DNA of 64,000 nucleotides from Amphirosellinia nigrospora (taxonomy: Eukaryota > Ascomycota > Sordariomycetes > Xylariales > Xylariaceae), in contig SCHM01000005.1 of NCBI GenBank assembly GCA_004123355.1, positions 682,001 through 746,000 of the forward strand, written 5' to 3'. Each line of letters starts with the position of its first letter. Positions within the stretch are counted from its first letter, which is position 1. The notes beneath the pieces were generated by a model that was given only the letters and a program-made list of their open reading frames with translations, searched no databases and had not been told where the DNA came from. The position numbers and the translations under genes are program-made. Of this stretch, positions 1 to 64,000 are shown piece by piece.

Positions 1-3000
1 TGCTGGCGCTCGGAGTTCAGCGCGTGGCACTTGAGTATAGTAAAAAGAAGTGCGTGATAATCAAGAGTGTGATATTGGCTTCAATGATCATCAGAAGAGA
101 GCAGAGCGTGTCAAAAAGTTGTGTTTGCAGTGCAAAAGTTGTTCAATAAGCAGTTCTGGAGCAGTTGTGTTTCGATGGTTGGGGAGAGAAGGAAAAGCGG
201 CGGGGAGGTTTGTTTATATATATACTGCGCTCAGACTCCCACAGAATGTATTACGTCAATGAAGCTGGTGGCTTGCGTGGAATACGTAAATCAAGCTATC
301 ACCAAAGTTTCCCGGCCGGCGCGCTGTTGATGATGCGGCGCACCCACGAAGGTTTGGACGCGGCTAGGCCCGGTGACAAGGCCAGGATCCGGGAAGATAG
401 GGGCAAGCAGACTTTCGTCCGCGCCACGAATTGAATCCAGGCGTGCAGCAGGTAATTGGCATATCGATTGACATTTCAATTGGGTTTCTGATGCCATGTT
501 ATGGAGGGACGTCCGGTTCACAAGGCGACAGGAAATGCGAAGCCGCCCGCAATGCGGGAATATGCATGATTGAAACGAGCGACGGTGGTTTTGATAGGAG
601 ACGATAGATTAGGTAGTATTTAGCAGACCCGAAATGGAGGGGAAAAGTGGACTTGGGACTTGGCCGCAGGTTCAGGGGGTCGAGGCCCATCAGCCTCCGG
701 GGTAATTAACAGAGCTGGGGCCAATTGTACCTTGTACCTTACCTTGCACCTTGTACAGTTAGGAGCGAAGGGTCCGATGAACAATAAGTCTCCATGATGC
801 CTACTGGCTGTTACTATGCAAACAATATCGATATTCTAAGCGCCTTATGCCACCAACAAACATTGTTAATGTCGAGATATCTGTGGCTGTTTGAATGATT
901 GAAGGTATGTCTCGACTATTGTTGGACACAATTGGTACACCATGCGACCCTTGAAAACTCTAACCTACTTTAAGTTAGACCCAATAGTGCCACGTTTTGT
1001 GTCATGCTGCTATCAAGGGATTGATGGATATATGCCAACTACCTATGAGCATGCAACCTTACTTCCAAGTATAACCTACTTTTACATGCATGAACCTTAA
1101 AGGTTCTTTTCATCCCCGGGGCGTTAAACAAGTCATGTGATTACGCGTTACTCTCGTGAGTCTGGGTTTGCTGCTGGTTTGATTGTTCTAGCCGGTCGAA
1201 ACGTCATTCTCTCCCTATTGACGAGTAGTAAAATACAAATTCACAAGGCGACTCGATCGCTCTTCTCAGGATGCAACCGGAGTAGATGATTCATCGCAGC
1301 CCAACAAGCCTCGGAACTAGGTTACTTGCTTGCTCGGTCATGCACTGCAACAAACTCGATGCCTTTAATGTTCTCGCCGTTGGATTTCTCGTCAAAAGTC
1401 TAGGTAAACTTAGCCACATCCAACTACACAAGTAACCTACCTAGACCGCGTCGACAAGCCCTCGAACATAGAACCACCAACCCTAATTATGTGCGAGGGA
1501 GCTAACGTGTCTTCCCCTACTCTCGAGACGTCATAGATTCACAGCTTTACTAGTTAAAAGATACCGTGGTTTGATGTTTTCATATTAGTACCTGACCTAA
1601 TAAATGTTGTACTCGGAGTTGTCTCGGGTCCTCTATCCGCTATATGTCATCCCTCAGATAGCTTTAACAACCCTTATATTTACTATGCAAGGTTCCTTTC
1701 TCCATTTATTGTTGTTATTATACCACGAAATGACAAGTTTGTCACTTTCGTGCTCAATTTCCAACTCGAGGGCGAGACATGCAGTGCAAAATACAATTCG
1801 CAGTCCCAGAAACGCCTCACCACTTCCCTCTGTTTCTAGTATCATCTCATTGAGTCATCAATTAGTAGTCTCCGCCTATGTACTTACTCTATTACCATAT
1901 AATCAAGGTATGTATCGATTACGCGTACATAGCCGTCGGCGTGATTAGGTGTTCCCGAGACATAGACTCGGAGGCGGCAGTGATATGCCCGTCTGTAGAT
2001 CATGAAATATCCAAACAAAGTCAATTCATCACCATTACCAAGGTTATTAAGTATGAGTCATTTGGCTTTTCTAGACCTATAGTCTTATAAACTTCGATGA
2101 TCTTCTATTCAAACTAATGGCGATATATACTTTAAGTCGGTGTCCGAGCTCTGGATAAGCTCTGTCATCGATTATGTACGTCATAGCTAATCAAAGACAC
2201 TCATGGAATAGCATAATGAATAACGCGTAATGTAGGAAGAAGACGCGTATCGGGATCTATACCGCGTTCCAATTATAGTTGTAAAATGTAAACAATTGGA
2301 CGCGAGCAACCATGTTCCCGTAGAGTATCAACTAAATGATAGAGTCATCCAGAAATAACTGCGGTATAGACAAGTAAAATGTATCAGCAAGGAATAAAAA
2401 TGAGTCTTGATTATAGATTGACACGAGATGAAAATATCGATTGTCTTCGCTACGTAAGTTAATAGTGTCTGTCCTAATCCATAAAACTCCCACATGATAT
2501 GTTCAAACCACATAGTCCCCCAGGCCCCAAAACACCCTGTATTCGCCGAGAGTACTCCACCTCATTGCAAAATGCCTCGTCGAGTATTATGTATTCAATT
2601 TTTAGGGGACGACCTACCAAATCTTTGGGAGTGACATGTCCTTCCAAACAAACAACACCGCTGTCTTCTATATCCTGATTGCTAATCCCATCAAAATTGA
2701 TATTCTGAACTGGACCATATAAACACCGTTATATAAAAAATAGATATAGACTCAGTTGAATGTTCTGTTATGTTTGTTTATCGCATCTAGGCTGGCGTAA
2801 ATTAAGCTTTGGGTTTTTTTTCTCATGACAGAATCATCAGAAAACTGCCTGTAATGAGTGCAACATCTTTCTCCAAAGCATAGGACTCGGTACGCTCGAA
2901 AACAAGGTCATATTGAATTTATAATTTTGAAGTAGAGCACCTACAACCTTTTTTTTCAACAGCGACGATCTCATCGTCAAATAATACGCCTTGATACTAG

Positions 3001-4604
3001 CTTCCCGGGTAGGCTCTGCCCGCATGGTTCGGTTTCCCTGCCGCATTTTTAAGTATTATGCATAGTAGGTAATTGATCCATCCAGGATAAAAACATACAA
3101 AGGTGCAGAAATATTCAAAAACGCCATGGAACTCTTTTTTTCTTGTCAGTCGAGAGTAGAACAACCATCCAGTGTAGCAAAAATACTTGGGCCGGTAGCG
3201 ACAATGTTCTTTTTGGGGATTTTCTTTCAGAAAAGCCGATCGATCAACTGTACGGCAATGGAGACTCGAACCCCCCCAGTGCAACCTACGGAGTTGTTAG
3301 ATACATGCAACTCAACTAGACATGAATGCATTTTTGTGAGCTCGACCGACACAGCAACACGCACATCAACACCAGATTATAACACCTCGCCCGCAACCAT
3401 TCACATCCCAATCCTCATCGCCCTATTAATGTAGTGTAAACAACACCTGTATGACGGAGTCACACCATATCGCGCGCCCTTCACCATCTTTATGACGCTT
3501 ACATTGATTGCCCAATTCACCCACAACACAGCACGTGTCCCAACGCGAGCAAAAACCTAAAAATGACACGCAAGCCGCGCGAAACCATGTGACTTTGGTC
3601 TAGGTGCTTTATCCCCCAGCAGATACGGGAAAGGAAGCAAAGTATGCCTGCGCTGACGACATAAAACGGCACCCCGCTACCTAATCGGAAATCGATGCAT
3701 GCCAAGGCTCCTGCTCGCAGAGATAAATCCTGGACACGGCCCGGCGGACTAGGTAGGTCAGAGGCAGGGACTAATTCGTGTGGCGCCGCCTACCCGCTGT
3801 CTACTAGTCAAAAGGACATGAGAAAAGTAGTCAAACATTATACACAGCATCAGTGCAATAGTAATATTTGGGACTAAAGTCAAATTCTACTTTCTTACGA
3901 ATAGAACATCTTCTCACGTCACTGGAACGAACGATGGCCTCGTATTTTAAAGAACATCTCTTTTAGTCCTACGGTCATGCTTTTACTTCACTACCTCAGA
4001 TGTGTACTTCCTGGGCGAGCCCTAAAGTCAATTCTGGGCTTCACGGCCATCTAAGTACAACTGATTCAAATATCGCTCATCTTATACGATATTCCGGTTT
4101 TCTCGAAAACAGACAGTGAAGGGTGAAGCTGTCTCTGCACAGAGAGAGAAAGTGGGAACTGAGATGGTTTGGCTGATGGATGGCTTGCTTGTGGGGTCGA
4201 GATGCAATATAGGAGTGCTACCGCAGGTTGATCGGTTGCCCCATTATGAAGTATAATAGTGCGAAGGCAGTGATTTCCGGGCGGGTTTTGGTGCGCATCC
4301 ATGCGGTACTTCCGAGCAAATCAAATAATAAAATCAAACAACGATACAATGCAAGCATGGCTGGCAATGCCCACATTAGGGCATCCAGAAACCGTACGCC
4401 TGGATCCATCAATCCAATCCCATCTGCGACGTGGCAAGGGTGTCCGATGCCTGTGATGTGCAATGTAGGGCGTGGCAGCGGAGAATAGTATACATAGCAA
4501 TCGTTAGTCTAAACATGAAAAAGAGATGAATTTGCCGAATACGGTGGCAAGAGTTTTTGCAAGGGTTTCAATGGGATCCCTGGGATTCGAACCACTTCCA
4601 TGAA
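1..4604. other. Intergenic / gene-poor stretch
   Basis: I find no supported gene here. The open frames are all short (about 125 codons or fewer), overlap on both strands, have no recognisable domain and cannot be joined by plausible introns. Around 720-757 there is a short degenerate repeat of ACCTTGTACC/ACCTTGC units, a low-complexity motif of the kind common between genes in Sordariomycetes. The part from about 1560 to 3000 is somewhat AT-richer than the flanks but shows no clear RIP signature, terminal repeats or transposase remnants. Two T-arm-like tRNA fragments (near 3260 and 4585) lack the rest of a tRNA. Confidence 0.5.
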
Positions 4605-5805
4605 TCATACGTCCCACTCCTGCTCAACCTCGTCGTCATCCGCTCCTTCAGGTGTTAGTGCAGCGAAAGAAGAGCTGCTGCTTGTGAGAATGGGTTTCTT
4701 GACGCCGTTGGCTGGCTTGGAGCTTGTGGTAGCAGTAGTAGCTGCAGTGTTACCATTGGCAGGCTGGCTTGATGCAGCAGAGGTCTCAACTGCAGCGTCC
4801 TTCTTCTTGCCCTTCTTCTTGGTCTTGACTTCACTCCAAGAGTCTTCCTGTCGAAGCATCTCCAATTGCTCTTCTTCCGAGGGCAAACCCGACCATGGGT
4901 CCGATGCAGCCTTTGTTGCGGGGTGGGGCGGAAGCCTTGCTAGGCTGGGGCTTCGGTTGCTGCTCAAATGTGTCTAGAAGCTGGATGGGAGCGCTACCAT
5001 TGGTAGATTCGGAGTTCCAGGCATTCTGTGTGTTGGCAGACCCGGAACCGTCCTTGGCAGGCCGACCTTCAGCGATACGAGCAGCCCGTCGCTGCTGTTC
5101 CATCTTGACTTTGCGTTCCTTTTCTTCCTCTTCGCGAGCTGCCTTGGCAGCCTCTGCCTTCTTGCGGTTCTGACGCTGCTTCTTAGTCTCAACAGGTTCA
5201 GTTGCCTTAGCCTTTCGCTCCTTGGGCTTAGTGGTAGAATCGGTCCCTGTGACACGCAGGACGGACGGGCCGGGGGCCACCGGCTCAAGCATATCGGACA
5301 CTCCTTGACTGTCGGCGGCAGCTACAGCAGGAGAGGCTTGAGGGGAGAGGTCATCGTCGGCATCGCCGGTCGTAGACGACGGGGCCGAGATCTTGTCTTG
5401 TACGATCTCTTGGGCCTTGGATTGCTTGACAGATTTCTGTCGCTTGTCATCTGATTTCTTCGTGTTAAACTTGGTCCCAGCATGAGTATTAGATAGCTGG
5501 CGGGCGAAGTCTCGGTCGGCCTTCTTGTCGGCGATCTCGGCCTCCTCCTGGTTATATTTGGAGCTGGACACGGTCGGCTCACTTCGCTCTGGGGGAGAAG
5601 GGTTGGGTTTGGGTTTGGGTTTCGTGGCCTTTTCGGTCTTCTTCTTAATGTCGGCGGCGATGTCTTTGGTAGGCTGCTTGACAACGTGTGATCGACGATT
5701 CTGCTCCTTCTGCTGTGAGGTGTAAAACCAGACACCAAGAACAACGGCAATGACGGCATAGCCACCCATAGTGGTAAGCGTCGAATGGTCTTTTTGGGCG
5801 TCCAT
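4605..5805 (-). CDS. N-terminally membrane-anchored Lys/Glu-rich coiled-coil protein (frame broken once)
   Basis: The start ATG is at 5805. Residues about 12-30 form one hydrophobic segment (GGYAVIAVVLGVWFYTS), so the protein is probably anchored in a membrane, perhaps the ER, with a long cytosolic tail. The tail is highly charged: it has a KPKPKPNPSPP stretch and a Lys/Glu/Ala-rich coiled-coil region (about residues 200-250). The C-terminus contains a DPWSGLPSEEEQLEMLRQ block followed by SWSEVKTKKKGKKK and ends EQEWDV before TGA at 4607-4605. The first frame runs from 5805 to about 4910 and the last block is read in another frame, so one indel lies near 4905-4915. Removing one C from a CCCC run joins them to a protein of about 400 residues. 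The layout is like other fungal single-pass proteins of unknown role; I do not recognise a function. The gene is unspliced as far as I can see. Confidence 0.75.
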
Positions 5806-7617
5806 GATTGATTATTACTGTGGGTTTACCGTACTGAGTGTGCACGAATGCGAAGGAGAGAGTCGAAGACACTGATCGTGGGAAGGATCAAGAAAATAGA
5901 GCGCAAGGTCGCAAAATCAAAGATGATTTGATACCGTGGCGGCAACCGGAGGAGGTAGGCGAGTTTTGTGAAACGGGACGGACGAATCGGTTAAGCTACT
6001 TAGTGCAGAAGGGATGAGACACCACAGCTCAAACTCTAGTAACCAGCACAGGTTAGATGATGGGTCAATTGAGCTTCTGGTAGTGCTTGACGATGGTGAA
6101 ATCAGGCCAGATCAGCAGTAGGGGAGTCAATGTGTTGGCGGCCGCGATCAGCCGAGAAGAGCTCTGGGCCCTTTAATGCCAAGGATAGATAATAAATGGA
6201 ATGCCACCGACAGGCATTCGGTGTCGACGTATCGGATGGGTAGAGGAGGGGATAACGAGAGCTGAACTCGGTTGAGCTGAATCGACTTGGGGGGAATTGA
6301 AAGCCAAAGAGTAGATTGTAGACTGGGGAAAGTTGTGGTGTTGGACCGCTTGTTGTATGCAGTGTTTCTCGGGACTAAGGAATCTGATCTACTTGGAGAG
6401 ACGGGATGGGAATAAGGTGATCTGTCGTCAACTCGGAACAGGGTGAGCTTTGGACTAGTGGGTGGAGGAGGGTTGCAAGGATAAGTGATAGATGGGAGAG
6501 CCAAAGCAGCTAGACTCGGTGCCAAGAACGGTAGGTAGGACAGCAACGTGCACAGTACAATTGGGGAAAGGTGGGGGACTACAACTACGCTGATTGGGGG
6601 AACTGCGTGACTGCCCCCTTGGTTGTGGCCGGGCACACAGTATTCAAGTCGCAGTTGCCGTTGCATAAATTTGTACTTACGAATAGGTAGCGTCCCGGAG
6701 TGGATGAATGCCACCGCCTCGGGATCGGGGTTGTTCAACTTGCGATAGTCAGTTCCGAACTATTTCCAAACCTCCCGTCAATATTCTAATTCACTACACC
6801 TTGACTCGGAGACCTATCTACAACTGGGTTGCCCAAAAATATGATTAAATCTGTTTGACCTTTCTGGCCCGTCTACATTGTGGCTTGTCTTTAAATACGT
6901 GATACCAAGGTTGTGGTAGCTGAACTTGACTGTTTAACCTATCATTCCAAGTCACGCCTCGGCCCGGCGTATTTACTACCTATCATTGCAAGTGATACCA
7001 TATTGCACGCTACCTAGTCCTCAGGGCAGTAGAATTGGTACTACTATTATGACGTCCAATGACGGACCAAAGATGAGGCTATCTAGATACATCTCACACA
7101 CTAATGTGAACAATGAGATAAGGAACCCGATAAGCGATGCCCTGCCAAGAACTGCGAATAAAGCAGCAGCAGACATACACTTCCAATACAGGAGTGCCGC
7201 CCACCTAAGGTAGCTACTATAAGCACCTAGCTAAGCAGGAGGTAGATTCTAGGTAGATTACATTTGTTCTTGCAGGTTGATAGTAATTATTTAATGTTGG
7301 CCAACAGGCAGTCACCAGTTAGCAAATGTGCATTTAGCGTTCAAAACTGGAAAAAGCACTGGAACAAAGGGTCACAGCAAAGCCACCCGCGGCGCACCCT
7401 CAGCGTAAAGCCGCTGATGACCGGCGGGGTGCTAGGAAGAAGGGCGCGCCCCTCAGCACGCCGAAGCTCCAGCTTAAAGGTACCTACATACATAGGTAGC
7501 ACCAGCTGCTGTTTGCGCAACCTCCATCCACCTATACCACAATCAGTTTTCTTGATACTAGACAAAAAAAGAAAACAGAATATCTAGAAATCATATTTAA
7601 TAAATCGCATTGCAACC
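5806..7617. other. Divergent promoter region
   Basis: This 1.8-kb gap separates the divergent membrane-anchored protein gene (minus) and the nucleoside hydrolase gene (plus). A 196-codon minus-strand frame at 6148-6738 is Pro/Ser/Leu-rich and pyrimidine-driven, with no domain. It looks like CT-rich promoter or leader sequence rather than a gene. Nothing else is supported. Confidence 0.5.
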
Positions 7618-9141
7618 ATGGCTCCGAAAAGAAGAGTGATCATCGACACAGACCCAGGTAAGTCAAGTCAAACACACCCCCTAAATGAGGGGCACGAGAT
7701 CCGCTGAAAGCCGCCTCCCTCTTTCTTATATATATATCAACAATTAACCCTGGGTACGAACTCGCCTCGCTAACAAACATGCATCCAAGGCGGCGACGAC
7801 ACATTAGCCATGCTGCTCGCGCTGGCGTCCTCGCCCGAGGAGCTGGAGGTCGTCATGATATCCGTGACGTACGGCAACGTCCCGCTCGACGCGTGTGGGC
7901 GGAATGTCGTGGGCCTCTTCAAGGTCCTCGACCGCGAGATGGAATGGCGCAAGGCGCAGGGGAAGCCGTTGGGGTTCGAGGGTCTGCGAACGTACAAGCC
8001 CATCGTAGCCCTGGGGCCTGAGCACGCCTTGGAGGACGAGATCTTGATGGCCGATAACTTTCGTGAGTCCCCTTCAAGGATCCCAAGCTGTGCTTGGTTG
8101 TGAGAGCTAAGTAGGCCAATCTTAGACGGGGCTGATGGCTTGCACGGTGTTCATGAAGCGGTAAGTTGGCTATGCCTACTACTCTAATGTCTATTTTAGG
8201 TCGTATATAACTAATGGAAACTGGCAGCATCCTCATCTGTCGCCTGACGAAACATGGAGGGCTGTATTCAAAGAGGATCATCAGGCTCCTACCGAGTTGC
8301 CCTCTTATCACCAATACTTTACGCCTTCCAAGGCACCGGCGCACCGTGAAATTCTAAGAATCTTGAAAGAGGAGCCAGCTGACACCATCTCCATATGTGC
8401 GTTGGGGCCATTGACAAATCTAGCACTGGCCGCATCTGAGGATCCGGAGACCTTCTTAAGAGTCAAGGAGATTGCGGTCATGGGAGGGCCGTTGAGGTTG
8501 AAGGCAATGTCACACCTGTAGCCGAATTTAACACATTTGCCGACGCAGTAGCCACCGCACGGGTTTGCTCTAACCTCTCCGACCCCTTCTTCCACCATGC
8601 CGCCAGTACCCACGGGCAAGTCCACACTGCCACCTTATCCAGAGAAATTGTCCAAGCAGCTCAATCTGAGCCTATTTCCTCTGGATATCACAACGCCGCA
8701 TCTTTTGAATTTGAATTATTTCCAGGAGACGATCAAGCCTCACGTAGACGCCGGAGGCCCGCTGGCAACTTGGGTAAACACGTTCATGTCGGGGATCTTC
8801 AAGCAGATCATCTCGATGGTGGGCGATGCGGAGGAACCTGGCCTCTCGTTGCATGACCCGCTGACTATTTGGTACATGCTCACGGGCTCAAGCCCGGAGT
8901 GGAAGTTGGCGAAGGACGCACCCGAGGACATTCGGGTTGAAACTGCTGGACAGTGGACTCATGGTATGCACGTAAAGGACCGCCGGGAAGAGTACGCGCC
9001 GACGGTAAAGTGAGGGAAGAGATACTGGGAGACGAACATGGCTGGCTGAGCTTTAAGAGGGGAAATAGAATTAACAGATACGTCAGCAGCCCCGGCTACG
9101 ACGCATTCGCGCCATACCTATTTGCGCGACTGTTCGGTTAG
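7618..9141 (+). CDS. Inosine-uridine preferring nucleoside hydrolase family protein (four exons, three frame breaks)
   Basis: Nucleoside hydrolases cleave the N-glycosidic bond of ribonucleosides in purine/pyrimidine salvage. Exons are 7618-7657, 7790-8062, 8126-8160 and 8228-9141; the introns of 132, 63 and 67 bp all have GT...AG ends. Splicing the first intron makes the calcium-binding signature DTDPGGDD near residues 11-18. Further family marks are NFHGADGLHG, ALGPLTNLALA, MGGPL followed by GNVTPVAEFNTFADA, and LHDPLTIW. The frame breaks near 8505, 8570 and 8984. At 8505 and 8984 one extra G (TTGGAGG; CCGGGG) restores the family sequence, ending in GWLSFKRGNRINR and stop 9139-9141. Length after repair is about 415 residues, near the usual size. 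It is tail to tail with LSM8, 227 bp apart. I judge it a functional gene with base-calling errors, though a recent pseudogene cannot be excluded. Confidence 0.88.
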
Positions 9142-9368
9142 AGGCCATTGTTGCTTGTATTTCCCAGCAGATAGTCATCCATCCATAGAGCAGAATCGGA
9201 CCATAGAGGTGTCAGCGAAATGTGATTTGTCGTGGCATCATTCGGCAAAGAGCATACCCTATGCAAGCAAGCCTTTCAGAGCCTCCTAGAAAATCAAATC
9301 ATCCCGCCCCCAGACGCCGGCAATGCTATCCTGGGTATCAAGCGGACCCTGCCATTTCCGATCCGTGA

Positions 9369-9831
9369 TTATGTGTGCTTGACGCCACCAAATGCCGAAC
9401 CTTTCACTTGCTCCCAGTTGATGCTGTCGTCGAGCGTTTCATCGACTAACCCCACCACGCAGACGTTGTCTCCTCGTACAATATAGAGGCCGAGAGGCAC
9501 CTCGGTAGATGCCTCGTCATCGTCAGGAGTTCGTATGACGCGTTCGACAGTTTGCCCCAGAACCTATGTGAATACTTGTTAGCCAGCCTCCCAAGAACAG
9601 ACCACGGGTCTCGGGGATGGTCACGTACCAAGTTGGTCTGTTGGTCGCAGCTCAGCAGGTTTCCAACCAGCGTTCGGGAGTCGGCCGTAACTATGAGCAC
9701 CTTCTCTAGAAGATCGTTAGACATATTGAATAATTTAACCACTACTGCGCCGTCAAGCCAGCCAGCCAGCTGGCGCACGCAAGAAATCGAGAAGCTCACG
9801 TACTGTTGACATAGTTGTGAAGATTGGACAT
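9369..9831 (-). CDS. lsm8: U6 snRNA-associated Sm-like protein LSm8
   Basis: LSm8 is the nuclear-specific subunit of the LSm2-8 ring, which binds the 3' U-tract of U6 snRNA in spliceosome assembly. Three exons, 9831-9804, 9705-9629 and 9563-9369, give 99 residues, the expected length. The introns are 98 and 65 bp, GTACGT...TAG, and the first has CTAAC eleven bases before its end. The N-terminus reads MSNLHNYVNKKVLIVTADSR after splicing. The Sm1 motif (TLVGNLLSCDQQTNLVL) and the Sm2 motif (GLYIVRGDNVCVVG) are present, followed by DDSINWEQVKG and a basic end. I chose the ATG at 9831 because only this spliced start restores the conserved YVNKKV segment; the unspliced upstream frame has no homology. 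Unlike most neighbours, this gene has no frame break. Confidence 0.95.
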
Positions 9832-11187
9832 GTTGCTAGATGCAGACGGCCTGCGTGAAAGCCGTGATTCAATGACCAAACTGAACCGAAGTCAAGCGCA
9901 AGCGGGAGCCAGAGGTTGTGCGGCGCAGCAGAGCTTGGGGCGTGACGTTTCTTGGCGGCGGGCTTGCTTCTTGGGTGAAGAATGTGAGGCTGTCAAGCTT
10001 CTGTGTAGCTTGGGGCCTTAATCCTTGCACATGGTTGATCTCTTAGGCGGCAGCAGGTAACTAGGTACCTGGGGTAAGGCACCGGGCAGGTCCGATAGAC
10101 GGCAAGCGTTATCGTTATCCCGTGAGGTCCACTAGGTTAAGTGCTAGAAGTGGGCACAGCAAGAAACCACATCACTAAAGTCTCCTACTTCAAAGCCACC
10201 ACCACAGCTATACCAACTAGAAACGGTGATACATAGATTAAAGGCACTCCTTTGTCTTTCTTATATTTATTGACAAATTCTCTACTCCCCTATATCCGAT
10301 GCATTTGTGTTATGACTTGTTCAAATAATAGAGTTCAGAAGTATTCACCCCACTTCTCCTTTTGTCTACAACTTTGCGACCCTAGACCAGCTGGTCGCTG
10401 ACCTAGATGTGAATCATGTAAGTAAGGTACCAGTACTCATGCGTGGGGAGAGCTCGTGTTCAAAACGCCCAATCAGGACAACCTACAGCAGTGCCAACGC
10501 CTAATCGCTTGGCGGTTCTGATACTTGATTGGCTGCGTTTAGCTACACCGGCGCACACTCTAGCTCGTGGCAAAGTACTAATACGTATCGACAAAGGATA
10601 GACAGGGGGTTGACGCCAAAGCGGCAAAAGGGCTTCTCAGCCAGTAGATTGCACAGAAACAACTTGAAACGACTCAAGTACTCCCCTGGTGTAGCCATAA
10701 GAATCATTAACATACATACGGCATGCCAGTCAAAGTAATGATTGGCTCACCGACTCGCGGGTTCGAGGGAGATACGGGCCTAAGGCGGGTAGGGATGATG
10801 CATCGTCGAGTCAAGCTATATGTGTCCGCCGATCTTGTATAATAGACTCAAGCGCCCGACACTTTCTCTCTGAATGTGAGTCTCTTCTATCACCATCATC
10901 GTTCCCTTTCACCTTGCACATTTCGACCCTTTAGCCTAGGAAGAAAGGACTGCGTCCATTCCTTTTGATCGACAATACTTTGTCCCCTCACTAAATATAG
11001 CACACTCCCTTTGACACTTACACACGATAAAAACTGGTGCCCATTCCCAGCTTTCGTCACTGTCTCACTCGTTTAATACGACCTTTTTTCCGCTTCATAC
11101 ATTCCTAGGCTTTCACATACATATTTCGAGCTGGTCTCATTACACAGCCAAACCATTACAGAAAAAACCAATCATCAATTTCAAAAA
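9832..11187. other. Divergent promoter region
   Basis: Non-coding gap between LSM8 (minus) and the secreted-protein gene (plus). About 10860-11160 is rich in pyrimidine runs (TTTCTCTC, CACTCCCTTTGAC), typical of a fungal core promoter and leader. The start is preceded by AAAAA (TTCAAAAAATGAAA). Sequences such as ACCTAGGTACC near 10060 are common intergenic motifs. No gene is recognised. Confidence 0.5.
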
Positions 11188-11833
11188 ATGAAATTCTCAA
11201 CCGCCATGTCCTTCGGCCTCGGCCTGGCCGGCATCACCACCGCCGCCCGCTGACCGTCCGCGACGGCGGCGGCAAGTCGGCGGCGGACATCATCCTCGCC
11301 ATCGCCCCGGAGTCGGGCTCGTGCGCCGGCAAGGGCGACGAGTGCCGCACCAACGCGCAGGCGGCGCCGATGATGATCAAGGCGGCGGCCGCCTACGGGC
11401 TCGACACCCGGCGCCCATCGCCGCCTTCCTGGCGCTGACGGCCTTCGAGTCGGTCAACTACCAGTACAACACCAACCAGCAGCAGACGCCCGGCCAGGGC
11501 ACCAGCAACATGCAGATGTACCCGTACAACCTGCTGTACGCGCAGTCGATCCCGGGCCTGAGCGACAAGCTCAACGCCCTCGGCTCCGCCGACGCCCTCA
11601 AGGCCACCGCGGACACGGCCCTCAAGAACAAGGTCCGCGATCTTGTTACTGCCGACGAGTACAACTTCGGCTCCGGCCCGTGGTTCATGTCCACGCAGTG
11701 CCCCGGCGTCGTCGACAAGCTCAAGGAGAGCGCCGACGAGGGCTTCACCGTCTATATGCAGTGCGTCGGCACCAGCCCGACCCCCGAGCGTCTCGCGTAT
11801 TGGACCCGTGCCAAGCAGGCTTTCGGTCTGTAG
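11188..11833 (+). CDS. Small secreted protein, possible lysozyme/transglycosylase-like fold (two frame breaks)
   Basis: The protein starts MKFSTAMSFGLGLAGITTAA, a clear signal peptide, and ends PERLAYWTRAKQAFGL at 11833. Two frame breaks, at about 11248 and 11409, are each repaired by one extra C in a CCC run (giving APLTVRD and DTPAPIAAF), for about 213 residues without introns. Four cysteines (GSCAGKGDEC, STQCPG, YMQCVG) suggest two disulfides. A glutamate in TAFESVNYQYN followed by GQGTSNMQMYPYN resembles the catalytic Glu plus Gln/Asn-containing strand of lysozyme-like (soluble transglycosylase) folds. This is an inference from pattern only. Codon use is strongly GC3-rich, as in highly expressed secreted proteins. 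It is tail to tail with the amylase gene, with 369 bp between them. It is probably extracellular; the substrate is unknown. Confidence 0.82.
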
Positions 11834-12202
11834 GCGTCGCATCGCATGGTTTGATCTTTGGGCGCTGGGGAAATATCACGGCGTTCGGATAAGGAAAGGG
11901 AGGGTGGGGGGGAGTTAGGGGTATTGCGAAATAGGCGTTCGCGATGAGCATTTCTTGTACTGTGATATGTTTTCATGTAACGTTATACTTCTTGTATGAT
12001 AATACATGTTTTATTTTAGGAGAGAAATTCTCCGCATTTTTCGGAACCTGAACTGCACTGCTGTTTGAATTGCCGTGTCGTGAGTTTTATAATGTTGATT
12101 GACCACTATGTGTATAAGTTCGTGTGCTATGCATTGTAGATCCCCCACCTCTACCTTCACCCTTTGCTACCTAACCGCTCACTCACTTAATATACTATGT
12201 AC
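11834..12202. other. Convergent 3' intergenic gap
   Basis: This 369-bp space holds the 3' untranslated regions of the secreted-protein gene and the convergent amylase gene. It is AT-richer, with TTTTATTTTAGG near 12010. No gene is seen. Confidence 0.5.
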
Positions 12203-14945
12203 TTATCGCCTCAATGAAACGATAAAAAGGGAATCATCGCCAAGTATCCGACCTAGTAAACTACCGCTCGTAGGGACCGTAAACGCGCGGTTGGGATCCG
12301 ATTCCCAGGTAACAGCCCCGTTACTAGCGACGTTGATATACTTATACTGCACGGCCGTCCCGGGGGCGAGGTTGATTGTCGTTCGCCAGAGGTGGTTTGA
12401 GCTCGTGCTATTTACCCAATCCAAGCGTTAGAATTGGAGAAGAAATCAGTGCGTTCGGAAGTGCGCATGCCTCGGCGTTGCAACTTCGCTAATAGGGGAA
12501 ACGATGCGGTGATACGTACTATTGCGATGCGTCGAGCGCCACGGCGCTGCCCGCTGCCCAGTTCCCGAGTTCGGGGTATTGCCTACTCTAAGCGGACGAG
12601 AACGTTAGTATCAAGTCCATTTCACTGCTCTAGTGCGACGGGGCTTTGGATTGTTTTGGATAGAGTGTGGATGGGTAGACATGGGACCAAGATGGTGGTT
12701 CAGGGATGGCGGGATTGGGAATAGGATGTCGGGTGGGAAAATGCGGTGCGACGAAATGAGAGAGGGGAATAAGTGGCTTGGAGACGAGACGAGGCTATGT
12801 GTCACATTTTGATTGTCTGTCCGACGGACGTCGTGACGATTTCGTTGAACGTCACCGCGATCGAGCTGCTACCGCCGCCGCCGCCGCTACCGCCTGTTTA
12901 CGAAACGAGGGGATAGTCAGTGACACCCGAAGACGGAAAAAGACACTGTGAAGTTCTCAAGCGACCTCGTATCCCCTAATCTCCCTTGGTTTTTTTTTGT
13001 CTGACACTTCAACCTCTGCCTGCTTGCGTACGCAATACTCAATTCAAGACAAAGGAGACGTTCACTCACTATTACAAATCCCACTCCCAGCAAGCTTAGC
13101 ACTCGGGTAAAAGACCTTGGTCGCAGGGCCCTGGGAGAAAGACAGGGTCCCGGAACCATCGGTCGTGACCGAGGCGCAGGTCAGGACCTCGGTGAGCGCC
13201 TGGTTGGCGGTGAAGCCGGTGTAGTCGCTCGTGAGGGTGACGCCGTAGCTCGCGCCGCTCGCGCCGATGTTGGTGTGGACGCTCACGATCTGGGCGCCCG
13301 CGAACCCCTTGCGCAGCACGATGGTCTTGGCGTGGGCGACATGGGCCAGGCCTGGTAGTTCACGTACTGGCCGTCGACGTAGATGGCCTGGTTCCGGATC
13401 TGGTTGACCTTCTGGATCCACGGGTACAGGTCGTTGTTGGTGGCGTAGTTGGAGGTCCACAGCGGCTCTCGGTTGTTGGGGTCTGCGGCCCGTTGAAGTG
13501 TTGCTCTTGCCCTTGGTCTGCTTGGGGTCAGTTCTTGCCATTTGGAGCCTGTTTGTGAGAGTTTTGGAAATTCCGAAGAACTATTTTGGCTCGGAAAGGA
13601 GATAGTGGCCCTAGAAGTGACTAGAACAAGAAGACGGCGACTTCGAGAATTACTCACAGATGATTGGGATGCCGTCCATTAGAATGGTGAAGGCGATAGC
13701 ATTCTTAGCTAGCGCTATATCCGACGTCAAAGATGCGAAGCGTGGGTTGTCATGATTCTCGAGGAACGACCCCAGAGTGTTCGTCTTCATCTGACCCTTC
13801 ATGGTATTAAGGCCATTGACGAGATCACTCATGGACCCTGACGTAGACTGGAAGGCCCGGGTCAACCAGTAGTAGCTAGAATCCAATACAATTAGATAAG
13901 ACCTCGTAGACTCAACTAGAGATAATACGTACGTGGGGTAGTTCAGCGTTCCGCTGATGTAGTTAAGCCAGTCGGGGTAGATTGCCGGGTTGCCATCAAA
14001 GACTTCACCGACCAGATAACAGCCTGCCGCCGAGCCGAAGCCGGGCCAAAAGTCCTTTTCAACGTGTCGAGCAGTATCTATACGTAGACCATCGATACCG
14101 TAAGTAGAGACCAGGTTCTTAATCCACGCATTATATGTTGAACGAACACCAGAATCTTCCGTCTTGACATCAGGGAGGGGAACCGTGGTGTCGCCGAGCC
14201 AGCATTTGATGATCGAGTTTGCGTCGGAGTAGTTGACGGGACAATACGAGTGGAACTTGTCAGCAGTGTTGAAAGGGGTAAACTGGCTGTAGTCGACACT
14301 CTGGGGAGACATGTTTGCACCGAAATGATTTACGACGATGTCAACCATGAGATCTGCAACACTTGAGGTCAGTTACCGTTATTTGGAGCGTAATATGTGG
14401 TGGTTTTGGAAGCTTCCAGTCACTCTCCTCTCTCAAAAGAGAAATTCGGTGGTCTAGAATCTAAAACAAAGGTTGCTGGCTCCGAAAGTTACGCACACAT
14501 GCCACGCTTATGAAGCTCCGATGAAAGCTGCTTCAAGTCGCTCGCCGTGCCGAAGTGCGAGTTAAGCGAAGTGATATCCTGGGCCCAGTAGCCATGATAA
14601 GCCGAGCTATCGACGAAGATATCCCGTTAGTTAAACGAATCTCCATCCTCTCGTCACACAAGAAGTAGCTTACCCATAAGCCGTATAAGCCTCGATATTC
14701 TTCACGACGGGACTGATCCACACGGCAGTGAAGCCCATATTCTGGATATAATCCAACTTCTTGATGATGCCCTGCCAAGTGCCGCCGCAGTACGACCTGA
14801 TATCGCTGCACGCGGACGTCGAGCCGTCGGGGCGGGCGTAGCGATCGGTCAAGACTTGGTAGATGGACTGCTTCGACCAGTCGCTGGTGGACAGCGCCTG
14901 GGCGCCGATGGCGCCGAGGGCTGCTAACACTGTCGATGCCTTCAT
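12203..14945 (-). CDS. Secreted alpha-amylase (GH13) with C-terminal starch-binding CBM20
   Basis: The enzyme hydrolyses internal alpha-1,4 bonds of starch outside the cell. Eight exons: 14945-14674, 14606-14497, 14353-13933, 13875-13658, 13517-13070, 12893-12806, 12587-12520 and 12407-12203. The signal peptide is [21 protein letters not shown]13 regions are all visible: [23 protein letters not shown] (nucleophile Asp), GEVFDGN (acid/base Glu) and ENHDNPRF (third Asp). A Gly/Ser linker ([10 protein letters not shown]) leads to a CBM20 with [22 protein letters not shown] and [13 protein letters not shown]. Frame breaks near 13490, 13344 and 12572 are each fixed by one extra G or C. Length is about 610 residues, normal for amylases with CBM20. 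The end is odd: the usual final Asp-Thr-Trp of CBM20 is absent and replaced by a basic tail, so the last exon may be incomplete. Confidence 0.93.
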
Positions 14946-16401
14946 CGTGAAAAAAGATCTTCTTCACCTGGGAGGGAGACGGATGGGGAGAAGATGGGCA
15001 GTCGATACGGGAAAAGGGCCCGACGAGGCAGCTTTTTATATGCCGGCGCCGCCGCGCACGTGGTCACCGGAGGCGACCTACACCATGACCAACCTGGACA
15101 CACGGCTCCCTATACCTTCTCCACCTCCCGCACGAGCGATCTTGGGGGTCTGAATTCGATCCAAATCGAGGCATCCGGCCTCCAAGGCTTTTCTCGGACT
15201 TCCGGAAGCCTCCAGAGCATAGAAAACACGAGATAGTGGTCGTAAACCCAGATATATAATACCGTTCGCTATGGACATTTCCAAATGTCATTGGGTGCTA
15301 GTCGCGGTATCCACGCTTGCGTCGAAACCGCTATACCATTTCAAACCCGCGAGGTGAGCGGGCCGACGACAGGAGCGGCTAGGGGTGGAACCGAAACGTT
15401 GCAATATCGGCGTTTCTCGCAGAGAAGCCCCGGATTACAACCGTCCACGTTTATGCCGGTGTCGAGTGAAAACAACAGCTTCCTAATCCTATCTATCCAA
15501 CTCAACTTTCATATTCATCTAGAGCCCTCCAGAACTACTACGAGTAGATACCTTATGCGCCATCACCGGAAGCCATGTTTTGGGATGTGAGGCATGGATC
15601 TGGGATATTAGGTATCCTTCGATATCTAGTACGACTACCGGCGAGTGCGCGCTAGATCAGAGAGGGGTACTATTACGGTATAGCCAAACATGCCCTACCA
15701 CCGACTGCATTGATGGCATCTGGGTAGATCCCAGATCCATTGGGGGACCAGCATCTGACTACTTAGTATAAATCCGCTACCGATCACACGATAGCCTCCG
15801 GTCTCCGAGAGACCCTAATAGGAGAGATTCTAGGACGACGCACCAAAACGGGGATGAGCCAAGCCCACCATAAGACCGAAGAATCCCACCACCGCGGTAG
15901 AAGCCGCGCTCGCTAGCACTGTTTGCATATGCGGGGGAAAATCCGGGGATGGAGGCGCTTCAGCTGTCCTTTCATTTGTCTAGGGAAACCTGTGGCGGAT
16001 CGATCGAGCATGCAGTACCCTCTTAATTATTTTCGTTTTACACTTTCTTTCTCCTGTCCTGGGTGCATGGTGTGAAACTAGACACAGAGTGTGAGATGTC
16101 GTGGGCTGCGAATCACGGTTGCATATCTACAGTCTAGTATATGGCATGGAGCGGAGCTGCGAGAGTAGGGATGTTTTTCTTTGGCACCTCACGGCGCTAT
16201 TAATACCTATGATAATACAGCACCATATCTTTCATATCTGTCAATGCTTCCGCCGTAAAGCTGATCCCACTCAACGAGCTACCAATGGATCGCTTTCGGG
16301 GTCCCGACAACCGTATACTATTCAAACTAGTCATATTCATGGTCGTGGCATTGTGAAATAAACAGCAGCCGCTACTCTCGCAAGTGATCAACCCTTTCGA
16401 A
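14946..16401. other. Promoter of amylase and 3' flank of the transcription-factor gene
   Basis: A 1.46-kb gap between two minus-strand genes. It contains the amylase TATA box and a CACGTG motif at 15057-15062. Short frames here (up to about 100 codons) have no domain. No gene is supported. Confidence 0.5.
15033..15040 (-). promoter_or_regulatory. TATA box of the amylase gene
   Basis: On the minus strand TATAAAAA lies about 88 bases upstream of the amylase start codon, a good position for a TATA element with a short leader. No other TATA-like sequence is as close. I could not identify a convincing pair of CGG triplets for an AmyR-type regulator. Confidence 0.6.
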
Positions 16402-19253
16402 TCAAGTACCAGGTGTAGGACCGGATGTTGGGCCAGGTGTAGGGCCAGGTGTAGGACCAGATGTATTCGTATTCATGAAGAATGACCCATCAGCAGACGA
16501 GCCTTGTTGTGATTGCTGTGACTGCTGTTCGGGGTTGCCTGCGAAGAAACCGAATGACGCCTGATCTGTCCAATTCGCCGTCTGCGCATAGTTGTCGAGT
16601 ACATCCTAGGTGTTTGTTAGTATGACTATGAAGTATAAACAAGTATATAATATCTCGATGTTCTTACCCAGTCAAAATTCTGATCAATAGCCATGTTGCT
16701 ACCGTTTCCTAGATTTGTGAACATCGAAAATGGTGATGCTGCGTTATTCACGGCCCCAATGTCCGGTTGGAATTCTGGCATGGCGCTAAGGCCCATCCCC
16801 ACACCAAGATCGATGTTGGGATAGGTTGTCCGCCGGGAGATTGATAGCTACCGTTCGGTGTCAACCCTCCTGACAGCATACCTAACGTCATGGCTGCCGT
16901 ATGTTCGGGCTGCATCTCGGCTGAGTCCAAACTGCCAAATGGGACTTCCATTTGACTTGTGACTTCTCCCGTCCCGTGGCGACGGGTGTTTCTTCCGGGT
17001 TTTGAATCTTTTCCAACATGATCCTCAGAATGTTCCATGCTTTAAATGCCTCTACGGATTCTTGCGACAGATTCGACCATATATCTCGTACATCTTCAAG
17101 AGTTTTGATCATCTCTTGCCGTTGTTCGGCAGTCCAAAAACACGAAGGTCGCGAGTCTCGTCGCCCAGCAGTGGCCTTCGCTGCATCATGATCGTGGCGA
17201 AGTTCCAGCACTACAAGCATTGTGGGTAGCAGTGTGTCCCTCGACGTAGACGACACATACCACTTCATGGTTCGAAGTCGACCGTTGGGCTGACATTCAC
17301 GATAAATGGATTTTAGATGGTTTAGCGTCTCCAACGATGCCTCGGTAGCACTACGACGTGAATAGGCATACCGAGCATTTTGCCTAGCCTTGCCCATGTG
17401 TTTCTGTGCAACATACACATGACTTTTTGATACAGGAGATCCAGATTGTATCGCGCAATTATGAGCGTAACAGGGTCATGAGACCCGTCCAGAGGTTGAA
17501 GCTTAAGATGAGGTGGGAATTCATCCATGATCTCGCGGAGCGTTCGGTCGTGCTGCAAGATCTCATCATATGGTACCTGCTTCCCTACTCGAGTGACTGC
17601 TTGAAGAATATTACCGAACTGAAGAGAAAGTTTGGCTTTTCCGATCATATAGGCGATTGGGGTGGGCTCTGCAACTGGTCGAGAAGGTGGGAGCACCTTT
17701 GTGTTAACTCCGAACTCCTCGTCAAAAATATTATGCGGGAGTTTCGTGTCGGTATCATGTTCATATATCATTGTTGGTAATGATACCTAAGAGACTGTTA
17801 GCTCGCTTGGGCAATACTTGCTGTAATAGTTCGAGATGTTACCTGATAAGAGAACATAATGTCCGCCATACGTAACAATGCCCAAGTCCGCCGCCTCATC
17901 TCCTATGATTGAACTTCAGGTTAGTCCAGATTCTTGGGTTATCACGCGTGCCTCAGGGACCGAACCTACCCCCTTAAATGGTGAAATGGAAGGAAACCAT
18001 TCCGCATCTCGATGATAACCCATACGAAAGGCTATTCTCGTGATTATTGATGTGATAAGCCACAAACCCAAATCCGCGTCCCAGCGGGAAGAGTATTCGC
18101 CAAAAAGATACAAGAGCATAGTCTCTACCGTATATTCCACCGGCTTTGTGTAATCAGCCTCGACGAGGCACTGGACGGTCCGCAGCCGATATTCAGCTGC
18201 TAAATCCAGTGATCTTCCTCGCCATTCTGGAGGCTCATCTCCAACTTTATGATAACTCAGCATGGCCAGACATAACATGGAATATAATAATCCTATCCAC
18301 ATAATGGATGATTTTGTCGGGTCTTGCCAGTAAGCTCGCAACTGCTGCTGGAAAGTCGGCCCATGTATTATACTAGCAGCCGTATCTAGTGAGTTGAAAT
18401 ATCGAGATACCAACGTTGTGATCGCAGTCTTTGCTGGTAGCTCGGCCCTTAGTTCTATCTCAGACGCAGGTGGTGCTGAGTAAGAAAAATGGGTGAATTT
18501 CGGGCCGTGGGTGGTTTTGAAGACATAACACGACGGTAACTGTTCTCTAGATCTTTTTTGTGCGAAGCGTAGAAGTTTTTCACTTCAGTGACATCGGCTA
18601 GGAGACTATGCCAATGCTCCTGGCCAATGTACATAGACTTGCCCTGATCCGCGTCGACTTTGAGCACACCTAAAGATTCGGCTAGATTGTCGTCCACGTC
18701 GCTACAACCGTCCTCGCCGTCATCCCCCATTTCCCCATCTCCGTCTCGATCGAGTCGTAAGGAAGGGCTGCTGTCGGCATTCGAAAGAGCCGCAATGGGG
18801 CATTCCGCGATGCCGTAGCTTCGGCCGCAGCCGCAGCAGTCGATGGATCGATGTTGGCGCCGCCATGCATCAAACTGAGAACCAAACCCTCTAGGCGGTC
18901 GATACGGTTCTGCATGTCGTCGGGCGTTGCATTGGCCCCAGCATTGTTTTGATTCTTTCGCCGGCTTGATGGTGTCGCGTAAACACATGATTGCGTATCG
19001 CCTCGTTTGACACAATTCTCACAGCTCGGGGCCCCCTGTTGCATTTCAATCTGGTCTCTGTTAGCCTAATCCCTATTTCGGGGCACGAGGATCAGCGTTT
19101 AGATGCAGCCTCGGCATAGAGGATTGACTTACTTTCTTGTCCTGCACGGGTAGCAGCTTAAAGGCACCCGATTCCTCCTACGTACTACACGGAACTGCTC
19201 CTCGGCGAATGGCCCGATGACGAGGTCGCTGCCGAAGGCGGTGTTGGAGTCAT
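16402..19253 (-). CDS. Zn2Cys6 fungal-specific transcription factor (several frame breaks)
   Basis: Probable nuclear DNA-binding regulator. Exons: 19253-19133, 19050-17971 (the last base could be 17970), 17902-17843, 17786-16668 and 16605-16402. The zinc cluster is split by intron 1: VPLSCYPCRTRK, then LKCNR and APSCENCVKRGDTQSC, giving the Cys6 pattern. A short dimer helix (NRIDRLEGLVLSLM) follows, then an acidic linker and the Fungal_trans domain (SRYFNSLDTAASIIHGPTF, MAYHRD-like GYHRDAEWFPSISPFKG, EMRRRTW, EPTPIAYMIGKAKLS). The C-terminus has Gln-rich and GPTPGPTPG repeats. I use the ATG at 19253, because the upstream open frame starts only at GTG; one missing C near 19205 joins it to EEQFRVVRRRNRVP. 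Further breaks lie near 19035 (G run), 18800, 18485, 17395 and 16900-16810. The target genes are unknown. It is not AmyR, whose zinc cluster differs. Confidence 0.88.
16416..16466 (-). repeat. Short tandem repeat coding Gly-Pro-Thr-Pro
   Basis: Four imperfect copies of a 12-base unit (GGTCCTACACCT and variants) encode the GPTPGPTPGPTSGPTPGT tail at the very end of the transcription factor. It is an in-frame coding minisatellite. Confidence 0.75.
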
Positions 19254-21712
19254 GGCGAAGGTAAGGAGTAGGGCAATGCGAAGATGGCGGCCGCTGTGTT
19301 CTCAAGTGATTATTCCTCGTTATTGTCACTGCAGGCTTGACCGAGGGAAGTCGACTATTATGACCCTCGCAGGCCAGAGTGGCTAATTGTCCCGTGGTGA
19401 AGGGTGAGGATATCTAGAAAACAGTGACGTGGGTGCCTTGCGGATCTAGGTGTATACTGATCGAAGCGATTAGGGCGGTGTAGGCGCTTTCGATTTCGGT
19501 GACACAGATGGGGGTTGAACGGGAATATTTATTCGAACTCTGGGGCTGCGCTGACGGTAGCGTACGAGGGACGGTAGTTTTACACATGCGACGCTATTCA
19601 AGTACAATAATGATACGACCCAAGATGTATAGGGAGCTCGGCGCCTAAATAGGTATAAGCGCCACAACGAGGAGAGAGGGGCTGCATCGACGGCCCCAAT
19701 GCGGTGGGGGTTGGACGGTCGTAGGTTGGCAATCGGCGGTGGTGGATTATATGTATGACCAGTTGAATCGGACGCCAACGACGGATACGGCGAAGCGGGC
19801 GGCACACATACAACAATAACAAGGCACGAAAATGATTGGAGTGGTAAGAAATAGGCCGATGAGCTTTAGTATGGTGACGCTATTGTCGCAAACAATTGCA
19901 AGAGCACAATGCACAACTAGATGACGAGGACCACCACTTGAGCTGCCAGGTTGTGAAGCGACCAAGGTAATTCTTCATTAATGCCTCGTGTTGAAGCAAG
20001 ACACCTGAGCTATAAAGGAGTTAGTTGACCAGCAATAATCGTCCAGCTCGATATAGTAGGCGGAATGAATTGGATCCGGCGGTGGGGTGGCAACAAAGGG
20101 AGCGTAGATGCGATGGGCACAAGTGGTTAGGTCAATGATTTTTGATGTTGGTCATGCCCCTGGGGTTGGGTGTTGTCGACAGAGGAATATTGACTCCGGG
20201 GGGAAGAAGTGAGGGAGAGATGCCCATGAGGTTTGAGTCTCAGACTCTGTACAATATGTCGATCTGAAGTTGAGTGCCAGACAGGTGATGGAATGGTGGT
20301 AATGGTGGTACACTATGGTGGGGGGTGCCACTTCTCTTGCTGACATGACATGCCTCTTTCCGTCACAGACCAAATGCCAGACGCCAAGGATCCAGGAACA
20401 ACCTAATGGACCCGATGTAAGTACCTAGTGTCCACGGTATGTACCTAATCTATCTACCTACCTATGTATCTTTTATCTGCCTACTTGTGTCTGACTCCTA
20501 ATAAGATTGTGACCAGTTGAATATAAGAACTAGGTAGTATGTATTGTCTTTTTAATTGTGCATTAGACTGACTGATATGCAGTTCAACCTCGGGCCTGGC
20601 CGCGTCGGACTAATCTGGCTGCAGGGTATGATGGATGTGCCCAGGTGATGCGCATGTCTCCAATTGCTGGCCATGTTAGTCGTTCTATGTCAGCGAATTC
20701 AGGCAGCCTCTTGCTGACGTATATGTACACTATTAGCATGCTTAGGTACCTTATTATCCAGGTAAAACAACGCGACTTTGGGTAGAGCAAGCATCGCGTG
20801 CATTGTGTCATTGACTGGGGTTTGGCCGTGTCAGTTATGCAGCTATAAGCGATGATTCGACTCCCGGTCATGCGCGAATCACAGCACCGCGATGGACGGC
20901 AGCGAGGTTAATCCATGGATCATCCATAGACTTATCTGTATGACTCATTCTGCAACACTATTGAGATTGGCAAGCCTACTACATATATATGCAAGCGTGG
21001 TCCGGCTAGGGTGTTTTAGCGCAGTTAAGTTATGGACTTAAGCTCTGTCTCCGGTATTCCTCATTCGCCTTGATCCCCCTCAACAAACTTGAAGATCTGA
21101 AGTTATCTGAGGTTTAAGCATCCACGATTTGAGGCCAGAATGAGCTCGACCATTGTTCTTCACTAGAACTAGTTAAATATAACAATGCTACGGGCGTTAA
21201 GAGATCCTTATAAGCTCGTAGGAGTCTTTTTAGCGTTATAGTAAATGGTTAGTCAAGAGAAGGAAGGTGTTTGAGGTTGTATACTCTCCATGTGCACACT
21301 CATGATAAGGTTGTGTTGCCTTTGAGAATGCTACAGTTGTTTTAAATAGACTCGGAAGTCTCCGAATTACCTCGGCAATTCATCTGTGCGACGGTGCGAG
21401 TCTCGCAACATGCTTGAGGCCGGTGTTTATCGGCCTTAAGATCTTTCCTATCTGGGACACGTCAATCTAATCAGTTGCTCCTTACACCCTTTCGTGATTA
21501 CAACTTCGTCTCAACAAGACACAGCACGCGCAATTGACTGGAAATGTTCTTGCGCTCACCAACAGACGATCGCTCCGATCGGTGAATTATTGGCGCTTGC
21601 GCCGAATCCCGTACCTTTGGAGGCATCGCACTTCAAGTTCATCCGATATACCGATGTTCTCCTACTTACTTGATCATAAAGTCCTTTAAGACGCTCCAAC
21701 GGCATCGGCACT
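19254..21712. other. Divergent promoter region
   Basis: This 2.46-kb gap lies between the transcription-factor gene (minus) and the multicopper oxidase gene (plus). Minus-strand frames at 19470-19965 and 20584-20871 are pyrimidine-rich and lack domains. Near 20425-20480 there are repeated CTACCTAC/TACCTAA motifs. From about 20900 to 21300 the sequence is AT-richer. No gene is supported. Confidence 0.5.
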
Positions 21713-23992
21713 ATGGTTGGCCGCGAGGATGGGGGGCCGTGCTGCCACGCGATCAGCGTGATCGGGGATTGGGAACTAGTCTACGCCAGGCGCGTGAAGG
21801 TTTGCCCGACGGCGCTGAAACAGAGGACAGGCGTCTTCTTTCCGAGGACGATCGCGAGCAAACCTGGGTAGCCGCGAAGACGGCATCGCAAGCCCGCGAG
21901 GCAGCAGGGTTTTTTGCCGTCATATTTGCGCTTTCCGTAACCGGCGCCCTCGTTCTCGCAGGGCTGCTGCTATCTCTCAACCCTTCGGGACCAAAGGTTG
22001 AGTGGCAAGTTGGCGGCCATCATCCACCGCCAAAGTTGGCACATCCGGGAGATAGATATGTTCTGAACCCGGACTGGGACTTTTCTGCCCCAAGCCAAGT
22101 CAGAGAGTATGAATGGACCATCACCGATGGAGAAGGCAGCCCGGACGGTGTACACAGGCCCATGATGTTAATTAACGACCAGTTTCCGGGACCTCTGATC
22201 GAGATGAATGAAGGAGATGTGCTCAGCGTCAAAGTGTTAAACAAGGCGTCCAATGCTACCGCACTTCATTGGCATGGTATCTTTCAAAACGGAACAAACT
22301 GGATGGACGGGGCTGCTGGTGTGACCCAATGCCCTATCGCTCCCGGCCAGTCTTATCAGTATAAGTTTAATGTTACGGGCCAGTCGGGCACATGTAAGGC
22401 AAAATCTCCTACTTAACCCCCTTCGAAACCTGAGTCCCTAGGGTATCAATTTCACTGTGGCGTAGACCTATTGGACCTGCCGAGCTAACACATGGACACA
22501 AGACTTTTACCACGGTCATCAGGGGGTTCAAGCCCTCGATGGCCTCGTAGGGCCAATGGTAGTCCACACTACCCGAGAGGCTGGGAAACCATATTCGTCC
22601 GACCGCGTCATCCTGCTACAGGACTGGTGGTACGACCCAGCAAGCGGCCTTATGCGGGATGTGTTGTCTCCCGGAGTCGAGGATGCGCCCATTCCCAACA
22701 CAGCATTGATGAACGGAGTCAATCAGGCCGTCTGCTCTGATCACCCTAACCGGAAATGCACCGACGTGGAAGCCGCATCTTTACCACTTATAAACGTGGC
22801 GCATGGTGAGAAACATAGGCTTCGTTTCATTAACGTGGGCGGCTTTGCCTGGTTTCAGGTCGCCGTTGACGATCATGTCGATTTGCAAGTTATGGAGGTG
22901 GACGGAAACATTGTCCAACCTACCTTGAGTTCGCCTCTACTTATTGCACCCGGACAACGTTACAGTGCGGTGCTGGGGGCTGATCACGACGACGGAGCAT
23001 TCTGGCTCCGGGCTAGGATGGTTACATCTTGCTTTGCAGAACAGAAGCTTCCCGAGAACGGTATTGAGGAAGCAAAAGCCATCATTAGCTATAAGAAGGA
23101 TCTACACACTCGACACGGTGACCATGATGCAGAAGACACTCATGACGAGGACGGCGACGACGATGAAGATGATGGCGAGGAACATCTCGTCTTACCCCAG
23201 ACAACATCCGACATTCCATTTCTCTCAGTTTGCCGAGACCTAAGCTCCACCACCTCTTTTCTGCCCTGGCCTCAACTACCCGCGCCGGAGGTCGCAGACC
23301 ACTCGTGGCATCTGCGTGTCAATCTAGCTATTGGAGATTGGCGACTGCAAAGGGGGTTTTTAAACTCATCATCATTTCGACCGAATTTAACATATCCCAC
23401 GCTACACCGGGTTCTCGACGGACTAGCACAAGGTAACGAGTCCTTTGCAAAGGAAGGTGTTAATATAGCCGCCTTTGACCCCGAGTCCGAGCTCGTCATT
23501 TCAAACAACAACGTGGAGGTCGTCGATATTATTTTACAGAACATGGACGAGAACAGCCACCCCTTCCACCTACACGGGAACCAAATGTGGGTGCTCGGGG
23601 CCGGTCACGGTTACTTCCCCGGGTACGAAGCACTAGGCTTTTTACCAGAGGGGAAAGGCCTCCTCGACCCGGCCAACCAGACCCTCATCAGCAACCCTCT
23701 CAAAAGAGATACGATCACGGTCGAAGGCTTTGGGTGGAGCTTGATCCGGTTCGTAGCTGATAATCCCGGCGTGTGGTTGTTTCATTGCCATGTGATCTGG
23801 CACTCGGAAGCTGGAATGGGGATGCAGTTCTTGTCGAGGATAGACGAGTTGCGCGGCTTGCGGGTGCCGGAAGAGGCGCGTAAACTGTGCGACGCCCCTG
23901 AAGAGGAGCTGCTGAAGGGAGCGCCGCCGAAAGACGAGGTCTTTTTTGGCTTTGGAGATAGCCGGCATCGGCGACGCGGTCGCATTGGGTGA
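21713..23992 (+). CDS. Membrane-anchored multicopper oxidase (laccase/ferroxidase-like) with His/Asp-rich insert
   Basis: Multicopper oxidases couple oxidation of a substrate (phenols, Fe(II), Cu(I)) to reduction of O2 to water. Two exons, 21713-22393 and 22503-23992, are separated by a 109-bp intron with CTAAC before its CAAG end. The proposed ATG at 21713 reaches the main frame if the G run at 21731-21736 lacks one G; without it the frame has no ATG before the membrane segment. One hydrophobic helix (AAGFFAVIFALSVTGALVLA) lies near residues 65-85, so the catalytic part is outside or lumenal. All copper sites are present: HWHGIF, FYHGHQG (made by splicing), HPFHLHG and HCHVIWHSEAGMGMQF, with Met at the axial position. 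Between domains 2 and 3 (DNA about 23103-23193) an acidic, His-rich stretch is inserted. It lies 655 bp upstream of a ferroportin-like gene on the same strand. Substrate unproven. Confidence 0.9.
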
Positions 23993-24647
23993 TACCAGGA
24001 TTATAAGAGTAATTTTAATAAGTATATACCGAATACCATTTGTACTTTATATTTCCATCGGTCGTAGTTTATTTGTTTAGCCGTCGTTGTTTTTCTATGT
24101 CATCGAGCTGCTTGAGGGTTATGATTGTACTAAAAGCTCGGTTTCAAAACTCAACACGAATCCCTTTGATCCGAACTCTAGGCGAAATTATCTTTGATAC
24201 CTACCAGGGTGAGGGACGTATGATCTCCATAACCATATTCTTCTAACGCGAGATACTCAAGGATGTAACGGTGAGTGGGCCATGAAGCCTCCGAACCGGC
24301 CTAAAACCCCCGTCTTGCTCGCACCAAATTCAACCGAAGTGGCGCCACGTCTCCGTCGCATCCCAAACCTATACCAAAAAAAATCCACCTTGATCCGGCC
24401 CGGAGTTTCTGAGGAACTGTACCTCCTCCATCCGGCAGATCGGTCTGACTCATTCAAACCGCCGATGTTCTGGGTATGATGGGTTGAGTTTGGGTGCTTG
24501 TAGGCCTCTTTTCCAGGCGTCTGATTCGCCAATTACATACTACCAATATTTCATAGTCAATAGTTCTATACTCAACGACTTCCAAGTCCCTGTCCTGTTT
24601 ACTCATCATTGTAATGTGTTAGAACAACCGGGAGGGAAATTTTCAGT
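23993..24647. other. Intergenic region between oxidase and ferroportin-like genes
   Basis: This 655-bp gap carries the 3' end of the oxidase gene and the promoter of the transporter gene. A motif search for GATA sites (iron regulators of the SREA type) would be worth doing here; by eye I see no compelling cluster. No gene is seen. Confidence 0.5.
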
Positions 24648-26591
24648 ATGGAATCCGAAGACGAGACGGCATCTCAATTCCACGATGAGATGCTTGTCGC
24701 TGCTCGGCCGGGACTCACCCGCGCCCAGGCCTTCAACCTCTACATCAGCCATGCTTTCTCGACGTGGAATGCTCGTGGCTATGAGTTCGCTGTTGTAAGT
24801 ATATCGGCATGGGCATTGGCGGCGCCGTTGTTGAAAAGAACAATACTGATGCCAACTCACGTAGATCCTCTTCACGGCTGCTGCATATCCGGATACACTG
24901 GTAGCTGCCGCTCTACGGTAAGGTACCCGTTTGTCCGGTCTTTTTATCGCTGCATTACGCAGTGTCACTCAGTTTCGTGCCTCGGGTGATAAGCGCTGTT
25001 TTATATCTTAGATAGTTTTCAGAAATTGATCTCTAACGACTTCATCCCAGGATGATCATTATATACATCGCTATGATCATATTCTCTAGCTCCGTAGGCC
25101 ATTGGGTCGAGCGGTCACCCAACCGGTTGCGAACACTCATATCAACTATTTGCTGCAACCGAGCATCTGTGATCCTGGGTTCATTCGTCTGGCTATTGAT
25201 TCTAAGCCAAGAGAACCTACTTATCACCGAGCCGCCCGCCACTACGCCATCTCGATTCACGCTACCCCGAAACGACGTCTTGAAAGGCATCATCTTTGCC
25301 GTGGCTGTCTCTTTCGGTATCATCGAGAGACTCAGTGCTTCCGGCAATCTCATATCCATGGAGCGAGATTGGGTCGTTACGGTAGCCGGCCGGTAGGGCA
25401 TCCTTATGATCTAACCAACTTGAATGCTGTCATGCGACGCATCGATCTTGTCTGCAAGCTTCTCTCACCCATCTTGATCTCGATCGTCATCTCGGCGACC
25501 GGGTCCGTACGTATCGGCGTCCTATACACGGGGTTCACGAGCCTCATAAGCATTCCGATCGAGCTGGTCTCCGCCAAGCGTGTATGGAACGGCAGTGTGG
25601 TCTTGCAAGCCCCGAAGCCAGTCCCGGTTCCGGCGGTGACACAGAATACTCCCGCTGGAGAGGAGGGGGGCGAGGTCAGTATTGAGTCTTGGCCGAGTAG
25701 AATACGCGGGTACTTCAAAGGTCTGGAGTTGTACTTTACTAGCCCTGCCTGGATCCCATCGTTTGCTCTGGCGATGCTTCACTTCAACATGTTGACCTGG
25801 CGGGCAACCTTCATCACTTACTTGATCAATATCGGCTATTCGCTCAATGTGATCACCATCGCCCGTGCCATCGGGTCCCTTTTCGAAATCAGCAGTACTG
25901 TCATCACGCCCCGCGGTATCGTGTATCTCGGCAAGACGAATCGACAGAGTTCTGTGTCGGGTGATGACTCCGAAGCCAGCTTGCTAGGCGACGAGTCTCG
26001 TCACAACGACTCTATCAGCGACACGCAGACTATAGTTGGTCTTCAACGTTTGGGACTATGGGGGATGAGTGGCCAGCTCCTCAACACCGTTAGTCACACA
26101 ACTGTCTCTCTGCGCATCATCTCGTCTACTAACTCTTGGATAGATACCTGTGGTCCTAGCGCTCTGGTAATATCCGCAAAGCGTGACCAAGCCACCGGAG
26201 AGGACATGCGCGTCACGATACCGCGCATGCTGGGTGATGGGGCGTCCCTCAGCGTAGGATGGAGCGTCGTCTTGTTTTCGTTCCTCGCGTTCTCGCGCCT
26301 CGGTGTCTGGATCTACGACCTCACCACGCAGCAGCTGACGCAGACACTGGTCCACAAGACTCAGCGCTCGAGCTTCGCCGGCGTCGAGAATTCGGTAGTC
26401 AACGTGTTCGAGGTCCTAGGCGCAGGCGCTGCCATTGCCTTCCCCAGGTTGAGCAATATCGTTGGCTCGCCCTTGCAAGCCTCGTCGCTGTGATGATTAG
26501 TTGGTGCATGTATGCTTGGTGGGTGACGCTGCAACGCGGCCACCTTGTTCATTGGGAGAAACTTGGGTCAAGGATTGGTGGAAGACGTTGA
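24648..26591 (+). CDS. Ferroportin-1 family (SLC40-like) transporter (three frame breaks)
   Basis: Ferroportins are multi-pass transporters that move Fe(II) or related metals out of the cytosol. Exons: 24648-24794, 24865-24917, 25051-26088 and 26144-26591; introns are 70, 133 and 55 bp. Family marks are LYISHAFSTWNARGYEFAV in the first helix, SISMERDWV-like SGNLISMERDWVVTVA, NLNAVMRRIDLVCKLLSP, LTWRATFITYLINIGYS and a last helix LASLVAVMISWCMYAWWV. About ten or more hydrophobic segments fit the 12-helix fold. The Asp of the animal STWGDR motif is Ala here. Breaks near 25390, 26167 and 26443 are each repaired by one extra G or C, giving about 560 residues with a Ser/Asp-rich loop (about 25930-26030). 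It follows the multicopper oxidase on the same strand. Metal and direction of transport are inferred from family only. Confidence 0.88.
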
Positions 26592-27624
26592 GAGGGGTGC
26601 GCTTGGCGCTATTCCTATATTATCATCCTGTTCAACCTAATACTTATACATGTAGCAGTCGTCAGATATTGTTAACAAGAATCCTCCCGGAAATACCATA
26701 AACGTGATTCATATTCAGCTTAAACCCTAACATCTCGTTAGAGCCCTAGTTAACTGTCAGTGGAGGAACTCGTTACCGAGGCGCAATGGATACGCCTCTT
26801 AATTCAACTCGGCGGCAAGTCGCTCTGAGAACCTTAAAACAAAGCGTAGGCCATAAAATAAGGATTATTCATTAGCTTTCTAATTTCCTAATTGACTAAA
26901 GGGCTTTGGTTAGACAATATTACAACGCAGATATTGTGAATTGTCAGCAACTAATCCAATAAGGGGTTTTAGGTCATAAGTTAAGCAAAGGCTGCACCCG
27001 GCCCTCTAGAACATACTACATCCATTCACACAACTTCCTTTACAGTGATAGTAACTGACAACTCCTATCCTAGGCCTAAAAAACTGTTGTCATCATAATC
27101 GTCGTCTTTGTCCATGTTGATAACTTCGTCTGGCTATCGGTGATCAATAACGTGGACAGCATAAGGATCTCTGAACGGTCTCCTATTCGCTCCACAAAGC
27201 GTTGATGAGAGACTTTCGGTGTTTTTACGCAGAGTCCATATCTCAAAGCCAAATATTGAATCGATGAAACAGACAGTTTACACGCTCCCTTAAAGTTCCA
27301 GATTGAGGCGTGGTGGCTTACCCGATAAGCTTGCTTTATTCCTCGCTCGCTTAAGATAGTGCTCTGTGATGTTTCAGCCATTCATCCCTTGCTGATCCTA
27401 ATGTGGTGCCAAGTCCAAATGTAATTGGCGAGCTGGACTTAAGGGAAACTACAAAGAGTCTACTAGTTCATATTCGATTACTTGCTGCTAACAAACGTGT
27501 ACATGCATCTTTTATTCGCCCACGGCACCTTACACAGTCTATCCCTCAAAGCACTGCCCCTTTCCACGCGCGTGGCCAGCCTGTTTCTGGCGACGTTCTC
27601 CTCCCTGTCTAAAAGAAGGGGATA
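26592..27624. other. Convergent intergenic gap
   Basis: One kilobase between the ferroportin-like gene and the convergent alpha/beta hydrolase gene. A minus-strand frame at 27076-27381 begins MAETSQSTIL and has a possible GTAAGC donor after 20 codons, but no domain and no clear partner exon. I leave it uncalled. The part at about 26690-27010 is AT-rich. Confidence 0.45.
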
Positions 27625-28846
27625 TCAGAGGTAGACGGTCTGACCACCAGATATGTAAATGTTCTCCTGCGTCACGTTCACGGCTTTCCCGAGAACCTGT
27701 AAGACCTTTGAACCCTATCGATGAGAAGGAAGTTAATATCTATGCTTCGCCGTCGGTTATGCATGACTGTCGAATAGAGAGTAGAGATACGATGGTGTAC
27801 GTGATGGCTGTCTTACCTTTATGAACTCGAAGCCTTGGGGCGGAATAATCTTGCGGATGCGAGAAATGACGATGTTGTAGCCTTCATCCCTTCCTGTCGT
27901 GAATTTAGAGATCTCGATGTGATTGGCGCGAAACGGGGTGGCTTCGCCACAGCCTGGGAGCTGAGCCGATTCCGGTTCGACTATCTTTACAGGAAGAGGT
28001 GTCAGCTGGTGTTCGAGTTCGATAGGTAGATGGATGGCGGACCTGCGCCGAGTGCACGCCGTAGCCCAACGAGGTTGGCAGCGTCTCGTAGCAGAACAAG
28101 GTTTCGATACTGTCTTGGGCATCTCCGGACGTTCTATGTTTGTTAAGCACTTCGGTGAAAGCCCTTGTGAGCTCATCAAGACGTCTAGAGTCAACACCTA
28201 GAAGCTTCAAGGTTTGTGTTTGGGTGCCAACACCAAATAGCGTCAGGATCTTTTGCACGCTCTCAACTAGACGCGCGGATGGCGAGCCTCGGAAGGGGGT
28301 TCCGAGGAAAATCATGCCACGAAGGTTCTTGGCGATAGATTTGACTGGGGACGCATCGTCGCTCTGCTTGCCATGGACAAGAACTTGTGCAGCAACCAGC
28401 CCGCCTAGACTGTGGGCGATGAAGATGATAGGACGATCACCCTATGTAAATGTCGGCGTATTAGAGCAAATGTTTACGAATTGGACCATGCGTGGGCTTA
28501 CTGTTCTCGTCGCTGACCGCACAGCTTCCAGCTTAGCGCAGAGATCGTTCGCATTACTCTGAATCTCGGTATTGGTATCGCTGGACTGATCGAGATACGT
28601 GATTCCAGTGTCATAGCCAAAAAGAAAGACGCGAGACTCGGGAATATCCTGGGGAAGGAGGTCCCTCGGCCAGAGAATCCCGTCTTTGGTCCAGGTTCCA
28701 ATAGCGTCCCCTCTCAACCCATGCAAAAACACAATACTAAAACATCATGTTAATTACAACCTTGGGGATCTGAAGTCAATACTCAACACATACTCGACCT
28801 TTGCTTCTTTGGGGTCATAAACGTTAGACAAGCCATAGTTAGCCAT
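27625..28846 (-). CDS. Alpha/beta hydrolase of the fungal NLR N-terminal (SERAC1/PGAP1-like) type, stand-alone
   Basis: Serine-hydrolase fold often found as the N-terminal effector domain of fungal NLR proteins. Exons: 28846-28794, 28736-28502, 28441 to about 27817 and 27714-27625. It starts MANYGLSNVYDPKEAKV and continues, across the first intron, DIVFLHGLRGDAIGTW. The nucleophile elbow is IAHSLGG, after FLFGYDTGITY; later FLGTPFRGSPSA and CYETLPTSLGYGV. The C-terminal EPESAQLPGCGEATPFRANH and EISKF block carries the expected catalytic region. Near 28030 the frame changes: either a one-base error or a 43-bp intron (GTCCGC...CCAG). The last small exon (GSKVLQVLGKAV...) ends at TGA 27627-27625. 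No NACHT or NB-ARC domain follows, so it is either a stand-alone enzyme or a truncated NLR. It is head to head with the isochorismatase-like gene, 413 bp apart. Confidence 0.82.
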
Positions 28847-29259
28847 GGCGTGGTTATTTGAAAGACAGTCTGAAGTCAGGTTGGTCGTAATCTGAATTGT
28901 AACGTTGGGAAACGCCGATCTTATATTATCCACGTGAAGTACTAGATCGAGTTTATATATCCCTCTAGTAGGCAGTAGAACAAGTGCATGCGATTGGCTC
29001 ACATGTAAGGCAGGGTCGACCAGTCATAGGTGGCTGGGCGTATTACTCCATCCCTTATCTCCAAGCTGTCGCACTCAAACAGCGACCAAGTTGCGCTGCT
29101 CCCTCCTTAATATTCGCCATCCTCGTGATTGCTGTAAGTAGTCAGCTACTTGTGAGGCTACTTCGTTCGTTTGTTTGCCTCCCCATAACTCCCTTTGATA
29201 TTTGGATCTTTAGTAATAGCACGGGGTTTGCTTATAGCTACCTAGGTATCTTTCAGATC
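28847..29259. other. Bidirectional promoter
   Basis: This 413-bp space separates the divergent alpha/beta hydrolase and isochorismatase-like genes, so the two probably share regulatory DNA. Around 29196-29240 a plus-strand reading gives WIFSNSTGF, strikingly like WLFTNSAGF in the downstream gene (see findings). Confidence 0.5.
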
Positions 29260-30300
29260 ATGGAGCTCGAGCAGCGTACTTCCGCGCCCTCCGTCAATGA
29301 GGCTGCCTCAATAGCCAGCTCTGCCGTCGGCGCTCAGGGGTCCTCGAAAGGCGCTTTGACATCCGGTTCCCATTCTCCTATTGTTGTGGCAATGGCTCCT
29401 ATTTCTGGCTATTCACCAATAGCGCTGGCTTTGACATGACGCACCCAGCCACACCCTCGTCGTCACCTGTGTATCCACGTGTGACGTTGAAGACCACGAA
29501 CAGCGATATCACAATCGCTCCAACCAAAACGGCCATTGTCATTATTGACATGCAGAACTTCTTTCTGTCGACTGCCCTTGGCCGCAGCCACAGCGAGGGC
29601 CTCGAAGCTGAGGATAAGCTATTGAAGATAGGCATCCCCGCGGCTCGTAAAGCCGGGATCCAAGTCATCTGGTTAAACTGGGGCATTACTGATGCCGATC
29701 TCGAGACGTGCCGCCCAATCTGTTCCGCATCTTCGGCTGGGAGATCGCCGAGAGCGGCAACTTTGAGGTCGAAGACGACGGCCCGGACGCTTCGCCAGGC
29801 CAAATACTATTGCGACCGGAAAGAAAGCGTAATCCCGGTGTTGGATCGCAGCTCGGCAAGGTCAAGCTAGAGAATGGTACCGAAGTTGAAGCGGGCCGGG
29901 TGTTGATGGCGGACCAGTGGAATACTGCTCTGCATGGAGGGCTGGAGGACGCGTACCAGGCGGGCCAGAAAGCAGCTGTCCCAGATGTCGCCTTCAAAAG
30001 GTGCGGCCATCAGGTCTCTGGGGTCCATCGTCTGATATGGAAGCATTCCTTCAAAAGCAAGGGATTACGACGTTGCTTTTTACTGGTGTCAACACAGATC
30101 AGTGCGTCCTATCCACCATGCAGGATGCATCAGATAAAGGGTACGACACTATCCTCCTGGAGGATGGATGTGGTACTACGAGCCCTGAATACGCCAAACA
30201 AATGGTGCACTACAACTGCCAGAAGACATGGGGATTTGTTTCAACCTGTGAGGCGCTGGCACAAGGCGTTAACAACATCGTTAGAGAGGAGGATGCGTAG
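29260..30300 (+). CDS. Isochorismatase-like cysteine hydrolase (three frame breaks)
   Basis: Isochorismatase-fold hydrolases use a Cys-Asp-Lys triad on amides or enol ethers (nicotinamide, ureidoacrylate, isochorismate and others). I start at ATG 29260 (MELEQRTSAPSVNEA) because one missing G near 29388 joins it to the family motif GNGSYFWLFTNSAGFDMTHP. The catalytic Asp is in IVIIDMQNFFLS and the Cys in FTGVNTDQCVLST; LNWG and SGLWGPSS are further family marks. Breaks lie near 29388 (one G missing), 29712 (ACGTGCC for ACGATGCC, one A missing) and 29999 (AAAA for AAAAA). The repaired length is about 347 residues, somewhat long because of a Ser/Ala-rich N-terminal extension. No introns and no signal peptide are seen, so it is probably cytosolic. 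The substrate cannot be told from the sequence. Confidence 0.87.
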
Positions 30301-32109
30301 GAAGCCACTGGGTGTAGCCATGAGGAACTATAATGCTCACCAGGTTCGATAGATATATATCTATATTAGTTGCATAAGTTAATTTAACGATTTCCACCTC
30401 TTCTTACGACGAGTTACTATTGCGAGACTGTGCCTATGTGCCTGTGGTTTGCAATTTCCTTGCCTGTTCCCAACACATAAACCAACTGCTTCCAGTTTCT
30501 TTATTCTCTATTCCGTCCTTGTAATATTCTATGTATAAATAATTGTCCAGCAAATTCCCCCAAAATATGGCCTGTTAACTGCTACTTATGATCAATCCCA
30601 AGAGAGTCTACGAATTAATGTATCGAGAGAAAATACCCCACTTTGTTGCCACGGCGATTCGTATAATAGTAGTTTAGATGATTATCTACGTTCAGTTTAT
30701 ACAAAATGGAATAAGCGAGATCAGATAGTAACCTCTCAAAGGAGATTGATGCGTTCTATCTACCATGACTAGGCTTTGTGTGTGTTCTCTAATAGACCTC
30801 ACACACAATCTGCTCAATGCGAGATAAATAACTACAACGGGTTAAGTCATGATTTTATCTAATTCCTATAAGGTGAGGGTTAGGCAAAGCAACCTATCGT
30901 GTGAACTGCAAATGGCATGCCAAACTCCCAATTTTCAATATCCAAAACGTCCTGCTCTGAAGGCTTCCATGCCAACTCTTCGTCTTGTGAACGATCTTTG
31001 AGGCCCACGTTGGTGGTACCTCTTGAGGATCAGCAATGTTACTGGCCGGTATGAAAGAATCATTCGTGCTCTACTGGGTGTAGCCGCAGCAACGTGCTTG
31101 AGATGCTAATCAGTTATCACCAGGTTAAACAGTGAACGAGAAAACCTTCTGACGGAACCTCACATCTATATTATGTGGCACCGTGACTAATTTAACAAAC
31201 TAAGATCTGGTGCTGGGCACAAAGGCGTGTTGGCACGTGTATGTTAAACTTGTGGTAGTGTGGCTAGATCGTCAATAGCTCATACAACACTTTGATAGCA
31301 TACCTCGTCTTTCGAGAACAGTTCCTCAACGTTCATGCCCCCGAGGCCCGTATTATCTCTGGGGCAACCGCTTCTCTTTCCTTGTTACTTAAATCCCTTT
31401 CTGGTTCTCAATTCTCAGTTCCTCCATCTTCTTTATCACATCTTCTCTACCACAACTTCTCTTCACAGCTCTATCCTCTCTCACGATAAATCACTCTCCC
31501 GCCAACATTGACGCACTTCTGCCTAAGGTAAACGCCATCTCTTTCGAGATTCTCTCTCTCCTTCCTCTATCTTCTCTATTACCTTAGATACTCCTCACAG
31601 AAGAGCTCTACCCGTGATCTCACGTCCACCGCATCACATCATACCTCAGATGATTAACTGTGTGTGCAGGCAACACGAAAAACCTTTCTGAAACGCAAAC
31701 GCGAGCTTCACGCGCTTCACGCACTTCCCTATCTTTCTTTCAGTGAGTCACCTTCCATTATGCCCTCGCACTATCCCTCTCATCACTACGTTACGGGATT
31801 CACGTGGCTACCACAGAGCTACCTGTGGCAAGTACCGCGTTTCTCGCCAAATCCTACCTACCTACCTAACTCTGGGGACGGAATTCACGTATTGTGAATT
31901 TGCTTATCCTTCATTACCTACTCAAATCTTACCACGATTCTATCACCTTCACACACAACGTTGCAGTCTCCTCTCTCTACTTTTGAGTTCTCCGTGACCT
32001 GTCCCCGCAACACTCCCACATCACTCATCATCGCCACCCCACGTTCACCAGAAAGCCATCCCACCAAACTCACACACCTTCCCACAGATAAAAGATAGCC
32101 CGAGCAACA
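30301..32109. other. Intergenic region with long pyrimidine-rich leader
   Basis: No gene is recognised. From about 31350 to 32100 the plus strand is strongly pyrimidine-rich (repeated CTCTC, TTCTCT, CTTCCT), with candidate short introns (GTAAAC at 31529; GTGCAGGC near 31665). It resembles the promoter and spliced 5' leader of the gene starting at 32110. From 30350 to 31000 the DNA is AT-rich and featureless. Confidence 0.45.
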
Positions 32110-32674
32110 ATGCTTGTTCATCTCCCTATTTCAGCCGAGGCACCCAAGCCCATCAACCTCAAGGACCACAACATCGATCTGCTAGCTCTAGGCAAGGAGA
32201 AGAAACACTTAAACAATAACCCAGCAATGCCCAACTCTCAAGTTCAGCCGGTTCAGTACTGGCCATCTGCCACAAGAACCATCAGTACTACTATGTCCCC
32301 TCTGCCCCTGCTGCGAGGCGCCCCAGTACTCATACGCCATGGCCATCCGCTCCAGGGCACCCTGGCACCCGAACAGCACTCTCATGGGAATCAAGGAGCC
32401 CCAGCATCAGAACACCGCTCCCACAGGAGTTAAGGAGCCACAGCATCAGTACAACCAGGCCTCCCAGGCTCATCAAAACAAACACACCAACACCAGCATC
32501 TCCCAAGATTACGAATACGACCTCGCAGCCGGCTTCGAGCACATCTGCTCCTTGCACGAGCCGACCAACGCCAGCGTTGTCCCAGATCATGAATATGATC
32601 TCGCAGCTGGCTTCAAGCACATCTGCTCTTTGTACGAGAACGGCGGCTCCACTGTCAAGACGAGCAAGCCATGA
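32110..32674 (+). CDS. Orphan protein with internal repeats, next to the transposon island (frame broken)
   Basis: I do not recognise this protein. It starts MLVHLPISAEAPKPIN at 32110 and ends STVKTSKP at 32674. The first frame is open to about 32430 and the second from about 32300, so at least one indel lies between about 32250 and 32345. Two kinds of internal repeat are visible: GIKEPQHQN/GVKEPQHQY (about 32388 and 32427) and a longer one, DYEYDLAAGFEHICSLHE / DHEYDLAAGFKHICSLYE (about 32512 and 32585). No signal peptide or membrane segment is present. The His/Gln-rich middle and two Cys suggest a small non-enzymatic protein. It is the last gene before the RIP island. An opposite-strand frame (32330-32815) is also open, so strand assignment is not certain. 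Confidence 0.5.
32512..32640 (+). repeat. Tandem coding repeat (two copies of about 54 bp)
   Basis: Two copies about 75 bp apart encode D-Y/H-EYDLAAGF-E/K-HICSL-H/Y-E. The copies differ mostly at third codon positions (GACCTCGCAGCC against GATCTCGCAGCT), which points to selection on the peptide after duplication. Confidence 0.75.
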
Positions 32675-33308
32675 GCATTCGTTTATTCTCACGTTGTTTT
32701 CAAAGACAACATCTATTGTATGTGAGTCTATTCCTATCAGGGTTTTCACAATCTCTTTCACGTCATTGAATGGATAAATGCCCCTGTCCCTTCTTATTTG
32801 TAACCGGAATCCCATCCATATAGCTCTTTTTAGTCAAGAGGCTAATAATCATTGTGCGTAGGTCTAAGTTCAGAGCCGAATAATCGCAACTGCCTGCCAG
32901 GTTGGCTGGAACGACTGCTATAAAAAACTACTCTTGAGATTCTCCATTCACCACAAGAATCTTACTCTAATTTCAAGAGGGAAAGAGCACCAATACAATG
33001 CCTTCCAAAGGCTTAATAAGAAACCTGTCGACACTACGCCCTGCGTAAAGCTCCACAACCCGCTCTTTCCATCTTCAGCATCTCGGCTCCTCAATCAACA
33101 CAAACACAACAAGCAAAATCAAACCAGTCTACGATTCCCGGCTTTCCCGATGCGTTCTACACCAAGGTCAGATAGCGCCTATTTGGATGGCACGGTCTTT
33201 TTTCTGGAGGATCTTGGGGGGTGGAGGTAGACTAAAGCAGCTCTACTTATAAAGCCAATAGCTAAATAATTGCCTTTAGAAGACAGAAAATTGGTCCTGT
33301 ATCAATAA
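32675..33308. other. Intergenic flank before the transposon island
   Basis: Normal base composition, no gene supported. A frame at 32934-33230 has no recognisable domain. The stretch ends at the CTAGG copy flanking the Gypsy element. Confidence 0.45.
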
Positions 33309-33313
33309 CTAGG
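33309..33313. repeat. Target site duplication CTAGG (left)
   Basis: Five bases directly before the TG of the 5' LTR. The identical copy follows the CA of the 3' LTR. Confidence 0.85.
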
Positions 33314-33458
33314 TGCCAGGAACAGGGATCAGAGATCAGTTAGACAAAGAGACTCCTCGTATATAGCTATATAGTCATGTAGAGCCCACGGAAATAACTT
33401 CACTAGTCCTCTATGCAACAACAAATGTTTATACCCTACTTTTGCGTAGATTGTAATA
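33314..33458 (+). repeat. 5' LTR of the Gypsy element
   Basis: 145 bp, TG at the start; the terminal CA has become TA. The first 110 or so bases have normal composition and are not RIP-mutated. Each of the first 19 bases pairs with the 3' LTR either identically or as a G-to-A or C-to-T change. Confidence 0.88.
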
Positions 33459-36400
33459 GTTTATTGCACTTTAAAGAAAAAAGCCTTTTTATCGCCCCTA
33501 TTACTTTATTATATTACTAGTTAGTTAACGAAAATATAGGTTTTTTATACAAATATTAACCGCTAAAATATCTAACTTATAAAATTTTAAAGATAAATAT
33601 TACGGAAATATATGTTATTTTTAATTATTAGCTATACGTTATCGGATTAATATATGCTACTGCTATAAAACTATTAAAATAAAAAAACATTACTATAACT
33701 ATATTAATATTTTAGCTTTTGTTTAAAAACTTTAAATTATATTATATACTTTTTTAATTTATTTTTAAAACATTATATTTATAAACGTTGTTAATATTAA
33801 ACTTTTCTTAAATAATAAATATTTTAAATTGCTTTAGTTGCTTTTTAAAAAAAACATAAATAATAATTTTATTTTATTTTAGCAGCTATATATTTAAATA
33901 GCGTAGCTAATATTTAATTATACGCGTTTTTTTTCGTTATAAAAGCTAGTATTACCGCGCGAAATTAAAAACTAATATAAATACGTAATAACGTAGCAAT
34001 AAAAACAAACTAAATTACTATTTTAATATAAAACTTCGCTAAAATATTAAACAAAATTTAAATATTTAAAAAACGTAACTATTTGATATTAAAATAGCTA
34101 AAAATTAACGATTTAATTAAATTCGATAGCAAAAAAAAAAACTAAAACTAACGCTAAACTTAGTTTTGCGTTTAAAAAATAGCATACGAGCTAAAACTAC
34201 GTATAAAAAAAAAAAGTATTCTATAAACTATAATTAAATTTTATATATTATATCGAAATTTAAAAACTTGTATAACTAATAATCGAATTATATTTTATAT
34301 AAGTTTATAAAAAACTTAAATAATACTAATTAAGTATAAGTATATAATTAAAAACTTATTTGAAAGCTTAAAAAAAACCTATAATATAATTAATAAAATT
34401 GCTTATACTAATAAAAAATAAACAAACTATTTTAGAAAAACTAATTTTTTAGTATTTTTTTGCCGATTTTGTATAGCTAGCAAAAAATTTTTATATAAAT
34501 AATTTTATAAAAGTTTTAAAACTAAAAAAAAAAATAAATTAAAAACTATAAATAGTATTTATAAGCGTATATTTAAAACTAGCTATAAATAATTTTAATA
34601 AATAAATAGTTTTTTTTTTAATTATTAACGGAGAATATTTTAAACCTTGAATATTATAAAGATCGTTTTAAAAAAAGTCATATTAGCCCTAGCTAAGCAG
34701 TAAAATTACTACTTAATATTTTAAGCATATCCCGGCAGTTTTTTAATATACTGCTTTTTCGACTATTTAATTTGCAAACTATAAACTAACTTTTTACGGA
34801 AAATAAATATATAACAATAGTAATATAATAATTATTAACTATAAAAAAATAATAATAGATTATAAAAAAGTTATGCTTATACTATAGATAGCTAGAATAT
34901 AGGAAAAATAAATATGTAAAAAAAAAAATATATATAATTAAAAATATTAAAAACTAATATACTAAAACCTAAAACAAGGTTATTAGTTTTTAAAACCGGT
35001 TTTAATACTATTAATTATAACTTAGCCTTTTTTATAAACTAGCTTTTTTTTATAAATAACTTTTACTAAGTAAAGAATACGCCTACGTAAAAATATTAAC
35101 TTTTTATATATAAACTATAATAAATAATTTAAAAAAAAAACAATACGTTTTAAAAATTAAACAACTTTATTAATATAAAAAATAGTAATAATTATTTAAA
35201 AACGTAAGCTTTAGCTTAGATTTTAGCTAAAGTTATATATATAAGGTTATTTATTTAAGTTCGGCGAATAATTAAACATTTGTTTTTTTTAAAACAATAA
35301 TATCTTAAAATAATAAAATAGTAAAAATAACCGCGCTACTAAATTTAAAGTATATAATAACTATTTTTCTAAACGAACAAAAATATATAAATAAATTATA
35401 ATATTTTAATATTAAATATATTAAAAAATTACGCTTTATAAATAAAAAGCGCGTTAGTAATATTATATAATTTGTAGAAATTACGCTTATTATTAGAAAT
35501 ATAAAAACGTATTATTATATTATTAATTATACTAAAAAAAAATATTTATAATAATCGGATACTTTTAGTTTCGAAAATATAACCTTTATATAAACTAGGC
35601 TAATAATATTTTTATATTTACGTTGGAAATATATATACGCGAATATATGCGATTTATACTTTCGGCTTAAAAAATAGCAAATAAAAACGCGTTATTTCCC
35701 TAGTACGTAAAAATAATATAATATTAATCTAGGATATATTTAACGAAAAAAAAAATATATATATATTATTAGCTATAAGTTTTGTTATATTTTATAAACA
35801 ATAAAATATAACTATATTTTGCTTTATTATATAAAACTTTTAATATTTCGACCTTCCGGCGCTTAAAATATTAAATATATTTAATTTAAATATATATGCT
35901 ATTTTAAACGTAAAAAATAATAAAAAAAATATAAACAAAAGTTAAACCTAAAATATTATAGCTTTATCGATAATATATACAATAAATATTTTTTTAATAA
36001 AATAGCGCAAAAAACATTAATAAATATATAAAAATAAACTATTAGCTACTTTAAAAAACATTAAAGTAAAACTACTTTATAAATACTATAATTTAATTAA
36101 AACGTTTTTGCTATTTAAAGCTATAGAACTATTTCCGTATTATATTTATAACTATAAAATTAACATATTAAAAAAAAAAAACTTATTTAGTTATAAAAAT
36201 AAACCGCTATTTTAGCAAAAACTCGAAGTTATTAAAAAGTTCTTAAACGAAAATTTAAAAAAAAAATTTATTAAACTTTTTAAATCGCTAGTATTAGCGC
36301 TTTTTTATTTGCTAAAAAACCTAGCAAAAGTATATAAGTTTACGTAAACTATAAAAACTTAAACAATATTATAGTTAAAAACCGTTACTTATTACTATTA

Positions 36401-39270
36401 ATCCGCGAAACGTTAAACGTATTATTTAGCTTAAAAATTTTTATAAAAATAAACATTATTATAACGTTTAATAAAATCTATATAGCTAAAAAAAATAAAT
36501 AAAAAACCGCTTTTTTATAAAATTCGGTTTATATAAAATATTAGTTATTTTATTCGGCTTATATAATGCTTTAAATACGTTTTAGCGTTATATTAATAAT
36601 ATTTTATATAAGTTTTTTTAAAAATTTGTATTAGTTTACTTAAATAATGTATTTATATACTTAAAAACTAAAAAAAACATATAAAATATATAAAAAAATA
36701 CTAATAGCTTTAAAAAAATTAAGACTATAAATTAATATTAACAAATATAAATTCTATACTATTTATATTAAATATTTCGGCTTTATAATTTTTATTAAAA
36801 ATATTTTTATAAATAAAACTAAAATAAAAGCACTAAAATTATAAAAAATGCTAACTAACCTTAGTACTAAAAACCTTTAAAAGTTCTTAAGCTTTGCTAA
36901 TTATTATAAAAAGTTTATTAAAAACTTTTAAGAATTGCTAGGCTTTTTACCGACCTCTTCGGCAAAAACTTTAAATAAAAATAAGGAAAAAAACATATTT
37001 TTGTATTTTAAATATTTAAAAACGCTTTTATAACCGTACTAATCCTATAATACTTCGATCTACGAAAAAAAACTATAATAAAAACCGACGTATTAAACTA
37101 GGCTACAAAAAAAATACTATTATAATTCGATAAAAAAAAACATTTTACCCTATAGCTTATTTTTCCGCAAAATATATAGCAGCTAAATCTAACTATAAAA
37201 TCTACAAAAAAATTACTAAATATTATTAAAGCATTTAAAAAATAAAAGCTTAAATTCCAAAGCACTAAAAACTTAATTTAAATATTTATAAACTATAAAA
37301 ACTTTTAACATTTTATAACTACTAAAACTTTAAACTAAAAACAAGCTAAATAGTTTAAATTCTTTAGCTAATTTAATTTCTAAATTATTTATAAGCTAAA
37401 ATTAAAAGCTATATAGCTAAATATACTAAATCGACAACCTAATAATTTCCCCACGAAAAAGATATAGCGGATAATAAAATAGCCTTAAAAATACAACAAT
37501 TACTCCTAAACAAAAAATTAACGGAAATAATATTACCCAACGCTATCCTAAAAAACATATATTCTATTATAATATACAACTATATCGACAAATTAATTAA
37601 CAGTATTTATAACTTTTCCTTAGTAACGCACGTTATTGCGAACTGCCTCTTTATAAAATTATCGTAAATAAAACCTTTAAAAAATATATAAACGTTTTAT
37701 TCGTAAAATACTAGGTTTTTAATAGCAAAATATACTTTAATAAACGTTTATTTTTACTTAAAATCGATTATTTTAAAATATAAGCTTTAATAAAATCGTA
37801 TAATGTATCTTTAATCGGATACTAAAATAAAACAAAAATAGCTAAAATTACAATACGGACATACTAATAGCCGGGTATTTATAAAAATGCTATTACTTAC
37901 GTAAAAACGTATTATTTATATAAAAAAACAAAAATACTTAAAAAACTAGCAGTTAAATTACTATATAGTTTTTAATATTTTATTAAAAATAGTTTAATAT
38001 ATTAATAAATTATATAAACTTCCCTTATATATATAGCACGGGTAAAAATATACTAATATACTAGTAATAGTAAATTAACTAACTAAAATATACTATTTTA
38101 TTTTATATAAGTTATTAGATATAAAAAAGCTTACTAACGCTTTTATATTATAAGTTTATATTTTTTATAGCGTCTTTAATATTATTACTTTAAATAAAAA
38201 AACCTAGTTCGTTTTAAAGTTTTAAAAACAACTTTTAAAGCAACTTAGCTTAATATTAAAACCGTTTTAATATATTATTTATAAACAAATAAGCAACAAA
38301 AATATTTAACTAAGCTTTTAAACAATATTTGCGGATATATATATTAAAAAATTAAAACAATTAAATAAATTAACTATTATTAGCTAAATTTGCTACTAAT
38401 AATATATTATTATTAACGAAAATAATACTTTTTTTCGTAAACTATAGCTATTACTTAAAAATCGGTATAAAATTATTTATACCTTAATTTATTATTATTA
38501 TAATATTAAAAATTTAATAAAATAAATAAAATTGCTAAAACTATAAACTTAATATTAAAAAACTTATAAATTAATATAAGCATAGCTTAAAAAAATTAGT
38601 AATTATACGCTAATAAACGTAAATCTAATTTATTTATATATTAATTAAACTAATAAATATAATTAAATATAAATATATAAAACTAAAAAAATAAAAAAAC
38701 TAAAAATAAATAAATAAGCTTTTACTAGATTATAGAATATTATAAAAAAACCTATATTTTAAAATTATATTTATTATTAAATATATTTTTTATATTTTAT
38801 TACTTTTAACTTTAACCGGCTATTGTAAAAAAATTATTAGGTTAAGATAAAATAAACAAAAAATAAAAACAAAAAACAAAAGTTTAATTCTAGTAAAAAA
38901 AGATAACAAAAGCACTAAAAAAAATAGTTATATAAAAAAGTCCTAAATAGTAAACTATAATAAGGCGGTTTATAATACTTAATAAATTAATAATATTATA
39001 AACTTATTTAATAACTTACTATTAATTTAAAAAATATAACTATTATTTATAGAAATTTTATTCCGCAAACTTTAATAAACCTAGCTTATTTTAATAGTAT
39101 AATAAAAACAAGCTATATAATAATAAATTGCTTATTAAACTAATAATAAAAAATACTTAGAAATAAACTTTTTTAGCAACTTTGATTAAAATATTATATA
39201 CGAAACCTTAAATAATAAATAAAGCTTATAAAATAGCTTTATTCGGAAAAAAACATAAAGAAAAGAATAT

Positions 39271-39410
39271 TACTAAAAATAAAGATTAAAAATTAATTAG
39301 ATAAAAAAACTTTTTATATATAGCTATATAATTACGTAAAACTTATAAAAATAACTTCACTAGTCCTCTATACAACATAGATGTTTATCCTCCCTTGCGT
39401 GATCGTTACA
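39271..39410 (+). repeat. 3' LTR of the Gypsy element
   Basis: 140 bp, starting TACTAAAAATAAAG (from TGCCAGGAACAGGG) and ending GTTACA. The left two-thirds is heavily RIP-mutated, while the last 40 bases are not. Confidence 0.88.
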
Positions 39411-39415
39411 CTAGG
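39411..39415. repeat. Target site duplication CTAGG (right)
   Basis: Five bases directly after the CA of the 3' LTR, matching 33309-33313. Confidence 0.85.
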
Positions 39416-39999
39416 ATCTACACAATAGATCCAAGAGCTCTTGAGTTATAAATGCAAATGGAAAAAATTGCTCAACTCATTAAAGTACCTACTTAGACCT
39501 AGGGTGGGGCACCTCCTGGAATGCGTAGTCCTTATATTCTCTTGTGACAGAGAACCTCTTTCCTTGAGCTTCATACAACGTATGTGAACAACCTGCTCTG
39601 CCGTAGGATCTAAGAGCGACCTCCAGAAATTTTGCCGAAGCTCTTTTCGGCTCCAAAGTCTTGGTCGTGGTGGAATGTTTGGAACGAAGTTTCCAGCTTC
39701 GAGGCTTTCGTTTCGCTCAGATATATATGATAGTATCCTACCATCCCATTCTAGGTAGTCTCCAGGAAGGTGTGGGAGATATCAGCGAAAAGGTAAATCA
39801 GGCAGGTATCGTGAGCTAGGGGTAGGTAGCTATTAGCAATCATGCCCTTACTGATGTCACAATCAGCTTTACAACGTCTCTCAACAATGAACCATTGCCA
39901 CACCAGATGTTTCTTTAATGCAAGCCTTGGGTGTTGATTGAAATCAGGAGTTACTAGGTTAGATGTATATACTATTCGTCGGGAGTCACAGTATCTCCC
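39416..39999. other. Unmutated single-copy spacer between two transposon blocks
   Basis: About 0.6 kb of normal-composition DNA between the Gypsy element and the LINE. It shows no RIP although it is flanked by RIP DNA on both sides, and it holds no gene I can recognise. It was part of the ancestral intergenic region. Confidence 0.6.
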
Positions 40000-40012
40000 A
40001 ATAATGCGCCGT
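40000..40012. repeat. 13-bp target site duplication of the LINE (left copy)
   Basis: AATAATGCGCCGT directly before the (TGAT)n tail. The identical 13 bases occur at 55371-55383. Confidence 0.85.
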
Positions 40013-40013
40013 C

Positions 40014-40048
<35 letters not shown>
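40014..40048 (-). repeat. (TGAT)n microsatellite, LINE 3' tail
   Basis: About nine copies of TGAT (ATCA on the LINE strand) directly next to the 13-bp duplication. This is the expected template-slippage tail at a LINE 3' end. Confidence 0.88.
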
Positions 40049-40824
40049 GTTTAACGCCGGTACGGGGCCGTAGCCCGCTTCGTCTGAACCTCCCGGGGGT
40101 TTCGGGCGTGGTAAGCACTATTTAATAATTATAAAAACATATGTAGGATATAGTAGGATATAGTAGGCTTGTTATATAATAAGCTATCTATATTAAATTT
40201 TTTTATTAGTTAATATATTAAATTATGTTTTGTAAGCTTAATATTTTATTATTTATAGTTTTTACGTTTAAATTTTTTAAACTAAAAACTTTAGCTTTTT
40301 ATTATTATAGTTTTAGTAGTATTAATAAATATTAATTTTTGCTGCTTTTTATATTTTAATTAATATATTCGCTAAAATAAATAGTTTTATAGTATTATTA
40401 TATAGCTATTTTTAAGTTTTTTGTTTTATATATTTTTTGCTTTTTAATTTTAGTTAATAATAATAATAAAATAATAATATATTATTTTTTTTTTAACATT
40501 AAAAAATTTTTTAGAAAAATATTAGTTCGTTATTATATTATTAGTTTTAAAAAGCTTATAAAATAACTATTTTTAGTTTATTTTTGCTATTTTTTTTATT
40601 TTTGTTTATTTAGCTTACTTATAAGCATTTTTGCTATATAATATTATTTTTTTTTTTTAAAAAAAATAAATATATTTTATTATAATAACTTATAATTTAA
40701 TAGAATTTTATAAATATTAAAAGTTTTATATTAGCTAAATTTAATATTTATATTTATTATTAAAATTTATTAGTTTTATTTTATATAGTTTTATAAGCTA
40801 GTTATTTTTTTTTTTTTTTATTAT

Positions 40825-41109
40825 TGTTGGGTGGCTAAAAGGTATAATATCGTATATAATAATAGGTAAAATAAATATTTATATATTAATTTATTTTTTT
40901 TAACTATTCGTATAAAAGCTAGGCTTTCGTACGGAAAATTTTTTTATATAAAAAAAATTTTGCTATAGTATATTGTATAACTAAATCGGGCGGATATATT
41001 AGCCTAACTTTATTATATAAACAATTAATACTATAATTAATAATTAGCTATTGTACGTAATTAATATTAATATATTAATTTTATACGTAAATAATATTAT
41101 AATTATAAT
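40825..41109 (-). repeat. LTR (left copy) of the nested retrotransposon
   Basis: Starts TGTTGGGTGGC, a typical LTR start that kept its G residues. Aligned with 47816-48149; the right edge is approximate. Confidence 0.7.
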
Positions 41110-41493
41110 ATTAGCTTTTTTTTTTTTTAGTTATAGTATATTTTTATATAATTATTTTTTTTAATATAAAAAATCTAAATATAAAAAAAATATTAAATAT
41201 ATTATATAGTAAATATTTAAATAAAAAAGCGCTTAATAATATATTAAATTATTATTTTTTAAAATATTTAATGCTTATATAACTATATATAAAAAAAAAG
41301 TTAATAAATATAGATAAAAAAAGTAATTTATATAAACTATTATATATAATTCTTTTATTTAATTTATTAAATATTTTAAAAAATTAAATAATATATTATT
41401 TTTATATTTATTATTATTATATATAAGTTAAATTATTTTTATATTATTTTCTATTTTTTTTATTTTTTTTTTTTACGCGTATATTTATATTAT

Positions 41494-41528
<35 letters not shown>

Positions 41529-44500
41529 TTCGTATATATACTCTAACTAATTTTATAAATTTATTAATATTAAGTTTAATAATTATTATATAATAAATAT
41601 AATATTATATAATAATTAAATTAATAATATTAATAATATTAATAGTATTATTATTATATATATTATTATTATTTTATATATAAAGCTTTTTAAGTTTTTT
41701 TAAATATTATATTAATAAATAATTAAAATAAAATTATTATTAATATTAACAATAGCTACTATAGGACTTATTAACCTTATCGGGGTTTTTTGCCCGCGCT
41801 TTATACCTTTTATTTTAATAATTTATATAGTTTTAAAACTTTATACGTTTAAAAAATAGTAGCGCTACTAAGGTTTATAATTTTTTTATTAAAAATCGGG
41901 CTTATAAAGCTTTTATACTAACGTTATATATAAACGTATATATATTTTTATTTATTTTTATTTCGAATAATTTTTAATATACGTTTTAATTAATTTATTT
42001 TATTATATAATAAAATAAAAAAATATATATTATTTTAGCTTTTTTATATAATATTATTTTCTAAATATTATTAATTATTATTTTTACTAATATATAAACG
42101 AAGTTTATATATTAAAAAAATATTTTTATATAATTTTCGTTTAAAATTATAACTAAATTATTATTTTATATTAAAATAATCCGTACAATAGTTATATTAA
42201 TTATTAAAGTGCTTTATTTAATTAATATTATATAATATTAGGTTTTTAAAGCGGCGTTTATAGCGCTTATATATAATAATTATATAGTATTTATTATTCT
42301 TATTATATATAGTTTAAGTTTAAAGAAAGAAGGAAATAAGAAAAATAAAGGATTAATTATACGCGTTATTTTTCGGGGTATAAATTTTAGTTATTGTTTT
42401 TGCTATAATTTTTTAATTTTTTTATTATTTATACGTAATATCTGCTTTTATATATACCTAGCTGTTATTTATTATACAAGCGTATTTTTTATAGTTTTTT
42501 AATAAATGTTTCGATTTATATAAATAGCTTATTTATAAAAACTAAAGTTTTTAATATTTAATTAACGTACGTTTAATAAATATATTAACTAGATTATTTT
42601 ATTATTAATTTATATATTTTAGAAATTTTTTTTTATATAATTTTTAAAAAAATATAATATTTATTATTAATTTTTTTTTTAAGTTATTTTTAGTTTAATT
42701 AAATAATTATATAATAATTTAAAATTTAAACATAAAAAAAAATTAAAAATAAATTAAGTATTTTTATAATTTTTAAAATATATATAAAAAGTAATAATAT
42801 TATTAAAACTATAATTATATTATATAATTTATTAATTAAAATATTTATATAATTTTTTATATTTATTTAAATTTTAATATATAATATTATTTTCGATTTT
42901 AAAGTTTAAGTTTGTTATATTTTTATATAAACTTTAATTATAAATATAATAATAAATCTAAATTATAAATTATATTTATATTATTTATAAATAATTTATT
43001 TATAAAAATAAAAAGTTTTATATAATAAAAATCGAAAAAAATAAACGTAAGCTTTTTCGATAAGTTATTTTTTTATTATTTAATTTGTTTATTTAATATT
43101 TTAATATTATATAATTATAGCTTAATAATTTAAGCTATAATAGTAAGATTATATATAACTTTAGGTTAATATATATTATTAATATATATTTTTTTAGCTT
43201 ATTAAAAAATATAAGCTTAAGCGAATTTTTTATATAAAGGTTAATTTTAGTTAAATTTTTAGTTTAGTTTTTTTAAATTATTATAATATTTATTCGTACG
43301 AAAAAATCTTTTTATTATTAAATTTAAAAAAATATTTAAAAAATAAAGTTTTTTTTAGTTTTATACGAAATTTTATTTATTTAAGTTTTTTTTTTTTACG
43401 CGATAAAAAATCTAACGTAATAAAGTTTAACGTATTATTTGTTTATATTTTAATTATTTTAAAAATATTTAAATTATTATATAACTAATAAATAAATTAT
43501 ATATAAATATTTATATTTTAAGTTTTTTTTAATAATATTAATAGTATATTTTAAATTAATATAACTTAAATTTAGCTAGGTTATATAAAAGTTATATAAT
43601 ATATAAAATAGTTTTTAAGAAATATTTTTTTTTAGTTTTAAAAGTAAATAAATATAATATTATATAATAGTTTATTTTTTAATTAAATATAAATTTAAAT
43701 AATATTTTTAAATTTATATAAAGCTTTAAAGTTTTATATAAAAATAAAGCTAAATATTAAAATTAACTATTAGTTTATTTATTAAATCGTTAATAATTAA
43801 GTTAAAATAATATTTTTTTAATATTATTATATTTTTATATAATAAGTTTAAACTTTTTATATAGCTTTATAGTTTTTTTTTTAATTTTTTATATAAAATA
43901 AAATTTAAAAATATATTTTTTTTTATAAATATTTAAATTTATATAATAAATTTAAAAATATTTTATAATAATAAGTTTATTAATTTTTATTATATCCGAT
44001 TTTTTAAACAGTTTATTAAAAGTTATAATAATTTTATTTATATATAGTTTAGTTATTAATTTAAAAGTTTGTTTTTTTTTTTATTAAAAAAGTTTATAAT
44101 ATTTAAATATTATATAATAAAATATTTAGGCGTTATATAATAATAAAGCTAAATTTTTTTTTTTAGCTAGTTATATTTTTTTTAATAATTATTAGCTATA
44201 TAAATTATATATTATTTTAGTTTAAGTTATTATTTAAATATTTTTTATATAATAATATAGTTTAATTTATATATATTAAAAATATATTAGTTTATTAATT
44301 AAAGCTATAATTATATTTAATTTTTCGATTGTTTTAATTTTATATGGTTTTTTTATTTTATTTTTTTTTTATATTAAGATTTTGTTTTGAAAAAAAATAT
44401 AAATATATTATATAAAAATAGTTTATTTCGTTTATTAATCGCGCGATTAATTTTAACTTTTATATAGTTTTATATAATATTTTTATTATTTTTAAATAAT

Positions 44501-47500
44501 TGCTACTTTTTATATAATAAGAAAAATAAAAAGATTTTTATTAATATAAAAATAAGCTCCGAAAATAAAAAAAGTTAGTATAAAATTATTAAATTTAGCA
44601 ATATTATTTAATATTTTTATTATTATTTATAAAATTAATTTATTATTTATATAATTAATTTTTTCTTAAAAAATATTATATATATATTAAATAGTTTATA
44701 TATTTATTTTTATTTTATTTATTATTTATATATTTCGATAAATATTTATAATATTATATATTATTATTTTTATATATTTTTAAATTTATTTAATAAAAAA
44801 TTTATTTTAAAGTTATATATAATATTATTAAAAAGTTTTTAGTAAATATTAATTTAATATTTATATAATATTTTTTATATATTTTATATAAATATTAATT
44901 TTAAAAAAATTACCGTTTAAAATAATATAATATTAATAATATATAATACGTTTTAATTATTTATTATATAATATTTATAATTATTTTATAGTTAAATTTA
45001 TAATTATTTTAATTATAAATTTAAATTATTATAAAGCTTTATTATATGTTTAATAATAATAAAATTTTTAGATTTTTTTAAAATAAATTATTCGATTTTA
45101 TATTTTATATAAAATAATATTTATATAATTTTTTTATATAAAATATTTAAACTATTTATATAAACAATATAATTTAATTTTTATAAAATAGCTAGTTATT
45201 TTATACAAACTAATATTAAAAAATAAGTAGTTTTATTTATATATATAAAATATTGTTTTGTTTTTTTATACGATAATATTTTATATTATTAAAATATTTT
45301 TAAGCAGTTTATATTTTTAAAAAAAAATAAAATAAAATAAAAATATTTAAAATATAAAATATTATATAGCTAATTTAATTATTAATTTTTATTATATTAA
45401 CTAAAGTTATTATATAACTTTTATTAAAATTTATTTTAGCTATTTTAAAAGTTTAAATAATTCTAGCTTTTAAGTTTTTTATATATAAGTTTTTTATTTA
45501 TAATTTTTTATAATAAAAAATTTTAAAGCTTTATATTTTAAATAATATTTTAATATTTTATATAATATTAATTATTAAATATAAATAAATTAAACAATTA
45601 GTTTATAATTATTAACTAAATATTTTTTTTATTATATAATATATAAATAATTATTTATAATATTATATAATATTTTTATTTTATATGTTCGAATTTTTTT
45701 TTTTTTTTTTATTATAATATTTAAATAGCTTTTATATTTAATAAATAAATTAAAAATTCTTTAAAGTTAGTTTATTTTTAAATATTATTTATATATTAAA
45801 TATTAGTTTTTTATATAAAACTTTTTTTAAAAAATATAGTTAATTAATTAATATTTTTTTTTTAATAAATAAATATTTTTTATTTATATATAAATTTTTT
45901 AAAAAATAATTATTTATATAATTTTAGCTAAATATTATTTTTTAAAAATTTTTAAAAATTTATATATATATTTTATATTATATAAAATAATAATTAATTT
46001 AGTTATATTATTAATTTATATAATAAAAATTTTTTTTTTAATAAAATATTAAATTATTAAGTTTTTTTTAACTTAAAAATATAAACAAAAGTTTAAAAAA
46101 AATTTTTATATATAAATTTTAAAAAAATAATTATTTTAAATTTTAAAATATTTTATATACGTATATAATAATTATATTTAATAAATTTTTTTAAATATTT
46201 TATTTTAAATATTTTTTAAGTTTTAAATAGCTTATTAATTATAATTTTTAATATTTATATAAAAATAAGTTTTTTTATTATTATATATTTATACGAAAAT
46301 AATATTAGTTTATTAGTTTAATATTAATTATAATTTAAATTAATTAATATAAATTTATAATATTATATATTTTTTTTTATATATAATTAAAGCTAATATA
46401 ATATATATAAATTTTTTATATAATTAATTAATATTATATATATAATATAAAACTAATTTTTTATAATTTTAAGCTTAATAATAATATAATAAATTATTAT
46501 ATTTTATTATAAATAAATTATATAGTTTTTTAAAATAGTTTTTTTTTTTTTGCTAAGTTTTTAAAAAAATTTAATATTTTATAAATAAAATAGTTTTATT
46601 TTAAATATTATATATAAAAAATCTAGATTTTAAATAAAAATTTTTATATTTAAATATTAATAAATAAATTATTTTAAAGTTTAAAAAAGATTTTAAAAAA
46701 TAAATATTTTATATTATTAAAAATAAATATTTTTATTTATATAAAAATAAATTATTAATTAAATAATAATAAATAACGTTTAATAGTTATAAAAAGTTTT
46801 TAGAACTTTATTTTTAATATTTTATTTTTATACGATATTCCGTTATTTAAAGTTAAAAAGCTAGTTTTAATTATATATATAGGTTATTTTACGGTTATTT
46901 TTTTATTTTTTTTTTATTTTTTTTTTTGTTTTTTTTTATTTAAAAAAAAAAATATAAATTATTTATTATATAAAAAAACTTTATTAATTTTAAAATTATT
47001 AATTTAATATAAAAAATAAAATATTATCCGAAATAATTATATAAAAATTTAAAATTTATATATTAAAATATATTTATTTTTATAAATTATATAATATGTT
47101 TTTTTACCGTTTTATAGGTTTTTAATCTAAAACCTTTTTATATAAAAAGTATTATAAATTTTTTAATAATTTAAATATTAATTTATTAAATATTTTAAAT
47201 TTATATTATTTTAAAGTTTTTTATTAATATTTTTTAAAAGTTTTTTAAGTTATATAAAATATAATTATATTTTATATATAAATATATTATTTATATATTA
47301 ATTTATTTATAATAATTATTTTAAAGTTTTATAAAATATTTTTATACGTATAAAAATTAATAGTTTTTTATATAAAACTTAAAAATATACTAGTTTTTTA
47401 AGCGATTTTTTCGGTTATATTATTATATAAATATTAGCTAAAAAAATAAAAAATTATTTTAGCTATTTTTTAAAAATATAGCGTTTTATATATTTATTAT

Positions 47501-47815
47501 ATTAGCTATTATACGATTAATTATTATTTTTTATTATATTCGAAAATATTACGGATAAAAAAATTATTAAATTATATTACGAACTTTTATATAGTTTATA
47601 TAATAATAATTAAAAAATAATATAATTACGCGCTATTAATTAAACTTTTATATAAAAATATAATATTAAAGTACGTTAAAATAATTAATTTTTTTTTTAT
47701 TAATATAATATTAAAAAAACTAAATATAATATAAAAAACGTAGCTTATATAACTAAATTTAAATTTTATTTTTATTTTTATTAATTTATATTTTTTAGCT
47801 AAAAATATTAATTAA

Positions 47816-48149
47816 TATTAAATAGCTAAAAAATATAATATTATATATGTAATAATAATAAAATAAATATTATATATATTAATTTATTTTTTTAATTATT
47901 TATATAAAGCTAGGCTTTTATACAGAGAATTTTTTTATGCGAAAAAAATTTTGCCGTAATATACCGTATAATTAAATCGGGCGGATATATTAGCTTAATT
48001 TTATTATACGAACACTAATATTAATTAATAATTAGTTATTAATATAGTTAATATTATATATTAACTCCGTACGTATAATATATTACAATATAATATTATT
48101 AAGTTAGCTTTAGTTAAATAGTTAAGCTAATTTATATTATAATTATAAT
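47816..48149 (-). repeat. LTR (right copy) of the nested retrotransposon
   Basis: Starts TATTAAATAGC, the RIP form of the left copy. It carries an extra segment of about 40-50 bases near its right end compared with the left copy, or the left copy lost it. Confidence 0.65.
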
Positions 48150-51100
48150 ATTATAATAAACTATATAGTTTAGCTTTTTTTTTATTAAGGTAAAAAAAAT
48201 AGTATAAATATAATAAACTTTAATATTATTATAAATTTATTATAATATTAAAATAATTTCTATAAGCTAATATAATATAGGTTATTAGTTAAGGTTTTTT
48301 AAGCAAATAAAATATTTTAAATATTTTTTAATTTATATTTAATATTTATAGCAATAAAACTATTAAAATATTTATATAATAGTTTTAACTTAGTTTTTAA
48401 TTATTATTTTAATTTATTTTTTTTATATTTTTTTTTAAGCCGGCTAATATAAAAATAAACTTTAAATCCTAAGGTTTTTTTTATACTTAATTTAGCTAGT
48501 ATATTAGCTTATTTATTATTTTTAATATTATAATATTTTAAGCTTTAATATAATTTAATATTATATTAGTTTATTAGTTTATAAATTTTAATAAAAACTT
48601 ATTATAATATTATTAAAGCGTTTTTTTAAACATATATAACGTTATATTATTATTTACGTAAAATATAATTATAATATTAGCAAAATATTTTCGCGTTATT
48701 TTTTATAGTTTTTAAAAGCTTTAAATATTTTTACGTTAAATTATTTATAAAGGTTAAAGCTTTATATTTTTTACGATTAATATTTATTTTTTATAAAAAA
48801 TATATTATATTTTAGTTTGTTTTTTTTTAATCTATTTATAAATATTATAACGTTAAATATTAATCGTTTATAAATTATTTTTTAAATATTTTTGCTGCTA
48901 TTTTTTATTTATATTATTTATAAAGTTAATTTTTAATTTTTTCGAAAATTTAAATAAATATAATATTATTTTTTAAATATTTAATAAAAGCTTTTCCGCT
49001 ATTTAAAAAATAATATATAGTTTTTACTTTTTAGTTTTTTTATTATATTAAATTGTTTTAAATATTATTTTAAGCGCTAATAAATATATTTTATATTATT
49101 TTAATTTTAAAAGCTTATTTATATTTAGCTTATTTTAAAGCTATATTTATAGTTAAGATTTATTAGTTATAAAAAAAGCTTATTTTAAAAACGTTTTTTA
49201 TATAAATATATTTTTCGCGCTATTTTAAATAATATTTATTAATCGTTTATATATAATTTTAAGTTTATATTTATTTTTATTAATAATTAATTATAGTTTT
49301 GCTAGCTAGTTTTTTTAGCTTTTATATTATATTTTATATCCGTATAATAAAAATAGCAAAAATATTATATTAATTATTTTATATAGCTTTGCTACTAAAG
49401 GTTTTTTTGCTATTATAAAAATAGTTTTATATAGTTAATTATTTTTGTTTTTTTAGCTGTTTTTTTTTTATATACTTTTAAACTTAAGTTTTTGTTTAAA
49501 TAAACGTTAACTAATATAAAGCTAAAATTTTTTATAGCTTTATATAATTTTTTAATAAAATTAGTTTAATTTTATATTTTTTTTAAAGTTAATAATAAAA
49601 TTAGTTTTATTTTAATTATAAATAAAATAAATAGCTTTTATTTTTTAAGAATAAATATTATTTTATTAGTTTTTTTATATTTTAAAATATAGTTAACTTA
49701 TTTTTTAGCTTTTTTTTGTTTATTTTAGTTTTTTAAATATAAATATTGCTATATTATTAGTATATTTTATTTACTAAAGTTATTTTTAATTAGCTTATAT
49801 AAATATAATATATAAAATATTAATAACGCTAGAAATTTTATAAAGTTTTATATATAGTTTTTTATAAGTTTATTATAATATTTTTAAAACGTTATAATAT
49901 TTTTTCTACTAAAAAGCTTTTAATAAATTTAATAATTAATAAAAGCTAGCTTTAGTTAATTATTTTATTTAATAATTTATTTTTTAATAAAATATTAAAT
50001 ATTTTTTATATTTTAAATAACTAATATAGCTATTATTATTAGCTAATATTAGTTTTATATTATATATTAAACTAGCTATTAAATTTATCGCGGATTTTTT
50101 AAACTATTTTTATATATTATAAGCTTATTAAGCTTACTTTTAAAACTATTTAAATTATTTTTTTCGTTATTAATTTTTTTAGTTTTTTATTTATATAAAA
50201 TAATAAAATAAGTTTTTAAATTTATATAAAAAAATTAGTTTTATTTACTTTTAGTAATATAATTATGTTAGCTTTTTTTAAACTTTTAGAAATATATTTA
50301 ATTTAAGTATTTTTTTAGTAATATTTTATAGTATTTTTAATAATAAGCTATATTGCCGTAAATATTTTATTATTATTAGTTTTTTTTAATAATATTAAAG
50401 TTATTTTTATAACGTATTTATACGTTTTTTCGAAAAAAATTTAGTTTTTTATAATAGTTATAGCTAAATAATAAGTTTTAAAAGCTTAAAGTTAAATATA
50501 TTATTATCCGTATTAAATTTTAAAAATGCTTTTAGTAAAATATTCTGTTTTTTTTTTTGCTTTTAATTATTTTTTTTTATTAATAAAAAAAAAGCTAATA
50601 TTTTTTTTATTTATATTAGTTAATAATTTTTATTAATTTTTTATTTGTTTTGTTTTATTTTTTATTTTTTTAGTAATTTTTTTTTCGCTTTTTTAATACT
50701 TTAAAAACTACTTTTTAACGGCTTTTTTATTTTTATATTTATAGTTTTTTAAATTTTTATATATTTTTTTATACTTTTTTTATTTATTATAAGTAATTTA
50801 CTCCGTTTGCGTTTTTTAGTTCTAATAGTTCTTATATATATAATTATTAATATTATAAATATTTTTATTGCTTTTTTTATTTTTTTAGTTCGGAAGCTTT
50901 TTTTATATCCGTAATATATTAAACTTTGCATTAATTAAGTTCTATAATTTTTCTAGTTTTTATTTAATAAAGATTTATTTATTTTTATTAAAAGCTTTTT
51001 TAGCTTTTTTAAAATATATATAATTAATAATAGCTAATAGTTAAATAAAGTTTTATTTTTTGCTATTTAGCTATTAATAAATAAAATATTCGAAAATAAT

Positions 51101-53451
51101 ATATTTATAATATATTTTATTTTAATAGTTGCTTTTTTAGGATTTTTATATAGTTTATTTGTTTTAGCACTATTTTAAAACTTTTTATTTTTTATAATAT
51201 AGTAGTTCTAAAGTTTTTAGTTTAAATATTATATATTAATATTTTTTACTACTAAGTAGTTTTTAAGTAGTTTTAATAATATAATATAGTTTATTATTAT
51301 ATTAATGTTTAATATTTATAAAATATTAATAATTTATATTTATTAATATTTAGCTATATTAAGTTTTATAATAAATTAATGTTTTTTTTCGCTATAAAGT
51401 TTTATTATATTTTAATATATATTATAACTTTAGGCCGGTTAAATTTTTAGTATTTTAAATATTTATTAGCTTATTTTAATATTTTTAATATATTTATATT
51501 TTTTTTTTTTTTTTCGATTTATAGTTTTATAATTATAATTACGTTTATTTTTTTATTTTAGTATTTTTATAAAAATATTAAATAGTTATTAGCTTTATAT
51601 TTAACGTTTTAAATTATTATATATTGTTTTAAAAGTTTAAGCTGTTTTTTTTGTTAGTTTATTTAGTTATAAATTAAAATCGTAATAAGTTTATTGTTGC
51701 TAAGCTTTAATATTTTTTTAAAAGTTTTTTTTTATTTTTTGCTAAGTTTAAATAATATTTTTTAGTATTTTTATAAGCTTTAAAATATTTTTAGCTATTA
51801 TAATTTTTATTATTTTGTAATTATAAGCAATAAAACTAATATTATTAATATAAGCGTATAAGTTATTGTATTATAGCTATTATTTTATTTTTATTTTTTT
51901 GTTGTTTTTTTTTAAAACGTTTGTTAAGTTTATATTATTTAAATTAACGTTTAACGTTATTTTTTCGCTAGATTTATTTTTTAATATTTTATAAGCGTAA
52001 ATAGTTTTTTTTTTATTATTGTTATTTTATTACTTTAATTATTTATTAAAACTACTTTTTTTTATAACTATATAATAAAGGGCAAGTTTTTATTATTATA
52101 GTTTTTATAGCCTGTTTATTATATAGCTTTATAATTTTAGCTTAAAATAATAAGATTATAACTTTATTAATTTTTCGTAGTTTATTAAAATAGTTTTTAT
52201 AGTCCGCTAAGTATAGCTTATAATAATTATATATTATAGTAAAAATAACATTTTTTATTAATTATAAGTTTATATACGTTTAACTATATATTATAGTTTT
52301 TATATAAGCTTTTTTAGTATAAAATTTATTATATAATATTTTAACATTTAAAGTTATAGCGGATAATTTAGTTTTATTGTTTTTTTTATAAAAAAGCTTT
52401 AGTTAAAAATAGCTTAAACTTTTTTATTATTATTTTTTTAAAAGCTATTATTTATATAATTTTTTAGTTTATATATTAATTTTTTTTTATAATATATAAA
52501 CGTTTATTAAAGTATAGCTTATTTATATTTTAATTTTTATATAATTATTTTTTATATTATATTTATTAAAGCTTTTATTATATAGTTAGCTATAAATATA
52601 AAAACTCGGGGGATAATATATAATTGTTATTTTTAAGCAGTTTTATTATATAAATATTTAAAGTTTTTAATAATTTTAATGCTTTTTTTTTTAAAAATTT
52701 TTTTTTATTATAAATTAATAGTTTTAATCGCTTATTTAGTTTTAATAAGTTAAACTTTTTTTATAGTTTTAAGCGCTAATTTAAAGTTTTTAAAAATTAT
52801 TTTTATTATATAAACTATTATTAGTAAGGTAAGCTATTTATTATTTAGTTTTATAAAAATAATATTTTTGCGGTTTTTAAAAGTTTATTATAATATTAAT
52901 ATATAAATAAAATTAGTTAAATATTATTAACTATTAGTTTAAAAAATAGTTTAAGATTTAGTTTAGTTTTTTATTTACTATTTTATATATATATACTATT
53001 AATTAAATTATTTTTAAAATATTAGTTTATGTTATATATTAATAGTTATAAAATATATAATATTATCCCCGGATTAAACGAAAACTAATGTATTAAAATA
53101 TTATTTTAATATTTTAACGTAATTTTAGGTTATTTGTTTATAGCTAGCTTAAACGTTTTTTTAAATAATTAAATAAAGTTATTAAATATTAACTAATATT
53201 ATAGTTATTTTTTTTAATTTTTTTTTTTATTAATTTTAGCGTATTATTTAATAAGTATATTTTAAAGCAAAGTTTTTATTATTATTTTTTTAATTATTTT
53301 TAATTTTAATAAGTTTATATTTTATAGTTTAGTCCGTTAAAAAGTTATAAATTAGTTTATAATAATATATTAATAATAGTTGCTCCTATATATATTATTA
53401 AATATTATAGCTAGGCGTAATAATATAATTAGGTTTTATATTAATATAATA

Positions 53452-53490
53452 TTACGCTAATATAACACATAAACATCTTGTATATATAAG
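53452..53490 (+). repeat. Left terminal inverted repeat
   Basis: Imperfect inverted match to 55200-55239. Outer bases TTACGC; the flanking dinucleotide is consistent with TA but not certain. Confidence 0.68.
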
Positions 53491-55199
53491 CATCCTATAT
53501 ACTTTTTCTATTTTTATACCTTTTATTTTTATTTCTAAATATTTTAATAACTAATAATAGCGCTGTTATACGAAAAAACAATTTATAGCTATAATTATAA
53601 GCTATAAAACATAACGAAAAATTATTATTATAACGCGCTATAAAAATTTAACGTCTTTTAATCGATTTTTTATACGTATTATAATAAAATTTTATTTAAA
53701 ACTAAACAGCTAGTAATATATAAATTATTAAAATTTAAAAAAAAATTAATCGTATAATATATATTTAATTTAAATATATAAAAATTCTACTTAAATTAAA
53801 TAATATTAAAAATATAGCTAACTAACTATTATATAAATATAACGTATTATTTATTAAAATTAATTAAGCTTTAAACTTTATATAATAATTATTTAATTTT
53901 TAAATATATTTTAACTACGAATTAATTATTAACGAATTTTATATAAAAATCTTAATAAGTATTAAAAATAGTTTAAGCTTATATAAAACGTAATTATAGC
54001 TAAAAATATTTAAAAAAAATATTTATAATTTTAATAAAATAAAGTTTATAATAAACTAAATATTATTTAAAATAGTTATAACGTTATATAAATATTATAA
54101 ACAACTAAAACTATTTAATAAAATAATTAAAAATAAATAATTATTATTTACGTTATTTCGTTATACGGCTATTTTATTTACTATATATTATTTTAGCTAA
54201 ATTAACTTATTTACTATTTTAATATAAAAATAACCGTTATTAACTAATTAAAAAATTAAAATAATAAAAAACAGCTAAATTATAAACGAAAAAAATTTAA
54301 ATTAAATTAAATATTTCGATAATTATATAATACGTTATATAAAAAATATTTACCGCTTTTTAATTTTAAACAGCTATAAAGTTATTATTTTATTAAATTT
54401 AAATCGTACGCTAAAAAATATAATATTATTACTTTTTATATATTGCTTATTTATTGTATAAACTTTAGTTTTTAAATATTAGTTATTTTAATTTTTTAAA
54501 ACGGTTATATAGTAAAAAATTAATAAATTAACCCGGGTTTATATTATTTATATTAAAAAAAAGATTTTTTTACGTTATTTTTTATTACGTATAAAGCTGT
54601 AATAATATTAAAAAATATTAAAAAAAGCTTTTAAAAAGCTAGCTTTATTCTGTACGATTTAATATATATTATTTTATAATTTCCGCTTAAAAATTTAATT
54701 AAAACGCCCCTAAAATTATCTAATAAACTTTAGATTTAAAAATTATAACACTTTATAATGCAAAAAATACTAAATTATAAGCTTAATATATTAAATTAAA
54801 AATCGTACAATATTAAAATAGCTTTTTTATAGCTATTTTAAATATAATTAATTTAATTGTAAAAAAAACAAGCATATTAAAACATTAAATTATACTATTT
54901 TAATTTAAAATAGCTAAACTTTAAAAAGCAAATTATAAACTAAATTAACGTTATATATAAAACAAATAATTTAATTAAAAAAATATTTACTATATAAAAA
55001 AATAAAATTAAAAAACTAAAAAAATATTATAAATAAATAATACTATAAGATTTGCGGCAAGCCCGGATATAATACGCGATATATTAAATAAAGTAAAAAT
55101 ATCTAGCAAAAGCGATTCTAATTAGTTTTAATTGATTTTTTATATTATTATAAGTTATATAATTGTTCGTACAAAAAGTACGAAAAAATGTACAAAATA

Positions 55200-55239
55200 C
55201 TTGTTATAACAAGATGGTTATATGTTACGTTACGCGTAA
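55200..55239 (-). repeat. Right terminal inverted repeat
   Basis: Inverted match to 53452-53490. It kept several GC pairs (GTTACGTTACGCG). Confidence 0.68.
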
Positions 55240-55370
55240 AATATTACTAATTAAAACTTTTAGTATTTTATAAGTTTTAAGCTAAAAATTAACGTTATTA
55301 AGGTTTTTAGTATTATATACGCAATGCTACTAATAATAGCTTGCGCGGATAATAAATAAAGGGAAAGATG

Positions 55371-55383
55371 AATAATGCGCCGT
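55371..55383. repeat. 13-bp target site duplication of the LINE (right copy)
   Basis: AATAATGCGCCGT, identical to 40000-40012, at the outer edge of the AT-rich block. Length and position fit a LINE insertion. Confidence 0.85.
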
Positions 55384-55565
55384 TAAAAGTTCCAATGTCT
55401 CAATACTCTTGTGTTATCTACTATTATTATATTAGTTCAAGAATTTAGGTAAGTACTACGGTATGAATTAGTTTAGGGTGTTATATATACAAGTGGCAAA
55501 ATATCCGTCCATCATTAAGAATTCTCCCACACCTCCTTGACGTACGCGTCAGGGTTAATCATAAT

Positions 55566-57089
55566 TTACAACGCGAGGACCACGGCTACTAAACCAACGA
55601 AGGCCAGTCCCCGGCTTCTACACTGCAGACTTGAAGCACCACCTTGTTCAGTTGAGGCTGAGGATGGGGTTGCAGAAGAAGGTGTAGGGGTCGCCGATGT
55701 GGGAGTTATGGTAGCTCTGAGTCTGTACTGGAGTCTACACTGGAGTCCTGGGTAGAACTTGGGTCTGAGCCTGACCCTGAGCCCGATGTGGTGCCGGTGC
55801 TGGTTGGAATGGGATAATAGTAGGGACTGCGGTAACAGACTGGTCAAGGGAAAGCTGTGAGCTTGACACATCGCCGTGGTCATCTCCCGAAGTGCTCGTG
55901 GACTCGGACCCGGCCTGGCTTGTGGGCTCTGATTCAGCCTGGCTCGTCATCGTAGTTACCCTCCGTCTGTCGTGGTAATCTCGGTACTGGAGACTTCGCT
56001 ACTAGAGCTGACAGAGGAAGATGAGGACGGCTCAGCTTCGACATCGTCGCAACTGAGGTCATACAGGGGTGGTAGTCAGCTCGCTGCCGATGATCCCAAA
56101 GCTAGGATTGGGCGTGTCGGGCGCGGCATCTTGGAGCGTAAACCACCTGCGCCAGTATTAATAGTGACCGACGACATGACTGAATGATTTTGGTAGCTTA
56201 CCAGACATTGATTTGGCCAAACATCGGACACCCGACCGTCTTCCAGAACGTCTCGGCATTCTCGACGGACGCGACCGACTCCCCGCTGACCTTGCCGCTG
56301 ACGGGGTGGCCCGTCTCCGTGATCCAGACTTCCTTCCCGCGCGCAGCCGCCCGCGTCTTCCCAGAGCATCCTGGAACAGCGAATTGCTCTGGCCGATGGG
56401 ATTGGGCATCGTCTTGAAAGTACGGATAAGCATCCATGCCGATCCAATCGAGCTCGTCGACGACGACGCTGCTGGACGAATTATCCCACCCAGTCCACGT
56501 GTCGACGTGGCCGAGGCGAGCGCCCTCCAAGGCGGTGCCCGCAATAGTTTCCTTGACCTGCTTGATGTACTTGACGAGGACGTCCGGGTCGACGCCAGGG
56601 TTGGACCCGGCAGCAATGCCCTGGGGCGAGTTGCGGTACAAGTCCTCGCTGCCGATCGAGATACCATCCACGATGCCGGTGAAGTCGTCCCGTACTTCTG
56701 GATGGCAGCTTTCAACGCCACGATCTCGTTGGCGAAGGCGGCGTCGCCGGCAGACGCCCACAGACCCAGCAGGAGCGATGTCTTGGTTGTAATGGCAGCA
56801 GGGATGGCAGAGATAGGGTCGCTGGCAGTACCACCTTGCTATTTGCCGGTTAACGAAGGGTAAGTTAAATGATGACGACGCGTGTGGAAATAGGAGCTTA
56901 CCACCATGGTATAGAGCCGGGCACTGGTCCATCCCTTGGTACCCTTCAGATTAGCGGCGGTGGTGAACTCGGCCTCGAAATCGGACTGCATCTTGGCAGC
57001 TCCTGTCGTGAAAGTAGAGCCATAGTTGAAGCCAAGTTTAGCAGCTGATGCCGCCGACGCAGAGCCGTTAATAGCGCTGCCGTATGCAT
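55566..57089 (-). CDS. GPI-anchored GH17 glucan endo-1,3-beta-glucosidase (EglC-like; many frame breaks)
   Basis: Cell-wall enzyme acting on beta-1,3-glucan. Exons: 57089-56902, 56838-56202 and 56146-55566; introns are 63 and 55 bp. It starts MHTAALLTA; the signal peptide continues in another frame ([16 protein letters not shown]) after one missing base near 57065. GH17 marks: [29 protein letters not shown] (acid/base Glu), [20 protein letters not shown] and [12 protein letters not shown] (nucleophile Glu). A Ser/Thr-rich tail ends in a hydrophobic GPI signal ([14 protein letters not shown], stop 55568-55566). Breaks occur near 57065, 56694 (GGG for GGGG), 56414, 56358, 56085, 55966, 55800 and 55705, the densest in the window. 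Length after repair is about 460 residues, fitting the family. The stop codon is only 182 bp from the LINE target duplication. Confidence 0.9.
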
Positions 57090-58219
57090 GCTGTGGCGAG
57101 CAGTCACAAGAATAAGAACACCAACAGGCAAGAAGTTACAGTTATTAGTGCTACCAGACCCTCGTAAATATAGGAGGAAAGCAGAGGTCATGCATAAAAA
57201 ACAAAAGGTAGCAACGACTTAACGAGCGTGGTCAGCCGATGCAAAGGACTGAGGTGAGCGTCAAGAGAGGTGAGTTGTGAAAGCGAAGATGAAAAAGTCG
57301 CAGACACGAAAAGCGACCGTGGTATATAGTAAACTACCTACTGACGTAGCATTCATTTGTCGTTAGTTTGGGGGTGCGTTCCAGCGAATCCCTGACCTTC
57401 CCTTACGGCACTTGTCGGCGGCTTGTCACCTGTTTTAATCATTCGATATAAGCCCTCCTTTATACTTTATACAGCTCGCCCATCTTCCCGTCCAAGTGGT
57501 ATATTAATCAAACCGTGGAGATCTACCTTCTGAAATCATTACTGTTGGTTATAAATAGTGCAGCGCGTCAAACATTAAATTTGTATTTTACACGGATAAT
57601 CACCCGGCTTAGCCCGCCCTCATCACCTACAAACCGTAGACCAACATGAATGAGAATCATTCCCGCATATCAGACTCTTGCTTTCGGCCGAAGAAAGTGA
57701 GCATAAGTCCCATGTATCCTTGCGAATTTGTGTCTTATCTCATGAAATTCAAATCGAAGTCCCCAACGCCAAACTTCAAGGCCCGGAGGTATATCAGACA
57801 TGCATTCCAACTCAAAAAACTACCCCTTATTCTACGCGGGGCCCGGGGCAAAGAGAGCTCGATACTCCCAATCGAGGTCATTCGTTTCATCTATTATTCG
57901 GAACGTGATATTGGTTTTGATGGCCCATAACGCGTTGCCGAACTTAAGCTGGGTCGAATTCCTGGGGTTTGAGGGCAGTCGTCCCAGCCCCTGATACGCC
58001 TCCAGCCAACTGACTATTATAGGCGTTGCCTTCATCGTAAGCATAATGTTGGGGCGCAGCAGCCCCTATGTCGCTCTGTCGTCATACGGAGCGTACGTAG
58101 TAGGGTGATGTACGGGCCTGGCTCCGCAAGTTCGGCGTACCCTTGTGGGTGAGGTACCGAGTCCTGGTACGGATGCGTTGTCCTTTATAAACACTACCCG
58201 GGTTTGGCTGGGCATTTGC
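57090..58219. other. Intergenic region
   Basis: Upstream of the GH17 gene and downstream of the DUF300 gene. Frames at 57646-57994 are open in all three plus frames over about 250 bp but have no domain. The shared stretch around 57780-57960 could be a decayed or frame-broken gene fragment, but I cannot support a call. A TATATA motif for the GH17 gene lies near 57322-57328. Confidence 0.4.
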
Positions 58220-59747
58220 TTAAGCCAGCGCTTTCCTCTGGCAGGGGGTCTCCTGGAGCATTGGGTAAGCCAACGTACTGCGGCGGAACTGAGATGCAAT
58301 TGGTAGATGGTCCGTACTTTTACCATCACGGTTATTTGGCATCGGATAACCTGTATCGGCTTTGAGTTGATAGCTTGGGTCTTCGTGGCGATGTTTAGAC
58401 CCCACAATAGCCAGCGGATCCCCCGGCCGAAAGCCTTCACAATGTCCATAGGTTGAGGGCGTCACCGATCGCTTTGAGGCGGCAAATCCCCTCGTTTAGG
58501 TCACGCTCGTTCTCTCGGGGCGGCATTCCGATCGAGGGTCGGGGTCGGGTAGAAAGTTGTCTTGGCGCTTTCCTTGTACTGGGCGAAGGGAAAGGACCAT
58601 AGGTGAAGTATCGCGAATAGGGCCATCTCAACGCAGAGAAGCAAGCTGGGGATACCTACTTTCAAGTCGGGATAAGCGAGCTTCTCATTCGGACTCACGA
58701 GGTGAACCGTGGAGGACGTGGCCAACGAAATGGCTATTGTTTGCCAAAAAGACAAGAGACAACAAGCTTAATGGCTAATACTTTGAGGCCTAGCTTGTGT
58801 CAGCCAGGGGCAGTCTGAACTGCGAATAATATTGAAGCAAGCAGTACATCGCAATTGTTACGGCAACAGCTTCGATCACAATAACCTAAGGCAAATTTAG
58901 CGGCCATGTTGAGACTATCAGCATATTAGTGGAACATACCCAGACGTGTGCAAATACAGGGCTGTTCGAACTCTCGCAGTATCTGTCAAAATACTGCGTC
59001 ACAACGGCGACGATAGTCATGGCAACACGTATGAAGCAGTACTGGTAAACGCCGACCCATATGACATTAAACCAAGTTAACCCGGATTTGGGTACTCTCC
59101 AACAACCGCGCTCACCCCCGCAGCACTTGGCAAACCAGCTCACGGGTATAAGCCAAGGTTTAATGGGGTGTAACTGGCGAAAGAACTGCTTCTGCTCGTG
59201 GAGGTCCGGAGCCACGAGGTGGCACATCAGGGCGAAGAAGGACGCAATGGCAAAGGCCTCGTACGCCTCACTAATGACTTGGTAGTATGTGGCATGCCAG
59301 TAGAACCACAGAGAGAGGAAAGCCGACGTGGCGTATATGGGTACCATGAAGAGGATTCGAATGATGCTGCCGCTCGTTAGCTTTCCAACGGCCACCGGTT
59401 GTTGCGGCTGGAGTGAGCGCACTGTTTCTGTTCACGGGGTTTCGTGTAGTTGAGGGCATGTTGCGATATAAGATAGAAGCTCACGATGTAGGCGACTATG
59501 GTCGAACCGCCGGCAATGATCAAAGCCAGTTGATGGAAGGTAAGATTCCCAGCGATCTTCTCCTCGGACCCAACTATATCATAGACAAGTCATCAGCACG
59601 TCGACTGCGTTAGGTCTTACCAGCAACTTGGCGCCATGCCTCTCGGCGCGCGCGGGGAGACCAGGGCAGCGAAGCTTGTTTCGGGACGAGATACGTACTG
59701 CGCATATCCTCCAGAGTGGAGTTACATGTTGTATTCCAGAAACCCAT
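58220..59747 (-). CDS. OST-alpha/TMEM184 family (DUF300, Solute_trans_a) seven-helix membrane protein
   Basis: Family of multi-pass proteins related to the organic solute transporter alpha subunit; fungal members are vacuolar or endosomal and of unclear substrate. Exons: 59747-59699, 59573-59423, 59366-58940 and 58885 to about 58220; introns are 125, 56 and 54 bp. It starts MGFWNTTCNSTLEDM and continues GNLTFHQLALIIAGGSTIV (first helix). Family marks: EQKHIIRILFMVPIYATSAF, YEAFAIASFFALMCH, APDLHEQKQFFR, GLTWFNVIWVGVYQYCFIR, LSFWQTIAISLATS and YPDLKVGIPSLLLCVEMALF. Frame breaks lie near 58815 and 58757, and at least two more in the C-terminal tail (about 58530-58390), where DIVKAFGRGIRW is readable. 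The C-terminal end at 58220 is tentative. Length after repair is about 430 residues, normal for the family. Confidence 0.88.
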
Positions 59748-61158
59748 GGTGTCGGGCGCACTGCTGTGCGAGAGACGAAGGCAGCCGGGATGTCGTCGTG
59801 AAGACTATAAAGACGGATTGGAAAGGCGTGGGGCCGCCGCCGTGATGCGCCTTCGCTCGATGCAGCGGTAGCAACTGCGTTACGCTGTAAATGCGCCTAT
59901 GAAATGTGTGCCCAGCGGTGCGTCCGCGCTTCGTCGGAGGTCGGGATGGCGGATGAGGTGACGTCGATAGCGTTCTCGAAACACGGCACTGAACCAATCG
60001 GGCAGCTTGTCGAAGAAGAACGAGGTAGGGGCGGTGATGGCCTGGAGACGATTCGTGTTTTGGTTTGCGTGAGCGGAGAGTGGTGGTCGTGCGAAACCGA
60101 GGCTTCGAAAAAGTCTGTAGGTCAAGTCTGTAACAATGGAGATTTGAGGATTAAAGGATGGGCTTGGAGATGAAATGAGCAGGGAAGATCATCCAAGGTC
60201 GAGTTGCTGTGCTGCCAGACTGCGTTAGGTATCTTTGGTCCTGCTTAAGCTTAGTCGCTTGGCGGCAGGGCTTAGACGGCCAGCTAAGATACCCGTCAGA
60301 GAGAGGCATGTGATTGGATGACGAGCCTCTCAAGTGCTGGGTTGCGCTGTTACACTTGCGGGGCGCTTCCCACGACTGCAGAACGACTGCATCAGTGCTG
60401 CATCACTCAGCCGCGGTGGTGTGGCTGAGACCAGATGGACCAGATGGCGCATGCGGCATGCTGCACTACTGCACGCAATGCCATACTGGACCAGGCGGGT
60501 AGGTGACGTAACACTACCACCTCACGACTCAGACTCAGACACGGCCGCATCAATACCTAGGCCAGCTGGTGTCGACAAGCAGACCTGCCTGCCCCAAGGC
60601 TCCGGTTTAATAATAGCCATTAGGCATCGAGATTAATTTGACAGAAGAGTTTCGTGTTTCCATATCAACCCAAATGCCAATGGCATCTCCTTCGACAGCT
60701 ATGTGTACGTGGAATGCTCACTACCTCCAAGATCCTTGCCGCGCGTGAGGCCTTGATTGGTTGCTGATGCGACATAGGTACTGTACTTCCCTAAGCTTAG
60801 CTTGTTTGGGTTAACATGCAGATGGGATTGCCCAGGGTCGCACGAGCAACAGAGAGGAGGGCGACTTGATTATAAAGCCAAACGTACATCCCTTTTGTGC
60901 GACAGTATATAGGTATGCGGCCACGCCCTTCCTGTCACTCTTCCCCTTGCGAAGACGCTAGTTATATATGTGACTAATATGTAGAAGCCGATAACGCACT
61001 GAGAGGAAACCGATCATGGTATAAATTCCAAGTAGGTTCTCAACACCAGAGAAGAATGGGTGATGTCTTGGGAAGAGCATATAGAAACATAGAAACCGCA
61101 TACCCTGACTATTCCCATCCCCGTCAGACCCGACGACGTATCCTCGGCTTAGTTCATC
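59748..61158. other. Divergent promoter region
   Basis: This 1.4-kb gap lies between the DUF300 gene (minus) and an isochorismatase-like gene (plus). Overlapping frames at 59722-60173 on both strands lack domains. A TATATAGG motif near 60907 lies about 250 bp before the plus gene. No gene is supported. Confidence 0.45.
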
Positions 61159-61787
61159 ATGGCATCAGCATCAACCCCTACCGCCCTTCTCCTCATCGAC
61201 ATCCAACAGGCCTTCAATGAGCCACCCTATCGCTCCGGGAGGTCAACACCGAGCTTTGAAGCCAATGTCACTAAGCTCCTGGCCGCGTTCCGCGCCGCCG
61301 AGAACGCGCACGTCATACACATCTGCCATCACTCGCGCTCCGAAAGCGCCCCTCTGCATCCATCAAAACCTGGAGCGCAGTTCATGGACTACGCAACGCC
61401 GCTGCCGGGCGAGATAGTTAGGTCTAAGAACGTCAACTCGGCTTTCATCGGTACCGACCTAGAGAGCGTCATCAGGGGCCTCGGCATTCAGAACTCGTTG
61501 TCATCGGCCTGACGACCGGCCACTGCGTTAGCACCTCCGTCCGGATGGCCGCCAACTTATACGTCGTTAACCATTCGCACGGCGGCGTGGCAGCGGGACA
61601 GGGCCCTCCAGGGGAGATCATCGTTGTCTCGGATGCGACTGCGATGTATGATTGGACCACCAGTAGCGGTAAGGTTTACGACGGCGAGACACTACATACC
61701 ATTAATTTGGCAACTCTGGATAACGAGTTTTGCGAGGTTCGGAATACAGAGGAGGTGCTACGGTCTCTCAATGGTGCAGATCAGTAG
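61159..61787 (+). CDS. Isochorismatase-like cysteine hydrolase, second copy type (one frame break)
   Basis: A second member of the isochorismatase fold, different from the one at 29260: shorter (about 210 residues), with LLLIDIQQAFNEPPY carrying the catalytic Asp, HICHHSRSES and GLTTGHCVSTSVRMA with the catalytic Cys. FIGTDLESVIRGLGI is the usual helix before the Cys loop. The frame breaks once near 61494, where AACTCGTTG should read AACCTCGTTG (one C missing), giving LVVIGLTTGHC. It starts ATGGCATCAG at 61159 and stops at 61785-61787. No introns, no signal peptide; probably cytosolic. The fold covers nicotinamidases, ureidoacrylate and other amidases, so the substrate is open. Confidence 0.9.
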
Positions 61788-62377
61788 GGCTGGTCCAGAT
61801 ATGGTTAAATAACATCTTAATGCTCAGCAAGCCCATCAAGTAGCAATACCCATTGTTGAAATGCCAAACCCAGCTTATTAACCATTAACCCAGTGTATGA
61901 CTAGTGAGGATCAAGGCATTGAGGGGCTATTACACAGGTGCGGATAAGAGCTAAAACTCCATACGTTGAAGTTAAACATAGCCAAGTATTCGGGATCATA
62001 AACGAAGGCTCCATAATTTGTGCAGATCCGAAAAAAGGGGCACATGGCAGGTATGTCATATAAACAGAGGGCAAAACGCAAATCAAATTCAAGAAAATCA
62101 ACTGCTCTTTAAACCCAAAGAGAACTATTTGTTGTTTTCTATTCTCGAATAACCTAAGCGGAGCTTAAAGGCCGAATAATGCGAAAGCAACAGGTCTAAG
62201 TGTCTGCACCTATTCTCTAATTTCTGCCTAAGGGGCTTTTCATCAATTGGGCGACCAGAGTCATAATGGCATCTTTTAGAGTCAAGACAATCGGTTGGGA
62301 CACTTTTTTTTTGTTAAGTGTCACGGTGCGATTAGCGTGGTAGTCGGAGAGAGAAAAGGGAATGTGAGAAACGTAGG
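61788..62377. other. Intergenic region
   Basis: No gene recognised between the isochorismatase-like gene and the tRNA-like gene. It contains a T9 run at 62306-62314. Confidence 0.45.
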
Positions 62378-62380
62378 GGG

Positions 62381-62396
62381 AAAAAAAAAAAGAAAA
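62381..62396 (-). terminator. RNA polymerase III terminator of the tRNA-like gene
   Basis: On the minus strand TTTTC is followed by an 11-T run, starting 4 bases after the 3' end of the tRNA-like sequence. Such T-runs end Pol III transcription. Confidence 0.75.
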
Positions 62397-62399
62397 TAC

Positions 62400-62523
62400 T
62401 GGCCAACGAGGGAATCGAACCCCCAGTGCCTAACGATACAGAGTAAATATGCTAAGTAAGGATTCTAACGCTGAGAACGCTAGGGGTTGCATCGCTAGGC
62501 CGTACCGACTCGGCCATAAGCCA
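62400..62523 (-). tRNA. tRNA-like gene, probably intron-containing, isotype uncertain
   Basis: Box A TGGCCGAGTCGG (62516-62505) and box B GGTTCGATTCC (62421-62411) both match the consensus, and a Pol III T-run follows. D-stem GCC/GGC and T-arm GGGGG-TTCGATT-CCCTC fold well. The acceptor (TGGCTTA with TTGGCCA) pairs at six of seven positions but leaves one extra G. Box spacing is too long for a plain tRNA. The segment GCCTAGCGAT (62500-62491) pairs with ATCGTTAGGC (62437-62428). If TAGCG/CGTTA is the anticodon stem, the loop reads AT-GCA-A with an intron of about 50 bases at the canonical 37/38 site, giving a Cys GCA anticodon. This is only one possible reading; a tRNA pseudogene or an indel error is also possible. 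Confidence 0.6.
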
Positions 62524-63850
62524 CTCATGTTAAAATTTCTCATATAGTTCTTGTAGGCAGCAGGGTTAGGCTCGGGCCAGGCCCAGGTCATTACGTTTTA
62601 GGACACGTGATGCTGGATAAAGAGCAAGGAGAAACTCTATGGCCAGGCATGAAGAATGTGCTGGAAGGGGCGGCTATGCGGCTTATTTTTAAGGTTGCTT
62701 GATTACGATATCATAGATGCATGGTTTTGCCTATTGTCTCAACTGGACTCCAGACAGCTGGCAAAATAGGCCTGGTTTTTTTATTTCAATTTGCCTCATT
62801 ACCAGAATCCTTAAGCTTGAATCAAGAGTTTTGGGGTGGCTACCTACAAATTTCTATAGGCGACGGGGATTCTTTACTGGTTGATATAAAATAAAAGATT
62901 TCGAGGGCCCTCGGCAACACCAGCTGTCCATCGCCTACCACCCTATATAAAGCCTACTGTCACACGGATTTTCAGCCCTCGTTATTTGTTCCCTTTTGGG
63001 TTATATTGGCTACACAGGCCCAACGGAGGTCCGTTGGGGTAGCCCGAAATCTGTGTATATATAGGCTAGTCAGGTCCGAGTCCTCTGGAAAGGAATCTAG
63101 AGAGCAAGAGGTCCTTTGACGCCATAGCCAATTATTAGATCTGAAGGAATGAAGCTATTCCCAAGCCCTCAAACAGAGCCCTTGTGACACCTACAGACCC
63201 GAAGAGCTCTCCACAGGTCAAAAGGTAAGCAAAGGTAAGTTGGTGTAGACAGCCAATCATACTAGTTGCTGAAGGCTTAGATAGCCCTTTTCCACCTGAA
63301 CCTTATTGATTTTGTTCCCTTCCTACTTGCGAATAAGAGGCAGGTTAGCCAGAAGGAGCTTTATGCGGACAAGCTACGGGCCTTAGGTAGTTACAACACC
63401 ACACAGAATCCTAGGAGGCCAATTACCCGAGCTATTTATTGAATTAAGATCCGAGATTAGGGGTTTGAAGACTGTTAAAATAATATTTTCTGAAACAAAA
63501 GTTTACTTTAGCCTTAATTATCTAATTAAAATTCAAGTGTAATAAAGCTAATGCTAGGGTTCTATTATAAAAAGTATATATTTAAACATAGCTTCTGCCA
63601 GCTTATATTATATGACTATGATGAGTTGTGATGGCATGATTCTATGGAGGCAATCGTTATATCGGATAGCACCTCTGACCGTGGGTGCCTGATGCTACCT
63701 ACGCAAGGCTCCGTTAGGCATCATGTTGGAAACAAGGGCAGATTAATCAATACTACAATTGTCCGCTATTAGACATATGCGCACTTTGGTTACTAATATC
63801 ACGTTCCTCACTTATTATCGGTTTGCCCTAGGAACCAAGTTCTTGTCAAA
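62524..63850. other. Intergenic region with a perfect hairpin
   Basis: No gene seen. It contains a 20-base hairpin at 63019-63038 and an AT-rich stretch at about 63460-63600. Confidence 0.45.
63019..63038. repeat. Perfect inverted repeat (9-bp stem, 2-base loop)
   Basis: CCCAACGGA-GG-TCCGTTGGG. It is preceded by a longer loosely symmetrical region (CACGGATTTTCAG ... CCGAAATCTGTG). Function unknown; it could be a transcription-end hairpin or the end of a small mobile element. Confidence 0.7.
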
Positions 63851-64000
63851 ATGGATGCCGGAGCCGCTGTGGGGGTAGTCTCGCTGGTCCTCCAAGTCTC
63901 TCAGGGTTTGCTAGATTACTACCAAGCCTGGGAAGGTTACAGCGATGATGTACGACAGGCCTATAATTGCATTGCCGACCTCAACAAGACATTTGCATTG
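63851..64000 (+). CDS. N-terminal part of a fungal STAND/ankyrin-type protein (runs off the window)
   Basis: Fifty residues from ATG 63851 to the window end, all open: MDAGAAVGVVSLVLQVSQGL followed by DYYQAWEGYSDDVRQAY and a Leu-rich helix. This MD-x-G-x-A-x-G-V-V-S-L-x-L-Q-V start is typical of the helical N-terminal domain (HeLo/SesA-like) of fungal NACHT, ankyrin or TPR proteins linked to heterokaryon incompatibility and innate-like signalling. The domains that would settle its class lie outside the window. The ATG context is CAAAATGG, good for a fungus. Confidence 0.72.
   Translation, partial: MDAGAAVGVVSLVLQVSQGLLDYYQAWEGYSDDVRQAYNCIADLNKTFAL

Follow-up and report, generated by a model that had tools for sequence, protein, structure and literature searches.

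In animals, oxidation by hephaestin or ceruloplasmin drives transport by ferroportin. The sole characterized fungal ferroportin, FpnA of A. fumigatus, is vacuolar and confers resistance to Ni, Co and Ga, with no role in iron (PMC11890741); the word "multicopper" has 0 occurrences in that article and no multicopper oxidase (MCO) is mentioned. Among the MCOs of Rhizophagus irregularis, those with an N-terminal helix (RiMCO1/RiMCO3) are presented as ferroxidases in PMC11836134, where the word "ferroportin" has 0 occurrences and no tie to a ferroportin gene is made. No paper on a fungal MCO-ferroportin gene pair was found in the openly licensed PMC literature, and a search for relatives in prokaryotic and viral contigs gave 30 and 3 pattern matches, of which 0 were confirmed.

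The window, the whole 64,000-nt stretch of DNA analyzed here, lies on a contig labelled C7 of a 48.1 Mb genome and was found to contain an MCO gene followed by a ferroportin (PF06963) gene, both on the plus strand with 655 bp between them (Table 1). The first-pass annotation had described these as a membrane-anchored MCO with all of its copper ligands and a ferroportin-family gene downstream on the same strand. Both descriptions were confirmed, the former by three Cu-oxidase profiles, the full set of copper motifs and an N-terminal helix, and the latter by FPN1 profile matches and an ATG located beyond the MCO stop codon.

Table 1. Coordinates of the MCO and ferroportin genes within the window.
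Feature	Position	Strand	Remarks
MCO exon 1 (Cu-oxidase_3)	21713..22393	+	ATG at 21713, in a different frame from the helix
MCO predicted N-terminal membrane helix	21898..21984	+	From hydropathy; approximately residues 61-89 of the reading frame used
MCO intron, 109 nt, GT-AG	22394..22502	+	
MCO exon 2 (Cu-oxidase, Cu-oxidase_2; type-1 copper site, axial Met)	22503..23992	+	Stop TGA at 23990-23992
Intergenic region, 655 bp, without ATCWGATAA	23993..24647	+	
Ferroportin exon 1	24648..24794	+	ATG at 24648
Ferroportin exon 2	24865..24917	+	
Ferroportin exon 3	25051..26088	+	Frame break near 25393/25396
Ferroportin exon 4	26144..26591	+	Frame breaks near 26163 and 26450

The MCO is a three-domain protein with one Pfam match each to Cu-oxidase_3 (115.2 bits, cut-off 21), Cu-oxidase (100.1 bits, cut-off 21) and Cu-oxidase_2 (113.6 bits, cut-off 20.4). 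The copper motifs HWHG, YHGH, HPFHLH and HCHVIWHSEAGM are present and the axial position is occupied by Met (Cys+10). Hydropathy analysis revealed a single hydrophobic helix, near the N-terminus, with no ATG ahead of it in the frame that carries it. With respect to the iron residues of Fet3, D409 is kept as a D four residues before HPFHLHG, E185 is aligned with E via a gap by tblastn but with A by MAFFT, and no Asp was seen for D283, where the alignment stretch is gapped.

A Fet3-type identity for this oxidase was rejected on its N-terminal anchor and axial Met, where Fet3 has a C-terminal anchor and a non-coordinating Leu (L494), and on a tree in which it does not join the genome's Fet3-like clade (support 1.000) and sits nearer to ascorbate-oxidase-like paralogues. 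This tree took 11 of the 12 MCO genes in the genome, with L032 left out as too little of it aligned. Hephaestin and ceruloplasmin are likewise multicopper oxidases with an axial Met at type-1 copper (PMC11817551), but have six cupredoxin domains and three type-1 sites compared with one set of three domains in the window MCO. Ascorbate oxidase (1aoz) is the best PDB match of exon 2 and also has an axial Met, and the ascorbate oxidase family TIGR03388 is its best NCBIfam match, at 155.8 bits for exon 2 alone against a cut-off of 614.8 bits (only sub-threshold matches were obtained in the NCBIfam search). Unlike ascorbate oxidase, however, the window MCO is membrane-anchored. Like RiMCO1/RiMCO3, it combines a predicted N-terminal helix with at least one Fet3 iron residue, the two features looked for in RiMCO1/3-like proteins, a fungal ferroxidase/laccase group with an N-terminal anchor (PMC11836134).

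The only FTR1 gene found in the genome is located on contig C8, where it faces a Fet3-like MCO in divergent orientation. The window pair resembles Fet3-Ftr1 in that an MCO with the four copper motifs and D409 adjoins a metal transporter gene, but its transporter is of an unrelated family and its genes lie on the same strand. Together with the separate placement of the window MCO in the tree, the C8 pair upholds the earlier proposal that the two arrangements are distinct. No C-terminal helix was found in the C8 Fet3-like protein either, although this sequence was joined by hand and its C-terminus may be incomplete. Three copies of the SreA-type motif ATCWGATAA, which has a background of 1 in 156,010 bases, are present in the C8 FET3-FTR1 promoter region; there are 0 in the 1000 bp before the window MCO and 0 in the 656 bp before the ferroportin. 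Upstream of the MCO, shorter GATA motifs slightly exceed their expected counts (HGATAR, 5 vs. 3.3 expected; WGATAA, 3 vs. 1.2 expected). Other promoter motifs, for the strings used, are few and mostly near their expected counts.

The ferroportin was identified by FPN1 matches to two of its pieces, scoring 48.4 and 138.4 bits where the cut-off is 24.6. Genome-wide, PF06963 gave three matches, all of them pieces of this one gene, which is thus the only ferroportin gene found. Eight hydrophobic stretches are spread over its four pieces, some long enough for two helices (the family has twelve). In alignment to 8dl6, human residues N174, R178 and D181 are conserved. At human metal site S1, the positions of D39 and H43 hold A and E, in an alignment that is short and weak (E 1.5); at site S2, C326 reads as A in a stretch scoring only 3.4 bits, and H507 reads as G one residue past the aligned stretch. 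Judged by these weak alignments, none of these four residues appears to be present in the window protein, which belongs to the same family as human ferroportin, the partner of hephaestin/ceruloplasmin (PMC11817551). It resembles FpnA (PMC11890741) in being a fungal PF06963 homologue encoded by a split gene, with a single ferroportin gene found in the present genome.

As assembled, neither gene is in one clean frame, the ferroportin having three breaks and the MCO a first ATG that is out of frame. These defects, and a heavily RIP-mutated island that starts ~7 kb downstream, are what decaying pseudogenes beside a RIP-mutated block would present. However, HSP70 genes in the same assembly are also fragmented, into pieces that abut or overlap while lying in different frames. 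The HSP70 gene on C8 has 2 junctions in ~1.8 kb and that on C7 has 3 in ~1.7 kb, a rate similar to that of the ferroportin, and the frames of KS domains are broken likewise. Because the HSP70 genes show equivalent breaks, the frame defects of both window genes most probably stem from errors in the assembly. Decay is considered very unlikely on account of the HSP70 genes and KS domains; in addition, GC is normal over both genes and the protein between the breaks is still a good Pfam match.

The probable reading of the pair is that of an FpnA-type vacuolar detoxifier lying next to an oxidase, the two being neighbors without a functional link. The downstream gene would be the single FpnA-type ferroportin of the fungus, its product most likely residing in the vacuolar membrane and transferring cytosolic Ni2+, Co2+ and perhaps Ga3+ to the vacuole, by analogy with one other species, A. 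fumigatus. The upstream gene would encode a separate three-domain blue copper oxidase with one N-terminal helix and its catalytic part outside the cytosol, with phenols, ascorbate-like compounds and possibly Fe2+ as substrates. This reading draws on the Pfam matches, the single PF06963 gene, the function and location of FpnA, the metal-site residues, the MCO tree, the SreA motif counts and the non-metal neighbors. Against it stand the raised GATA cores before the MCO, the retention of D409 and possibly E185, the ferroxidase role of the anchored R. irregularis MCOs (PMC11836134), and the chance of an MCO flanking the ferroportin, which is ~0.002 (12 MCO genes, an assumed 11,000-15,000 genes) before allowing for the pair having been chosen after the fact.

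Several of the same points would suit an oxidase-exporter module, in which the passage of Fe2+ (or Co2+) through the ferroportin, at either the vacuolar or the plasma membrane, would be driven by oxidation of the metal at the opposite face by the anchored MCO. The oxidase is in tandem with the only ferroportin, its predicted helix would place it outside the cytosol, and D409 and an axial Met like that of redox-active ceruloplasmin sites accord with the ferroxidase activity of RiMCO1/3. Such a module is nevertheless quite unlikely, given that E185 depends on the aligner and D283 was not seen in its gapped stretch, and given the three observations that also tell against the iron pair put forward in the first-pass annotation: A. 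fumigatus FpnA plays no part in iron handling (PMC11890741), the human metal sites are, as far as weak alignments tell, not preserved, and ATCWGATAA precedes neither gene. The broader terms of that proposal, "other metal" and "compartment loading", do fit published FpnA, whereas a functional pair and an iron role found no support. A version in which the ferroportin loads the vacuole with a divalent metal (Co2+, Fe2+ or Mn2+), which a lumenal, N-terminally anchored copper oxidase then oxidizes and traps, is less likely again.

Four of the 12 MCO genes are on C7 compared with 0.38 expected, which suggests that oxidases may cluster on this contig for reasons unrelated to ferroportin. This excess and the adjacency itself would also agree with a looser metal or stress neighborhood, in which both genes would help the fungus to withstand metals or oxidative compounds and would stay close together for that reason, while the oxidase does not act on the substrate of the transporter. 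This is an unlikely explanation, as the four C7 genes are hundreds of kb from one another and no other metal gene was recognized in the window.

An iron gene cluster was rejected, with no further metal gene recognized by Pfam among 40 window ORFs, four of which are the MCO and ferroportin pieces (125 ORFs of at least 90 aa were listed, so small exons were possibly missed). Window neighbors scoring below their own Pfam cut-off are a nucleoside hydrolase, Fungal_trans, LSM and the first isochorismatase.

On present evidence the locus is a candidate neighborhood, and the name alone gives no ground for calling a fungal ferroportin an iron exporter. Should the genes cooperate, fungi would possess oxidase-assisted metal export or vacuolar trapping beside the known oxidase-assisted iron uptake, which would bear on how the role of ferroportin changed between animals and fungi. 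A vacuolar-trapping module, if true, would give fungi their own equivalent of hephaestin-ferroportin, one that evolved with a different oxidase and operates alongside Fet3-Ftr1.

Two pieces of the ferroportin gene matched the FPN1 profile (PF06963), scoring 48.4 and 138.4 bits (cut-off 24.6), and the three matches to this family found genome-wide are all pieces of this one gene. It is separated by 655 bp from the multicopper oxidase (MCO) gene on the same strand. The first-pass annotation had described this tandem from the sequence alone, and the Pfam matches, copper motifs, N-terminal helix, spacing and orientation bear the description out. The MCO gene has one GT-AG intron of 109 nt, and its product carries the copper motifs HWHG, YHGH, HPFHLH and HCHVIWHSEAGM. 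A single strong hydrophobic helix lies near the N-terminus of the reading frame, suggesting that the catalytic part is outside the cytosol. The start position is tentative, as the ATG at 21713 is in a different frame from the helix and no ATG was seen upstream of the helix in its own frame. An acidic, His-rich loop (HTRHGDHDAEDTHDEDGDDDEDDGEEH, window 23100–23200) is missing from two aligned paralogues and could be a metal binder.

Features identified in the window
Feature	Position (window)	Strand	Evidence
MCO gene	21713–23992	+	Cu-oxidase_3, Cu-oxidase and Cu-oxidase_2 matches
Ferroportin gene (four-exon model)	24648–26591	+	FPN1 profile matches
Isochorismatase-like ORF	29301–29867		Pfam match below cut-off
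Isochorismatase-like ORF	61153–61509		Pfam match
Nucleoside hydrolase			Pfam match, sub-threshold
Alpha-amylase			Pfam match
Fungal_trans			Pfam match, just sub-threshold
DUF676 hydrolase			Pfam match
Ostalpha-type transporter			Pfam match

Genome-wide, 17 profile matches resolved to 12 MCO genes, of which 11 were placed in a tree (one was left out owing to short coverage; the alignment was anchored on the window MCO). The earlier proposal that the pair is distinct from Fet3-Ftr1 was upheld, with the window MCO falling outside the clade of a Fet3-like MCO and two relatives (support 1.000). This Fet3-like gene (a 167-aa exon piece matches 1zpu, 1.5e-52) is divergent to the only FTR1 gene found in the genome, the two together spanning 928798–932065 of another contig, C8. 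The window MCO instead grouped with two ascorbate-oxidase-like paralogues (support 0.913, long branches), and its exon 2 matched ascorbate oxidase best among PDB entries (1.9e-38 vs. 8.7e-29 for Fet3). Its axial position is Met, as in ceruloplasmin domains 4 and 6, whereas Fet3 has Leu (L494) (PMC11817551). A Fet3 identity is rejected on the tree, the axial residue and the N-terminal anchor. Among the Fet3 iron residues E185, D283 and D409 (PMC3129051, PMC11836134), numbered by an assumed offset of 1zpu chain position + 21 that puts E185 on a glutamate, D409 is kept, the E185 position is E by tblastn (through a gap) or A by MAFFT, and no Asp was seen at the gapped D283 stretch. Ferroxidase activity is nevertheless possible, since MCO1 and MCO3 of R. 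irregularis, which have predicted N-terminal helices, are reported to make a yeast fet3 mutant grow better (PMC11836134).

FpnA of Aspergillus fumigatus is, according to its authors, the first fungal ferroportin to be functionally characterised, with homologues across fungi including Sordariomycetes (PMC11890741). It is reported to reside in the vacuolar membrane, to confer Ni, Co and Ga resistance, to show no induction by its metals and to play no part in iron homeostasis, even in a sreA mutant background (PMC11890741). At the human metal-site residues D39, H43, C326 and H507 (PMC12594662), the window ferroportin has A, E, A and G, by weak alignments (first exon E 1.5; C326 stretch 3.4 bits; H507 one residue past the aligned stretch) made against the human protein only. 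Human N174, R178 and D181 are kept in the alignment.

The probability of an MCO on either flank of the ferroportin gene by chance is ~0.002 with 12 MCO genes, a figure which assumes 11,000–15,000 genes and applies to a pair picked post hoc from reading the whole window. The local chance is higher, as four of the 12 MCO genes, in no tandem arrangement, lie on the window's contig, C7 (0.38 expected from its 3.2% of the genome; Poisson P about 0.0007). No relatives were found in prokaryotic and viral contigs, and no other iron or metal genes were recognised among the Pfam matches of the 40 window ORFs searched.

The SreA-type motif ATCWGATAA (PMC2610380) occurs three times in the 1800 bp between FET3 and FTR1 on C8, which served as a positive control, and is absent from the 1000 bp before the window MCO and the 656 bp before the ferroportin gene, so the pair bears no sign of an iron-repression circuit. 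Background was one copy, at window 30129, in 156,010 bases (other genome sequence and the GC-normal part of the window). Shorter GATA cores before the MCO are somewhat above expectation (HGATAR 5 vs. 3.3; WGATAA 3 vs. 1.2) and count against this reading, and a single missing motif leaves room for regulation of the two genes by other means. The pair had been read as a possible export or compartment-loading module for iron or another metal; the genes are real and were correctly described, but a functional module is an unsupported and less likely reading, given an FpnA without an iron role, the human metal-site residues that are not kept (by weak alignments) and the missing SreA motif. The likeliest reading makes the ferroportin a vacuolar transporter of Ni, Co and Ga of the FpnA type and its neighbour a copper oxidase anchored by an N-terminal helix, with no link shown between them.

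The window spans bases 682001–746000 of C7, which comprises 1,533,180 bases of a 48.1-Mb genome in 11 contigs. Short GT-AG introns in its genes and an island of RIP type suggest a filamentous ascomycete, and the ITS sequence seems similar to those of Xylariales, perhaps Hypoxylaceae. An AT-rich island at window 33500–55600, flanked by one isochorismatase-like ORF on each side, has a 1-kb GC content mostly of 5–20%, TA/AT mostly of 1.1–1.5 and (CA+TG)/(AC+GT) mostly of 0.05–0.55 (the 39-kb bin is milder), and represents extreme RIP-type mutation. No 1-kb bin fell below 37% GC in six other 10-kb stretches of C7. The island may be a centromere, as it lies near the middle of the contig. Polyketide synthases are abundant in the genome, with 120 matches to their KS domain, fragments included.

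The ferroportin frame is broken near 25393/25396, 26163 and 26450. These breaks need not indicate a pseudogene, as HSP70 genes break in the same way: one (C8:855379–857197) lies in three pieces in different frames with overlaps of 4 and 7 bases, and another (C7:1398639–1400377) in four pieces, the frame changing at each of the three junctions, two of which are overlaps and one a gap of 10 bases. KS domains are split likewise, e.g., C5:5010920–5011447 with 5011447–5011665 on a further contig. The HSP70 and KS junctions are too tight for introns. With housekeeping genes breaking at near one per kilobase, uncorrected indels in the assembly are the probable cause. About one indel per kilobase seems to be present genome-wide, a rate which affects any ORF-based reading of this genome.
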